Assembly: GCA_020809425.1 (NCBI GenBank)
Contig: JAGGDC010000001.1
Coordinates: 2,121,001-2,185,000 of the forward strand
Origin: Candidatus Synoicihabitans palmerolidicus
Lineage (GTDB): Bacteria; Verrucomicrobiota; Verrucomicrobiia; Opitutales; Opitutaceae
Length of the DNA: 64,000 bases
Direction: 5' to 3'
A program made the translations under genes and the position numbers. This document shows positions 1 through 64,000 of the stretch, in pieces. Position 1 is the first letter of the stretch. Every line of letters starts with the position of its first letter. Below the pieces are notes generated by a model. It did no database searches. It worked only from the letters and a program-made list of their open reading frames with translations, and was not told the origin of the DNA.

Positions 1-99
1 ACCGTCATCCATGCCTGCAAGGCCGTGGACAACATGATGGAGCAGGATCAAACTGCCCGTAGCAGTATCGATTTCCTGCGCAACCAGTTGTCTCGCTAG
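1..99 (+). CDS. C-terminal end of an unidentified protein, cut by the window edge
   Basis: A frame open from base 1 ends at TAG 97-99 and gives 32 residues, finishing [11 protein letters not shown]. Codon use fits a high-GC coding tail, and the gene would converge with the glycosyltransferase remnant ending at 215. It is too short to assign to a family and could be chance. No function is proposed. Confidence 0.35.
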
Positions 100-214
100 A
101 CTCGATCCCCGGCGGTGAACTCCCCTCCGAGCTCACCGTCTCTGCTTGGTGCATCCTCGAGCTCGCCGAGAATCGTCCGTGACCGCTCCCGATTGGGATC
201 GGTCTCATTCAGCC

Positions 215-1363
215 CTAAGCTGAATCCAGCAAGTTTTTCAGTTTTTTCGCGATCCGCCGGCCGTTAAAACGCGCGAGGATTTTTCGACGTAAACTTTCAG
301 CCCGTTGCTGAGATCCAGCCTGATCGCGATACTCCTTTCGCATCAATGTGATCGCGTGTTTTGTTGAGGCGATGGCCCAATGTTGAGCTCCCTCATAGAT
401 TTGACGTTCGAAGCCAAACACGGGGACCCAACCCATTTTTGCGGACACCAAATTGGATTCCTCTTCCGTCAAGTAATCCAATTGACCGCCGTGCTTCGTC
501 ATTATTACCGGCTTGCCGCGCATTGCGGCATCAAACGCGCCCAGCCCCCCATCCTTCACTGTGAGTCAACGAGATGAAACAGTCGGCCTGTTCATAAAAT
601 TCAGCCATCTCAACTAAGTTCAAGTCTCGCATTATCAGCTCCACTCGGGCAAACGACAAGGTCCGGAGTCTCAACCACAGCACCGTCATTCCAGTTGAGA
701 TTCGACGGGCCCAAAAATGATGTAGGGATAGATTCTCCGATGTCGTTTTTACACGCAGAACAACATTCCGATTGAAACGAAAAGCCTGCAAGTAAGCGAC
801 GACCGTGGTCCCTATCGCCTTACGGCCGCACCACACCCCCACCGTATAGAAAACGTAGGGAACTGCTCGGTCTCGTGCCTCGCCTCTGCTCGCCTCGAGC
901 ACGGTTTCATCTTCACACACATGGGGCACTACGTCGACCTGAACCTCTACCCCACTCCGCTCAAATACGTCTTTATTCCATCGGCATGGGACAAGTACGC
1001 GTTCGACCGACTGCAATCGAGGCACCCAATGCTGCGGCAACCAGTCGGTCTCCCACACCGTCATCAGGATGATCCTTTTACCGGCTTCCAAAACCGCCAC
1101 TTCGTCCAAATACTCGGGCTGAGCGTGAACAATCACCGTATCATACTCCAATTCCTCTCCGATTCGGCTCTTCCATTCGTGCCCCCTGTCGAACGCGCGA
1201 TTTCTTGGACGGATTCCATCCCACACAGCACCCGTTGCCTCGTCACCAAAGTCAGCGTAACCGGAATACCTATATCGATCAGCACTGGGATCAATCGCTC
1301 AGCCGCCACTCCATAGCCTGAAGGCGGGGGGTAACAATAGTATTTAATGCCTTGGGTTTTCAC
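215..1363 (-). pseudogene. Family 4 (GT-B) glycosyltransferase, frameshifted
   Basis: Three minus-strand pieces in different frames make one GT-B enzyme that would transfer a sugar from a nucleotide-sugar donor during cell-surface glycan assembly. The N-terminal piece starts at 1363 (MKTQGIKYYCYPPPSGYG). The middle piece runs from about 1250 to 545 and contains ILMTVWETDWLP and ISLTHSEGWG. The last piece, about 550-215, carries GAFDAAMRGKPVIMTKHGG, the donor-binding loop of GT4 enzymes, with Asp at the usual second Glu. Breaks lie near 1230 and 545. Rejoined length is about 380 residues, normal for the family. It lies just downstream of a second GT4 wreck on the same strand, so both probably came from one glycan operon. 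The sugar specificity cannot be told. Confidence 0.8.
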
Positions 1364-1384
1364 AGCGCTATTGAGGGATGTCGG

Positions 1385-2665
1385 TCATCCATTCTCGAGC
1401 CATTCACGTTGCCCCTCGATCAGCGCTTCCCCCGCCTTTTGTTGAACCAATGTGCCCATCCATCTCTTAAAATGATGGCTCAGATCAAAGTGCTCGCCAA
1501 CCCGCTTGGCGTTTCGCTCCCAATGCGCTTTCCCGCACGGATCCGTCACACATCTGACGACACTGTCCGCTAAAGTCGACGGTAAATCGCCCACGGAACT
1601 CGCCAAACAACCATTGTAACCATCTTTCAACCATTCCGAAATTCCGCCTCGATCAAACGCCACGACCGGACATCCCTGCGGCCCTGCTTCGATCAACCCA
1701 AACGGCTCCGCCCACAGACTGGGCACTACCAACCCATCGCTTTTACGAATCAGGTGACTGACCTCGCCGGGATTCAACCATCCGGGAAAATCCACTCGAA
1801 CGGCATCGCCCCTTTTCTCGATTTCTTTGACTTGGTGCATCCAGTTCGTTCGTTGACACCCGGTGTTCGCCATGATCAAACTCACCCCGCCGCCCCAATT
1901 GTTCCGCCACCAACGGCAACGCGTCCAACAATACTTGCCCGCCTTTACTCGGTTCGTGCCGACTGAGAAACAACAGGCGAATGGGGGCGTCACCCACCAT
2001 CGGTTCGGCCCGCCGCGTCGACTTGGAATTTTCTACCGGAGGCAGAAACGACTCGAACGCCGTAATCACTTTTCCCAACCCCAACGAGCGGTAACGCGCC
2101 GGCCATCTACTCCGACATAACGAACACCGCACGATACCCCTTAAACGCCGTTCGACGCAGCTTCTCGCGTCGATATCCATCCCGCAAAACCTCAATTCGT
2201 CCCCGCGTGATCGGTAGATTGTTTTGCCCACATCCCGACCAAAAATAACGCGGCCAGCAGCGCCAGCCAAACGCCTGCTGGCAGACCGTCACCTGCGGCC
2301 GGGTATGGAAACGAGCACCGTTCACACAATCCCCTTCGTAGCTATGTATAAAACGCCCGCAGTCTGCTACCGACTGCAACGCCACCTCCCATTCCGGGTT
2401 GGTCAACGAATTGACATATACAAAATCCGGCCGCCAACGCTGCACCGCGGCGAGCGCCGCGGACAATCCTCGATCGAAAAGCTCGTCATACATGGTATTA
2501 GCCGCAATCGGATCGACTCCCGTCCCGCCCCCTTTCGCTTGGCCCTCCCCCACTAAAAACAAACAGTCATGGCCGCCACGGTTCAGCCATCTTATCAATT
2601 CGTCGACGTAGCGCTCTGCCCCCCCCGATCTGCCAGGCTGTTTGATGTGCAACTACTATTCGCAT
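1385..2665 (-). pseudogene. Family 4 glycosyltransferase, multiply frameshifted
   Basis: The probable original start is ATG at 2665 (MRIVVAH), but the frame shifts within about 15 bases and continues as PGRSGGAERYVDELIRWL, the glycine-rich N-terminus of GT4 enzymes. Further pieces are RLLFLSRHEPSKGGQVLLDA near 2000 and a C-terminal domain from about 1860 to 1385 with VPSLWAEPFGLIEAGPQG, the EPFG-E donor site. At least three frame changes separate these blocks, so no full enzyme can be made. Rejoined size is about 420 residues. It lies 20 bp upstream of the GT4 remnant at 215-1363 on the same strand, consistent with one former operon. Confidence 0.8.
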
Positions 2666-2833
2666 CGGATACAAGGACAGGTGCTGGCAAGTCAAGGGCC
2701 AGGCAAGTCAATCCGTACATCAAAACTTCTCCCGGTTTCGTAATTCACAATCCGTGATGAATTGCCTCCGCGACCCAACGCTGCTCCCGAGTTCCCAGCA
2801 TTGCGTCGCTCGTGGTTTTTCCTGTTAGTCGAC

Positions 2834-2849
2834 ATTCGGAATTCCGAAT
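2834..2849. promoter_or_regulatory. Perfect 16-bp palindrome between divergent genes
   Basis: ATTCGGAATTCCGAAT is a perfect inverted repeat in the 262-bp gap between the minus-strand glycosyltransferase start (2665) and the plus-strand gene at 2928. The position would suit an operator for a dimeric regulator, but no second copy or nearby regulator supports that. The rest of the gap shows nothing else I recognise. Confidence 0.2.
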
Positions 2850-2927
2850 TGGGTTATCGCCAAGACTTGTCCAACGGTCCGAATCATCATTGGTAAAACT
2901 CGATTCGTCCTTCGAAACCTTAGTCCT

Positions 2928-3428
2928 ATGTCCCTTTCCACCGAACAAACCCTTACCGTCACCCAATGGGTCAAAGACGGCGCCACGCTGTCCGAAGTCC
3001 TAAAACGCATCCTCGAGGAGTTCAAACTCTCCATGACCTACATGGATGTTCGATTTCTCGTCGACGATCTCGACCTCACGCTCGTCGATCACGCGCCCAA
3101 GGCAGATGCCAGTGACGTGAGCAAAGCCCCGCCCTCCAAACCGAAATCGGCCCCGGACGCCACTGACGACCTGGTAGAAGATGCGGAAGCACTTCCCGTT
3201 GTTGGATCGGTGGTTATCGACCTCGATCACGTGTCGCTCATTCCCGGCGCTATCGCTAGTGGTTCCGTTACCTTCAGTGACGGTGTCACCGGAAAGTGGA
3301 TCGTCGACAACCAAGGCCGCCCCGGTTTCACCGAAGTAATCCAAGACGGCTACCAACCCACGCCCGAAGACGTTCAAACATTCATGCAGGAACTCGGCGC
3401 GACCCTCCGCCAGAAAGGCATGGCCTGA
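2928..3428 (+). CDS. Conserved hypothetical protein, 166 aa
   Basis: An uninterrupted frame from ATG 2928 to TGA 3426-3428. The N-terminal 60 residues look helical (TVTQWVKDGATLSEVLKRIL, then MTYMDVRFLVDDLDL). A Lys/Pro/Ala/Asp-rich linker follows at about residues 60-90. The C-terminal part is beta-rich (SGSVTFSDGVTGKWIVDNQG) and ends in a helix. There is no signal peptide or membrane helix, so it is probably cytoplasmic. I believe similar proteins exist in other Verrucomicrobiota but cannot name a domain. The stop codon lies inside the 9-bp target duplication of the IS4-type element that follows, so the coding sequence survived the insertion but its native 3' flank was displaced. Confidence 0.75.
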   Translation: MSLSTEQTLTVTQWVKDGATLSEVLKRILEEFKLSMTYMDVRFLVDDLDLTLVDHAPKADASDVSKAPPSKPKSAPDATDDLVEDAEALPVVGSVVIDLDHVSLIPGAIASGSVTFSDGVTGKWIVDNQGRPGFTEVIQDGYQPTPEDVQTFMQELGATLRQKGMA

Positions 3429-3430
3429 CC

Positions 3431-4944
3431 AGAATGGCGCTTAGTTAGGCGAGCGGTTGCGTGAGATTGATCGTCCGTCAAACCTTCTAAGTTAATGCCT
3501 AATAATAGGTTGCGGAATACTGGCTTATTGGTAGTGCAACTACATGAAGATCAACACGTTGTATCTGCCAGGGTTTTCGCATCGCTTGTGTGGGAGACGC
3601 TCCAATGGTGCGGCCGCTAGACTGATTGAGCGGGCGGTTAAGCTCGATGGGCGCGCTTTGTGGCTCCGAGCACATTGGCAGGCATCGGTAAGCGGGACCG
3701 GATCTTTACGCCTTGGGTGACCTTTTGCGCGTTTCTTGGGCAAGTGCTGCAGCGTGGTGCGAGCTGCCGCGATGCGGTTCGCCGGGTGCAAGCATGGCAT
3801 TTGCAGGCCGGGGCGGCGACGTCGGTCGACGATGCCACCGGTGGCTATTGCCAAGCCCGGGCGCGGTTGCTGATCACGGTCTTGCGCACCGTATTCAGCC
3901 GTCTCGTGAAGGTGGCTCATCAACGCACCCGCGAGGCCGATCATTGGCTCGGTCACAACGTGAAGGTGATCGATGGCGGCGGGCTTTCCATGCCCGACAC
4001 CACGGCCAACCGGAAAGTCTATCCTTACGCGGGGTGCCAGCGCAAAGGATGCGGTTTCCCCACCGGCCAGATGGTGGGAATGTTCTCCCTGGCAACCGGC
4101 CATTTGGTGAAGTTCGTCCTGTCCTCATGGAAGGCGAGTGAGGCCCCGCTGGCGCGCCAATTGATCGGTTGGGTGCACAGGGGAGAGGTGCTCCTGGCTG
4201 ATCGCGGGTTCTGCAACTGGATTTTCATCAGCCTTTTGCAACGCAAGGGTGTGGATGTGGTGATGCGCTTGCATCAATCGCGTCGGACAGGCACCGGCAA
4301 AGTCTGCTGGCCCAAACCCCAGCGACAGGGCCGGTGGGAAAAATGCTTGTGGAACGAGCTGCCTGAGAGCCTGACTTTGCGCGTGGTGCGCTTTCGAACC
4401 GAGGTGCGCGGCTTCCGCACCCAGCACATCGCGGTGGTGACCACGCTGCTCGATGAAGAAAAGTATCCCGACGCGGCCATTGCCCAACTCTACCTGCGCC
4501 GCTGGCAGGTGGAACTGAACTTCCGGGACATCACGACGACCCTCGGATTCGACGTGCTACGCACGCGCACCCCGGCGATGATCGAAAAGGAAATCCACTT
4601 GCAGGCCATCGCCTACAACTTGGTGCGCCTGCTCATGCTCGAAGCCGCACGCCAGCATGACGTGGCACCAATGCGCCTGTCTTTCCAAGGCACCATCAGC
4701 ACGCTACGGGCGTTCGCCCACCTGCTCTCAGGCAGTGCGCGCGAAGCGAACCAACGCTTCGAAGATCTGCTCCTCGCATTGGCCGCCGACCCGGTGCCCT
4801 AACGCCCGCATCGCAGTGAACCACGCGCCGTCAAACGAAGGCCCAAAGTCTACCAACTAATGACCAAGCCTCGGCGGCACATGCGCGTATCCAAATCACG
4901 GCTACTAAAAGAGATGCATAGACCCCTTAACTAAGTGCCATTCG
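3431..4944 (+). mobile_element. IS4-type insertion sequence with 9-bp target duplication
   Basis: The 1514-bp element is bounded by near-perfect terminal inverted repeats: GAATGGCGCTTAGTTAGG on the left, and GAATGGCACTTAGTTAAGG when the right end is read on the minus strand. GGCCTGACC is present at 3422-3430 and again at 4945-4953, a 9-bp target-site duplication typical of the IS4 family. The element carries one transposase. Intact repeats and duplication indicate a fairly recent single insertion. The 170 bp between the transposase stop and the right end hold no gene. Confidence 0.87.
3660..4802 (+). CDS. IS4-family DDE transposase, probably missing its natural N-terminus
   Basis: 380 residues from GTG 3660. 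The RNase-H-like catalytic core is visible: VIDGGG (first Asp, about residue 104), LADRGF (second Asp, about residue 178) and YLRRWQVELNF with the catalytic Glu (about residue 280). The family signature Y-x2-R-x3-E-x6-K is kept except that the final Lys is Thr (RDITTT). An upstream frame starting ATG 3543 (MKINTLYLPGFSHRL) looks like the natural N-terminus but is in another frame and stops at 3718. A one-base shift near 3650 has probably split the gene. Whether the shortened protein is active is unknown. Confidence 0.75.
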   Translation: MAPSTLAGIGKRDRIFTPWVTFCAFLGQVLQRGASCRDAVRRVQAWHLQAGAATSVDDATGGYCQARARLLITVLRTVFSRLVKVAHQRTREADHWLGHNVKVIDGGGLSMPDTTANRKVYPYAGCQRKGCGFPTGQMVGMFSLATGHLVKFVLSSWKASEAPLARQLIGWVHRGEVLLADRGFCNWIFISLLQRKGVDVVMRLHQSRRTGTGKVCWPKPQRQGRWEKCLWNELPESLTLRVVRFRTEVRGFRTQHIAVVTTLLDEEKYPDAAIAQLYLRRWQVELNFRDITTTLGFDVLRTRTPAMIEKEIHLQAIAYNLVRLLMLEAARQHDVAPMRLSFQGTISTLRAFAHLLSGSAREANQRFEDLLLALAADPVP

Positions 4945-5025
4945 GGCCTGACCCATTGTTGCAGCGCACTTGTCCGCATAGCTCGGGAGGACCGAGATGA
5001 CTCAAGTGTTGGGTGATTTGACCCC

Positions 5026-5881
5026 ATGTCGACCCTCACCAGAATCGTTACCTGCTTTCAGCAATGGTCGCTCATCGCGGAAGGGTTGCAGGACGATGCC
5101 CTATTTACTCCCGGCGTGCACTGGGTGATCGTCAACGACGATCCCGCTGTGCTGCCGAGCCGCACGCAACAAGCGCTGCTCCAATCGCGGCAGATTGAGC
5201 TGGTCACCGTTTCGTTCAATGCCGGCCGCTCGGCGGCCCGAAACTTGGGCACCCAACGAGCCAAATCGCACTGGGTGGAACACATCGACAGCGACGATCT
5301 GCCGCTGCCTATTGACCTGAGACCTGACGGCGCTGACGGCGCTGACGGCGCTGACGGCGCTGACGGCGCTGACGGCGGATTCAAACTATGATGTCTTACA
5401 GTTCCCCACCGACCTCCGTTCGAGATCCCTCTCGCCGGTCGCTTGCAAAGCCAAACGTCAACACGACCCCAATTGGGCGAAAATTCTGCCTCACTTAAGT
5501 CCGTTCGATGTGCGACTGAGTGCCACCATTTGGCATCGTGAAATGATCCTCAAACTCGGTGGTTACGATTCACGCTTCGAAGGGTTCGAAGATGTGCATC
5601 TCGCCTTCAAAGCCGATCAAGCCCAAGCACGATGTCATCGGATCACGGCCGCCAAACAAATCTATCGCAAGCGAGCGGAGAAAGAGACGTTCACCAAAAT
5701 CCGCGTCAATGGAGCGTTGGCATTCTACGCGTGGATGCAGATCCACTACCCCATGATTGCCAAAGACGAATTGGCAGCGTGGACGAGCAAAGACATACTC
5801 TACCGGGCCGTCCAAGGAAATTATGAGATGTTGCGCAATTTACTCTTGGTCGGTCGCTATGTACGCTGGCGGTTAAGCTAG
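5026..5881 (+). pseudogene. Family 2 glycosyltransferase, frameshifted beside a tandem repeat
   Basis: The N-terminal piece (ATG 5026) has the GT-A fold signatures VNDD, NAGRSAARNLG and HIDSDD, the DxD-type metal/nucleotide-sugar site. It then enters a 9-bp tandem repeat encoding Asp-Gly-Ala units and stops at TGA 5389-5391. The true continuation is one frame over: it reads YDVLQFPTDLRSRS, then GGYDSRFEGFEDVHLAFK (acceptor-side region) and ends at TAG 5879-5881. One frame change near 5378-5388 breaks the gene. Rejoined length is about 285 residues, usual for GT2. It would have acted at the cytoplasmic face in surface glycan synthesis. Confidence 0.77.
5324..5377 (+). repeat. Six tandem copies of a 9-bp unit
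   Basis: CTGACGGCG is repeated six times without a mismatch inside the broken GT2 gene, encoding (Asp-Gly-Ala)n. The unit is a multiple of three, so changes in copy number would not shift the frame. The frame break lies just after the array. Confidence 0.92.
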
Positions 5882-5979
5882 TGGCACCGCAAAACGCTTG
5901 CGTTATGAAGGCCTCCCAACGCCCTTCACAGGCTTCAATTTCCGCACGCATCGCCGCACTGAAGGACACCGGGGAATAT

Positions 5980-7287
5980 TGAGGTGGACCCATGAAGTTG
6001 GACAGGAGGGATGATTAAATCCCAAAGGAGTCCAATATGTCGAAGAAACGACGTGCATTCAGTGCCGAATTCAAAGCGAAAGTAGGGCTCGAAGCCCTCA
6101 AGGGAATCGAGCTGATCCACGTAATCGCGCAGCGTCACGAGGTGCATCCGGTGCAAGTGAGTCAGTAGAAGAAGGAGGTGTCCGAGCGGTTGCCGGAGGT
6201 CTTCGCGAAGCCCTCGGCGCAGGTGCGCGACGAGATCGAGCGGAAGCGCAAAGAGAAGGAACTGTATGCGCGGATCGGGCAGCTGCAGATGGAGCTCGAG
6301 TGGCTCAAAAAAAGTTGGCGCATGTGGGGAGTAAGGAGCGCCGCAGCATGATCGAAACCGAGCATCCGAAGCTGAGTGTGGCCCGGCAGTACGAACTGTT
6401 GGAGCTGCCACGCTCAACCTACTACCACCACCCGAAGCCACCGCAGGAAGCGGACCTGGCGTTGATGAAACAGATCGACGAGATCTACCTCGAGTCACCG
6501 TTCTTTGGTAGCCGCCAAATGACCCGTTGGTTGCAACGCGAAGGACACGTGGTGAACCGTAAACGGGTGCGACGATTGATGCGATTAATGGGACTCACGG
6601 CGATCTATCAAAACCCGAGTCTGTCGAAGAAAGCGGCCTCTCATCAGATCTACCCGTATCTGCTGCGAACGCTGAAGGTTGAAAGGTCGAATCAAGGGTG
6701 GGCAACAGATATCATCTACATCCCGGTGTGCGGTGATCGACTGGCACTCGCGGATGGTGCTCGCATGGGAACTGTCCAACACGCTCGATGCGTCGTTTTG
6801 CGTGCGAGCGGTGCAGCGCGCGATGGCGATTTACGGCAAGCCTGAGATCTTCAACACCGACCAAGGCTGCCAGTTTGCCAGCGCCGAGTGCACCCAGCCA
6901 TTGTTGGCCGCCGGCGTGTGACTGTCGATGGACGGCAAAGGACGGTGCTTGGACAATGTTTTGGTCGAACGCCTGTGGCGCAGCGTCAAATACGAGGAAG
7001 TCTATCTGAAACGCTATGAGACGATGGTCGAGGCCCATGCCAACTTGGAGACCTACTTGCTGTTCTACAACGACCGACGACCGCACTCCGCCCACGGCCG
7101 CCAAACACCATCCGAGGTCTACCACGCACAACTCGACCAAGCCGCCGCCTGACGGCGGCTATCCGAGCGGGGAGGAAGCCGCGCTTCCTCCCCTGCTCCC
7201 CTCCATTATCTTTTATGCTTGGTCAGAAAAACCAGAAACCATAACTATAAATCCGCCCGACCTGTCCAACCGACGGGGTCCACCTCA
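5980..7287 (+). mobile_element. IS3-family element, copy 1
   Basis: 1308 bp with terminal inverted repeats TGAGGTGGACCC at both ends, the TG...CA ends usual for IS3. ATAT occurs at 5976-5979 and 7288-7291, a 4-bp target duplication. The element sits between a short open frame starting ATG 5905 (MKASQRPSQASISARIAALK) and the hypothetical gene at 7329. These may be two parts of one interrupted gene, although the frames do not join exactly. Confidence 0.9.
6037..7152 (+). pseudogene. IS3 transposase orfA/orfB, copy 1, inactivated
   Basis: orfA starts ATG 6037 (MSKKRRAFSAEFKAKVGLEA, the HTH DNA-binding part) and is ended early by TAG 6166-6168, where copy 2 has Trp. A run of seven A (about 6307-6313) lies where orfA meets the -1 frame of orfB, the usual IS3 programmed frameshift site. 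orfB has the rve integrase core: DIIYIPVCG, FNTDQG, and RLWRSVKYEEVYLK with the catalytic Glu. It is broken by a 23-bp deletion near 6732 relative to copy 2 and by TGA at 6919-6921. It cannot make an active enzyme. Confidence 0.85.
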
Positions 7288-7328
7288 ATATTACCGATCC
7301 TATTAGCACCCGCTACGAAATCGTCAAA

Positions 7329-7679
7329 ATGCCTGTTGTCGTGGAACGTCCCGCGCCCATCGCTTCCCGCCCGATCGGCGGCAGTGCCGTGACCCGTACA
7401 CCGGCCTCCACTGAGTTGGTCGCCGTCTGGTTGGACGACACGCGTTACCTACTCGACAAGGGCCAATACTTCACCAACAGCAGCCAAGGTCGCGTCTGGG
7501 TCAAAACCCCCGTCGGGGCCAAAATTAAAAACCCACCGATCGACGCTATCACCGTCTGGCATCAAGACAACGAATACTTGGAATTCGGTGGTGGCTATTT
7601 CCGCCGCTCTCCAGACGGCTTCAAAGTCGTCGAGGCGCCTTGGTCTACCTCCGTCCAAGACGCCGCATCGAAGCGGTGA
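7329..7679 (+). CDS. Hypothetical two-repeat protein, 116 aa, possibly the 3' part of an IS-interrupted gene
   Basis: Open from ATG 7329 to TGA 7677-7679. The body is two related blocks of about 31 residues: VAVWLDDTRYLLDKGQYF and ITVWHQDNEYLEFGGGYF, each followed by a Gly and a V-x-x-P ending. This resembles small periplasmic repeat proteins of the DUF6515 type, but I am not sure of the family. The frame is open upstream through ITDPISTRYEIVK to the right end of IS3 copy 1, so the original start may lie on the other side of the element. No signal peptide remains in this fragment. Confidence 0.55.
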   Translation: MPVVVERPAPIASRPIGGSAVTRTPASTELVAVWLDDTRYLLDKGQYFTNSSQGRVWVKTPVGAKIKNPPIDAITVWHQDNEYLEFGGGYFRRSPDGFKVVEAPWSTSVQDAASKR

Positions 7680-7780
7680 CTACCCTCGGCAAAGTGCGTA
7701 CGCGGGCAATGCCTCGACTTCGCTTTCTCCAGAAATCTTGTCGACGTCAAATCCCGCGCAATAATCTCAAATCGAAAAAC

Positions 7781-9122
7781 TTAATCTGAGTTACTCAGAT
7801 AATGATACATTGGCGACTTTTCGAATCGAGCAACGGCCACACGGTTCATCGCCTTAACCCCCAGAATAGTGATGGCCGCCGTCATCGCCAAGAGAGCTAG
7901 CAACATTCGAGTCGTTCTCAATCCTCCCTTGAGCCGTCCCAGGCCTAGCTGCGCCACCGCCACCAACACCAAAACCTGCCACCCGATCGCCCCCCCCATT
8001 GATTGGTAATAGGGCCACATCCGCTGATGCGACCAAGTCTGATATTTGGGCGTGACCGCCAGTAAAAACTGAGAGCCCAATGCCCAAATCACCAGCACCA
8101 AGGCCAATCGCAATTGGGCGCGACTATCATGGCTGATTACTGAGCGATCGTGAGCTCGAGTTCCCACCGCCCACACCGCTGCGCCTACTGCTACAGCACT
8201 CAGCAAGTCCCAGACTTCGAAATTGCCAGTGACTCGTTGCAACCAGATGTCTGGACCCACCACTAAACTGGTCGGATTCCCCCGATCCAACCATACTTCA
8301 AGTCCAGGCAACCCAGATAGCGAATAAATGCCCGCCGTTCTGAAAACTTCCATGGAAAAGCTTACCCGGGCCCCGTCGTAAACCTCCAATCCAGGGACAA
8401 AATTCGCCGACCAGATCCGCAACCCTACCCACATCGCAACATAGGCGCCGGCCACCGATACCAACATGGCATGCAAGGACTAGATTCTTGGCATTCGCGA
8501 CCACCCGTGCTTCGCCCAACTGACTGCCAACGGAATACCCGAAAATACGAGGTTGTTTTCGTACATTACGAGTCCAACCCCAAACGCCCCAACGATCAAT
8601 CCGCGACGCCACCAGGTGTCGGGTCTCGCGATAAAGCTGCCATCACCCAGCCCATACTCCATCCCACCATGAGGAAACTCTGCGAAAGATAGGGATAATA
8701 GGAAAAGGAAAAGGAAAAGGAAAACGCCAGCCCACCCCACAATACCACCGCGGTCGCCATACTGACCCGTCGGCAGTCAAACCAAAGCCCCACGAACCAG
8801 CTGGCCGCAACGACCAGCGTCGCATACGCGGTGACCCACCAACCCACTCTCCAAGCATCCGATTCGGACTCCAACAATCCTTCCCACAGGAAGAACTTCA
8901 CCCCTGCATAGAACCGCCCTATATTGTAATTATAAATTCGATACGCGTGAGCTGCCACTGGATCAATGCTGCCTATTAAATACAGCTCGTCATCCCCATT
9001 CGAGACCCTGCCCTCCACTGGACAAAAGCGCCGGCTCAACGGCCAACCAGACGAGTAATAGCCCGCCTAAAATTCCCCCGCACCACTTTCCCTTCCCGCG
9101 AATCAGGCTTTGCCTCAGCATG
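7781..9122 (-). pseudogene. Polytopic membrane protein, broken
   Basis: Starts ATG 9122 (MLRQSLIRGKGK followed by a hydrophobic helix), 18 bp after the ligA stop on the same strand, so it was probably cotranscribed. It continues in other frames through an extracytoplasmic stretch (ELYLIGSIDPVAAHAYRIYN), several hydrophobic helices and a C-terminal block ending MYHYLSNSD at 7781. At least two frame changes and an in-frame TAG near 8477 break it. Its size (about 445 residues) and alternating hydrophobic segments resemble membrane glycosyltransferase-like or YfhO-like proteins, but no motif allows a firm name. Confidence 0.6.
8703..8726 (-). repeat. Tandem hexanucleotide GGAAAA, about four units
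   Basis: Four tandem copies of a GGAAAA-type hexamer lie within the broken membrane protein. On the coding strand they give Phe-Ser repeats (FSFSFSFS) in a membrane helix. A slippage-prone tract. Confidence 0.8.
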
Positions 9123-9140
9123 TTTGTCCGGACACGTGCA

Positions 9141-11361
<2,221 letters not shown>

Positions 11362-11505
11362 CAGTCCAACATTGAGTGCACAGGCTGAAAGGGAGTGGTT
11401 CCCTTTCTCCTAATGCACTATAATGAATACTATACGTTTGATATTGGGATTGATGATTGGCGGGATTGAGGTTGCGGCAGGCCGCAGGAAGGGAGCGGTG
11501 AGCAG
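11362..11505 (+). mobile_element. Left-end fragment of the IS30-type element
   Basis: About 144 bp nearly identical to 28388-28531, the left end of IS30 copy 1. It starts CAGTCCAACA, includes GAGTGCACAGG and the ATG AATACTATACGTTTG segment, and breaks off at GTGAGCAG, exactly where IS-A copy 1 begins. The rest of this IS30 copy is absent from the other side of IS-A, so part of the region has been deleted. Confidence 0.78.
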
Positions 11506-13334
11506 TTAGAGCGTGTCCCACAAGCGCAAGAGGTTGTCAATGAGGAGGTAGCGTAAAAATAAAGAGACCGAAACCGGGATAATTTCCTGGTTTCGGCACA
11601 AAAACGGCGTGTATAATTTGGTGTGAGCAATACTACCGAAGCCGTCGCCTCGGAAGGTGCCCTGCAACCCTGGCTGCGTCCAGACCTGACTCCGGTCGGA
11701 CCCAACAAAGATTACGCCGCGTTGCGCGATCAACTGGCGGGGCTCGACCAGTTGCTGGCCAACAGTCACTTGGAAGCGATGGCCGTGGACTTTGCTCGGG
11801 AAAACTGGCGGGGCGACGACGTGGCCGGGTTGCCGCGACACCTGCAGTTCGCGCGCAAGGCGCGGCGGGTGCAGATATTGCGCATGATACTCGGAAAAAT
11901 CAGCTTGCGTAAACTTTCCCTGAGCATCGCCTCCAGCGATCTGTTGGCCGACTTTTGCGGAGCGCGCCGGATCGACGGCATCAAGGGGGGTCTCCCAAAG
12001 AAAGCGTGCGGGAACGTGCGTCCAAATGCTTCACCGCCGGGCAGGTGCGCAGGATGAGCCAAGTCTTTATCGAGATGTGCGGTGAGGCGGACCGGGCGAG
12101 CGAACTGGGACTGGCTGCGACGCAGCCGATGGATACGTGCCTGGTGGACTCGACCTGCCTGCAGGCCAACATCCATTTCCCGGTCGACTGGGTGCTCTTT
12201 CGCGACGTGAGCCGCCCCCCCCTGCTCAAGGCGGTGAAACTGCGCCGTGCAGCGGGGTTGCGGGGTCGGATGCCGAACGAGCCGCCAGTCTTTGCCAAGC
12301 AGATGAATCGGTGGTGCATCGCGATGACCCACAGCCGACGGCGCCGCGATGCGAAGCGGGCCCGCCAGGGCGTGCTCCGCCAGATGAAACGCCTGCTGCG
12401 CACCATCGGCGAGCACGCCCACCGCCACCGCGACCACCTCGCCGCCGACTACGCCCGGACCCGCTGCAGTGAGCGCCAGGCCACCCGCATCATTGCGCGC
12501 ATCGACGCCATGCTCGAGCAACGGCCGGCCGCGATCAAACAGGCCCACGAACGCATCATCGGCGCGCGACCAGTGCCCAACGCCGAGAAGATCCTCCGCG
12601 TCTACGAACCCGACGTGCAGACCGTGGTCCGGGGCAAGGCGTCTGGCGAGGTCGAGTTTGGCCACACTCTCATGATCAGTGAGAACGTGACGGGGTTGAT
12701 CACCGATTGGCAGTTGTATCAGGGAATGACTCCGGCCGAATGGCGTCAGTTCGACCAGAGCCTCGAGCGCCAGAATCAGTTCGACCTGAGCACCCCGATC
12801 AAAGCGGCGAGCACCGACCGAGGCTTCTCGACCAAACGGCTGTGCGAACGCTTGGCCGAAGCCGACATTTATGACGCCACTTGCCCCCGCGATCCGCAGC
12901 AACTGCAACGGCGCATGCAGGAGCCGCAGTTCGTGGCGCTCCAACATCGCCGGGCTTCGACGGAAGCCCGCATCGCCATCATCAAGCAACGCCAAGGCAA
13001 GCGATTGAGTGCCAGAGGCTTCACGAATCGCTACCTGACGGTAGCCTGGAGCATCCTCGGTCACAACCTGTGGCTCATCGCCCGACTGCTGGCCGACCAA
13101 CCACCGCAGGCCCAAGCCGCCTAAAACCACCAAGCCTACTCCAACGATGAACAATCAACCGGCTGTCGGAGTTTCCCTCATGGAAACGATCCAGGCACTG
13201 ACTGCTGCGACACTGCAATTTAGCCATTAAATTGCATTTGCGCGCGCCTCAATCCGCCATTGGTAGTCGGAAATCCGCTCAAAAAATCGGCTTTCCTGCC
13301 CCCCTTCCAAAATTAGGGTAAATGGGATACTCTC
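11506..13334 (+). mobile_element. IS-A element, copy 1 (ISNCY-like)
   Basis: About 1.83 kb. The left terminal repeat is GAGCGTGTCCCACAAGCGC at 11509. The right end is degenerate (minus strand GAGAGTATCCCA instead of GAGCGTGTCCCA). The element carries a DDE transposase gene in two frames and about 200 bp of non-coding 3' sequence with a small hairpin (GCAATTTA and TAAATTGC, near 13217-13237). The flanks are an IS30 fragment on the left and unique DNA next to glyA on the right, with no target duplication visible. This is the copy with the best preserved catalytic part. Confidence 0.85.
11623..13124 (+). pseudogene. IS-A transposase, copy 1, split in two frames at a G run
   Basis: The N-terminal part (GTG 11623) ends 12055-12057. 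The catalytic part is open from about 11955 to TAA 13122-13124 and holds the triad Asp in CLVDSTCLQANIHFPVD, Asp in STDRGF and Glu in STEARI. The VDSTCLQANIHFPVD pattern resembles transposases usually catalogued as ISNCY; the family was not confirmed. The two halves join correctly (IDGIKGSPKESVRER) only if the run after ATC AAG had four G. This copy has six and other copies have five, so an uninterrupted protein is not encoded. An N-terminal domain plus a slippage-expressed catalytic ORF remains possible. Confidence 0.8.
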
Positions 13335-13370
13335 TACCCGAGCCCTAAATGTACGGTGCGATCACGAGAG

Positions 13371-13409
13371 ATCGTCATCGGACGTCACGGGCAAGCGACG
13401 TCCGACGAT
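13371..13409 (-). terminator. Hairpin after glyA, possible terminator
   Basis: ATCGTC-ATC-GGACGTC and GACGTCCGACGAT pair as a 13-bp stem with a 3-nt bulge and a 10-nt loop, starting 9 bp after the glyA stop. No clear U run follows on the minus strand, so it may be a non-canonical terminator or mRNA-end stabiliser. Confidence 0.4.
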
Positions 13410-13417
13410 GAGGTCTA

Positions 13418-14683
13418 CTAGCTTGCGTAGGGCAGCGGATATTTGGCAGCAAGAGTGGCTGCGCGTATCTTGACTGCGGTCAGGGTGCTGTCGAGAGCAT
13501 CGGTATTGATGGCCTTGAGCACGCTATCGATACAATCGGCGACTTCTTCCATATCGGCTTCTTCCATTCCGCGCGAGGTGACGGCGGGAGTGCCGAGCCG
13601 GATGCCGGAGGCTTGGAAGGGAGAGCGGGTCTCGAACGGCACGGTGTTTTTGTTACATGTGATATGAGCGAGATCGAGGGTCTCCTGAGCTTTTTTGGCG
13701 GTGAGGTCGGGAAGGTTTTCTCTCAGGTCGACCAAGAAAAGATGATTGTCGGACCCACCGGATACGATCTGGTAGCCACGTTTCATCATGGCGGCGCAGA
13801 GTGCGCGGGAGTTTTTGACGATTTGTTCGGCGTAGGTTTTGAACTCTGGCTTCAGGGCTTCGGCGAAGCAAACGGCCTTGGCGGCGATGACGTGCATCAG
13901 CGGTCCGCCTTGCCCACCGGGGAACATAGCAGAATTGATGGCCTTGGCATATTCGGCTTTGCAGAGAATGAGACCACCGCGCGGACCACGGAGGGTTTTG
14001 TGGGTGGTCGTGGTCACGAAGTCGGTGTGACCTACAGGGGACGGGTGAACTCCAGCGGTCACGAGGCCGGCGATGTGAGCGATATCCGCGAAGAGATAAG
14101 CGCCGACCGAGCGGGCGATTTCGCCCATGCGGGCAAAGTCGATGACGCGGGAATAGGCAGAGGCGCCCACAGTGATCATCTTGGGTTTTTCGCGTTCGGC
14201 GATGGCAGCGAGTTCGTCGTAGTCGATGAGACCCGTGTCCTCGCGCACACCATATTGGACAAAATGATAGAGTTTGCCGGAAAAGTTGACCGGGTTGCCG
14301 TGAGTGAGGTGGCCGCCGTGGGCGAGATTCATGCCCAGAACCTTGTCGCCTGGTTGTAGGACGGAGGTGTAGACGGCGAAGTTTGCCTGAGATCCGGAGT
14401 GAGCCTGGACGTTGGCGTGTTCGGCGCCAAACAGCTCTTTGGCACGATCGATGGCGAGGTTTTCGACGACGTCGACATGTTCGCATCCGCCATACCAGCG
14501 CTTGGCCGGATAGCCTTCGGCATATTTGTTGGTGAGCACGCTACCCTGAGCCTCAATCACGGCGGGGTAGGTGAAGTTCTCCGACGCGATGAGCTCAATG
14601 TGGCTCTCTTGGCGGGAACGTTCGGCCGCGATGGCGGCGGCGATTTCAGGATCGAGGGTTTTTAGCGGCGAGGCGTTGAGCAT
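13418..14683 (-). CDS. glyA: Serine hydroxymethyltransferase
   Basis: 421 residues, full length. Converts serine and tetrahydrofolate to glycine and 5,10-methylene-THF in the cytoplasm, a main source of one-carbon units for purine and thymidylate synthesis. Visible family features are the N-terminal [26 protein letters not shown], the loop [17 protein letters not shown], and the PLP-binding Lys in [14 protein letters not shown] (about residue 230). There is no frame break. It is the last gene of a minus-strand run with purD upstream, which fits shared one-carbon/purine demand. The start at 14683 puts [15 protein letters not shown] at the N-terminus, as is common for this family. Confidence 0.98.
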
Positions 14684-14739
14684 GGGAAAGGCGAATCAGA
14701 GGCAGGATTCACCAAAATCCCAAACCGAAAATGGTCAGA

Positions 14740-15225
14740 TCAGCCCAATTCTTTGCGCAGAAACGCCATGACAGAGGGTATGGCCTCTACAATTTCGTCG
14801 CGGTAGGCCTCGTATTCGGGCAAGGGGCCATCGTAGGGATCGCCGATTTCGTGATCGACGTTAGAGGGCAGAAACTCGCGGAGGAGGAATACGTTGCGAG
14901 GCGTCGGGTCGAACATGGCCTCGATGATCGCGCGGTGGGATTCTGTCATGACGAAGACCGCATTTGCGCTCGAGAGCAGTTTCGGCGTGAGAGGCTGGCT
15001 GCGGTGCGTACTGATGTTTAAGCCCACTTTTTTCATCGCGGTGACCGAGTTGGCGGAAGCCGGTGAGCCGCGACCGGCGGAGACGCCCGCAGAAGCGACC
15101 TTCCAATGGGCCAAGGGACCCGACTCTGCGGCAAAGGCGTGAGCGAGCAGAGCCTCGGCCATGGGTGAGCGACAAATGTTGCCGGTGCAAACAGCGAGAA
15201 TAAATCCGGGGTCTGAATCAGACAT
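14740..15225 (-). CDS. Low-molecular-weight protein tyrosine phosphatase family
   Basis: 161 residues, complete. The N-terminal P-loop CTGNICRS gives the C(X)5R signature with nucleophile Cys13 and Arg19. GDPYDGP near residue 128 carries the general-acid Asp. Such cytoplasmic enzymes dephosphorylate tyrosine or arginine residues and often control exopolysaccharide tyrosine kinases. No kinase is visible here, but the window is rich in glycan genes. It lies between glyA (57 bp downstream) and an exported hypothetical gene upstream. The arsenate reductase branch of the fold is less likely because the DPYDG motif matches phosphatases. Confidence 0.93.
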   Translation of the reverse strand: MSDSDPGFILAVCTGNICRSPMAEALLAHAFAAESGPLAHWKVASAGVSAGRGSPASANSVTAMKKVGLNISTHRSQPLTPKLLSSANAVFVMTESHRAIIEAMFDPTPRNVFLLREFLPSNVDHEIGDPYDGPLPEYEAYRDEIVEAIPSVMAFLRKELG

Positions 15226-15285
15226 GATTAGGGAGGAACGAGGGCATGCTTAGGATGCAATGGCAACTCACACAGTCACGTGAAC

Positions 15286-15898
15286 TCAAGTGCGGTGGAG
15301 CGCGCGCAGACCTTGAAGAATTTGCACGGCTCGGCGCAGCATGACGTCGGGAACGGGCGGGATTCTGATCGGTGGGTTCGTCGTCGATCGAGGCAGGAGC
15401 GGGGGCTGACGATGGGGTGGCTTCGGAGTCGACCTCCCCGTTGTGACGCCGGACGAGACTGGATTCGTCAAAGCGGGCCTTTTCGATGGCGGGTTTGGCC
15501 ATGGCAACAACGTCAACACCTGAGTCGATGGCTTCGACTGCGTTTCTTAATTCTTCCGAGGTGACCTGAATGGTCACATCCGGTTGGGGAGTGGTGCCAA
15601 CGGGCGCAAGGGTGATCAAGCGGGCGGACGAAGGAAGACGAATGGTCCAATCGATCGAGGGCGACGAGTCGAGCAGGACGATCTTCATGGTATCCGATGA
15701 AACAGTGGGAACGGAGGCGGCGGTTGTTTGAAAGCGAAGGTCGATGATTTCGGCCCAACAGGATGTCGGCAGGGGTCGGGATGACACGCCGCGATGATAA
15801 AGGATGCCGGGCAGAATCTTCACCGCGAGGGGAGGCGCGGCCGCTTGGATGGGACCCAGGAAGACGCAAGTCAGGATGAGCAGTCTCAATCGTTTCAT
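15286..15898 (-). pseudogene. Exported hypothetical protein, probably frameshifted near the C-terminus
   Basis: The start ATG 15898 overlaps the purD stop (TGATG), so it was translationally coupled. The N-terminus MKRLRLLILTCVFLGPIQAA is a signal peptide. A beta-rich domain of about 120 residues follows, with a repeated I-D-W-T / I-Q-V-T pattern. After about residue 170 the natural frame appears to shift near 15375: the better C-terminus is PPVPDVMLRRAVQILQGL ending at TGA 15286. The unshifted frame runs on as Ser/Arg-rich sequence to 15218. No family recognised. Confidence 0.5.
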
Positions 15899-17196
15899 CA
15901 GGCGCGATTGAACTGGCGGGCTCCGATGTCACGACGGAAGACTTTGGTGGTCATTTCGATCGCATCACAAGTTGCGTAAGCGGCATCGGCGGCGGATTGA
16001 AGGTCAGTGGAGACGGCGGTGACTCCCAGCACACGACCGCCGGAGGAAACGAGTTGTCCGGAGGTGTCGTGGGCCGTGCCGGCTTGGATCACGGCGACGC
16101 TAGCCGGAAGAGGATCAGGCAAGTTGATGGGATCGCCTTTGGGGTAGTCACCGGGATAGCCGGCGGCGGCGATGACGACACACATTGCGGCGGATTGCTC
16201 CTTCACCTGCAGATCGAAGCCGGCGAGGGTGCCTTGCGCGGCGCGCCAAAGGAGTTCGAGCACGTCGCAGCCGAGCCGGGGCAGGACCACTTGGGTCTCG
16301 GGATCGCCGAAGCGGGTATTGTATTCCAATACGGATGGTCCTGCGGTGGTCAACATGATGCCGATGAACAGGGTACCGCGAAAATCGATGCCTTCATTGG
16401 CGATGGCTTCGACGGAGGGAAGCACGATTTCGCGGTCAATCTGAGCCAACAGTTCCGGAGTAACGACCTCGGCAGGAGAGTAGGTGCCCATGCCTCCGGT
16501 GTTGGGTCCGGTATCGCCTTCGCCGATGCGTTTGTGATCCTGGGAGGTCGGGAGGGTGACGTAGTCGTGGCCGGATACGACGACAAGAATTGAGGTTTCT
16601 TCTCCGGTGAGGCAGTCTTCGATGAGGACCCGGGAGCCGGATGCGCCGAATTTGTTGCCCTCGAGCATGTCGCGCACGGCGGCTTCGGCTTCGTCCAAAG
16701 ATTGAGCGACGATGACGCCCTTGCCGGCGGCGAGGCCATCGGCTTTGACGACGATGGGGGCCCCCCGAGCGCGCAGATAGTCGAGGGCTGGTTCGACTTG
16801 TTCAAAAATTCCGGCGGGCGCGGTGGGGAGGCCGTATTTGAGTAAAATCTGTTTGGTGAGAACTTTGGAGGCTTCAAGTTCACCACCGTCGGCTTTGGGT
16901 CCGTAAGCGGGAATGCCGACGGCGAGGAGTGCGTCGACTAAGCCTAGGGCGAGCGGGACTTCGGAACCGACGACGACAAAATCGATTGCCTGCGATTGGG
17001 CCAAAGTGACGAGACCGGCGATGTCGTCTGCTTTGACGGCGTGACATTCAGCTCCGTCGGCAGCCATGCCCGGATTGCCGGGGGCGGCGAGGATATCGGG
17101 CGCGGAAGGGGAGGCCGCCATGGCACGCACGAGCGCGTGTTCGCGGCCACCGGAGCCGACTACGAGGACGGAATGGGGAAGGGATGTCTGGTCCAT
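15898..17196 (-). CDS. purD: Phosphoribosylamine-glycine ligase (GAR synthetase)
   Basis: 432 residues, complete. ATP-dependent joining of phosphoribosylamine and glycine in de novo purine synthesis. Features of the ATP-grasp family are the N-terminal VLVVGSGGREHAL, the ATP-binding PIVVKADGLAAGKGVIVA, the SQDHKRIGEGDTGPNTGGMG block, and YNTRFGDPE with metal-binding residues. It starts 4 bp after the LOG-family gene and overlaps the exported-protein gene by one base, so LOG-purD-exported protein-phosphatase-glyA look like one minus-strand operon. No disruption is seen. Confidence 0.98.
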   Translation of the reverse strand: MDQTSLPHSVLVVGSGGREHALVRAMAASPSAPDILAAPGNPGMAADGAECHAVKADDIAGLVTLAQSQAIDFVVVGSEVPLALGLVDALLAVGIPAYGPKADGGELEASKVLTKQILLKYGLPTAPAGIFEQVEPALDYLRARGAPIVVKADGLAAGKGVIVAQSLDEAEAAVRDMLEGNKFGASGSRVLIEDCLTGEETSILVVVSGHDYVTLPTSQDHKRIGEGDTGPNTGGMGTYSPAEVVTPELLAQIDREIVLPSVEAIANEGIDFRGTLFIGIMLTTAGPSVLEYNTRFGDPETQVVLPRLGCDVLELLWRAAQGTLAGFDLQVKEQSAAMCVVIAAAGYPGDYPKGDPINLPDPLPASVAVIQAGTAHDTSGQLVSSGGRVLGVTAVSTDLQSAADAAYATCDAIEMTTKVFRRDIGARQFNRA

Positions 17197-17200
17197 CAGA

Positions 17201-17873
17201 TCAAAGCACTTGGAGTTTTTCGCGGTAGAATGCCACCACTTCTTCGGGGTCGTCGGTAAACAGGATGTAATCGAGGATCCACGCCGGGGCGCGACCGGCC
17301 CGGACCATTTGAGTCAGTTGTTTCTTCAGATCCCGAAAATACTTTGAGTTAAAGAAGACAAATGGGACCCGGGGGCGGATGCCTAACTTGATGTTGCAGA
17401 GTTCGATACCGATTTCCTCCAGCGTGCCGACGCCGCCCACGTTGAAAATGCAGAAGTCGGCGACTTCGAACCATTTTTGGCGGAAATGACGGAACGACTC
17501 CTGAAAGGTATTGTAGAAATCCACTCCCATGTAGAAATCCACTCCCCATTTCGGAGGCTGAGCTTCCAGTTCGAGGAAGCAGGCGCCGGTGAGAGCGCCT
17601 TTGGCGCGTGCTTGTTCACAAGCAAGTCCCATGGCGCCGCCACCGCCGCCGGTGAGCACGCCCACGTTCGGTCCCATGTAGGAGGTGAGCGTATCAATGA
17701 GGGTCGCGATGCGGGCGGACTCGGCCTCGCTGAGTCCTACGGCGCTGCCGTAAAAGGCGAGGATGGGGGATTCCTGAAAGCAACGCTGCATTTCCTCACG
17801 GATAAAGAACCCGTGGTCCTTTTTGTAGGTGTGGATAAACAAATCATCGAGCTGAGGATTGAACCAGTAGCTG
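17201..17873 (-). pseudogene. LOG-family (TIGR00730-like) Rossmann protein, 5' end replaced by IS-A
   Basis: The last 220 or so residues are open: HTYKKDHGFFIREEMQRCF, YGSAVGLSEAE, VLTGGGGGAMGLACEQA, then NVGGVGTLEEIGIELC, the counterpart of the PGGxGTxxE site that binds nucleotide in LOG phosphoribohydrolases. The first Pro of that motif is Val here, and a PELQ-like larger subtype is likely. The N-terminus is missing because IS-A copy 2 starts at 17874. The stop at 17201 lies 4 bp before purD. An 18-bp in-frame tandem duplication is present near 17531. Members release nucleobases from nucleotides, some making cytokinin-like products. Confidence 0.8.
17513..17548 (-). repeat. 18-bp tandem duplication inside the LOG-family gene
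   Basis: GTAGAAATCCACTCCCAT is followed at once by a copy differing only at its last bases. On the coding strand it duplicates GVDFYM, giving VDFYMGVDFYN. The frame is kept. Confidence 0.88.
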
Positions 17874-19180
17874 GAGCGTGTCCCACAAGCGCAAGAGGTT
17901 GGCAATGAGTAGGTGGCGTAAAAATAAAGAAGCCTAAACCGGGAGGATTTCCTGGTTTCGGCACAAAACGGCGTGTATAATTTGGAGTGAACAATACTAT
18001 CAAAGCCGTCGCCCCGGAAGTTGCCCTGAAAACTTGGCTGCGTCCAGACCTGACTCCGGTCGGACCCAACAAAGATTACGCCGCGTTGCGCGATCAACTG
18101 GCGGGGCTCGACCAGTTGCTGGCCAACAGTCACTTGGAAGCGATGGCCGTGGCCTTTGCCCGCGAAAACTGGGGAGGCGACGACGTGGCCGGGTTGCCGC
18201 GCCACCTGCAGTTCGCGCGCAAGGCGCGGCGGGTGCAGGTATTGCGCATGATGCTCGGGAAAATCAGCTTGCGTAAACTTTCCCTGAGCATCGCCTCCAG
18301 CGATCTGTTGGCCGACTTTTGCGGAGCGCGCCGGATCGACGGCATCAAGGGGGTCTCCCAAAGAAAGCGTGCGGGAGCGTGCGTCCAAATGCTTCACCGC
18401 CGGGCAGGTGCGCAGGATGAGCCAAGTCATTATCGAGATGTGCGATGAGGCGGACCGGGCGAGCGAACTGGGACTGGCTGCGGCGCAGCCGATGGATACG
18501 TGCCTGGTGGACTCGACCTGCCTGCAGGCCAACATCCCTTTCCCGGTCGACTGGGTGCTCTTTCGCGACGTGAGCCGCACACCCCCTGCTCAAGGCGGTG
18601 AAACTGATCCGTGCAGCGGGGTTGCGGGGTCGGATGCCGAACGAGCCGCCAGTCTTTGCCAAGCAGATGAATCGGTGGTGCATCGCGATGACCCACAGCC
18701 GACCGGCGCCGCGATGCGAAGCGGGCCCGCAAGAGCGTGCTCCGCCAGATGAAACGCCTGCTGCGCACCATTGGCGAGCACGTCCGCCGGCCACCGCGAC
18801 CACCTCGCCGCCGACTACGCCCGGACCCGCTTCAGTGAGCGCCAGGCCACCCGCATCATTGCGCGCATCGACGCCATGCTCGAGCAACTGCCGGCCGCGA
18901 TCAAACAGGCCCACGAACGCATCATCGGCGCGCGACCAGTGCCCAACGCCGAGAAGATCCTCAGCGTCTACGAACCCGACGTGCAGACCGTGGTCCGGGG
19001 CAAAGCGTTCGGCGAGGTCGAGTTTGGCAACACCCTCATGATCAGTGAGAACGTGACGGGGTTGATCACCGATTGGCAGTTGTATCAGGGAATGGCTCCG
19101 GCCGAATGGCGTCAGTTCGACCAGAGCCTCGAGCGCCAGAATCAGTTCGCCCTGAGCACCCCGATCAAAGCGGCGAGCAC
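17874..19180 (+). mobile_element. IS-A element, copy 2, right part lost
   Basis: Starts with GAGCGTGTCCCACAAGCGC at 17874 inside the LOG-family gene and is closely similar to copy 1 up to CAAAGCGGCGAGCAC. There IS3 copy 2 begins. About 500 bp of the right part, including the right terminal repeat, are absent beyond the IS3, so the junction is a deletion rather than a simple nested insertion. Confidence 0.87.
17987..19180 (+). pseudogene. IS-A transposase, copy 2, truncated and frameshifted
   Basis: The N-terminal ORF (GTG 17987 to 18448) crosses the five-G site into the wrong frame, as in the other copies. The first catalytic Asp is present (CLVDSTCLQANIPFPVD), but further indels near 18590 and 18710-18790 break the frame, and the second Asp and Glu regions lie in the missing part. 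Not functional. Confidence 0.8.
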
Positions 19181-20514
19181 TGAGGTGGACCCATGAAGTT
19201 GGAGAGGAGGGATGATTAAATCCCAAAGGAGTCCAATATGTCGAAGAAACGACGTGCCTTCAGTGCCGAGTTCACAGCGAAAGTAGGGCTCGAAGCCCTC
19301 AAGGGAATCGAGCCGATCCACGTAATCGCGCAGCGTCACGAGGTGCATCCGGTGCCAGTGAGTCAGTGGAAGAAGGAGGTGTCCGAGCGGTTGCCGGAGG
19401 TCTTCGCGAAGCCCTCGGCGCAGGTGCGCGACGAGATCGAGCGGAATCGCAAAGAAAGAGAAGGAACTGTATGCGCGGATCGGGCAGCTGCAGATGGAGC
19501 TCGAGTGGCTCAAAAAAAGTTGGCGCATGTGGGGAGTAAGGAGCGCCGCAGCATGATCGAAACCGAGCATCCGAAGCTGAATGTGGCCCGGCAGTGCGAA
19601 CAGTTGGAGCTGCCACGCTCAACCTACTACCACCACCCGAAGCCACCGAAGGAAGCGGACCTGGCGTTGATGAAACAGATCGACGAGATCTACCTCGAGT
19701 CACCGTTCTTTGGTAGCCGCCAAATGACCCGTTAGTTGCAACGCGAAGGACACGTGGTGAACCGTAAACGGGTGCGACGATTGATGCGATTAATGGGACT
19801 CACGGCGATCTATCAAAAACCGAGTCTGTCGAAGAAAGCGGCCTCTCATCAGATCTACCGTATCTGCTGCGAACGCTGAAGGTTGAAAGGTCGAATCAAG
19901 GGTGGGCAACAGATATCATCTACATCCCGGTGTGCGGTGGCGTCGTTTACCTGTGTGCGGTGAGCGACTGGCACTCGCGGATGGTGCTCGCATGGGAACT
20001 GTCCAACACGCTCGATGCGTCGTTTTGCGTGCGAGCGGTGCAGTGCGCGATGGCGATTTACGGCAAGCCGGAGATCTTCAACCCTGACCAAGGCAGCCAG
20101 TTGACCAGCGCCGAGTTCACCCAGCCATTGTTGGCCGCCGGCGTGCGACTGTCGATGGACGGCAAAGGACGGTGCTTGGACAATGTCTTGGTCGAACGCC
20201 TGTGGCGCAGCGTCAAATACGAGGAAGTCTATCTGAAACGCTATGAGACGATGGTCGAGGCCCATGCCAACTTGGAGACCTACTTGCTGTTCTACAACGA
20301 CCGACGACCGCACTCCGCCCACGGCCGCCAAACACCATCCGAGGTCTACCACGCACAACTCAACCAAGCCGCCGCCTGACGGCGGCTATCCGAGCGGGGA
20401 AGAAGCCGCGCTTCCTCCCCTGCTCCCCTCCATTATCTTTTATTCTTGATCAGAAAAACCAGAAACCATAACTATAAATTCGCCCGACCTGTCCAATCGA
20501 CGGGGTCCACCTCA
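19181..20514 (+). mobile_element. IS3-family element, copy 2, at a deletion junction
   Basis: 1334 bp with the same TGAGGTGGACCC inverted repeats as copy 1. The left flank (GCGAGCAC, within IS-A copy 2) and right flank (GGCCGGCG, within the DUF2126 gene) share no target duplication. Both flanking features are truncated exactly at the element ends, so this copy marks an IS-associated deletion or a recombination between two IS3 copies. Confidence 0.9.
19238..20379 (+). pseudogene. IS3 transposase, copy 2, orfA fused to orfB then broken
   Basis: orfA (ATG 19238) keeps the Trp lost in copy 1 (VSQWKKEV). A 4-nt insertion (AAAG) near 19455 shifts orfA so that it runs directly into the orfB frame (RVAQKKLAHVG), bypassing the usual -1 frameshift site. 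orfB is then stopped by TAG 19733-19735 (Trp to stop in MTRW) and loses one C near 19858. The C-terminal rve core (FNPDQGSQLTSAEF, RLWRSVKYEEVY) is open from 19930 to 20379 and lacks the 23-bp deletion of copy 1. Inactive. Confidence 0.85.
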
Positions 20515-21968
20515 GGCCGGCGCAGGCGTCACCGATGAAGAGCGGAATCGAGTCGGGGAAGTCCGGACGCCAGTTATCACTGATCCATTTGCCATTCTCG
20601 TGGTCGAGAGGGAGCACGTAACCGGCCGACTTGCCTTCAGTCTGGAGAGGGCGAATCAGTCGAGATGAGACAGGCCGAGAGTGCGGGCCAGTTTTTGGGC
20701 TACCCGACGAGCGTCGGCCAGCTTGTGTTGGCCCGGTTCAAGACTGCTGCGGAGTCGGCTGGGATCTTGCCAGATAGGTTCACCGTCGAGGCGTCGTTGG
20801 AGGAGGGTCCAGCGAGGGATGGGCTCCCCGGGATAGTGTTTGCCCGATGTTTCGAGGATCACGGCGCCGGGGTAGGTGTCGGCGATGAGTTGGCGCGCCA
20901 GTCGGTGGGCGTAGGCTAGCTTGGTCGGACCAAAGGCTGCCGTCGCCCATTCGGCCCCTTCGGGTTTGAGCGGAACAAAGGTCGGTTCACCGCCCATGAT
21001 GATGGCGATATCGCTCCGTAGGAGGGATGATTCGGTGGCATCGCCGCAGGCGGCGATGGAGGCAGTGTAGTCGACGGATTTAAATGGCGCGGGAGGGACG
21101 AAGGACTAGGAGATGGGTTCGACGGTCACGCTGACATCGAGCTCGGATGTGACGTGGTGTTTGTGATAATAATTTCCCTGCATCGGGTTCACGCTTTCAG
21201 CGTCGGCGGCATGGGCGACGGGAATGAACAGGTTGTCGCACCAAACGCCGGCGGTGGGGTCGAGTGCTCGCCAGCCTCCCCCGGGAAGATAGACTTCGGC
21301 CTACGCGTGCATGGCTCCCACCGTGCGCTGATTCTCGTCATCGGGTGCGTAGAGATAACCGCTGACAAAGCGAGCGGCCAGACCGAGAGTGCGACAGAGC
21401 TCCACAACGAGTACGGCGAAATCACGACAAGCTCCGCTACCGAGCTCGAGCGTGGTAATGGAGGATTGGATACCGGGTTCATCTCGCCGATTGTAGATCA
21501 GGCTGATGTAGATGAGAGAGTTGAACGCACTCAACCTTTCGACGGTGTTTTTTGGTCGGGTGGTGAAGTGCGCATCGAGCCATGATTGCAGGCGTTGCTG
21601 CGTGTCGTCGAACGGGGGCGCCAGATAGGGACTGAGAGCGAACCGAGATATGGGTTCGTATTCGAACGGGCAATTGAGCGCGTGATGTTCGAGCACGAAA
21701 TCAAACGGGTTGCTGACGTGGTTCTCGACCTCGGCCACCGTACTGATTTCGAAGTGGTTGGAGTCGTCGGGGAACCGCGCCACATACAGATCATTGTCGG
21801 AGGCATCGTCGCAGCGGGTGACGATGGCGTGGGGCGAGACGGTGAGCTTGAAACTATGCAGGCTTTGGCGGGAGTTCTCCCGCGGTCGCATGTAGATAAG
21901 GTGCGGGGACAGGGAAACAGTTTTCCCGTAGCGATAGCGGGTTTCGTGAGTGATGCGGAGTTTCAAGG
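20515..21968 (-). pseudogene. Transglutaminase-like plus DUF2126 fusion protein, truncated
   Basis: The gene begins near a TTG at 21968 (LKLRITHETRYRYGKTVSLS), the N-terminal beta domain of bacterial transglutaminase-like proteins. It continues to the catalytic Cys in LGSGACRDFAVLVVELCR and the His region (GAMHA). There TGG has become TAG (21301-21303); the frame continues AEVYLPGGGWRALDPTAGVW. A second in-frame TAG (about 21110) precedes SFVPPAPFKSVDYTAS and the DUF2126 start IIMGGEPTFVPL. A frameshift near 20656 follows, and IS3 copy 2 cuts the gene at 20515. Full-length relatives are about 1100 residues, often in peptide-modification or cyanophycin-linked loci. Here at least half of DUF2126 is gone. 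Confidence 0.77.
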
Positions 21969-22022
21969 CCTTATGCTGAAAGGGCTTTCGAGTGAAAGCG
22001 AATGCGTAGAGAGGAGCAAATT

Positions 22023-23086
22023 TCAGGCCGGTTGGGGAAATACTTCGGCGAGATCGGCGAGGAAGAGATCGATGTCTTCTTCCTTCGTGTCCCAGGAGCA
22101 CATTAACCTATAGCCTTGCGCGCCGATGAAGCTGTAGAAGTGCCATCCACGATCTAGCATGGCGGTGGCGACGGGCTCGGGCAGGGGGGCGAAGACGGCG
22201 TTGACCTCGGGGTCCTGGGTGAAGTTGAGGTTGAACTGTGTGCGCAGGGCGTGACCAAGTTTTTGGGCCATGGCGTTGGCATGGGCGGCATGCCGCAACC
22301 ACGTATCGTCTCTTAACATGCCAACCCATTGGCTGCTGAGGAATCGCATTTTGGAGACCAGTTGACCGGCTTGTTTGCAACGGTAGTCAAATTCGCGAGC
22401 GAGTTCGGGCCGGAAGAACACCACCGCCTCGGAGGTATTCATGCCGTTTTTGGTGCCGCCAAAGCACAAGACGTCGACACCGGCCCGCCAGGGGAAGTCG
22501 GCGGGAGAGCTTTTATCACGTTTTTGGAGCGCGGCGGCGGCATTGGCGAAACGCGCTCCGTCCATGTGCACGACGAGATCGTATTGCCGGGCCACGGCGG
22601 TAAGCGCTCTGATCTCGGCGCTGGAGTAAAGCGTGCCGCACTCAGTGGACTGAGTGAGCGAAAGCACGCGAGGTTTGGGGTAGTGAATATCGGTGCGTTT
22701 AAGGATGATCTGTTCGACGGAAGCCGGGGTGAGTTTACCGTTTTCGCCCGGGGCGGTGAGGATTTTGGTCCCGTTCGAAAAAAATTTGGGAGCACCACAT
22801 TCGTCAGTTTCGACGTGAGCGACTTCATGGCAAACGACGCTGTTATAGCTTTGGCAGAGCGAGGCGAGTGCGAGAGAGTTCGCGGCGGTGCCATTGAAGA
22901 CGAAAAGATCTCAGTGTCGGGTTTTTCGAAGAGGTCGCGGATCATGTCACACGCCTGTTTGGTCCAGTCGTCATAGCCGTAGGAGGGATGGTGTCCCTGA
23001 TTGGCGGCGGCTAACGTGGCCCATGCCTCGGGGCAGATGCCGGATGTATTGTCGCTGGCGAATTGGTGGCGGTGAAGATCTGACAT
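22023..23086 (-). pseudogene. Low-specificity L-threonine aldolase, one frameshift
   Basis: Fold-type I PLP enzyme that cleaves threonine to glycine and acetaldehyde. ATG 23086 gives MSDLHRHQFASDNTSGICPE. A single extra T in GATCTTTTCG (about 22908) throws the frame; corrected it would read IFVFNGTAANS. The second piece has the substrate pocket (LTQSTECGTLYS), VHMDGARFANA and the PLP Lys in CFGGTKNGMNTSEAVVFF. It ends VFPQPA at 22023. Apart from this one indel the 350-residue protein is complete, so the loss is recent or an assembly error. Its glycine output overlaps that of the intact glyA. Confidence 0.87.
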
Positions 23087-23185
23087 AGCAGGGAGAGTCA
23101 AACGATGTTGGTGATGACAGGGAAACGACCAGCGAAAATTTTTCGAGTTTGGCAATTACGGATGCTGCTCTTTGGGTGCGGGGCA

Positions 23186-23764
23186 ATGCGACACCCCGGC
23201 AGTCACGACAATCGACCAGCACCGAATCTTTACCTCGTGGGTTTCATGGGCACGGGCAAGACGACGATTGGGCGCGCGGTCGCATATCGGTTGCAGTATC
23301 AATTGCTGGACACTGATCATGAAATCGAGGCGCAGCAGGGACGTTCGATACCGGAGATATTCGCCAATGAAGGGGAAGCGTATTTTCGGACGTTGGAGAG
23401 AGCGTTTGTGGAAACTGGGCATCCGGGAGCCAAGTGCGTGGTCGCGTGCGGGGGCGGGTTGGTGGTACAATCCGGAATGCTGGACGGACTCAAGCAGCGC
23501 GGAGTGGTGATTGGTTTGCATGCCTCCTTGGAGACCATTTTGCGTCGGACCTCCGCGAGCAAAAATCGTCCGTTGTTGGAGGTGGACGAGCCGATGGAGC
23601 GGATCCGCACCCTTTATCGAGTGCGAGAGCCCATCTACAAGCGGGCTGGCGCGGTAATACTGACGGATCATCGGCCCACGACGGACATCATTTCTCATGT
23701 CATGCGGACGTACCGGCGGGAAGCAGGAGATTGGGAAAGGACCGCTAGGAGTCATGGACGGTGA
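23186..23764 (+). CDS. aroK: Shikimate kinase
   Basis: 192 residues from ATG 23186. Phosphorylates shikimate at the 3-OH in the aromatic amino-acid pathway. The Walker A is GFMGTGKTT at residues 19-27. DTDHEIE is the shikimate-binding Asp motif. CGGGLV (G-G-G) and a lid region NRPLL with the conserved Arg follow. The frame is open 80 bases further upstream, but 23186 gives the family N-terminus. Divergent from the aldolase gene. Its last 11 bases overlap the start of queG, so the two were probably coupled. The C-terminal tail is slightly longer than usual. Confidence 0.93.
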   Translation: MRHPGSHDNRPAPNLYLVGFMGTGKTTIGRAVAYRLQYQLLDTDHEIEAQQGRSIPEIFANEGEAYFRTLERAFVETGHPGAKCVVACGGGLVVQSGMLDGLKQRGVVIGLHASLETILRRTSASKNRPLLEVDEPMERIRTLYRVREPIYKRAGAVILTDHRPTTDIISHVMRTYRREAGDWERTARSHGR

Positions 23765-24896
23765 TCGCGAAGCATTAAGGGAGCAGTTGAGGGGGGGGCT
23801 TCGATGTGGTCCGGTTCGCCGCCGTGAAAGGCGATGCGCCAGGCAGTGCGGCCTTTGCGCAATGGTTGGCGGACGGTAATCAAGCCGACATGCAGTGGCT
23901 GGAGCGATCGTTGCCCAAACGCACTGACCCCGGATTGGTGCTGGAAGGAGCGAGGTCCGTGATCATGTTGGGTATCAATTATGGCAAGGGGACCGAAGAT
24001 GCGGCGGGACCGAGGGAGAGTGAGCGACCGATATGGGCGCGGTATGCGCTGAATTTAGATTACCACGATACCGTGAAACCCGGGTTGGTGAAGGCAGGGA
24101 AACTGATCGAAGCGTGAGGGGCGGTGACGGCACGAGATTACCGTTACTATGTCGATACCGGTCCGATTTTGGAGCGAAGCTGGGCGTCGAAGGCCGGGGT
24201 CGGATTCACCGGGAAAAACGCGATGCTGATTTCGCGAGGTTTTGGGAATTGGTTATTATTGGCGGCGATTGTAACCCGTTTGGAGATTGAAGCCGATGCA
24301 CCGGTGAGCCGGCAAGCAGAGGCGGTGCCGGTGGGGACGTTGTGTGGTCGCTGCACGCAGTGTTTGGACGCCTGCCCCACGGGCGCGTTGACGGCGCCAG
24401 GGGTGTTGGATGCGCGACGTTGTATTTACTATCAGACCATTGAGAACAAGGGAGTGATCCCGCAGGAGTTGCGACGCGGTATCGGTAATCGAATTTACGG
24501 ATGCGACATTTGCGCAGAAGTTTGCCCTTGGAATCGGTTTGCGGTGAAGGCGAAGTCCGGGTTGCTGGCATCGCGAGATCAGTTGGCCCAATTGGAGTTG
24601 CGAGAGTTGTTGGAATTTAATCCGGAGCGATTCGCGGCGGTATTCAAAGGTACGCCGGTGAAGCGATTGAAATTGAGAGGACTCTTGCGCAACGTGTGTG
24701 TGTTGTTGTGGCCAATCTTGGCGCGCGAGATTGCCTGCCTGCATTGCGGAAATTAGTCTGACATAAAGAGGCCATGGTGAGAGCTCATGCGGTGGTGGCC
24801 TGGAAGCAGCTGGACCCGGAGTGGGATTCCGGCGCGGAGCAAGCGATTGAAACAGCTCGGGAGGTGCTGGAAGAGTACGGCGCCCCGAGGCACTAG
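23754..24896 (+). pseudogene. queG: Epoxyqueuosine reductase, three disruptions
   Basis: QueG reduces epoxyqueuosine to queuosine in tRNA, using cobalamin and two 4Fe-4S clusters. ATG 23754 overlaps aroK. The frame shifts at a run of eight G (about 23790), continues FDVVRFAAVKGDAPGSAAF, and is stopped by TGA 24115-24117 (probably Arg CGA to TGA). It resumes with YYVDTGPILERSWASKAG and the ferredoxin motifs CGRCTQCLDACPTGAL and CDICAEVCPWN. Near 24710 another shift separates the C-terminal HEAT-like helices, which end at TAG 24894-24896. Reassembled length is about 380 residues, normal. The stop shares CTAG with the convergent thioesterase gene. Confidence 0.9.
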
Positions 24897-25289
24897 TCGG
24901 TGAATTTGCGGCGCATGGCAGCAGCGAAATCGCTCGGAGGGCGCACCTTGGCGATTTATGAAGGCGTGAGAGGTGCTAGCGGTGGCGAGTAATTCGTCGC
25001 CGCGAAACAGCTCATACTCGATATTTATCCGAATGCCCGGGTATTCGAGGATCTTGGTATGAATGGTGACCTCGTCATCATATTTTGCCGGGAGCCGGTA
25101 TTTGATGGAAAGCTCAAGAACGGGTAGGAGGTAGCCGGCGGCTTCGAGTTCGGAGTAGGGAAAGCCTTGGGCGCGAATAAGATCGGTACGGCCAATTTCA
25201 AGCCACGGCAGGTAGCTTCCGTGGTACACGATACCCATCATATCGGTTTCCGCGAAGCGGACTCGGATGGTGGAGTGGGATGCGATCAT
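24893..25289 (-). pseudogene. YbgC/FadM-type acyl-CoA thioesterase, frameshifted near the end
   Basis: Hotdog-fold thioesterase: MIASHSTIRVRFAETDMMGI, then YHGSYLPWLEIGRTDLIR, the usual Asp/His catalytic N-terminus. The natural C-terminus (KVRPPSDFAAAMRRKFTD, stop 24893-24895) is one frame away from the body. A one-base indel near 24950 makes the literal frame run on to 24753 with low-complexity sequence. About 130 residues when corrected, as in 4-hydroxybenzoyl-CoA thioesterase-like enzymes, often linked to Tol-Pal or acyl-CoA housekeeping. The first 95 residues are intact, so a longer, altered protein could still be made. Confidence 0.77.
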
Positions 25290-25328
25290 CGCTTGTGTAG
25301 TCGTGTTCGACCGAGGGCGCAGTCTGTC

Positions 25329-26469
25329 TTAGCAAACTTCAACTTCTTCGCTGAAGAGAATTTTGACGGAATGGGCCCAGTTGTGGCGGCGGGCCCATTG
25401 CCAGCCGGCTTTTCCGAGACGTTCGCGGAGGGCTTGATCACTGATGAGCTTTTCGAATGCGGCGGTGAGTTGAGCCGGATGATGGGGAGGGACAAGCAAA
25501 CCGGTTGCGCCGTTCACGACGGCTTCGGCGACCCCGCCAACGGAGTGAGCGACGACAGGCAATCCGTGTGCAGCCGCTTCAAGGTAAACCAGTCAAAATC
25601 CCTCCACGCTGTTGCCATAATCAATGCTGGTCATGCCGAATACATCAGCGCGATCATAGATACGACTGAGTTCGTCGTCCGGAACATTACCGAAGAAGCG
25701 CACCGGAAAGTCACACTGGTCGGCGGCGGTGCGGAGGGTGGATTCGTAACTGGTCTTGGCTGCCGCACCGACCAGCCAGTATTCGATTTTCTGACGAAAT
25801 GGAGGGGCCAGCGCACGGAGGGCGTCGAGAGTGATCAGCTGACCCTTGCGGGGGTGTAAGCGGCCTATGGTGAGGATGATGACTTTGTCGGAATGCGGAG
25901 GACGATGGTTCTCCACAACCGCAAAATCGGAACGCAGAGCGCCGGGGGGTCAGTAGGATTTTGGATTCTGCTTCCGGGAAGTGGGCCAGAAGCAAATCTC
26001 GGGTATAGCCGGACAACACACTGATCCGTTTGGAAAATCGAATCAGTCGTCGGGCCAGGGGCCGGATCAGAGGGTTGCGATGGAACTTCAGCACTTCGGA
26101 ACCATGGAAAGTAAGCACGAGGTGTTTGGGTCGAAACGCGTGGAAGCGTTGAAGAAGCATGAGGGTCAACATGGGACCCGGTTCCGGGAGGTAGACCGTG
26201 GCGTGGCGTAATTCACGGCGTCGTTTGATCAATTGAATGGCGAGGCGGGCATTGGCAGGTCATGTCGTGGGTGCCCTTCAGAGGCATGCGCCAGACACGG
26301 AACGGCCTGCCTTCGTCGGTCTTAAGCGGCGCATTTTGAGCCCACACCTCGACGTCGAGGCCAAGTTCGACCGAAGCCTTCGCCATTTCCTCCGTGAATG
26401 TCGCGATCCCCCCCGTTTAGGGTAAAATTCGTGAGTAATCAGGAAAAGCGTATTGGAGGAAGTATTCAT
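25329..26469 (-). pseudogene. Family 4 glycosyltransferase, several frameshifts
   Basis: ATG 26469 gives MNTSSNTLFLITHEFYPKRG. A run of seven G then shifts the frame; the natural continuation is IATFTEEMAKASVELGLDVE. Middle: HLVLTFHGSEVLKFHRNPLI. Donor domain: ILTIGRLHPRKGQLITLDAL, a block with YDRADVFGMTSIDYGNSVEG (Glu of the donor site), and GLLVPPHHPAQLTAAFEKL at the end. At least three frame changes occur. Rejoined length is about 380 residues. It lies 40 bp upstream of the thioesterase start, on the same strand. Confidence 0.8.
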
Positions 26470-26694
26470 CAAGCCGCGGCGAGTGAAGGGCCGCAATCCG
26501 GTTAGAGGTATGGATTGTGGAAATAATACTGAGAGATGGCAACAGATGAAAATGGGGGATGACGGTGTTCGTTTTTGGTGGTGTTTAGGTGACCGGTCGG
26601 TTTTAGCCGCGGGAGAGTGATCGTGGTCCTCTACTCTGGGAGCCCCAAGAATAGCGTTTATATTCAAAAGTCCGAAGTCTTACTTCCCAAAATC

Positions 26695-27599
26695 ATGCCA
26701 AAAGGAGACCTTAAAGGTCAGGAGGGCCAGGAGTCCCCCGAGGCGGCCAACAAGCCGTTCACAGTTGAAGAAGAGTCGGGCGCTGCGGGATTCGCTCAAG
26801 CGGTGCTCCCCCTGCGACTATCGAGGCCGCTATAGCCTATCGTAAGACTCAAGAGGCTAGTCACTTACCTGCTGTCATCATCGGAGTGATCGAGCGGTTC
26901 GTAGAGCCGGATTTGCGTCCGAAGCTCAAGGAGGCTGATGACGAGCTTCGGTTAGTGGAGGATCTTGGGATCGATTCGCTGACGATGATGGGAATCGTGA
27001 TTCTGGTCGAAGACGTGCTGCAGATGCAGATCAATAACGAAGATCTCCGGAATTTGCGGACGGTGGGAGACATAAAGATATTCATCGATTGCAAGGTGCG
27101 CGGCTTACCGCCGCCGAAGCCGACGAAGTTGCTACCGATTGAGCAGATCGTGTCAGTTATGCCCATTCAGGCTCCGTTTCTGTTCCTGAACGAGGCCACC
27201 ATCACGGGCAACAACGCCCAAGGGAAATACAAGATCACCGGTCAAGAGTTCTTCTTGCAGGGGCACTTTAAGGACAATCCCGTGATGTCTGCGTCATTGA
27301 TGCTCGAGGCTTTGGGTCAATGGGCGGTTTTGTATTTGTTGGAAGGTGCGGGGCCAGAAGAGGGCAAAGTCGTGGATCAGGCCAAGATATTTTTTACGTC
27401 CTGTGAGGGCGTGCGTTGCCATCGTATCTGCCGTCCGGGCGATTTGTTGTCCATGACCGTGAAACCGAAACGCACCAAAATGCCATTGGCCACCTTCGAA
27501 GGTTCCATTCGTGTGGGGCAGGAGAAAGCGGCCATGGCTGAGGAGATCACTCTCACGTTTGCGTTCGCAGACGCCAAAAAATTGAGAATTCCGTCATAG
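26695..27599 (+). pseudogene. Acyl carrier protein fused to a FabZ-like dehydratase, one frameshift in the N-terminal part
   Basis: A two-domain lipid enzyme. An ACP-type domain follows a short N-terminal tail, with the phosphopantetheine Ser in LGIDSLTMMGIVILVEDVL. A hotdog domain comes next, with GHFKDNPVMSASLMLEAL, matching the active-site His/Glu helix of 3-hydroxyacyl-ACP dehydratases. The catalytic stretch 26886-27599 is open (237 residues). The tail starts at ATG 26695 (MPKGDLKGQEGQ) in another frame and joins near 26800 (natural reading AIAYRKTQEASHLPAVIIG). A later start could still give both domains. Together with the alpha-oxoamine synthase at 32-33 kb it suggests a dedicated acyl-chain pathway. 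Confidence 0.75.
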
Positions 27600-27668
27600 G
27601 ATCGAAGCCAGTTGACTCAAACCGTTCGAATGACGGCGACGATTCGTTGCCTTCGGTTGCCGCGGTAG

Positions 27669-28282
27669 TCAACGCGTGATCCCATCGCCAGCAGGGTAGG
27701 GCGATTTGACAATTTTGCGTGTCTCCGGGCGTTGACCCGGCAGGGTGATCCGCTTTTGGTTGTGACTCTTCAACGGACAAGTTCGATTCGTGCAGCGTGG
27801 AGCGAGACCGAATAACTTTGCCCGACAAGTCACGCTATTAGTTATGTCGAAAATATATTTTAGAGCGTGTCCCATTTACCCGGGTTTTGGAAGGGTAAAT
27901 GGGACACGCTCTAAGATATCCCAACTGAGAATTTGGCCGCGCGTCCAAAAATCGTGATCAACAGCAGCAGTGGTTTTGGCGGAGTAAATGTGCCTTTGGT
28001 CATGAGAGCAGTGCCCGCAGCGCAGTGATATGGATTGGGGAGTGAAATTGTGCGAGGTGGCGCAGGCAGACCATTCAGTCTGACGCTGAGAGGCACGAAA
28101 GGGTAGTGTTTTTGCGGATTGAAACCGCCCGTGTCCTTGTCTCCTTCGTGATCCCAACGTGTGCTAGTGCCGTGTGGGCCACGACGAAATGAAACCCTTC
28201 CCCTCCTGTTTTCGAAACGAATTTTGGCGGTTACGAGATCCGAATGTGAGCAGCATCGGTGAACGCCGAATATCAAAATCAC
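27669..28282 (-). other. Region without a confident gene; possible broken minus-strand ORF
   Basis: Between 27600 and 28387 no gene is certain. Two minus-strand frames, 28282-27911 and 27875-27669, lie on either side of the IS-A-derived hairpin at 27860-27914 and could be halves of one interrupted gene (RRGPHGTSTRWDHEGDKDTG, SLPNPYHCAAGTALMTKG). Base composition is lower in GC than the neighbours and no family is recognised. Confidence 0.22.
27860..27914. mobile_element. 55-bp hairpin element built from two IS-A right ends
   Basis: Two 22-bp arms, perfectly inverted (starting TTAGAGCGTGTCCCA at 27860-27881, ending 27893-27914), flank an 11-base loop GGGTTTTGGAA. Each arm equals the terminal sequence of the IS-A right end. 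The loop plus following GGG continues the right-end sequence of one arm, so the element is an inverted duplication of a right end with all coding sequence lost. It is a miniature, non-autonomous derivative. Confidence 0.75.
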
Positions 28283-28542
28283 TGGCTCGGCTCAGAATAT
28301 TCCCAGAGTCGGGAGTCGAGTCTCCCGGCGTGAGAAGCACCGTTAATTCGTGAGCGAAAAACTTCGAATATTGGTGCTGAGTGGCCGCAGTCCAACACTG
28401 AGTGCACAGGCAGAGGGGGAGTGGTTCCCTTTCTCCTAATGCACTATAATGAATACTATACGTTTGATATTGGGATTGATGATTGGCGGGATTGAGGTTG
28501 CGGCAGGCCGCAGGAAGGGAGCGGTGAGCAGCTATACACAAG

Positions 28543-28589
28543 CCAGAGAGAGGACGACCGGCTTGGCGGGCCGGTCGTCCTCTCTCTGG
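28543..28589. repeat. Perfect 20-bp inverted repeat upstream of the IS30 transposase
   Basis: CCAGAGAGAGGACGACCGGC (28543-28562) pairs perfectly with 28570-28589 around a 7-base loop. It lies 47 bases upstream of the likely GTG start. It could block readthrough transcription into the transposase, act as a terminator, or be a tiny inserted element. The other IS30 copies lack this region, so it cannot be compared. Confidence 0.7.
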
Positions 28590-28635
28590 GAAAAACTCAG
28601 CGTTGGCGTCGTGGGCGCAGAGCGGAGGATTTGGA

Positions 28636-29640
28636 GTGGTGGTAAAAATACAACGGCGCATCACCGCCAAGGAACGCGAGGCGATTCATGCCGGTTTGGC
28701 CCAGGGCAAAAGCGGCGCTCAGCTTGCCGCCGCCCTCGGCCGCGACGCCTCGGTGGTCAATCGCGAGATCACCCGCAACGGCGGGCGCAACAGCTACAGC
28801 GGCATGGATGCGCAGACTCGCGCTTGCCGTCGGCCCAAGTGCGCCGCGCGCAACAAAGTCGCCGACACGCCCGCCTTGCGCGACGAGGTGCTGGCCCTGT
28901 TTGCCACCGGCGCTACGCCCAAGCAAATCGCAGTCGCCTTGAGACGACGTCATGGCCTTGATCTGACCCGACGCGTGAGCCACGAAACCATCTACGACTT
29001 CATCTACGTCCACTCCAAAGGCTCGGTTAAGAAGGAGTTGATCGCTTATTTGCGGCGCAAGAAGCCCCGACGCAGTCCCGCCCCTCGCGCCAAGGGCAAG
29101 CTCTCGGGCCAGTTGCCGGGCGCGATCAATATCGGCGAGCGACCTGCTGAGGTGGAGCGCCGGGAGGTGCCCGGACACTGGGAGGCCGACTTGGTCATGG
29201 GTGCGGGCAATCGTACCGCCATTTTGGTCATCACCGAACGGGTCTCCCGCTACGTGATGATCGTCCCGTTGGGCGGCGCCAAAGACGCGATCAGCGTCGC
29301 CCGCGCTCTCATCCGGGCCTTCAAACGCCTGCCCGCCCACCTGCGCAAGACCCTCACCTACGACAACGGCCGCGAAATGGCCCAACATGCCGCCTTCTCC
29401 CTTGCCACAAAAATGACGGTCTACTTCTGCAATCCACACAGCCCTTGGCAGCGCGGTGCGGTCGCGAATATCAACGGTCTGATCCGGGAATACTTCCCTA
29501 AAGGCATCGACTTTAACACTGTCACCAAAGGCCAAATCGCCAAAGCGGAGTGGCTACTCAACAATCGCCCTCGCATCGGGCTCGACGGACAGTCTCCCGC
29601 TGAAGTCTTTCATGCTATTATACAACAACCTGTGCACTAA
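28636..29640 (+). CDS. IS30-family transposase with a substituted catalytic glutamate
   Basis: Open to TAA 29638-29640. The start is taken as GTG 28636 because GGAGG at 28624-28628 sits 7 bases upstream; the frame is open further. An N-terminal HTH (ITAKEREAIHAGLAQGKSGA, then RDASVVNREITRNGG) is typical of IS30. The catalytic domain has HWEADLVMG (Asp 1) and TYDNGREMA (Asp 2). In the third motif, usually RGxNENxNGL, it reads RGAVANINGLIREYFPKG: the Glu is Ala (GCG for GAG). Without this residue strand transfer is expected to fail. About 334 residues, otherwise intact. Confidence 0.85.
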   Translation: MVVKIQRRITAKEREAIHAGLAQGKSGAQLAAALGRDASVVNREITRNGGRNSYSGMDAQTRACRRPKCAARNKVADTPALRDEVLALFATGATPKQIAVALRRRHGLDLTRRVSHETIYDFIYVHSKGSVKKELIAYLRRKKPRRSPAPRAKGKLSGQLPGAINIGERPAEVERREVPGHWEADLVMGAGNRTAILVITERVSRYVMIVPLGGAKDAISVARALIRAFKRLPAHLRKTLTYDNGREMAQHAAFSLATKMTVYFCNPHSPWQRGAVANINGLIREYFPKGIDFNTVTKGQIAKAEWLLNNRPRIGLDGQSPAEVFHAIIQQPVH

Positions 29641-29737
29641 TCGCTTGACGCCGCCCGTCAGGGCGACGGATCAAGCGGCATGCCTTTCCGGCGCCGAAAG
29701 CGCGAGATGATTCAAAGGACATCACCGGAACCATAAA

Positions 29738-31006
29738 GTGAACACGGAGGAATGGAGCATGCACTCCGCGGAACGCAACCGGGAAACAGCGGTGGCGGAG
29801 TCATCAGGTTTCACCATGGTGTACCTGTTCACCACGTTCCCCAAATCGACCGAAACCTTCATGCAACGTGAAGTGCGGGCGATGTTGGCGCGGGGCGTGA
29901 ATTTAAGGGTGTATTCACTTTTGGATCAGGTGGGGGATTTCATGGTTTGAAGGTGACCAAGTTTTCGATGTGGCGCCTGTTGGAGTTGATCGGATTGATC
30001 CCATGGTTGGCGCTCACCAAGTGGGATGTATTTGGCATTTTGTGGCGGGGATTGTGGACGCAAAAGGCGCCCAGTTGGCTGAATTTTTGGGAGAACATGT
30101 TGGGAGCGGGATTCGCCGAAGGGTATTATCGGGAGTTTCGTCGAAATCCACCGGATTTGGTGCATGCGGCTTGGGGCGGCGCTCCCGCCACGGCGGCCTG
30201 GATCCTCAATCGACTTAATGGACACCCATTCAGTGCGGCCGCTCATGCCTACGATATTTATGAACACGACGGAGATTGGTGGCTCGATGAAAAGTTGACA
30301 GACGCGCGCTTCATTCACACTTCCACAGCGATGGGGCGGGCGTCGCTGGTGGCACTGGGGCACGCCGTGGAAAAAGTGAAGTTGGTGCGGAGAGGCCTGG
30401 AAGTGTTGCCAGAGGGTAAACTATCCCGTCCAGCTCGGCTCCTGCCTGCGATTGGTGTGTATCGCGCGCTTGGTGGCAAAGAAGGGACTCGATCATCAAC
30501 TGCGTATCTACGCGCCATTGAGGAAATCGGGCGTGGATTTTGAAGCACGAATTCTAGGTGAAGGTCCTGAGCGCAAGACATTGAACGCTTTGCACAGGTC
30601 GCTGGGTTTGGAGGAGCGAGTGCGTTTTGTCGGACATGTGGATCAGTCTGAAGTTTGGAAGACACTGGAATGGGCTGATGTGCTGCTGCATATGGGAATT
30701 GTCGCCCCCAGTGGGGATCGCGATGGATTGCCCAATGTGATTCCGGAAGCCATGGCGGCGGGAACAGTGGTGGTGACTTCGCCCCATGCTGCGACCACGG
30801 AAGCGATAGCGGATGGACGAACGGGGTTTGTACGACCGGTGGCTCAGCCCGAGCAGTGGGTCGATATATTGATCCAGATAGCGGGGAATGATGAATTGGT
30901 GGACCAGGTCAGAGAAGCTGCTCGACAATGGACGGAGCAGTGTTTCGACGCACATCTGAACGCGGCGATTTTACACGCCTGTTACATGGAGGCGGCGAAG
31001 TCGTGA
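29738..31006 (+). pseudogene. Family 4 glycosyltransferase, frameshifted
   Basis: The N-terminal piece (GTG 29738) has MVYLFTTFPKSTETFMQREV, the start of the colanic-acid/WcaL-like GT4 group, and stops at 29950. The middle piece (to about 30460) contains DLVHAAWGGAPATAAWI and AAAHAYDIYEHDGDWW. The donor domain (30452-31006) has IARLVAKKGLDHQLRIYAPL, ILGEGPERKTL and DGLPNVIPEAMAAGT, the E-x7-E site. At least two frame changes. Rejoined length is about 420 residues. Its stop overlaps the GTG start of the next glycosyltransferase (GTGA). WcaL-type enzymes act in exopolysaccharide repeat-unit assembly. Confidence 0.82.
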
Positions 31007-32015
31007 TTTACTTTGATGTGACGAAATCGGCCAAGTCGCGCCACGCGTCGGGATTGATGCGGGTGAATCGGAGGCTGCGGGAAGAGTTGGGGCAGGCAGC
31101 GCAGTCCGTGCGGTGGGGCGATGCGGTGACGACGTGGCGCAAGGAAGATTGGTACCTGACCACGGAGACTTTTGACGGTCGGCAGCGGGATGGATTTGAT
31201 GAGTTTTTACGGCTCCCCCCTGTCGCACTGCCGCGCTTTTTCCTGACGCGGTACCCTTGCAGTGGCCGCAACTTACGTGGCCGCATTCCGTGGCTCGCCA
31301 TCCGGGTTACATGAAAGCGTTGGCACAGTTTGACCATGTGTTCGCGATTTCAAAGACGGTTAAACGTGATTTGGAGGGTTTTTGGAAATGGCAGGGGACA
31401 AGACCGAAAGGCTCCGTATCGGTCCTGCCATTGGGCGCAGATTTTGACGGTTCGCGACGAGTTGAGCGGCGATCGGAGGTTCCCCGTCCGGTACTGGTTA
31501 GCGTGGGTATCGTTGCACCGCGGAAGAACCAGCAGTTTCTTATTACGGTGGCGGACCGTCTTTGGGAGGAGGGACTGCCGTTTGAGCTCCACATCGTGGG
31601 GCGAGTGAACCCTCATTTTGGGGAGCCAGTGGCAAAGGACATCAAGGCGATGACGACGAGGAGACCCGGGCTAAGGTTTCATGAGGGCGCCTCCGACGGT
31701 ACTTTTGCGGAGCTGTTGGCGCGGGCCAGGGCGGTTGTCTTTCTCACGATTGCGGAAGGATGTGGACTGCCCGTGCTGGAGTCACTTTGGCGCGGACTCC
31801 CGAGTGTTTGTTCTGATCTGCCGGTGTTACGGGAGAATACGCATGAAGGCGGATGGGTGCTCTTGCCGACGAATGATCTGACTGGTTGGAGCGACGGGCT
31901 AAAGCGCGTGTTGTTTGATGACGAACGTTGGCGAGGACTCGCCGATGTTGCAGCTCAACGAAATTTGCCTACTTGGGCTGAGCGTGCGCGGGAGGTCCGG
32001 CGGGAGTTGGGCTGA
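31003..32015 (+). pseudogene. Family 4 glycosyltransferase, one frameshift
   Basis: Starts GTG 31003, overlapping the stop of the previous gene (translational coupling). N-terminal MIYFDVTKSAKSRHASGLMR marks a GT4 subgroup that also includes the gene at 33349-34497. A frame change near 31250 separates this from the rest, where the donor domain is whole: VGIVAPRKNQQFLITVADRL, ARARAVVFLTIAEGCGLPVLE (donor-site Glu residues), ending REVRRELG at 32015. Corrected length is about 335 residues. Convergent with the oxoamine synthase. Confidence 0.82.
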
Positions 32016-32042
32016 GCTCCGTACTCAACACCCGGAATTCAA

Positions 32043-33241
32043 TCAGAGTTTCTTCGCCGCGTAAGCCATGGCCTCTCCGATTTGATCAATTTGATCATCG
32101 GTATGGAGCGCAGAGATCGCAGTGCGAATCAAATCCTTGCCGGGGGGACGGCGGGCGCGATGGACATGACGGTGAAAACGCCTTTTCCCAGCAGTGCCTG
32201 CCAGAAACGGTAAACCGCCTCACGAGAACCCAGCACGATGGGGACGGCGGGAGTTTCACTGCCCCAGATGTCGAGGCCGAGGGATTTCACGATATTCGTA
32301 TAACGCTTGGTATTGCGCCAGAGACGTTCGTGATGCTCGGGTTCGTTTTGCATCACATCGAGGGCGGCAGATGCGACGGCGGCTTGAGATGGGGGGGGAC
32401 GGCGGCGCTGAAAATCGTCTGCTTGGAATTGGTGCGCAGGTATTCGATTACATCCCGCGAGGCGGCGATAAATCCACCCGTGCTCGCGAGGGATTTGGAC
32501 ATGCTGCCACAGATGATATCGACCTGATCATTGAGCCCGAAGAGGTCTACAGTGCCGCGACCTTGATTGCCCAACACGCCAAACCCATGGGCGTCATCGA
32601 CGACACTAAAGCAGTCATATTCCTCACCAATGCCGATAATTTCGGGGAGTTTGGCGATGTGGCCTTCCATCGAGTAGACGCCTTCGATGACGAGCATACG
32701 AGCTCGCCGTGACTCGATACTGGAGGCGACTTCCCGCAGATCCTCCGGATTGTTATGGGAAAATCGTTCGACGGTGGCCATCGAAAGGCGAACACCATCC
32801 CAGAGGCAGGAGTGGATGTTTTTATCCGCAAGGATGACATCTCCTTTTTGAGCGAATGCAGCGACACTGGTAAGGCAGGAAAGGTATCCCGTGGCGTGGA
32901 CATGGCAGGCTTCGCGACCGAGGAAACTGGCGAGGCGTTGTTCGAGGTATGGTGTGATAGGCGCGGACCCGTTGGAAGAACGAGCACCGGGTCGGGCTGG
33001 TGCCCCATTTACTCATGGCCTTCTGACCGGCCTCGATAACTGTGGGATGAAAGGAGAGCCCCAGGTAGTCATTGCTCAAAAGCATGATCATATCGCGGCC
33101 TCGAACCCTGATATTGGTGCCGCACTGCGACTCCATGGGAATGTAATAGGGCGCGTACTTCAGCCGCATTTTTGTCGCGTAATCGTCATGCGAACGTTGG
33201 AGGATAGCCTTGGGGCTGCGCTTAAAAAAGGTGAGGGCCAT
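32043..33241 (-). pseudogene. Alpha-oxoamine synthase (serine palmitoyltransferase/AONS family), frameshifted
   Basis: PLP enzyme that condenses an amino acid with an acyl thioester. ATG 33241 gives MALTFFKRSPKAILQRSHDD; NIRVRGRDMIMLLSNDYLGL is the substrate entry motif of the family. After a shift near 33000 the body continues SVVDDAHGFGVLG (PLP-ring Asp-His) and SMSKSLASTGGFIA with the Schiff-base Lys. A shift near 32370 and another near 32150 precede the end (stop 32043). Corrected length is about 398 residues. The neighbouring ACP-dehydratase favours a lipid role such as sphingoid-base synthesis over biotin, but no bio gene or other sphingolipid gene is in the window. Confidence 0.77.
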
Positions 33242-33348
33242 GAGGAAGGGAAGACGTTAGCTGGTGGAAGGGCTCCGGGGAAAGGCAAAGTCAACCATGC
33301 GGTGATGTATCGGGAAGAGACGCTATCCACTCACAAAGTAAATCTGCA

Positions 33349-34497
33349 TTAGTCATCCCAACGTCGCGGGAGGCGCCTTTTGGCGTCAGAAGTGAGTTGT
33401 GACAGTAAATCGGGGCGGCGGAGCAGGGTTCCCAGTGCGTCGGATAGGGCATTGATGCTAGAAGTGTTCGTCATCAGACATCCCCCTGCGGAGGCGGTTT
33501 CCGCCACGGCACCATGGTCGGCACAAACGCAAGCTTTCCCTTGTACCATACTCTCCCAAACGGGTAGTCCAAACCCCTAGAGCAGAGAGAGATAGACCGT
33601 GAAACTACAACGTTGATAGGCAGCTTGGACTTGTTCGTCCTTCTGCCATCCATGGTAGTGGATCGGACGTCCGCAGGCTTGTAGGGCCTGGATTGTGCGA
33701 TGGGCGAAAGTACCTGTTTCTCGTTGGAGGGATCCGATGAGTTCCAGTTCGAAATCCATACCGTTATTCCAGAGCCGATCGCACGCTTCGAGCAGAGTCA
33801 GGTGATTTTTCCGCCCCCTCCAGTGAACCCACGCACAATATTGTAGGGTGGGGAGTAGGGACGGGAGGGGCCGGAACCGAGGGCGCGAGAGGACGGTGGT
33901 CGCAGTCCAAGGGAAGGGCAATGACCGGGGGGCCTTCGCCCCAGTGTGCCCAACGCCGAATAGTCGATAAGGGACTGCCGAGAGTCTTCCGATACCGCGG
34001 CGATACCATCGAACGCGCGCAATTCGGCGACGTAGGAGGGGAATCGTCCCACCGTGCCCGGAGGGGTCAGTTCCGGGAGGCGAAGAGCAATGGCGTCGTG
34101 CAAAATAGCAACTTTGGGTCCCTGGACTTGACGGAACAAACGCGGAAGTTCATCATTCTTGCGAGTTTTTAAAGTTATCAGGGAAGATAAGGCCATCGGG
34201 TGATGAATTTGGTAAATTGATCGCCCGAGAAACAGAGTGCCGACGTCGTTGCCACCAGCCTCGGAGTTGGGCTGACAGAGGCCAGGAAGTACCTCGCTTG
34301 CGAGAAGCTTTGGGTGGAACGTCGAGGGTCGTGTACTCCCATTTGTGGAGAACACGCCAAGTGTCGGCGTGAGGATCGTAAGTGATTTCGTGGACAGTTT
34401 GGGAAAGTCGACGTAGGGCTTTACGCAGTTCTAAGGCGACCCGTTGTACTCCGGCGCGCGCGCCGGGATGAGCGGTATGGGAAAGGTCGAGGAGCAC
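33349..34497 (-). pseudogene. Family 4 glycosyltransferase, frameshifted
   Basis: Starts GTG 34497 (MLLDLSHTAHPGARAGVQRV), 7 bp after the GT2 stop on the same strand. A middle piece reads FRQVQGPKVAILHDAIALRL and GIAAVSEDSRQSLIDY; then come the donor domain LQYCAWVHWRGRKNHLTLLE and VYLSLL (about 33577), and the last piece GKACVCADHGAVAETASAGG ending 33349. At least three frame changes. The order of blocks matches the GT4 at 31003-32015, suggesting paralogues. About 380 residues when joined. Confidence 0.77.
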
Positions 34498-34504
34498 GAT
34501 GCGC

Positions 34505-35203
34505 TCAGCGGTGCCAGACGTTGTATTTCAGAATGGCGTAGATCGCTCGCACGCCGTCGCGCCACCCGATCTTTTTGCCTTCAGCGTAGGTACGTCCGGC
34601 ATAGCCCACACCCACTTCATAAATACGGCAATGGAGGCGGGCAATTTTCGCGGTGAGTTCGGGTTCCACTCCGAACCGATTTTCCTCGACCGTGATACGC
34701 TGCAGCACGTCGCGTCGGAAGAGTTTGTAGCAACATTCCATGTCGGTGAGGTTCAGGTTAGTGAACATGTTGGAAAGCAGGGTGAGGAATTGATTACCGA
34801 GGGAATGCCAGTAGTAGAGCACGCGGTGGGGTTCGCCGCCCATAAAACGTGATCCGAAAACCACGTCGGCTTTGCCCGCGAGAAGCGGATCTAACAACCG
34901 CGGGTAATCCTGGGGGTCGTATTCAAGGTCTGCATCCTGAATCAGCACGAAATCCCCCGTGGCGGCTTCGAAGCCGGTGCGTAGGGCGGCACCTTTGCCT
35001 TGATTGACGGGTTGGTGGATGATTTTACTGACGAGTGGGGTGATTTGTTCGTCCAGCACGAGGTCGGTGCCGTCAGTTGAACAATCATTGACGATGATAA
35101 TCTCGGTTTCGATCTGGATGGGAGCAGCGCGAACGGCTGCAACCAGCTCAGCGACGGTGTCGCGCTCATTGTAACAAGGAATGACGATCGAGAGTTTGCT
35201 CAT
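34505..35203 (-). CDS. Family 2 glycosyltransferase, polyprenyl-phosphate mannosyltransferase type
   Basis: 232 residues, uninterrupted, the only clean glycosyltransferase in the window. N-terminal [20 protein letters not shown], the DxD-type [14 protein letters not shown] (metal and nucleotide-sugar binding), and a conserved C-terminal [47 protein letters not shown] pattern match the DPM1-like group that loads a sugar on polyprenyl phosphate. There is no membrane helix, so it is probably peripheral. First in a minus-strand pair with the broken GT4 at 34497. Its preservation amid broken relatives suggests it serves another pathway, such as protein or lipid glycosylation. Confidence 0.92.
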
Positions 35204-35422
35204 GGGGGGGCCGTATTGAGTGCGGTCGCAGGCTTTCCTGCATTGTCAGAGCTGTTGGGACAACTGCTAATCCGTCGAAGCGCATCACGGCGGTTGACGA
35301 CTGGAACCTCATTGTCGTCCGTAGGAGCTCCCGTATATTGACGTATTTTTGGTCAACGGCGGGTGGAACTGATTCAGGCTGCCTCTTGGGTTCCTGGGCA
35401 CGGACACGGCGTTTTGGAGTTT

Positions 35423-37298
35423 TTAGTCGGGCCAAAGTCTCATGGAAGCGAGACGTCGAGCGTAGCGTTGTCCGATGGCAGCGGGTGAAAATTGCGCGCG
35501 AATGGATCGAGCGGCATTGGCGCCGAGGCGTTGGACGAGGTCGGGATCGGCGGCGAGGCGCTGCATGGCGGTAGCGGCATCGGCGATGCGAGGGTCGGCC
35601 CAGATTTGCCCCTTTTCATAGGGCCCGTGGGTTTCGGTCAAGGCGATGAGATCGATGGGTACGGGGCAGCCATTGTCGGCATTTACAAATTCGGGGGGTA
35701 GCGGACCAGTCGGTGCTGATGACGGGCTTGCCCAAGAACATGGTCTCCGCGACGGCGAGCCCGAATCCTTCGGACCGATGCAGAGAGACAAAGACGTCGC
35801 AAGCAGCCTCCAAGGCATGCACTTCATCGCGTTCCAGAGTGCGAGCAATCAACGTCGTATGGGTAAGACCGGAGAGGGCGGATTTAAGCCTTGCGAACTC
35901 TGCAGGGTTGCGGTCCGGGTTTTGAGTTTTGATTACGAGGTGCACACCGGCCTCGTCGGGGAACGCACGGCGATAGGCTTCGATGACGGCATGAGGGGGT
36001 TTGCGCTCCTGATAGGAATTGAGGTCGTAGAGAAAAAGGAAATTAGTACGATTGGTGGGCAAACTGAAGCGCGGTCGTTGATCGCCGACCGGGAGAGGGA
36101 AATCGATCGAGTGAGGCATGACGTGCACCGGTAACGGCACTTTAGCGGCGATCGCGTCGCGGACAAAGGCAGAGGGGCACCAGATTTCGTCGTAGTATTG
36201 GCAGGCTTCGATCCATTGGTCGGGAAACTCGGGGAGTTCCCATGCCCAGTAGGCCACGTTGTGACGGTCGTGGAATGTCGTACCGTGGTGATGGTCAATG
36301 TCTCCTGAAACGGGCGGATCGATATGAAAGACGTTTACGCGGTAAGGATTGGTCGTCTGGAGTTGGGCCGAATAAGTCTTGTTCCCCATGCGATTGAGGC
36401 AGGGTAATTTCATATCCACGAACGCATGCGGCAGGTCGCTGGCGGTTGCAGCATGTGCCATACAGCGAGCGCTTTCTCCGATACCCAGTTCGGCGCGAAC
36501 CCATCCCACCACGTTGAGGCCCAGCGGGAAGTCCTGCTTCTGGCGGCGGTTAATGCGTAGGGTTTTTTGGTGTTTGAAATCGTAGACAATGCGCTCGTCG
36601 CAGAGAATTTGTTTAATGCGTAAACGACGGTTTTGGAGCTGCGGACGGTGGGCTTCCAGAATCAAGCGCCAGGCGCGAGGAAGCGGGAGGCTCTTGGTCA
36701 TGCGGGCGAGCCAAGCTAGGAGGTTCTCTCGTTCGCATCCGAGGAGCTCGACGGTGAGTTCGATCGGTTCGTCGGTGACGACCATGGGACGATCAATGCC
36801 ACAATTGAAATTGGTCTCAGTGAACGGAAAATGAGTCGTCTGCTGGACACCGTTTAGCGTCAATCGTGAGCTAAATGGTCCATCGGTCTCTGGACGGTCA
36901 TCGGTTGGCGGCATCACGAAGCCATTGACGAAGACGTTTTGTTCCACGGTGCCGGGGGCCAGCGCGACGGTGAATTTTTCGCGGAATGATTGACTGTGGA
37001 TGTCGTCGCGCCTGATGCCTTGGAGGCGGTAGGCGTAGGGATCTTCAACGGGTGGAGGACGTTCGATGCCCAGTGTTTTTCGCCAGTGGAGCTCCTCGTA
37101 ATAGATGGCGCTGCCAACCTCGATCCACGCGGCGCGCGGAACGTTTTTCAGTAGACCGAAGCGATACCCGAGTGCATTCCAAAGGATGTCGCGTGGAACG
37201 GACGAGGCCTCTTGACGCCATGCGGCGATTTTGGCGCGAGCCCAGTCGGTTGCGCAGAGGTTAATGATATCGCCGCGCCAGCGACTAAAAAGTAGTTG
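35423..37298 (-). pseudogene. Large family 4 glycosyltransferase, 5' end removed by IS-A and frameshifted
   Basis: From the IS-A copy 3 border (37298) the frame is open for about 530 residues. An N-terminal beta-rich region (TLGIERPPPVEDPYAYRLQG; TVALAPGTVEQNVFVNGFVM) precedes a GT4 domain: LGLNVVGWVRAELGIGESAR, NVAYWAWELPEFPDQW, WCPSAFVRDAI and VFVSLHRSEGFGLAVAETM (E-x7-E). A frame shift near 35705 separates the last 90 residues (FVNADNGCPVPIDL to LASMRLWPD). The start codon is missing. GT4 proteins with IGESAR motifs are common in long-chain surface polysaccharide loci. Confidence 0.82.
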
Positions 37299-38876
37299 GA
37301 GCGTGTCCCACAAGCGCAAGAGGTTGGCGAAGAGGAGGTAGCGTAAAAATAAAGAGGCCGAACCCGGGAGGATTTCCTGGTTTCGGCACAAAAACGGCGT
37401 GTATAATTTGGTGTGAATAATACTATCGAAGCCGTCGTCCCGGAAGTGGCCCTGCAAACCTGGCTGCGTCCAGACCTGACTCCGGTCGGACCCAACAAAG
37501 ATTACGCCGCGTTTCGCGATCAACTGGCGGGGTTCGACCAGTTGCTGGCCAACAGTCACTTGGAAGCGATGGCCGTGGACTTTGCCCGGGAAAACTGGCG
37601 GGGCGACGACGTGACCGGGTTGCCGCGACACCTGCAGTTCGCGCGCAAGGCGCGGCGGGTGCAGGTATTGCGCATGATGCTCGGGAAAATCAGCTTGCGT
37701 AAACTTTCCCTGAGCATCGCCTCCAGCGATCTGTTGGCCGACTTTTGCGGAGCGCGCCGGATCGACGGCATCAAGGGGGTCTCCCAAAGAAAGCGTGCGG
37801 GAGCGTGCGTCCAAATGCTTCACCGCCGGGTAGGTGCGCAGGATGAGCCAAGTCTTTATCGAGATGTGCGGTGAGGCGGACCGGGCGAGCGAACGGGGAC
37901 TGGCTGCGGCGCAGCCGATGGATACGTGCCTGGTGGACTCGACCTGCCTGCAGGCCAACATCCATTTCCCGGTCGACTGGGTGCTCTTTCGCGACGTGAG
38001 CCGCCACCCCCTGCTCAAGGCGGTGAAACTGCGCCGTGCAGCGGGGTTGCGGGGTCGGATGCCGACCGAGCCGCCAGTCTTTGCCAAGCAGATGAATCGG
38101 TGGTGCATCGCGATGACCCACAGCCGACGGCGCCGCGATGCAAAGCGGGCCCGCAAGAGCGTGCTCCGCCAGATGAAACGCCTGCTGCGCACCATCGGCG
38201 AGCACGCACGCCGGGCCACCGCGACCACCTCGCCGCCGACTACGCCCGGACCCGCTTCAGTGAGCGCCAGGCCACCCACCCGCATCATTGCGCGCATCGA
38301 CGCCAGGCTCGAGCAACTGCCGGCCGCGATCAAACAGGCCCACGAACGCATCATAGGCGCGCGACCAGTGCCCAACGCCGAGAAGATCCTCAGCGTCTAC
38401 GAACCCGACGTGCAGACCGTGGTCTGGGGCAAGGCGTCTGGCGAGGTCGAGTTTGGCAACACTTTCATGATCAGTGAGAACGTGACGGGGTTGATCACCG
38501 ATTGGCAATTGTATCAGGGAATGATCAAGCAACGCCAAGGCAAGCGATTGAGAGCCAGAGGCTTCACGAATCGCTACCTGGCGGTAGCCTGGAGCATCCT
38601 CGGTCACAACCTGTGGCTCATCGCCCGACTGCTGGCCGACCAACCACCGCAGGCCCAAGCCGCCTAAAACCATCAAGCTTACTCCAACGATGAACAATAA
38701 ACCGGCTGCCGGAGGTTCCCTCATGGAAACGATCCAGGCACTGACTGCTGCGACACTGCAATTTAGCCATTAAATTGCATCTGCGCGCGCCTACATCCGC
38801 CATTGGTAGCCGGAAATCCGCTCAAAAATAGGCTTTCCTGCCCCCCTTCCAAAATCAGGGTAAATGGGACACGCTC
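37299..38876 (+). mobile_element. IS-A element, copy 3, internally deleted
   Basis: Both terminal repeats are present (GAGCGTGTCCCA at 37299; minus strand GAGCGTGTCCCA at 38876), but the element is only 1578 bp. About 250 bp are missing between GTATCAGGGAATG (38522) and ATCAAGCAACGCC, compared with copy 1. The transposase remnant lacks the second Asp and the Glu of the triad and carries the common five-G frame break plus an indel near 38215. The left flank is a truncated glycosyltransferase, and the missing 5' half of that gene is not on the right side. So the insertion also went with a deletion. Confidence 0.87.
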
Positions 38877-38927
38877 TAAATAAAAAGGACTAGACACGCT
38901 GCAACGATCCATAGGGACCGAGGGGTT

Positions 38928-40703
38928 CTATTTTGTCGCAAAATCGGGTCCTATACAGAGAGACATGGCTTGGCGGTCGTAGAGCGATTTGTAGAGAGGG
39001 CTGGTTGTGACAAGTTCAGCGTGGGACCCTTGGGCCGCGATCCGGCCGCGATCGAAGACAAGGATCATGGAGGCGTCGCGGATGGTGCTGAATCGGTGGG
39101 CAATGATGAGCACGGTCTTGCCAACGACGAGTTGGCGAAGGGCCTTTTGGATGGCGGCTTCGGATTCGCTGTCGAGGGCGCTGGTGGCTTCGTCGAGAAT
39201 GAGAATCGGGGCATCGCGCAGAAAGGCCCGGGCAAGGGCGAGGCGTTGGCGTTGGCCACCGGAAAGGGAGGCACTCCGTTCGCCGACGATGGTGTCGTAG
39301 CCTTTTGGCAGCTCCATGATGAAGTCGTGGGCGTAGGCGGCTTGAGCGGCGTGCTCCACTTCTTGGCGAGTGGCGTGGGGATGACTGAGGAGCAGATTAT
39401 TGAAGACGGTGTCGTTGAAGAGCACGGCTTCTTGGGAAACGATGGCGATGTGGCGTCGCAGGTCGACCAAGGCGAGTTGGCGGACATCAATTCCATCAAT
39501 ATGGACCGAACCGCTGCAGACCTCATAAAAGCGAGGAACCAGATTTACGAAGGTGGATTTCCCGGCGCCGCTGGGGCCGACCAGAGCGCAGACCGTACCG
39601 GCAGGGATGCGGACGTTGACGTCTTGGAGAACTGGTTCGCCGTCACGGTAGGCAAAGGATACGGAATCGAATTGCAGATGGCCGCGGAGGGAATCAACGG
39701 CAGTGGGCGATGCAGGGTCGGTGATCGTGAGCGGCTCGTTGAGGACGACCTCGAGGCGTTCAAGAGCGGCGGTTCCGCGTTTGAGCTCATTGTTGAGGTT
39801 GCCGATCTTTTTGATCGGATCGTATGCCATGTAGAGGGAGATGATGATGGCATTAAACGTGCCGATGCTGACGCTGGTTTCGTAAGCCAGCACGAAGGTG
39901 AGACCGATGCCGGTGGCGGCGAGGAATTCGATGGCGGGGCTAAGCGCCTGGGCATATTTGACGATTTTCATCTGCGACCGAACGAGGGCGGCAGTAAGCA
40001 CGCCAAAACGGTCGGATTCGCGTTGTTCGAGTCCGAAGGCCCGGACCTCGCGAGCGGCGGAAAGATTTTCCGAGAAGATCCCGGTGACGGAGCCGAGTTG
40101 GGCTTGGAACTGTTGGGCGCGCTTGATTACTTTACGGCCCACGTAGCGCATCGGGAGGACGGAAAGGGGCACGACCAGCATGCCGAGTAAAAGAATGCCC
40201 ACGCCTTCCTGGGTGACACCCAAGTAGGTGAGGTAACCCAAAGCAGCGACTAGGACGACCGGTTGTTTCACCCCATCGTTGGCGAGCTGGGTGAGCGTGA
40301 ATTGGAGTTGAGCGGTGTCGGCGAGTCCGCAGGAGATGAGATCGCCGGTTTGGCGATGCTGGACGAATGACAGCGGCAAACGTTGCAGAATACGGAAGTA
40401 GTCGAGGCGCAAAGTCTCCAGAATGCGCACTCCGGCGGACTGGGTGAAGTAGGTTTGAAGGTATCCGCTAACGACTCGTAAGAAGAAGGCGATGGGGATG
40501 GCGGCTGCGATCAAGATGACCTGTCGCATGGGCAAGCCACCAGTGTCGCTGAAAATCTTGGGGAAGACGTATTGCGTGAGGGCCGGCAAAGCAGCGCCAC
40601 TACTCACGCCGTAAATAATCGCGCAGACGATCGCGACGAAGATCTGGCTACGGACCAGCGTGAGGTAGCGAAAATAAGGCCGAAGGCGCTTGAATTGGCC
40701 CAT
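38928..40703 (-). CDS. ABC exporter (MsbA-like, membrane and ATPase domains fused)
   Basis: 591 residues, uninterrupted. Six membrane helices in the first 310 residues (VFVAIVCAIIYGVSS-type helix 1, VILIAAAIPIAFFLRVVSGY) precede a nucleotide-binding domain. That domain has Walker A GPSGAGKST, Q-loop IAIVSQEAVLFNDTV, signature LSGGQRQR, Walker B ILILDEATSALD and the switch His in IIAHRFST. This is the half-transporter layout of lipid A or lipid-linked oligosaccharide flippases, which dimerise in the inner membrane. It starts 29 bp after oppC on the same strand. Its intact state among wrecks points to an essential role, probably MsbA itself, which cannot be proved from sequence alone. Confidence 0.95.
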   Translation of the reverse strand: MGQFKRLRPYFRYLTLVRSQIFVAIVCAIIYGVSSGAALPALTQYVFPKIFSDTGGLPMRQVILIAAAIPIAFFLRVVSGYLQTYFTQSAGVRILETLRLDYFRILQRLPLSFVQHRQTGDLISCGLADTAQLQFTLTQLANDGVKQPVVLVAALGYLTYLGVTQEGVGILLLGMLVVPLSVLPMRYVGRKVIKRAQQFQAQLGSVTGIFSENLSAAREVRAFGLEQRESDRFGVLTAALVRSQMKIVKYAQALSPAIEFLAATGIGLTFVLAYETSVSIGTFNAIIISLYMAYDPIKKIGNLNNELKRGTAALERLEVVLNEPLTITDPASPTAVDSLRGHLQFDSVSFAYRDGEPVLQDVNVRIPAGTVCALVGPSGAGKSTFVNLVPRFYEVCSGSVHIDGIDVRQLALVDLRRHIAIVSQEAVLFNDTVFNNLLLSHPHATRQEVEHAAQAAYAHDFIMELPKGYDTIVGERSASLSGGQRQRLALARAFLRDAPILILDEATSALDSESEAAIQKALRQLVVGKTVLIIAHRFSTIRDASMILVFDRGRIAAQGSHAELVTTSPLYKSLYDRQAMSLCIGPDFATK

Positions 40704-40732
40704 ATGAGCAAGCAGGGAGTCTGGAGGGTGGC

Positions 40733-41643
40733 TCAGTCTTTCGACGAGCGCACGTCCAAGGCGTCGCGAAGACCGTCACCCAAGAAGTTGAGCGAGAAGA
40801 GCGTGGCGGAGAACACGGCGCCAGGGAACATGAGTAGCCAGGAGTACTCCTCCATTTTCTCGGCTCCGTCCTTGATGAGCACGCCCCAAGAGCTGAGGGG
40901 AGGCTGCACGCCAAGTCCCAGAAAGCTGAGAAACGCTTCGAGGAGCATAATGGCCGGGATGGTGAGCGTGGTATATACAATGATCGGCCCGAGGACGTTG
41001 GGGATCATGTGACGGAAAATGATGCGACGTTTCCCGATGCCGAGTGAACGGGCAGCCTCGATGAATTCCATTTTTTGAGCGACATGATCTGACCGCGCAC
41101 GATACGGGCCATGGTCAGCCATTCGACGACGCCGCTAGCGATGAACAGCAGCCAAATATGGCTGCCGAAAAACACCATGAGGAGGATGACAACAATGGTG
41201 AACGGCAGGGCATACATGATGTCGACGATGCGCATCATGACGGAGTCGATCTTGCCGCCGAAGAATCCGGCGCCGGCGCCGTAGACCACCCCGATGGTCA
41301 AGGCGACGAACGTCGCGCAGAGGCCGACGCCGATGGAAATGCGTCCACCGACGAGCAGGCGTACGAGCAAGTCTCGGCCGAGTTGGTCAGTGCCGAGCCA
41401 ATGGGCGCCAGTCGGGGGGGAGAACGTATTGTTGAGGTTGGTTTCCTCGTTGCCGTAGGGGCTCAGGAGCGGGCCGATTAGACATGCGACCGCGAGCACG
41501 ATGAGCAAGGAGCCCCCCAAGACGGCGAGTTTGTTTTTGGCGAGGCGGTGCCAAGCGTCGCGCCAGAGTGAGGAGCCCTGTTCCAAGTCTTCAGGAACGG
41601 GGATGCCGGCGGGAAGGCGTTCGGCGGAAGGGGAGAGAGTCAT
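40733..41643 (-). pseudogene. Peptide/nickel ABC permease OppC/DppC type, one frameshift
   Basis: ATG 41643. The N-terminal soluble tail and first helix (KNKLAVLGGSLLIVLAVACL) are followed by the family marker HWLGTDQLGRDLLVRLLVGG and further helices. At about 41077 a run of six A (ATG TCG CTC AAA AAA TGG) appears one base short; the natural frame resumes MEFIEAARSLGIGKRRIIF, the EAA loop that contacts the ATPase. It ends SSKD at 40733. Corrected length is about 302 residues, usual for OppC. It follows oppB by 55 bp; no binding protein or ATPase gene is present, so the importer was already incomplete here. Confidence 0.88.
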
Positions 41644-41698
41644 GCCAAGAATGAAGTAAGAGAAATACGAAGTAGGAAGGGCGCGGGATGAATGGGGC

Positions 41699-42625
41699 TT
41701 ATTCGAACTTCAGTTTGGGGTTCAGGCAGACCTGGACCACGTCGACGATCAGGTTGAGGGTGATAATCAGCGAGGCGTAGAGGATGACAGTGCCCGACAG
41801 TGCCCAGAACCACCAAGGTGTAGTCGCGGTTGAAGGCACTGTGGACGAATTCCCGTCCGAGACCGGGGATTTGGAAAATCGTTTCGATGACGAAAGATCC
41901 GGTCAAAATACCAGCGATGGCCGGCCCCAGGAAGGAGATGACGAGCAGCAGGCCTCCGCGCAGAGCGTGCTTGAAGATGACGCGCAGTTCACTGGCGCCT
42001 TTGGCGCGGGCGGTGCGAATGTAATCCTGGTTGAGGATCTCAATCATGCCGCCGCGGGTGAGGCGGGCGACGTAGGCGGAGTAAACCAAACCGAGGGTGG
42101 CGGCGGGGAACACGCGGTCGTAGCTGGTATACCAACCGGAGGCATTGAACCAACCGAGGTAGATTGCGAAGACGAGCACCAGAACCGGACCGAGAACGAA
42201 TGTCGGAATACAGATGCCCATCATGGCGATGGATGACGAAAAGTAGTCCATCCAGGAGTTGCGTTTTACGGCGGCAATCACGCCCAAGGTGATGCCCAGG
42301 ACCAAGGCGACCGCGAGAGAGGTGCGTCCGAGTTCGAGCGAAACGGGAAGCTTGTCGAAGATGATCTCGTTGACCGTGCGGTTGGTTGAATGAAGGACCG
42401 AGGTCGCCTTGAGCGAGGCTGCCAAGGTAGTCAAAATACTGCTGGTAGAGCGGTTTGTTGAGCCCGTAGTGGGCTTCGAGATTGGCTTTGATCTCGGGGG
42501 GTGACGACTTTTTCGGACGTGAATGGTCCACCCGGCACAAATCGGATCATGAAGAATGTCGCCGTGATAATGACGAGTAGGACCGGAATGGTCTCCAGCA
42601 GGCGGCGGGCAATAAATCGAAACAT
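41699..42625 (-). pseudogene. Peptide ABC permease OppB/DppB type, several frameshifts
   Basis: ATG 42625: MFRFIARRLLETIPVLLVII is the typical OppB first helix, then [12 protein letters not shown]. Shifts near 42500 (at a run of six G) and 42410 interrupt the periplasmic part ([20 protein letters not shown]). The permease core is open: [40 protein letters not shown] and the EAA loop DYIRTARAKGASE. A perfect 10-bp tandem duplication at 41786-41805 destroys the last helices; without it the frame would read VLGTVILYASLIITLNLIVD and end LNPKLKFE at 41699. Upstream member of the opp pair. Confidence 0.88.
41786..41805 (-). repeat. 10-bp tandem duplication that frameshifts oppB
   Basis: GACAGTGCCC occurs twice back to back. 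Removing one copy restores the normal OppB C-terminus, so the duplication is the causal mutation. It is not a homopolymer event. Confidence 0.93.
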
Positions 42626-42757
42626 AGTGAAATGAAAAAGTGACGATACGGTGAACGACGAGCCTTAGATAGCCACCAAAAGGGCCAAATACAGAAAAAA
42701 GACCTTTATGCAGAATTCGGTGCGGCTGGCAGATGTCGGACTGATTGAGGCGGGACG

Positions 42758-43347
42758 TTAACGGGCACCGCGACCGAGTAAAGCCACGAATATGGTGGCG
42801 AGCAGAATCTTGCAGTCGAGCCAGAGATTCCATTGGTCGATATAAGCGAGGTCTAAACGGACCCAGTCGGGAAAATCAACGAGATCGCTGCGCCCGCTTA
42901 TTTGCCAAAGTCCGGTCATGCCGGGTTTGACGCTGAGACGTCGGCGGTCGGAGCTGGCGGCCATGGCGGCAACCTCTTCGACCGGGAGAGGCCGGGTGAC
43001 CGATCAGGCTCATTTCTCCGCGCAATACGTTCCAGAGTTGCGGTAGTTCATCCAAACTGTGACGGCGCAGAAAGCGACCAAGGGAGGGCACGCGGAGATC
43101 ATCGCGGAGTTTGAAGACGGGACCGGAGATTTCATTTTGCGCGGCGAGGGTGGATTGTTCGGACTCGGCGCCTATCTGCATGGAGCGAAATTTGAGCATG
43201 GTGAACGGTCGGGCGTTGCGGCCGCCACGGGGTTGGTGAAACAAAATCGGTCCGCGAGAAGTGAGTTTGATGACTAGGGCGATGAGCACGATGAGCGGCG
43301 AAACCACAATCAGGAGGAGTGCGGGCGGAGGCGTGCTATGTTAAGTA
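42758..43347 (-). pseudogene. Bacterial sugar transferase (polyprenyl-phosphate phosphoglycosyltransferase), truncated
   Basis: Monotopic enzyme of the WcaJ/PglC superfamily that starts glycan repeat units by moving a sugar phosphate to undecaprenyl phosphate. Seen are the hydrophobic hairpin VVSPLIVLIALVIKLTSRGP, PRGGRNARPFTMLKFRSM (Lys-Phe-Arg-Ser-Met motif), RRHSLDELPQLWNVLRGEMS (catalytic Asp-Glu pair) and SLIGHP. A one-base shift near 43000 separates the last piece (PGMTGLWQISGRSDLVDFPD to LGRGAR). The 5' end, including any membrane-spanning N-terminal region, is cut by IS-A copy 4 at 43348. It would have been the initiating enzyme of the glycan cluster. Confidence 0.86.
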
Positions 43348-45165
43348 GAGCGTGTCCCACAAGCGCAAGAGGTTGGAGAAGAGGAGGTAGCGTAAAAATA
43401 AAGAGGCCGAAACTGGGAGGATTTCCTGGTTTCGGCACAAAAACGGCGTGTGTAATTTGGTGTGAACAATACTACCGAAGCCGTCGCCCCGGAAGTTGCC
43501 CTGCAAACCTGGCTGCGTCCAGACCTGACTCCGGTCGGACCCAACAAAGATTACGCCGCGTTTCGCGATCAACTGGCGGGGTTCGACCAGTTGCTGGCCA
43601 ACAGTCACTTGGAAGCGATGGCCGTGGACTTTGCCCGGGAAAACTGGCGGGGCGACGACGTGACCGGGTTGCCGCGACACCTGCAGTTCGCGCGCAAGGC
43701 GCGGCGGGTGCAGGTATTGCGCATGATGCTCGGGAAAATCAGCTTGCGTAAACTTTCCCTGAGCATCGCCTCCAGCGATCTGTTGGCCGACTTTTGCGGA
43801 GCGCGCCGGATCGACGGCATCAAGGGGGTCTCCCAAAGAAAGCGTGCGGGAGCGTGCGTCCAAATGCTTCACCGCCGGGCAGGTGCGCAGGATGAGCCAA
43901 GTCTTTATCGAGATGTGCGGTGAGGCGGACCGGGCGAGCGAACGGGGACTGGCTACGGCGCAGCCGATGGATACGTGCCCTGGTGGACTCGACCTGCCTG
44001 CAGGCCAACATCCATTTCTCGGTCGACTGGGTGCTCTTTCGCGACCCCCTGCTCAAGGCGGTGAAACTGCTCCGTGCAGCGGGGTTGCGGGGTCGGATGC
44101 CGAACGAGCCGCCAGTCTTTGCCAAGCAGATGAATCGGTGGTGCATCGCGATGACCCACAGCCCGACGGCGCCGCGATGCGAAGCGGGCCCGCAAGGGCG
44201 TGCTCCGCCAGATGAAACGCCTGCTGCGCACCATCGGCGAGCACGCCCGCCGCCACCGCGACCACCTCGCCGCCGACTACGCCCGGACCCGCTTCAGTGA
44301 GCGCCAGGCCATCCGCATCATTGCGCGCATCGACGCCATGCTCGAGCAACTGCCGGCCGCGATCAAACAGGCCCACGAACGCATCATCGGCGCGCGACCA
44401 GTGCCCAACGCCGAGAAGATCCTCAGCGTCTACGAACCCGACGTGCAGACCGTGGTCCGGGGCAAGGCGTCCGGCGAGGTCGAGTTTGGCAACACCCTCA
44501 TGATCAGTGAGAACGTGACGGGGTTGATCACCGATTGGCAGTTGTATCAGGGAATGGCTCCGGCCGAATGGCGTCAGTTCGACCAGAGCCTCGAGCGCCA
44601 GAATCAGTTCGACCTGAGCACCCCGATCAAAGCGGCGAGCACCGACCGAGGCTTCTCGACCAAACGGCTGTGCCAACGCTTGGCCGAAGCCGACATTTAT
44701 GACGCCACTTGCCCCCGCCATCCGCAGCTGCTGCAACGGCGCATGCAGGAGCCGCAGTTCGTGGCGCTCCAACATCGCCGGGCTTCGACGGAGGCCCGCA
44801 TCCCCATCATCAAGCAACGCCAAGGCAAGCGATTGAGTGCCAGAGGCTTCACGAATCGCTACCTGACGGTAGCCTGGAGCATCCTCGGGCACAACCTGTG
44901 GCTCATCGCCCGACTGCTGGCCGACCAACCACCGCAGGCAGGCCCAAGCCGCCTAAAACCACCAAGCCTACTCCAACGATGAACAATAAACCGGCTGCCG
45001 GAGGTTCCCTCATGGAAACGATCCAGGCCCTGACTGCTGCGACACTGCAATTTAGCCATTAAATTGCATCTGCGCGCGCCTACATCCGCCATTGGTAGCC
45101 GGAAATCCGCTCAAAAATCGGCTTTCCTGCCCCCCTTCCAAAATCAGGGTAAATGGGACACGCTC
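43348..45165 (+). mobile_element. IS-A element, copy 4, inserted in an IS30 copy or its border
   Basis: 1818 bp, both terminal repeats intact (GAGCGTGTCCCA). The left flank is the truncated sugar transferase and the right flank is the interior of an IS30 transposase, which has lost its first part. There is no target duplication, so sequence was deleted around the insertion. Confidence 0.87.
43462..44960 (+). pseudogene. IS-A transposase, copy 4
   Basis: The N-terminal ORF (43462-43923) crosses the five-G site in the same wrong frame as the other copies. Indels near 43979, 44045 (deletion of part of FRDVSRHPLLK) and 44163 break the middle. From ATG-less frame 44200 the catalytic C-terminus is open and keeps Asp (STDRGF) and Glu (STEARI), ending near 44980 after an extra four bases close to the normal stop. 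Not translatable as one protein. Confidence 0.8.
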
Positions 45166-46026
45166 CACCTACCGCGGCATGGATGCGCAGACTCGCGCTT
45201 GCCGTCGGCCCAAGTGCGCTGTGCGCAATAAAGTCGCCGACACGCCCGCCTTGCGCGACGAGGTGCTGGCCCTGTTTGCCACCGGCGCGCTACGCCCAAG
45301 CAAATCGAAGTCGCCTTGAGACGACGTCATGGCCTTGATCTGACCCGACGCGTGAGCCACGAAACCATCTACGACTTCATCTACGTCCACTCCAAAGGCT
45401 CGGTTAAGAAGGAGTTGATCGCTTATTTGCGGCGCAAGAAGCCCCGGCGCAGTCCCGCCCCCCGCGCCAAGGGCAAGCTCTCGGGCCAGTTGCCGGGCGC
45501 GATCAATATCGGCGAGCGACCCGCTGAGGTAGAGCGCCGGGAGGTGCCCGAACACTGGGAGGCCGACTTGGTCATGGGTGCGGGCAATCACACCGCCATT
45601 TTGGTCATCACAGAACGGGTCTCCCGCTACGTGATGATCGTCCCGTTGGGCGGCGCCAAAGACGCAATCAGCGTCGCCCACGCTCTCATCCGGGCCTTCA
45701 AACGCCTGCCCGCCCACCTGCGCAAGACCCTCACCTACGACAACGGCCGCGAAATGGCCCAACATGCCGCCTTCTCCCTTGCCACAAAAGTGGCGGTCTA
45801 CTTCTGCAATCCACACAGCCCTTGGCAGCGCGGTGCGGTCGCGAATATCAACGGTCTGATCCGGGAATACTTCCCTAAAGGCATCGACTTTAACACCGTC
45901 ACCAAAGGCCAAATCGCCAAAGCGGAGTGGCTACTCAACAATCGCCCTCGCATCGGGCTCGACGGACAGTCTCCCGCTGAAGTCTTTCATGCTATTATAC
46001 AAAAGGACTGTGCACTAGCCGCTTAA
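45166..46026 (+). pseudogene. IS30 transposase, copy 2, N-terminus replaced by IS-A copy 4
   Basis: Begins inside the transposase at YRGMDAQTRACRRPKC. A 2-bp insertion near 45290 breaks the frame (GCGCTACGCC), after which RRRHGLDLTRRVSHETIYDF to the stop 46024-46026 is open. It carries the same RGAVANINGL as copy 1, so the catalytic Glu is Ala here too. The C-terminal end differs slightly (QKDCALAA). Confidence 0.83.
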
Positions 46027-46032
46027 CGCCGC

Positions 46033-46195
46033 CCTCCCCTAAAGGCATTGACTGTAACACCGTCACCAAAGGCCAAATCGCCAAAGCGAAGTGGCGACTC
46101 AATAATTGCTCTCGCATCGTGCTCGACGGACAGTCTCCCGCTGAAGTCTTTCATGCTATTACACAAAAAACCTGTGCACTAGCCGCTTGACGCCG
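46033..46195 (+). mobile_element. Third IS30 fragment, last 160 bp only
   Basis: Starting at CCCTAAAGGCATTGACTGTA, this repeats the end of the IS30 transposase and its right terminal sequence (CCTGTGCACTAGCCGCTTGA) with about a dozen substitutions relative to the adjacent copy 2. Because it is diverged it is the remnant of a different, older copy, not a fresh tandem duplication. Confidence 0.85.
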
Positions 46196-46222
46196 CCCCT
46201 TCTACTGCTTATTATATAAAAT

Positions 46223-47667
46223 AAGGAGGCCCAATTTCGCCTCCCAGGTGCTCGCGGCGGCGGTGCGCACGTTGCCGGGCCATTGGCAGGAACGCTTCGG
46301 CTATCGGCCGCTGCTAACCGAGACCTTCACCGAGACCTTCACCGAGACCTTCACCGACCCGGAGGCCTACCAAGGCACGTGCTACAAGGCCTCCGCGTGG
46401 GAGCCGGTCGGGACCAGCCAGGGTTACGAACGGCACCGAGGCGACTTTTATCGCGAGCACGGCAAACCCAAGCACCTGTGGCTGCTGCACCCCTCGGCCA
46501 AGGCCCTGCTGAGCGCCCCCGACCCCGCTTTGCCCGAGGACTGCCGGGCGGGACTGCGCCGCGCGCGCGCCGGCACCCTGCCGCTCAAAAACGGCCAGTT
46601 GCCCTCTCTGTTGGAGGCCCTGTGCGGCGTGCCCGATCCGCGCGCCAAAAACACCCGCTTCAAGATCGGTCCGGTTCTTGGCCTCGTGGCGCTCGCGCTG
46701 CTGGCCGGCCGGCGCGACATCGCGTCGATCGCTCGTATGGCCAACCTGCTCGACCAAGACCAGCGCTTCGCCCTGGCCCTGCCCCGTGAGGCCGGCACAA
46801 AGGTCCGCCTGGCCCCCTGTTACAGCGTGTTTTACGACGTGCTCACCCGGCTCGATCCGGAGGCCTTTGCCCAGGCCCTCAACCGCTGGCTCACAGTCCA
46901 CGCCGGTGCCCTGCCCGGAGCGCTCGCCCTGGACGGAAAGTTTATCCGCGACGCGGTCGGGGTGCTCAGCCTGGTCGAGGCCGACACCGGCGCGCCGGTC
47001 GCCCTGGCCATCGTCGATCAAAAGGAAAACACTCCGCGCAGTGAACAGGCCCGCGCCGGTGAGGTGTTGGCCGCCGCGTCGTTGGACGAGCAGATCGTCA
47101 CACCGGCGACGCCTTGCACGCCACCCGCGAGCAGGCCCGCACCATCGTGGAAAAAGGCGGCGAGTATGTGCCCCAGATCAAAGGCAACCAACCCCAGCTG
47201 AGCGCGCTGGTCCGGCGCGCCCGGACCGTTCCACCCCCTTTTTTGAGCTGACCGATCCGAGTCGGGGCCACGTGACCACCTGGCGGGTGTCCGTGGTGGT
47301 GGCCACGCCCTCGCAAGCCGACTACCCCGGGCTGCGCAGCCTGGTGCTCGTGGACAAAACCACGGTGCGAAAACGCGACCTCACCGAAAGTTGCGAGCAA
47401 CGCGCCTACGCCAGCAGCCTGGCACCCGCAGAACGCAGCCCTGCGCAAATGCTCGCCTTGATCCGCGGGCACTGGGGTGGAGTGGAGATCCGCAACCACT
47501 GGCGCCGCGACGCCTGCTGGCGCGAAGACCACTCGCGTACCCGCAACGTCAACGCCCCCCTGGCCAACCTCGCCCAACACTGGCCCGAGCGGCCCCTGCC
47601 GCACGTCTTCGAATCCTGCCAACATTCCACGCATATTTCCCTGCGCGCCATCCGTTCCCATTCCTAA
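46223..47667 (+). pseudogene. ISAs1-type transposase with N-terminal DUF4338-like region, broken
   Basis: The frame FASQVLAAAVRTLPGHWQER is followed by FGYRPLLTETF, GTCYKASAWEPVGTSQGY and GKPKHLWLLHP, the DUF4338-like head of some ISAs1 transposases. Then DPRAKNTRFKIGPVLGLVAL, the DDE_Tnp_ISAs1 start, and LDGKFIRDAVGVLSLV with the first catalytic Asp. A shift near 47095 and another near 47235 precede the C-terminal part (LTESCEQRAYASSL, IRNHWRRDACWREDHSRTRN), which carries the last acidic motif and ends at 47667. The left end of the element is not identifiable, and its right side abuts the IS110 gene within 12 bp. Confidence 0.8.
46320..46355 (+). repeat. Three tandem copies of a 12-bp unit in the ISAs1-like gene
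   Basis: GAGACCTTCACC repeated three times, coding for (Glu-Thr-Phe-Thr)3. In-frame expansion; related transposases normally have one ETF at this place. Confidence 0.9.
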
Positions 47668-47678
47668 AACAAAAGACC

Positions 47679-48587
47679 ATGGTGGATATCGCCAAAGATC
47701 GTCTCGACTACACCGTCGATATACTCGCTGTGCCCACGTCGAGAACACCCACCGAGGCCACCGAGTCTTGATCAAGCACCTCCAGAGCCTGCCCAATGCC
47801 CGGGTCGTATGCGAAGCGACTGGCGGCTATGAGCGTGCCATTGTCGCCGCATTGCTCTTGGCCCAGATCCAAGTCTGCGTGGTCAATCCAGGGCGTGTGC
47901 GCGCCTTTGCCCGCGCCGCCGGCTTTGCTCGCCAAGACCGACCCACTCGACGCTAAACTGTTGCGCCGCTTTGGGTTACAAATGAAGCCACGCCTGCACC
48001 GGGCCCTCGACGAAGCGGCCGCTACCTTGCGTAAGCTGCTCGACTATCGCCGGCAGATCAGTGATCACCTCGTCGCCACAGGCAACCGGTGCGAGTTGGC
48101 TGGACGCATTTTGCGTGAACGTCTTGAGATCCTGCGGGCGCTTTTAGCCACCGAGCTCGAACAAACCGATGCGCTGATTAAAACGCACATCCACGAGGAC
48201 GACAGTCTACGCACCAAAGCCGCTCGACTGCGCGAACACCAAGGCGCAGGACCCGTGCTCGCGGCCACCCTGCTCGCCTACGTGCCTGAACTCGGAAAAA
48301 CCGAATCGGGCCAACTCGCCGCTCTGATCGGTGTGGCCCCGTTCGCCCACGACAGCGGGCGGCGACATCGTTGCCGACATGTGCGCGGCGGGCGTCATTC
48401 CGTGCGCCAGGTCCTCTACATGGCGGCGGTCTCTGCCATCCGATGTAACCCTGTCATGCGCGCATTCTATCGGCGCCTCGTTGAGGCTGGGAAACTGAAG
48501 CAAGTAGCCCTTATTGCGGTCATGCGCCAAATGCTACATGCTTTCAATCTATTGGCCGCTAATCCCAACTTTGTCCTTGTTCGCTAA
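47679..48587 (+). pseudogene. IS110-family (RuvC-like DEDD) transposase, frameshifted
   Basis: ATG 47679 gives MVDIAKDRLDYTVDIL with the first Asp of the DEDD site. A shift near 47760 leads to RVVCEATGGYERAIVAALLL (Glu) and VNPGRVRAFARAAG. A second shift near 47925 leads to AKTDPLDAKLLRRFGLQ (Asp pair). The C-terminal Tnp_20 domain (REHQGAGPVLAATLLAYVPE; ALIGVAPFAHDSGRRHR) is open to 48587. About 300 residues when joined. Only 11 bp separate it from the ISAs1-like gene upstream and 16 bp from IS630 downstream, so the non-coding ends that hold the guide (bridge) RNA in this family are absent. Confidence 0.85.
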
Positions 48588-48603
48588 CACCGCTGCTTCT
48601 GTA

Positions 48604-49772
<1,169 letters not shown>

Positions 49773-49790
49773 TACGTGATACTAGGCCAA

Positions 49791-51386
49791 TCAACGCACG
49801 ATCAAGCTCTCGCCGGTCATCTCCACAGGTTTGGGCAGACCCATGAGGTCGAGTACGGTCGGCGCGATGTCGCCCAGCCGGCCTCCCTCACGCATCTTCG
49901 TGCCTTCCTTCGTGAAGCCTTCTCCTACCACCAACAACTCCACCAGATTCAACGTGTGTGCCGTGTGCGGTCCTTTGGTATCCGAATTCCACATTTGCTC
50001 ACAGTTGCCGTGATCCGCCGTCACAATGGCTTTGCCTCCTACCGATTTGAGCGCTTCCAGCAACTCCGCCACCCCCTTGTCAGTCGTCTCGACCGCTTTG
50101 ACCACCGCCTCAAGATTTCCGGTATGACCAACCATGTCGGGGTTGGCAAAGTTGACCACTACCAGTCCGTATTTGCCGGAAAGAATCGCCTCCTTGGCAA
50201 AAGCCGTCACTTCGCGAGCCGACATTTCCGGCTGTTGATCATAGGTCGGAACCTTAGGGCTGGCGGGACAAGCTCGATCTTCCCCGGGAAAGGGTTCCGC
50301 CCGATAATTGTTAAAGAAAAACGTCACATGGGGATTCTTCTCAGTCTCCGCACAGCGGAACTGCCCGATCCCGGCATTCGCCACCACTTCTCCGAGGATC
50401 TTTTTCAATTTCTCCGGCTTGGGGGAGACAACGTTCACGGGCAATCCCTTCTCATATTCCGTCATCGTCGCATAGTAGAGATCGAGTTTTACCCCGCGCT
50501 CGAACCCGTCAAAATAGTCCAGCACAAATGCCTTGGTAATTTCCCGCGGCCGGTCTCCTCGATAATTGTAAAACAATACCACGTCCCCGTCTTTGAAGGT
50601 GGCCAAAGGCTCTCCTGCTTCGTCCACAATTGCCGTCGGAGCGACAAATTCGTCACCCGTCTGGCTGCTACTCAAGGGAGCATCATAATAGTGTTGCACA
50701 GCCTGCTCCGCCGAAGCGGCCGTCGCCACCACCGCTTTGCCGGTCAATAAATCGTAAGCCTTCTGCACCCGCTCCCAGCGGTTATCGCGGTCCATACTCC
50801 AGAAGCGACCACACACCGAAGCTATCGTGCCCACTCCGATTTCAGCACACTTCGCATCCACCGCGCGGACATAAGCCAACCCACTGGTTGGCGGTGTATC
50901 CCGCCCGTCCGTGAACGCGTGGATAAATACTTCGCCTACGCCTTCTTCTTTGGCTTGGGCCAAAATTCCATACAGGTGCTCCAACATTCCGTGCACGCCC
51001 GCATCGGAAACGATGCCCATGACATGCAATCGTCCCCCCGCTTTCACCCTCTCCAAAATCGAGTGCCACACGGCGTTGGTCGCGAGTCGTTTCTCTAAAA
51101 ACAGCTTATTCAAACGCACCAATTCCTGATCCACGATCCGACCCGCACCGATGTTTTCGTGACCCACCTCACTGTTGCCCATCACCCGGTCGGGTAACCC
51201 CACATCAAGTCCGGACGCGCGGATCAACGCCTTCGGACTCGAAGTCTGCAAGGCCGCATCACACGGCGTATCGGCAACTTCGACCGCATTAGTCGCATTG
51301 GTGGCGGGATCGGGGTTCTTACCCCAACCGTCGCGAATTACTAACAGGACCGGCTTACGGGATTCGGTAGACATGGCGTTCGACAT
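49791..51386 (-). CDS. gpmI: 2,3-bisphosphoglycerate-independent phosphoglycerate mutase
   Basis: 531 residues, complete. A dimanganese glycolytic enzyme that interconverts 3- and 2-phosphoglycerate in the cytoplasm. KPVLLVIRDGWGKNPDP carries the first metal Asp. MGNSEVGHENIGAGR has the phosphoserine nucleophile (about Ser72). FTDGRDTPPTSGL, NYRGDRPREI and the C-terminal NFANPDMVGHTGN and VTADHGNCEQM supply the remaining metal ligands. A second start (MSTESRKP, 51374) is equally possible. The IS630 element begins 18 bp after its stop but leaves it untouched. Confidence 0.97.
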   Translation of the reverse strand: MSNAMSTESRKPVLLVIRDGWGKNPDPATNATNAVEVADTPCDAALQTSSPKALIRASGLDVGLPDRVMGNSEVGHENIGAGRIVDQELVRLNKLFLEKRLATNAVWHSILERVKAGGRLHVMGIVSDAGVHGMLEHLYGILAQAKEEGVGEVFIHAFTDGRDTPPTSGLAYVRAVDAKCAEIGVGTIASVCGRFWSMDRDNRWERVQKAYDLLTGKAVVATAASAEQAVQHYYDAPLSSSQTGDEFVAPTAIVDEAGEPLATFKDGDVVLFYNYRGDRPREITKAFVLDYFDGFERGVKLDLYYATMTEYEKGLPVNVVSPKPEKLKKILGEVVANAGIGQFRCAETEKNPHVTFFFNNYRAEPFPGEDRACPASPKVPTYDQQPEMSAREVTAFAKEAILSGKYGLVVVNFANPDMVGHTGNLEAVVKAVETTDKGVAELLEALKSVGGKAIVTADHGNCEQMWNSDTKGPHTAHTLNLVELLVVGEGFTKEGTKMREGGRLGDIAPTVLDLMGLPKPVEMTGESLIVR

Positions 51387-51494
51387 TCAGTCTCCAGCGA
51401 GCCCGTTCCCGGCCGCATCGTCAAAACCCAAACTCAGCCAGCCCTCAAAAGGAACCCACGCTTATTTGGCAGGAAAGGTGCTCAACTCTCACCC

Positions 51495-51809
51495 ATGACT
51501 TTAGTCATTCGCGACCAGCTCACGTGTCCCCCCACTTGGTGCGCGTCATTCCGTGATCTTACCCTCTATTGCCACACATTCCTTCCCCTCGAGACCGTAC
51601 TGGAGTCCGAAGACGCCGATCTCTACTACCAATGGATAACACCTCGGGGAGGTATGGATTTCATTGAAGACATCGTCCGCCCCGGTTCCGAACCAGGTCT
51701 CCACCTTGATTTGGAACACCGTTTCCCTTGCACTCTCGTGACCGATCGGATCGCACCCGAAAACCTGTCTACCCTCTTGAATCACATCAAAGGCCGCTTG
51801 GCCGACTGA
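51495..51809 (+). CDS. Small hypothetical protein, 104 aa
   Basis: Open from ATG 51495 to TGA. MTLVIRDQLTCPPTWCASFR starts a short mixed alpha/beta protein with two aromatic-rich strands (DLYYQWITPRGGMDFIEDIV) and a C-terminal helix (ENLSTLLNHIKGRL). There is no signal peptide or membrane helix. Divergent from gpmI (108-bp gap) and convergent with the kinase fragment. Intact, with codon use like its neighbours, but I recognise no family. Confidence 0.55.
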   Translation: MTLVIRDQLTCPPTWCASFRDLTLYCHTFLPLETVLESEDADLYYQWITPRGGMDFIEDIVRPGSEPGLHLDLEHRFPCTLVTDRIAPENLSTLLNHIKGRLAD

Positions 51810-51825
51810 TCCATCATTTCTCCGC

Positions 51826-52479
51826 TCACGGCTCCGTTCCTCGGCCAAACGCCTCTTGCAGAATTTTCCTCAACTCCGGCAATTTGTAAGGTTTCGCCAC
51901 CATTCCCCAAAAACCGTGACCGGTATAATCCGCCAAAATTGGGTCACTGGAATACCCGCTGGAAACCACTACCCGCACCTCTGGATCAATTTCCTTCAAC
52001 AACGGCAATGAGGCCTTCCCCCCCATTCGCCCAGGCACCGTCAAATCCGTTATCACCAACTCGAACGGCGTCCCCTTCATGTGAGCGAGCCGAAACGCTT
52101 CCACCATCGCTTCTCCATCCGCCGTCGAAACCACTTCCATCCCCAAGCGGCGCAATAAACTCGCCGTCATCTCCCGGATAGAATCATCGTCGTCCATAAA
52201 GAGTACGCGGTGGCCTTTGGATATCGCTTCCGACTGCTCCGTCCGCTCCGGAGTCGGTTCCTCTGCTTCCGCCACCGGCAACCAGATTCTGAAAGTGGTA
52301 CCGTGTCCAATTCTCGACTCCACATCAATCAATCCTTGGTGTTTGCGCACGATCGAGTAAGCCGCCGACAGGCCTAACCCGCTTCCGGTTTGCTTGGTCG
52401 AGAAATATGGGTCAAAAATCATGCTGAGATGCTCGGGTTTAATTCCCACTCCGGTATCGGCAATTTCAATGCGTAGGTA
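51826..52479 (-). pseudogene. Hybrid histidine kinase, C-terminal fragment (ATPase end plus receiver)
   Basis: The surviving frame begins at the IS-A copy 5 border with LRIEIADTGVGIKPEHL (G1 box of the HATPase) and continues STKQTGSGLGLSAAYSIVRK (G2 box) and TTFRIWLPV. After a linker there is a receiver domain: VLFMDDDDSIREM (acidic pocket), ELVITDLTVPGRMGG (phospho-acceptor Asp) and VVVSSGYSSD, ending with the Lys in VAKPYKLPEL. Sensor, dimerisation and most of the ATPase domains are lost on the far side of the IS. The frame is clean, so truncation by the IS is the only damage. Confidence 0.83.
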
Positions 52480-54307
52480 GAGCGTGTCCCATTTACCCTG
52501 ATTTTGGAAGGGGGGCAGGAAAGCCTATTTTTTGAACGAATTTCCGACTACCAATGGCGGATTGAGGCGCGCGCAAATGCAATTTAATGGCTAAATTGCA
52601 GTGTCGCAGCAGTCAGTGCCTGGATCGTTTCCATGAGGGAACCTCCGGCAGCCGGTTGATTGTTCATCGTTGGAGTAGGCTTGGTGGTTTTAGGCGGCTT
52701 GGGCCTGCGGTGGTTGGTCGGCCAGCAGTCGGGCGATGAGCCACAGGTTGTGACCGAGGATGCTCCAGGCTACCGTCAGGTAGCGATTCGTGAAGCCTCT
52801 GGCACTCAATCGCTTGTCTTGGCGTTGCTTGATGATGGCGATGCGGGCTTCCGTCGAAGCCCGGCGATGTTGGAGCGCCACGAACTGCGGCTCCTGCATG
52901 CGCCGTTGCAGTTGCTGCGGATCGCGGGGGCAAGTGGCGTCATAAATGTCGGCTTCGGCCAAGCGTTCGCACAGCCGTTTGGTCGAGAAGCCTCGGTCGG
53001 TGCTCGCCGCTTTGATCGGGGTGCTCAGGTCGAACTGATTCTAGTGCTCGAGGCTCTGGTCGAACTGACGCCATGCGGCCGGAGCCATTCCCTCCCTGAT
53101 ACAACTGCCAATCGGTGATCAACCCCGTCACGTTCTCACTGATCATGAGGGTGTAGCCAAACTCGACCTCGCCGGACGCCTTGCCCCGGACCACGGTCTG
53201 CACGTCGGGTTCGTAGACGCGGAGGATCTTCTCGGCGTTGGGCACTGGTCGCGCGCCGATGATGCGTTCGTGGGCCTGTTTGATCGCGGCCGGCAGTTGC
53301 TCGAGCCTGGCGTCGATGCGCGCAATGATGCGGATGGCCTGGCGCTCACTGAAGCGGGTCCGGGCGTAGTCGGCGGCGAGGTGGTCGCGGTGGCGGCGGG
53401 CGTGCTCGCCGATGGTGCGCAGCAGGCGTTTCATCTGGCGGAGCACGCCCTTGCGGGCCCGCTTCGCATCGCGGCGCCGTCGGCTGTGGGTCATCGCGAT
53501 GCACCACCGATTCATCTGCTTGGCAAAGACTGGCGGCTCGTTCGGCATCCGACCCCGCAACCCCGCTGCACGGAGCAGTTTCACCGCCTTGAGCAGGGGG
53601 TGCGGCTCACGTCGCGAAAGAGCACCCAGTCGACCGGAAAATGGATGTTGGCCTGCAGGCAGGTCGAGTCCACCAGGCACGTATCCATCGGCTGCGCCGC
53701 AGCCAGTCCCAGTTCGCTCGCCCGGTCCGCCTCACCGCACATCTCGATAAAGACTTGGCTCATCCTGCGCACCTGCCCGGCGGTGAAGCATTTGGACGCA
53801 CGCTCCCGCACGCTTTCTTTGGGAGACTCCCTTGATGCCGTCGATCCGGCGCGCTCAGCAAAAGTCGGCCAACAGATCGCTGGAGGCGATGCTCAGGGAA
53901 AGTTTACGCAAGCTGATTTTCCCGAGCATCATGCGCAATACCTGCACCCGCCGCGCCTTGCGCGCGAACTGCAGGTGTCGCGGCAACCCGGACACGTCGT
54001 CGCCCCGCCAGTTTTCCCGGACAAAGTCCACGGCCATCGCTTCCAAGTGACTGTTGGCCAGCAACTGGTCGAGCCCCGCCAGTGGATCGCGAAACGCGGC
54101 GTAATTTTTGTTGGGTCCGATCGGAGTCAGGTCTGGACGCAGCCAGGTTTTCAGGGCAACTTCCGGGGCGACGGCTTCGGTAGTATTGTTCACACCAAAT
54201 TATACACGCCGTTTTTGTGCCGAAACCAGGAAATTATCCCGGTTTCGGCCTCTTCATTTTTACGCTACCTCCTCTTCTCCAACCTCTTGCGCTTGTTGGG
54301 CACGCTC
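52480..54307 (-). mobile_element. IS-A element, copy 5, reverse orientation
   Basis: 1828 bp, with GAGCGTGTCCCATTTACCC at 52480 (right end) and the left end at 54307 reading GAGCGTGCCCAACAAGCGC, one substitution in the terminal repeat. Flanks are the truncated kinase and the truncated YfhO-like gene. No target duplication is obvious, so the element probably bridges a deletion. Confidence 0.87.
52690..54193 (-). pseudogene. IS-A transposase, copy 5
   Basis: The N-terminal ORF (GTG 54193) is stopped at 53855 by a GGA to TGA change in ADFCGARR. The G run is interrupted (GGGAG) but still puts the next part out of frame. Further indels near 53600 and 53095 break the body. All three catalytic motifs can be found in separate frames (VDSTCLQANIHFPVD, TDRGF, TEARI). 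The most mutated of the full-length copies. Confidence 0.8.
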
Positions 54308-55560
54308 CAACTACGTTCAATACCATCACCAAGCCCACTCCACCCCACTCGATGAACCTGCCTCGCCTCGCTTCAAGGTTTTGCCGTATCCACAAAATCC
54401 CTCCGTCCACGGCCATCCCGGCCGCCACACATACCGCCAACGTCGTCACAATCGCATAACGACTCGGATAACGCAGACTCGCCCACCCCGGAACCCAGTC
54501 CATCAACATCGGTAAAACAGGCAACGCCGCGCCGAGCGTCAATACCCCGAATCCCCCTGCCAGTACCCACCAAATAAATACACGCCTGGCTCGCCCCAGC
54601 ATCGGCGAAAGTCCCGCCAGTACGGCCACCAGTACCCCGCCATACAAATTGTATTCCCAATAAAAGTACTTCCCGCCCGGACGGGCCTTCCCCAGCGACC
54701 ACCAACTCTCGCCGCCATGGCATTCTCCAGCGCATAACGAGCTGAATTTCCACCCCGATTCCCTTGCCGAACCAACTCCAGAAACGGCCACGCCTGCACG
54801 CTGACCAACCCCATCGCCAGTCCCAGCGCGCCCACGGCCCACCACCAACTGCGTCCCGCTGGAACCGTCGCGGGCAGCGTCCGTGTCAACCCCAACAAAC
54901 CGACATAACCCACCATGGCCCATCCGGTAAGCCAGAACATGGGCGGACTTCCAGCCAAAAAAGACATCGCCAATCCGCCCGCCAGCCTGACCGCCGAACG
55001 ACGATGGCGCTCTCGCATCACACGCTCCGCCAGAGCCAGTACCATAGGCATCCAGCACAACGCGCAAAACACCTGAATTTGCCCACACTGCAACCGACCC
55101 AGCAACGGCGCGCCCAGAACGAACCCCAGCGCCGCAAACCACGCCCCGGCCGCGCCAATATCTTGGCCTCGCATCAGTCCCCGCACGCCACATAAAGCCA
55201 GCGCGAGATGCACCGCCACCGCCAATAACAACCCCATTCCTGGTCCGGCCAGAAACACGATATTTAATGGGTAGAAAAATGCGACCTCCACATCCGCCAA
55301 CCACGGGCGTCCCATGCCATCACCTCACCGCTCGACCATGCCTCCCGATAGGCCTCCTTGTGAAAGACATGCATGCGCAACCAATCATAGCCGTGAAACG
55401 GGGTGAACTCGGCTCCGAATATCGCCAACGCTATAAGCGCTCCGACCAAGATCTCCCACCGCCAAGCTGACTCCGTGCCCAGCCCTCGTCCTCCTCCTGT
55501 TGCGCTGTGATCACCCGGTTTCAATCCAACCAGCGAAACCCCTGCTGTGTTGCCCTGCAA
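54308..55560 (-). pseudogene. YfhO-like multi-spanning membrane protein, broken and truncated
   Basis: Three frames joined give an N-terminal helix (RWEILVGALIALAIFGAEF), HGYDWLRMHVFHKEAYREAW, then many hydrophobic helices (VEVAFFYPLNIVFLAGPGMG; LAGGLAMSFLAGSPPMFW) and a C-terminal part with YWEYNLYGGVLVAVLAGLSP and WASLRYPSRYAIVTTLAVCV. The short RYPSRY-type motif and layout resemble YfhO/GT-C membrane proteins that modify teichoic or surface glycans. Shifts lie near 55310 and 54730. IS-A copy 5 cuts the 3' end at 54307. The exact start is uncertain. Confidence 0.6.
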
Positions 55561-55947
55561 CGTTCCTCTCCGGGCAACTCCGGCCGTCCCTCAATCCGGT
55601 TTGCCGCCACCACTCCAGTCCGCCAGCATCCCCCCATTGCGCTCCCCCTTCCTCTCCCGACGCGTAAACTGGCTTGCCCCGACCACCATCATGTTCCTCG
55701 GTTCACCTCCACCTCGCAAGTCCGCGCCAACCCCTCGGCGTGGCTCGGATTTGCGGTGCTCCTCTTCGATCTATTTTCGATCGTCGGACCAACGCCCGTC
55801 CTCGACGGAAACCGCTCCTCAGACCGGCCTTGATTTCCGCCACCCTCGCCGGTCCGCCGCCGCCGCGCATGCGTAGCGCACCTCTGCCTCATTAAAATAA
55901 TCCGCCTCATTTTGTGCGATCCATCTTCCGGCGGGTGCCTGTCTACA
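55561..55947. other. 387-bp stretch without a recognised gene
   Basis: Divergent promoter space between the YfhO-like remnant and the sigma factor gene. Open frames on both strands here are Pro/Arg-rich shadows with no family resemblance. No hairpin or repeat was noticed. Confidence 0.5.
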
Positions 55948-57178
55948 ATGAAGACCGACTCCGAACTGCTGAACCGTTTCGTGACCCACGACGATCAAGC
56001 CGCTTTTGCGGCCCTCGTCGAGCGTCACCTGGGTTGGCTGTTCGCCACCGCTCAACGCCAACTTTGCGGCGACGCCCATCTGGCCCAGGACGCCGTGCAA
56101 CTGGTCTTCAATGATCTTGTCGCCAAAGCCGCCCGTCTCCGCCACTACACCGCCCTCAACGCCTGGTTGTTCACCAGCCTGCGCTACACCACCGCCAAAC
56201 TTGTGCGCACTCAACAACGTCGTCGCCAACGCGAACACTCCGCTGCCATGGACCCTCCCGCCTCCGAACCCAACGTCGATTGGGATGCCGTGCGCCCCGT
56301 AATCGACGAAGCCCTCGCCGCCCTGGCCCCCCCCCATCGCGACGCCATCATCCAACGCTTCTTCGAACAAGCTGACTACGCCGCCATCGCCACCCGCCTC
56401 GATCTCACCGCCAACGCCGCACGCATGCGCGTCGACCGCGCCCTCGATCAACTCAGCGCGCAACTCCAACGCCGCGGCGTCACATCGACCGCCTCCGCCC
56501 TGGGTGTCGTATTGGGCACCCAACCCCTCACCGCCGCCCCCATCGGCCTCGCCGCCACGATTTCCACCACTGCGCTCTCCACCAACGTCTTCACCACCGC
56601 CTCCATCCTCGCCATGACCAAAGCCCCCTTCATCGCCACTGCCGTGGTCGTCGCGACCGGCATCACCCTCATCTCGCGAGAGTCCGGCCAGCAGGAAACT
56701 CTGCGACAGTCGCTCGCCACCCCTCCTCCTCTGTGGGGGCGGCAGTCCCGACGCCGACTACGCCGTCCTCGAACACGAGATCACCACCCTTCAATCCCGC
56801 CTCGTCGAACTCGATCGTGCGGCCGTCGCTCGCCTGCAACGGCCGCCCCTCCAAGGTAAGATCTACGACGTCAAGGAACTTGATGCCGCCCCCAAACCCA
56901 GCAAACAGATTGCCCCGAAGTATCCAAGTGAGATGCGAGACCAAGGCGTCGGCGGGCGGGCCACGATCTCCATGACCATCGATAAAACTGGCGCCGTTCG
57001 CGATCTTCAGACAGTCAGCACTTCGGAAGAAGTATTTGCCGAAGCTGCGCTGGCAGCGGTGTCCCAATGGCAGTTTGAACCCGGCCAACTCGCGGGTCTG
57101 CCCGTCAATACCAGGATGCAGCTTCCCTTCATCTTCAATATCAGCAAAGAACCTTCGCACTTCGATGACTGGTTCTAA
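55948..57178 (+). pseudogene. ECF sigma factor fused through a membrane helix to a TonB C-terminal domain, one frameshift
   Basis: ATG 55948. Residues 1-90 are sigma region 2 (DDQAAFAALVERHLGWLFAT, AQDAVQLVFNDLVAKA, NAWLFTSLRYTTAKLVR). Region 4 is at about 110-170 (LAALAPPHRDAIIQRFF, DYAAIATRLDLTANAARMRV). A Ala/Thr-rich stretch leads to a membrane helix (FIATAVVVATGITLI, about residue 225-245). One base is gained or lost in GTGGGGGCGG (about 56735). In the restored frame a coiled coil (YAVLEHEITTLQSRLVELDR) leads to a TonB_C domain: IAPKYPSEMRDQGVGGRATI, GAVRDLQTVSTSEE and AVSQWQFEPGQLAG, stop 57176-57178. The frame is open right up to the break on both sides, so the fusion is ancestral. It would be a membrane-tethered sigma factor with a periplasmic TonB-like tail. 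Confidence 0.8.
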
Positions 57179-57933
57179 ACTCCGGCTCCTCGCCTGGTGC
57201 CTGCCCTTGCTGGTCGCGGGCGGCATGTGGGCCCGACTCCACGCTTTGCGCTCCGAAACCAAGGATCTCGCCAGTCTGTCGTCGGAACCCGCAACGTCGG
57301 TCCCCCCCCACACGTCCATCCCTCCCCGTGGCGCGCCCTGCCCCGGTAAACGACGAGGTCCAAAACTTTGCCCAACTGCGGCAGGAACTCGCCCAATTTT
57401 GCGCCCGCATCGCCACGCGGGAACATCAACTGCACTTCGCCACGCAACGCCCACACCCCAGCCACGCAGCCTCACCGAGGACTTCCTCGCCGTCGAGGAA
57501 TGGCGCGACGCCGGCACGGCAACTCCCGCCGCCCTGGCCGAGACCGCTCTCTGGGCCGGCGCGGGCGGCGATGTCCAACGCATGGCAAGTCTGCTGACGT
57601 TCGACGAAGAAGGACTCGCCGCCGGCCAACGCCCTGCTCGCACGGCTGCCGCCCATCGATCTCCTCCCCCCCGAAGCCGACGGCCACGCCCTCATCGCGC
57701 TGCTCGCCACCGACGCGGTCCCACTCTCGACCGCCAGACTCGTCGGCGACTACCCACAGAAAACCGACGAATACATCCTGGTCATGCGTCTCACCCCGAC
57801 CAAGGACGCGCCTCCCGGGGCCCCCTCGCGCAACGTAAAAATCACCGCCCGCCAGGACCCCGCTTCCTCCGAGTGGCGCTTGGCCGTACCGCCTGCTGCG
57901 ATCGATCGTTTCGCCTCCCGGTTGGGCCTTTAA
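57165..57933 (+). pseudogene. Membrane-anchored partner protein of the sigma-TonB gene, frameshifted
   Basis: ATG 57165 overlaps the end of the previous gene by 14 bases, so the two were coupled. MTGSKLRLLAWCLPLLVAGG is a signal anchor. The rest is spread over two frames: VNDEVQNFAQLRQELAQF (coiled coil), EDFLAVEEWRDAGTATPAAL and ETALWAGAGGDVQRMASLLT, then ALIALLATDAVPLSTARLVG and EWRLAVPPAAIDRFASRLGL, with TAA 57931-57933. Three frame changes. Proteins of this kind, with a 'TPxAALETALWAxAxGD' core, often follow sigma factors in Verrucomicrobiota as I recall, but their role is unknown. Confidence 0.62.
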
Positions 57934-57993
57934 CTCGCTTTCGCGGACAAACGATTTTGCCAACTCCGACCGATTGTATTCTCATGCTCAATC

Positions 57994-59166
57994 ATGGTCG
58001 GCCTCCAACCTTCGCTCTACACTGTCGCGTTCGCCCTTTGTGTTTTTTCGACCGGGATCCTCAGCGACCGTCGAGCCCGCGCCGGTCGATCGATGGTCTT
58101 CTTTACGAGCTACCTTTCGATCGAGTCCTTGGGATTCGCCCTTGAGCTGTTGGTCGCCCATCCGGCCACTCCGTTTAAGGCACTCTGGTTGGGCCTGCTG
58201 ATGGCGACTTCCCTGCTCACCGCCCCCTGCCTATGGCTTGCCGTCCGCGAAACCATCACCGATCAACGTCCCCGTTTGCGCGACTTATCGTGCAATCATT
58301 GGTTCGTCATCGCGACCGGCACCCTCCTGACCATTCCGCTCATGAGCGCCGCCCACGCCGGCTCATCCTGGGGATCGCTCCCGTTGGACGCCCGCGCATG
58401 GCACTACGATTTCATCCACCACGCGATGATTGGCTGCATCGCGATCTTCACTATCCAGGTCCCCTACTACCTGTGGCGGTCGCGCCAACTCCTGCTCGAT
58501 CAAAATCCAACCGACCCGTCGACCCCCTTCGCTTCACACCGTTGGTTCCACCTGCCGCTCTGGATAGTCGGCACCACCTGGCTCATGGGCATGGCGCGCA
58601 TGGTGCAATGCGCTTCCCAAGCTCCGGTCGAGCTGAACGCAGTCTTCTCGCTCGCCGACGTCGGCATGACCGTTGGCGCGATGTTCTTGATCATTAAACG
58701 CGCGTCTGTCGGAGAACGCCTTCTCTCCGCTCCCCATTCCACTGCTCCCCTCTAGGAACGCTTCGCGGCCGTGGAAACTCTCCCCGCGTCAAAATACTCC
58801 AAATCGAGCTTGGACGTCGCTCGACGCGCCCGAATCCTCCGTAATCTGGAAACTGTCCTCGTCACCGAAGGCCAATGCGAGGACAGCATGATCAGCCTGC
58901 AATCCCTGAGCCGTAGCCTGAAAGAGAAACCGCACTACGTTTCCCAAGTCATCAATCAGGATCTCGGCACCAATTTCTACGAACTCGTGAACCGCTACCT
59001 CATCACCCGAGCCCAGCAACTCCTCATCGCGGCCCCCAACGACACGGTACTCGAAATCGCCCTAACCGTCGGCTTCAACTCAAAGTCCACTTTCAACACC
59101 GCCTTCCGTCGGTACACCGGCACCACCCCCACCGCATTCCGCACCAACGCCATGCCCAGGACCTGA
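57994..59166 (+). pseudogene. Membrane-sensor AraC-family regulator, split by one amber codon
   Basis: GTG/ATG 57994 starts a seven-helix membrane domain (LYTVAFALCVFSTGIL, LWLGLLMATSLLTAPCLWLA, HHAMIGCIAIFTIQVPYYLW, LWIVGTTWLMGMARM). It ends at TAG 58753-58755. The same frame goes on without gap through ERFAAVETLPASKYSKSSLD to an AraC HTH domain (SLQSLSRSLKEKPHYVSQVI; VLEIALTVGFNSKSTFNTAF with the typical second helix-turn-helix; stop 59164-59166). A single C to T change (CAG to TAG) explains the break. As one protein of about 390 residues it would sense a membrane or periplasmic signal and bind DNA directly. Two separate products could still form if a GTG near 58771 is used. Confidence 0.82.
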
Positions 59167-59565
59167 CTCATCGCTATTGTTAGTTCATCCTAGATAACGT
59201 AGTTCACATGAGAAAACGTATGCTACAAAATTGTGCTATCCTGCCGATTAGTCAGTTTCAACCGTGCACCCGCCGACTCACCTGGCAGGCGAACGAATCG
59301 ATGTTTTCGACGGACCGTAACTCATTCCAACTTCGCGCCCTTCGTTCCTTTCTTTAACATCCAACTTCGGAATTCAGGATGAACCGGCCGTCACATCGGT
59401 CTGCGCGGTCCACCACCCCACTCCGGCAATCCGCCACAATGTGCGGTAATGGATGTTGCCAACGGGATAGACTCGTTGCGTTCGGTTTCAGTCCGCGATA
59501 TCAAAACCGCACGTAGCGGCGAGAGCTGCATGCCTTGATCAAGCTTGGTTCCCGAAAGAAACAAT
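59167..59565. other. Intergenic stretch with one IS630-end-like segment
   Basis: No gene is seen in these 399 bp. At about 59354-59380 the sequence TTAACATCCAACTTCGGAAT and following bases match the left terminus of the IS630 element at 48600 with few changes, so a lone end or relic is present. A hexamer palindrome pair TTGATCAAGCTTG near 59536 is unremarkable. Confidence 0.55.
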
Positions 59566-60360
59566 ATGCGAAACTCCTTCCCCAAAGCAGAATCGTCACC
59601 CCGGGGTGGCGATTCCCCGATCGAAGACACGCGTCGGCAGGAAGTGGAATTAGACCACTCCCAAAGCACCCAACGCTATGACCGGCTTATCAGCACCATC
59701 CCCTGCGCCGTCTACGACTATGTCCTCTGCCCGGATGGAGGGAGTCGTTTCTGCTACATCAGTCCCCAGTGCGAGGATATCTTCGAACTGACCGCGACGC
59801 AGATTATGGCCGACGCCAAGACCCTCTGGGGCTTGGTGCATCCAGCAGACGCCACGCGTTTGAGCACCGAAGACGCCAAGGCCATGCAAACTCACCAATC
59901 CTTTCAATCCGAAGTCCGTATCAATCTGCCTTCGGGCCCCACCAAATGGATTCAGTTAACCTCCCGGCCTGGCCCCCATCAGATTGGAAACCAACAAGTG
60001 TGGAGCGGCGTGATTCTGGACATCACCGCCCGGAAACAAGTCGAGGCGGAAAGGAACCGACTTGTCCGCGAACTGCAGTCCGCCCTCGCGGAGGTCAAAA
60101 CCCTGAGCGGATTTTTACCCATCTGCTCGGGCGGAAAAAAAATCCGGGACAACACGGGTTACTGGAATCAAATTGAGGCTTCTATCAGCGATCACTCCGA
60201 CGCTGAGTTCAGCCACGGCATCTGCCCCGACTGTGCCGAAAACTACTACGAGGAATTGCGGAGAATGGAAGCAGCCACCAACCGCCCCTCCCTCACCGCG
60301 CAACCTGCCGGTCCGCACGAAGCTCACGTCGGGTCGGAAGTTGGAGTATCCACCATCTAG
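59566..60360 (+). CDS. PAS-domain protein with C-terminal Cys-rich 'CKKIRD' module
   Basis: 264 residues from ATG 59566; the frame is open 7 codons upstream, but 59566 fits best. An unstructured N-terminal 35 residues lead to a PAS_3-type fold (YDRLISTIPCAVYDYVLCPD, ISPQCEDIFELTATQIMADA, WIQLTSRPGPHQIGNQQVWS, VILDITARKQVEAERNRLVR). A coiled coil is followed by LPICSGGKKIRDNTGYWNQI and FSHGICPDCAENYYEE. In relatives this tail has two Cys pairs (CSxCKKIRD and CPxC) thought to bind metal; here the second Cys of the first pair is Gly. No kinase or cyclase domain. Its stop shares CTAG with the convergent FUSC gene. Confidence 0.77.
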   Translation: MRNSFPKAESSPRGGDSPIEDTRRQEVELDHSQSTQRYDRLISTIPCAVYDYVLCPDGGSRFCYISPQCEDIFELTATQIMADAKTLWGLVHPADATRLSTEDAKAMQTHQSFQSEVRINLPSGPTKWIQLTSRPGPHQIGNQQVWSGVILDITARKQVEAERNRLVRELQSALAEVKTLSGFLPICSGGKKIRDNTGYWNQIEASISDHSDAEFSHGICPDCAENYYEELRRMEAATNRPSLTAQPAGPHEAHVGSEVGVSTI

Positions 60361-62494
60361 TACGCTCCGGCGGCCAGCATGGCCCGAACTTCGGTCGCCG
60401 TGCGAGCCAGTTGGGTGAGCGCCGACGACTCATCCGTCGGCACACCGTCCGCCGTCGGCAGCGTATCAAACTCGTTCATCACCTCGCTCCGTGCGGTCGA
60501 GACCTCCGCGCCCGACATAACAGCCGACCGCGCCAATAAATCGAGGCCACGGAGAATTGTCGCGAAATAACGCTCGTACACCGGCGAAGTGACTCTCGGC
60601 CCATCCCGCAATCCCACCATCAGAAGATTCGCCAACCGCAAAACGCGCTGGTTGCCGTTGGCCAACGTCGCCGCCCGCTCGATCTCCGCTCGCGGATTGT
60701 GCGCGTCTGCAAACAGCCGTCCGACCGACGAGAATACCGCCACACTGGCCGACTCCGCCCGCCGCTTGGTTTGCACCGTCACATCATCCAAACCTCCTCC
60801 GACCTGTAAACAATGCTGCAGTTGAACCCAGTATTCATCGGTCGACCGTAGGGCTCCAGCCAATACGGGAACAAACCGGTCATGCTCCCACATCGGCCAG
60901 AAGAGCCACGCTGCCACCAACGCAATCACTCCGCCCGCCAGCGTCGCCCCGATTCGTTCCAACTCGATGTGCGCCCCGCCCTGGCCGGTGTGTTCAAGCA
61001 ACAGCACCACGAAGATTGTCGCGCCAAACACCGCCGCCGCGTAGTTCCGCTTCAGATGGTAGGCAAAGGCAAATACGCAGCCCCCCATAATCGCCAAATG
61101 CCAAGTCGATCCAGGATGGATCCACAACAACGCCGACGCCACCAAACTGCCGGCCAACGTGCCCGCCAACCGTTGCCCGGCACGTCGCCGGGTCGATCCG
61201 TAGTCCGGCTGCATCACCACCACCACCGTAAAGGGCAGCCAATACCCGTGCGGAATGCCCCACCCCCGATAAATGAACGTCGCCAACTCGGTGCACACCG
61301 AGAGCCTCAGCCCAAACCGCACCAGCGATGGATCGATATTCCGACTGAAATTCAACGCCGTCGCCAACGGCTTCAGTTGCCACGTCTGCACATCCAGCAA
61401 TTCCACCGCAAACAACGCCCGCTCTTCCCCCCCGGTCCAAGGTCACCCGCAAGGTTTCGAGCATATCGGGCACCGTCTCCTCCACCCGCACAAATAACTT
61501 GGCCAGCATCGCCGCCCCCACTCGTTCCGATCGGCTTCGAGCCGCGCCCGCACCGTCTCCAGCAGTGCCCCCAGGCGCCTCAGTCGCACATCACAACTCG
61601 CCAAATGCGCCGGTTGGCGCGACCCCACCACCACCGCGATGCTCCGCGCACTGTTGGTCAAATTGGTCAACACCTGCCCCAACGCCGGTTCCACTCGCGC
61701 ATGGACCGGGGTCCCGCGCATCCCCTCCAACGCAGTGTGCACTGCGACCACCCGCACCCCGAGCCGTGCCGCCCGTAAACTCAACGCTTCCAACCGATCC
61801 GCCAACCCGTTCTTACGGTGCCTCGAGGCTCCCCCGAGCAGTCGCGTGGTCTGGTCCAGCGTAACTCGCAATTCACTCTCGGCCGTCGCCATCGCCGCCG
61901 ACGCCCGTCCGGCCTGCAATGCGTCAAACAACGTACTCACCGCAATCCAACTGTCACTCGCCGCCCGGCGCAACGGGTGCTGCGCCCGCAAGGGGCACAA
62001 GGCCGTTTGCAGGACCAAACCGATGCCTCCCCCCACCAGTATCGCCGCCACATGTTCACGCAAATCCTCGGGGCCCGATGCGGTCGCCATGCTGATTAAG
62101 AACAACAACATCGACGACGCCGACAGCAGCGGGCCGTAGTCACTGCCCAAGTGCCGCCACACCGCCGCCCCCATCGCCACCAACATCGTCGCCACCACCG
62201 CACCCGCGATATGGCGGCCGCCAGTGCTCCCAGCGCCCCCGCCGATGCCAACAACCGCGTCATGCCCACCAACAACAAAACACGCAGACGGTAGTCACCT
62301 CGCACATCCAGCATGGCAATATTCTGGGCCGCAATGGACGCGAAGACCACCGACACCGGCAACCCAACCGTCGCCTGCAGCGCCAACGGAACCATGAACC
62401 CCGCCGTCGCTCGACCCGCCCGCGCCCAATCCGTCCTCCGTGACGGATTCCACAACTGCTCCCAAAAACGATTACCTGAGGCGGCCCCACTCAT
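60357..62494 (-). pseudogene. FUSC-family inner-membrane efflux protein (YccS/AaeB-like), several frameshifts
   Basis: ATG 62494: MSGAASGNRFWEQLWNPSRR, then the first membrane block (GFMVPLALQATVGLPVSVVF). A second helical block (LLSASSMLLFLISMATASGP) and a cytoplasmic helical region (DQTTRLLGGASRHRKN) follow. A second membrane block contains the FUSC core YWLPFTVVVVMQPDYGSTRR and RAGQRLAGTLAGSLVASALL, and the C-terminal domain ends VRAMLAAGAY at 60357. Frame changes near 62200, 61510 and 61430 break it. Corrected length is about 710 residues, as in YccS-like proteins that export aromatic acids or polyamines. The second half (60357-61415) is open for 352 residues. Confidence 0.82.
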
Positions 62495-62649
62495 ATTCGG
62501 TCTCCAGCGAACCCCCTAAAGTCGGCGAAAATCAATGAAGTGACCGACAAATCAATAAAACCCGTCCGCGCTTGCCCCCTGAACATCTATCTCCCCCTTC
62601 CGCCGGGCTCGTCTTACACGCCCTCCCCTACCTTCTCGGGGCAGAGCGT

Positions 62650-64000
62650 CTAAATCTCCTCGGCTTCACGGTGCCTGAAATTGCCGTCCAAATCGGGACG
62701 TTGTTGATGGAAGACATTGGAAACGTGATGGGCAAAACCCGTCCCCGCTTCGGTGTAAAGGTTGAACGCCGTATCGATCCCACGTTCACGTAGCTCCCGC
62801 ACTTCGTCGTCAAACTTGGCCGTCGCCACCACCACCCCTTCATAGTCGAGACGGCGCAGCGTTTAGGCCGCATGCAGATTTACGCTGTGCTTCGGCATGG
62901 CCAGCACCACGAGTTCAAAGGGATGCGCCCGCGTTTTGACCTGATTCCAAAAATCCGCATCCGTAGCATCGGCCAACACCACGTTGCGCGTCTGCTCGCG
63001 ATGCCGCTCCACCGCATTGGGATCGCGATCGAACGCGATGCCCCGACCCGGGTAGCGGCCATCGGGGAATTTGTAAGTCGACAGCCCGACCCGCCCCATC
63101 CCGAAAATCGCAATCTGCTCCCCGTGGTCCGGCACCACAATATCGTCCGGATGGCGACCGGACGTCTCCAGTGGATGCAACCAGCGCGCCAACTTCTCGT
63201 AGAGCGCCTCAGCCCCACGGTTGAGCGGAGCGGCCGCCAGAATGCTCAAAGACAATGCGATCGCGACAATGGTGAGCCACTCCACTCCCCACCCACGCCT
63301 TCTTCACTCCCACCGCCATCACGATCAGTCCGAACTCGCTGTAAGTGGCCAAGGTCCACATCGACATCCACGAAGTACGCACCCGGAGGTGAAACCGCGT
63401 GAGTAATCCCAACAGCAGCACGCTCTTGATCGGCACCAGCAACGTGAGTCCCACCGCAATCCCCAGACCCGTCCAATCAGGCAATCCCTTCAAACCGATG
63501 CTCAAAAAGAAGCCGATTAACAGAATCTCGATGATCGAACCCAGCGACTTGCTCAGCTCCTTCGATTTCGGGTGCTGGCCCACCAAGATACCTACAAACA
63601 GTGCGCCGAGATCCGCCTTGAGCCCGACCGATTCAAACCCCTTCGCGCCGGCTACCAGCGCGAGAAACAACCCGCACAGCGTAATCAGTTCACCGTGACC
63701 GGACCGGGTGACGATCCACGCCATCGCTGGTCGCAACAGTAAAAGCGCAGCCAGCACCCAATCGCCCAGAGAGACGGGATCTTTCCGGTTGAAACCGTGA
63801 GAAACAACACGGCCAGAATATCCTGCATGATCAGGATACCAATCGCGATGCGCCCGTGCAGGGAACCCATCTCGCCGTTCTCCTCCAAGGACTTCACCGC
63901 AAACACCGTGTTCGAAAAGCTGAGCGCAAACGCAATCAACGCCGCTGTTTGAAAAAACAGATCTGTAAATCGCGGAATACCCACGGCCGCCAGACCAATG
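62650..64000 (-). pseudogene. CPA2 cation:proton antiporter with TrkA-N domain, frameshifted and cut by the window edge
   Basis: The gene enters from beyond base 64000. The antiporter domain pieces are FFQTAALIAFALSFSNTVFA, GRIAIGILIMQDILAVLFL (the Asp-containing core helix of KefB/YbaL-type proteins), GFFLSIGLKGLPDWTGLGI and the last helices (EWLTIVAIALSLSILAAAPL). Then comes an RCK/TrkA-N domain (IAIFGMGRVGLSTY, FDRDPNAVERHR, NVVLADATDADFW, LVVLAMPKHSVN), and a last piece VVVATAKFDDEVRELRERGI. Frame changes near 63770, 63300 and 62870 break it. It would exchange K+ or Na+ for H+ across the inner membrane under NAD(H) control. Confidence 0.82.

Follow-up and report, generated by a model that had tools for sequence, protein, structure and literature searches.

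The window, by which we mean the whole 64,000-nucleotide stretch of Candidatus Synoicihabitans palmerolidicus DNA that was analysed (contig JAGGDC010000001.1, positions 2,121,001 to 2,185,000), contains a gene that starts as an ECF sigma factor and ends, after a frame break, in a TonB_C domain. A promoter-like element stands in front of it and a gene for a predicted second anchored protein follows (Table 1). ECF (group 4) sigma factors have regions 2 and 4 as their promoter-binding parts and lack region 3. The window's sigma frame belongs to this group: both regions score above the Pfam cut-offs and the frame has no Pfam match to region 3. It also lies above the cut-off of TIGR02937, and it matches TIGR02989 (Rhodopirellula/Verrucomicrobium) with all matches below that model's cut-off. 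The two frames were searched separately with the gene left unmended, and the domains that a sequence-only reading of this DNA had named, Sigma70_r2, Sigma70_r4_2 and TonB_C, were all found in this way.

Table 1 Features of the sigma factor locus, in coordinates of the window
Feature	Position	Strand	Basis and remarks
Promoter-like element, TTGTGCG-N11-GGCGGGTGC..	55912..55940	+	16/18 family positions; ends 7 nt before the ATG
ECF sigma factor frame (Sigma70 r2, r4, then hydrophobic stretch 1, membrane helix, start of linker)	55948..56727	+	Pfam; ATG at 55948; homology to same-genus relative L032 stops at 56727; open frame extends to 56859, with no stop until then (ORF analysis of the window)
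Sigma70_r2	56014-56223 (residues 23-92)	+	Pfam E 5e-6, above cut-off
Sigma70_r4_2	56302-56454 (residues 119-169)	+	Pfam E 8e-7, above cut-off
Predicted membrane helix	about 56620..56676	+	Sequence by eye; hydropathy of relatives
Stretch containing the frame break	56700..56745	+	tblastn of intact relatives in two frames; protein alignment
Second frame of the same gene (coiled coil, LD..P linker, TonB_C, C-terminal DDWF, stop)	56738..57178	+	ORF, Pfam, tblastn
TonB_C domain	56912..57142	+	Pfam PF03544 E 5e-19; TIGR01352 E 6e-14; phmmer against TonB C-terminal structures, best E 2.4e-8
Partner gene, frame-broken (membrane anchor, coiled coil, NTF2-like domain)	57165..57933	+	tblastn of L033 and L032 partners in two frames

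The earlier reading had joined the two frames across a break near 56735 into one ancestral gene. Using two same-genus relatives in tblastn, we found the sigma frame to be homologous up to about 56727 and the TonB frame, in the other reading frame, up to the codon that precedes the stop at 57176-57178. This switch of frame places the break between about 56,700 and 56,745. Both relatives (L032 in G001 and L033 in G003) are unbroken, with single ORFs of 434 and 436 residues. The overlap of the downstream gene with the TonB stop also holds, its ATG lying at 57165 with an offset identical to that in L033.

The likeliest cause of the break is an assembly or sequencing error, since the assembly (G000; 4.4 Mb in 10 contigs, 69.8% complete, 0.39% contamination) looks rich in indels, the downstream gene (57165-57933) is also frame-broken relative to L032 and L033 in tblastn, and other genes of the window look split as well. 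By eye, a membrane exporter gene (60357-62494) and an antiporter gene (62863-63984) are apparently divided into overlapping frames, which fits many indels in this assembly. Two further broken copies of the sigma gene, L051 (G060) and L054 (G031), are interrupted at other places, which argues against a programmed frameshift; with two unbroken same-genus relatives in addition, we ruled this out.

We searched 141 related genomes with the sigma piece, scoring at most 19 candidates per genome. Matches at E 1e-12 were found in 41 genomes, some of them with many sigma paralogues, and their open frames are mostly 430 to 700 residues long. Genes at the fetched loci were called with a codon-usage caller built for the analysis. 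The fetched regions gave a set of 123 distinct sigma ORFs that includes the window's own frame (L111), while at least six matches lie outside the fetched set (C53, C59 and C86 of G105, C78 of G024, and matches in G074 and G056); here and in the combined set below, ORFs were taken as distinct by their C-terminal 150 residues. A total of 24 of the 123 homologues, from 23 genomes, have sigma r2-r4, a hydrophobic helix, a coiled coil and Pfam TonB_C in a single ORF, and all 23 genomes belong to the window's family, probably Opitutaceae to judge from shared contigs such as that of EW11. The set of 24 includes two incomplete copies, L054 with a break within TonB_C and L110 with an incomplete sigma match. 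Relatives are thus far from always encoding the two parts as separate ORFs with a stop between them, and the domain order proposed earlier is that of the intact relatives. These data confirm the fusion of an ECF sigma factor to a membrane anchor and TonB_C as one ancestral gene.

A scan of genome contigs with the window protein alone returned no relative, whereas an alignment-based scan did. Among titled records, the best 80 matches of the alignment scan correspond to 76 loci: 45 with Opitut- names, 21 with Verrucomicrobi- names, 7 with other names of the phylum, two titled 'bacterium' and one titled Dechloromonas, which is likely a binning slip. In the combined set, 45 of 194 distinct sigmas have TonB_C C-terminal to the sigma part (TonB-type hereafter), namely 23 from the related-genome search, 17 Opitut-, 4 Verrucomicrobi- and the one from Dechloromonas. 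In a sample of 387 genomes of the phylum, with about 4 candidates scored per genome, a 444-column model gave matches that start at column 1 or 2 and extend to at least column 435 in 9 genomes, again all of the window's family.

The C-terminal parts of the 123 sigma ORFs match a total of 22 Pfam families at E 0.001. TonB_C is found in 24, ExbD and NfeD in 2 each, and single cases include a serpin, a pseudopilin (T2SSG), Sel1, TPR, PDZ, SLBB, DUF4878 and a few more. Pfam recognised no anti-sigma domain after region 4 in these 123 parts.

Next, we analysed the gene downstream. A gene was counted as a partner if it lies on the same strand within 120 nt, encodes 80-400 residues and starts with an N-terminal hydrophobic helix. 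Leaving out three TonB-type loci at contig ends, 35 of 42 TonB-type loci have such a partner compared to 52 of 131 other sigma loci (Fisher p 8e-7, with related loci treated as independent). Four loci missed by the rule (L042, L047, L110 and L178) fit by eye, which brings the count to 39 of 42; the remainder are L054, L097 and L153. The locus L097 (7762-10770, in G065) encodes a sigma homologue of about 1000 residues with Sel1-like repeats, TonB_C and a further C-terminal part, and has no partner gene after it. The partner overlaps the sigma gene in 11 of the 35 loci and otherwise begins at most 51 nt from the last sense codon. The idea that this protein senses without needing a separate protein is weakened by such a conserved partner.

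Partner lengths (n=37) fall into 8 proteins of 95-111 residues made of anchor and coil only, one of 196 and the others of 241-308. Pfam alone gives the remaining domain no name. The predicted fold of a long partner (mean pLDDT 86.5) resembles NTF2-like proteins when compared to the PDB with Foldseek (3k7c, E 7e-5, TM-score 0.64 by target length). An NTF2-like HMM matches the downstream gene at 30 of 42 TonB-type loci compared to 17 of 131 other loci, and 11 distinct sigma paralogues have a C-terminal match to it that spans at least 100 residues. As a general rule, proteins that form one chain in some species and are encoded side by side in others likely interact (Rosetta-stone). The NTF2-like domain, fused to sigma paralogues in some cases and adjacent in others, links sigma factor and partner in this sense, and the two proteins would probably pair through their coils.

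The upstream regions of TonB-type genes have an element in common, TTGTGCG-N11-GGCGGGTGCTA, i.e. TTGTGCG-N15-GGTGCTA, which mostly lies 1 to 18 nt upstream of the start codon. The best dyad is present in 28 of 45 upstream regions, compared to a maximum of 5 in five letter shuffles. A score of at least 14 of 18 is reached by 33 of 46 TonB-type genes (window included, and one of the 46 without upstream sequence), by 60 of 149 other sigmas and by 6 of 600 control regions. L158 and L143 match at all 18 of 18 positions; in L154, from Opitutaceae bacterium EW11 (QAYY01000001.1), which is probably an isolate, the expected place has no such element. The window's element matches the family pattern with two mismatches in the genome scan; the window is matched with the 15-nt spacer and shows no match with a spacer 3 longer. 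Classical AAC/CGT ECF promoter spacing was found upstream in at most 1 of 45 regions for any one spacing. We read the element as a candidate autoregulatory promoter.

Across all fetched loci, 100 distinct sites score at least 15, and a sigma gene comes next in 82. Four of the other 18 lie at the start of lipoprotein-like genes (L150:7269, L152:7314, L188:2104 and L138:7303), which have CRH after a lipobox-like stretch and a TonB_C or TonB_C-like domain, detected by HMM in L150, L152 and L188 and by eye in L138. The L132 site lies 322 nt upstream of a called TonB_C gene, and the L172 site precedes a sigma match absent from the gene calls. In L145, an element scoring 16/18 (6158-6194) is immediately followed by a gene that by eye resembles a gamma-glutamyltransferase gene and may belong to the regulon. 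Most of the remaining non-sigma sites look like chance. In addition, G010 has a site with two mismatches before a secreted TonB_C gene.

Among 11 whole genomes, sites with 0-1 mismatch occur in six, each at a TonB-type sigma gene. The site at the sigma gene has two mismatches in G000 and three in G011 and G013, and the genome-wide pattern scan at up to three mismatches finds no near site at the sigma gene of G003 or G040. At this level the pattern is rarer than its backward-read control in 11 of 11 genomes, so that weak sites are uninformative. The small number of sites outside sigma genes suggests a regulon that is very small or not captured. In G029 (L039, L040, L061 and L062), these ECF genes form tandem arrays, with at least 19 matches in one genome; several of the array genes have the same element, which makes cross-activation possible.

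Accounting for these features, we propose the following mechanism. The ECF sigma factor would be tethered to the inner membrane by its C-terminal helix, with the coiled coil and TonB_C, ending in Trp-Phe in over half of the relatives, on the outer side. The next gene would supply a second anchored coiled-coil protein, usually NTF2-like, whose coil would pair with that of the sigma protein. The tether would block sigma activity as long as no signal comes from the envelope. Once such a signal acts on the TonB_C/NTF2-like assembly, cleavage at site 1 and subsequently at site 2 (periplasmic trimming followed by intramembrane cleavage) would free the sigma domain. The freed domain would use the TTGTGCG-N15-GGTGCTA element to activate the operon that encodes it and, in certain species, the genes of TonB_C lipoproteins as well. 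The starting points at the sequence level are the fusion, the partner gene, the shared element and the modular C-termini; from these we infer the topology, the pairing, the proteolytic release, the autoregulation and the signal. A tethered sigma factor with a TonB_C outer domain, released by regulated proteolysis and autoregulated with its partner, is the reading that we favour with moderate confidence. M50 and S41 proteases are present in four of four genomes, and in 14 of 14 and 10 of 14 control genomes, respectively.

The Trp-Phe terminus is found in 26 of 45 TonB-type proteins compared to 3 of 149 other sigmas, in none of 28 free TonB_C ORFs and in 35 of 2061 predicted genes (the same gene being repeated in places). 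As a lead only, such a free hydrophobic C-terminus might be recognised by PDZ proteases (e.g. Prc); the sections of PMC5411451 used here discuss Prc and C-termini, and IutY minus its last residues is still cut.

One tentative alternative, which goes back to the sequence-only reading, is that TonB_C binds periplasmic TonB boxes and thereby reports receptor occupancy to the tethered sigma factor. Its fold is that of receptor-bound TonB: in a predicted model of the intact relative L133, Foldseek pairs the C-terminus with the TonB C-terminal domains 6i97 (rmsd 1.5 over 87 columns), 2gsk and 1u07, and 6i97 and 2gsk are chains from complexes with FoxA and BtuB. Receptors would be plentiful, with 63 to 150 Plug matches in each of four genomes, and in G003 a receptor with an STN-like N-terminus (L033:9313-11853, by eye) is divergent from the ECF-TonB_C gene. 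Synteny with TonB-dependent receptors, which the sequence-only reading had suggested looking for, nonetheless fails as a rule. A receptor is next door in 1 of 42 TonB-type loci, the L033 case alone (the window's neighbours being viewed as ORFs only), and within five genes there is no enrichment, with 2 of 42 TonB-type compared to 6 of 131 other sigma loci; one of six loci with short sigma ORFs has a receptor near. The search was a blastp from 30 receptor ORFs that found 10 receptor genes among the 2061 predicted genes and may miss weak receptors. A free TonB_C gene lies within three genes in 10 of 42 TonB-type loci (one being the broken copy L054) compared to 4 of 131 others (three being one gene counted from several sigmas).

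Segments resembling the N-terminal TonB-box region of the receptors in these genomes, which would also favour receptor reading, occur in the C-terminal part of 6 of 45 TonB-type proteins, in 7 of 30 receptor ORFs and in 46 of 1393 control gene C-termini; against it, they are restricted to few family members and absent from the window protein. They are found (e.g. VKLSEFSVTG) in L036, L038, L039, L132 and L148, plus L137 at the C-terminus. In the aligned cases the segment is an insert inside the TonB_C domain, where self-inhibition is possible.

Our favoured reading of a protease-released sigma factor places TonB_C outside the inner membrane, as the earlier note had done. The AlphaFold model of L133 (25 rows) has a mean pLDDT of 75.1, with confident sigma domains and TonB_C. 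Foldseek assigns its sigma part to the ECF sigma factors 9m9e, 5wur and 1or7, and a long helix (271-324) joins the sigma part and TonB_C. Residues 195-259 have a pLDDT below 50, leaving the membrane part of L133 without a usable model. Besides the anchor there is a further hydrophobic stretch at residues about 185-215, with mean hydropathy in alignment A4 of up to 1.54 compared to 1.44 for the anchor, and both flanks of the anchor carry charges. Accordingly, one or two membrane passes are both possible, and a C-terminus in the cytoplasm would result if both stretches cross. In that case the two would form a hairpin, and the coil and TonB_C would be cytoplasmic, dimerising or self-inhibiting.

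We regard such a hairpin as improbable. The insertion score, on a rough scale, favours the second stretch, i.e. the anchor, in 38 of 45 proteins. In the partner, the same NTF2-like domain stands behind a one-pass N-terminal anchor, and the net positive N-tail before this anchor in 33 of 35 partners points to an outside C-terminus. Several families swapped in as C-terminal extensions argue in the same direction, serpin, PDZ, pseudopilin and ExbD being usually extracytoplasmic. A periplasmic C-terminus is therefore likely from the partner's anchor and the swapped-in families, whereas hydropathy alone fits either topology.

The variety of extensions raises the question of whether the C-terminal parts are slack, i.e. 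variable domains behind a tether on a sigma factor that is always active at the membrane. On a sigma-part tree (FastTree, 188 rows), the TonB label changes 16 to 18 times, at least four of them forced by supported branches, compared to a shuffled mean of 39.6. This suggests that the outer domain was gained, lost or swapped several times, as slack parts might be. Nonetheless TonB_C stays a folded domain with a frequent tail and the partner is conserved across these changes, which makes slack C-termini a doubtful explanation. The window sits in a supported set of three TonB-type rows, with L032 and L033 nearest. A single origin of the sigma-borne TonB_C was also considered: the domain tree, built from few columns, needs 10 changes, one of them forced, and gives no decision. 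Finally, that the sigma factor and the TonB protein are two genes and the fusion only apparent, as the differing frames of the window might suggest, is virtually impossible given a TonB frame that begins behind the anchor and the intact relatives with single ORFs in 23 genomes (L054 and L110 with the defects given above), which refute it.

The tethered sigma factor that we favour shares parts with several known systems. TonB energy transducers have an N-terminal anchor with an SxxxH motif for ExbB/ExbD. The TonB-type proteins resemble them in the TonB_C domain, TonB C-terminal structures matching that of the window, and differ in the N-terminal sigma factor and in the coiled coil that stands between anchor and TonB_C in the modelled relative L133. 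The motif is found in 0 of 45 TonB-type helices (His in 4 of 45), and we ruled out an energy-transducing TonB on this basis. As in FecI/FecR/FecA, an envelope signal would reach an ECF sigma factor, and G003 has the adjacent STN-like receptor; unlike in that system, outer domain and sigma are in one protein, no FecR domain was found and receptors are not enriched nearby. The SnoaL_2 domain of ECF41/ECF56 is NTF2-like and C-terminal. Some paralogues here likewise have an NTF2-like domain linked to the ECF sigma factor, whereas this domain stands behind a membrane anchor and, in TonB-type loci, on a separate partner protein.

Tethered sigma factors as such are already known from IutY of Pseudomonas putida (ECF243), which according to the sections of PMC5411451 and PMC8999054 used here is a single polypeptide, with an ECF sigma domain in the cytosol joined through one membrane segment to a domain in the periplasm, and is freed by Prc and RseP. 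In the intact relatives, sigma and outer domain are also on one polypeptide, with one or two stretches that may cross the membrane. The periplasmic domain of IutY is of the CSS anti-sigma kind, FecR-type, and a receptor gene lies adjacent. The TonB-type family instead has the coiled coil and TonB_C, is accompanied by a conserved TM-coil-NTF2 partner and generally lacks a receptor gene nearby. No FecR family is among the 22 Pfam families of the 123 C-terminal parts, which have TonB_C instead. The actinobacterial ECF48, ECF52 and ECF53 have a C-terminal extension with membrane helices, and activation by proteolysis is expected for them in the same sections of PMC8999054; they carry a zinc-finger anti-sigma domain, compared to none by Pfam in our 123 C-terminal parts. 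By analogy with IutY, release of a tethered sigma factor through regulated proteolysis is the likeliest mechanism, and TonB_C would be its new outer domain. The word TonB is absent from the main text of PMC8999054. An open-access full-text search gave no paper on an ECF-TonB_C fusion by title or abstract start; the 2021 ECF classification and the 2020 planctomycete survey lie outside that search and may list such a group.

The Opitutaceae architecture together with the partner gene suggests an unstudied route from an envelope signal straight to a promoter. The control of ECF sigma factors that have no apparent anti-sigma factor is named as an open question in a review (PMC8103513, as far as used here), and IutY is, in the 2022 review (PMC8999054, as far as used here), the only fused ECF sigma factor with experimentally characterised proteolytic activation. 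In this family one chassis comes with dozens of naturally swapped domains, with a conserved partner and with a candidate cognate promoter, which makes the question of control directly testable. The proposed mechanism would also give TonB_C a signalling role, and swappable outer domains are of interest for sensor design.

A more speculative extension, to which we give rather little weight, is a pathway of Opitutaceae that leads in one step from the envelope to the promoter and joins three parts under one promoter element: the TonB_C-headed tethered sigma factor, the coiled-coil/NTF2-like partner and sometimes a TonB_C lipoprotein. In such an arrangement TonB_C, drawn from energy transduction, would gate proteolytic release and would read TonB-box-like peptides, which could come from receptors, from the lipoprotein or from the insert within TonB_C itself, and the chassis, by swapping its outer domains (TonB_C, NTF2-like, ExbD, serpin, PDZ, pseudopilin), would yield modular sigma-factor receptors. 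Among the single cases, the sigma ORF ending at L067:10312 (L067 / L028 in G008, locus assigned by sequence) has a serpin domain as its C-terminal extension, with a Pfam E of 1e-94.
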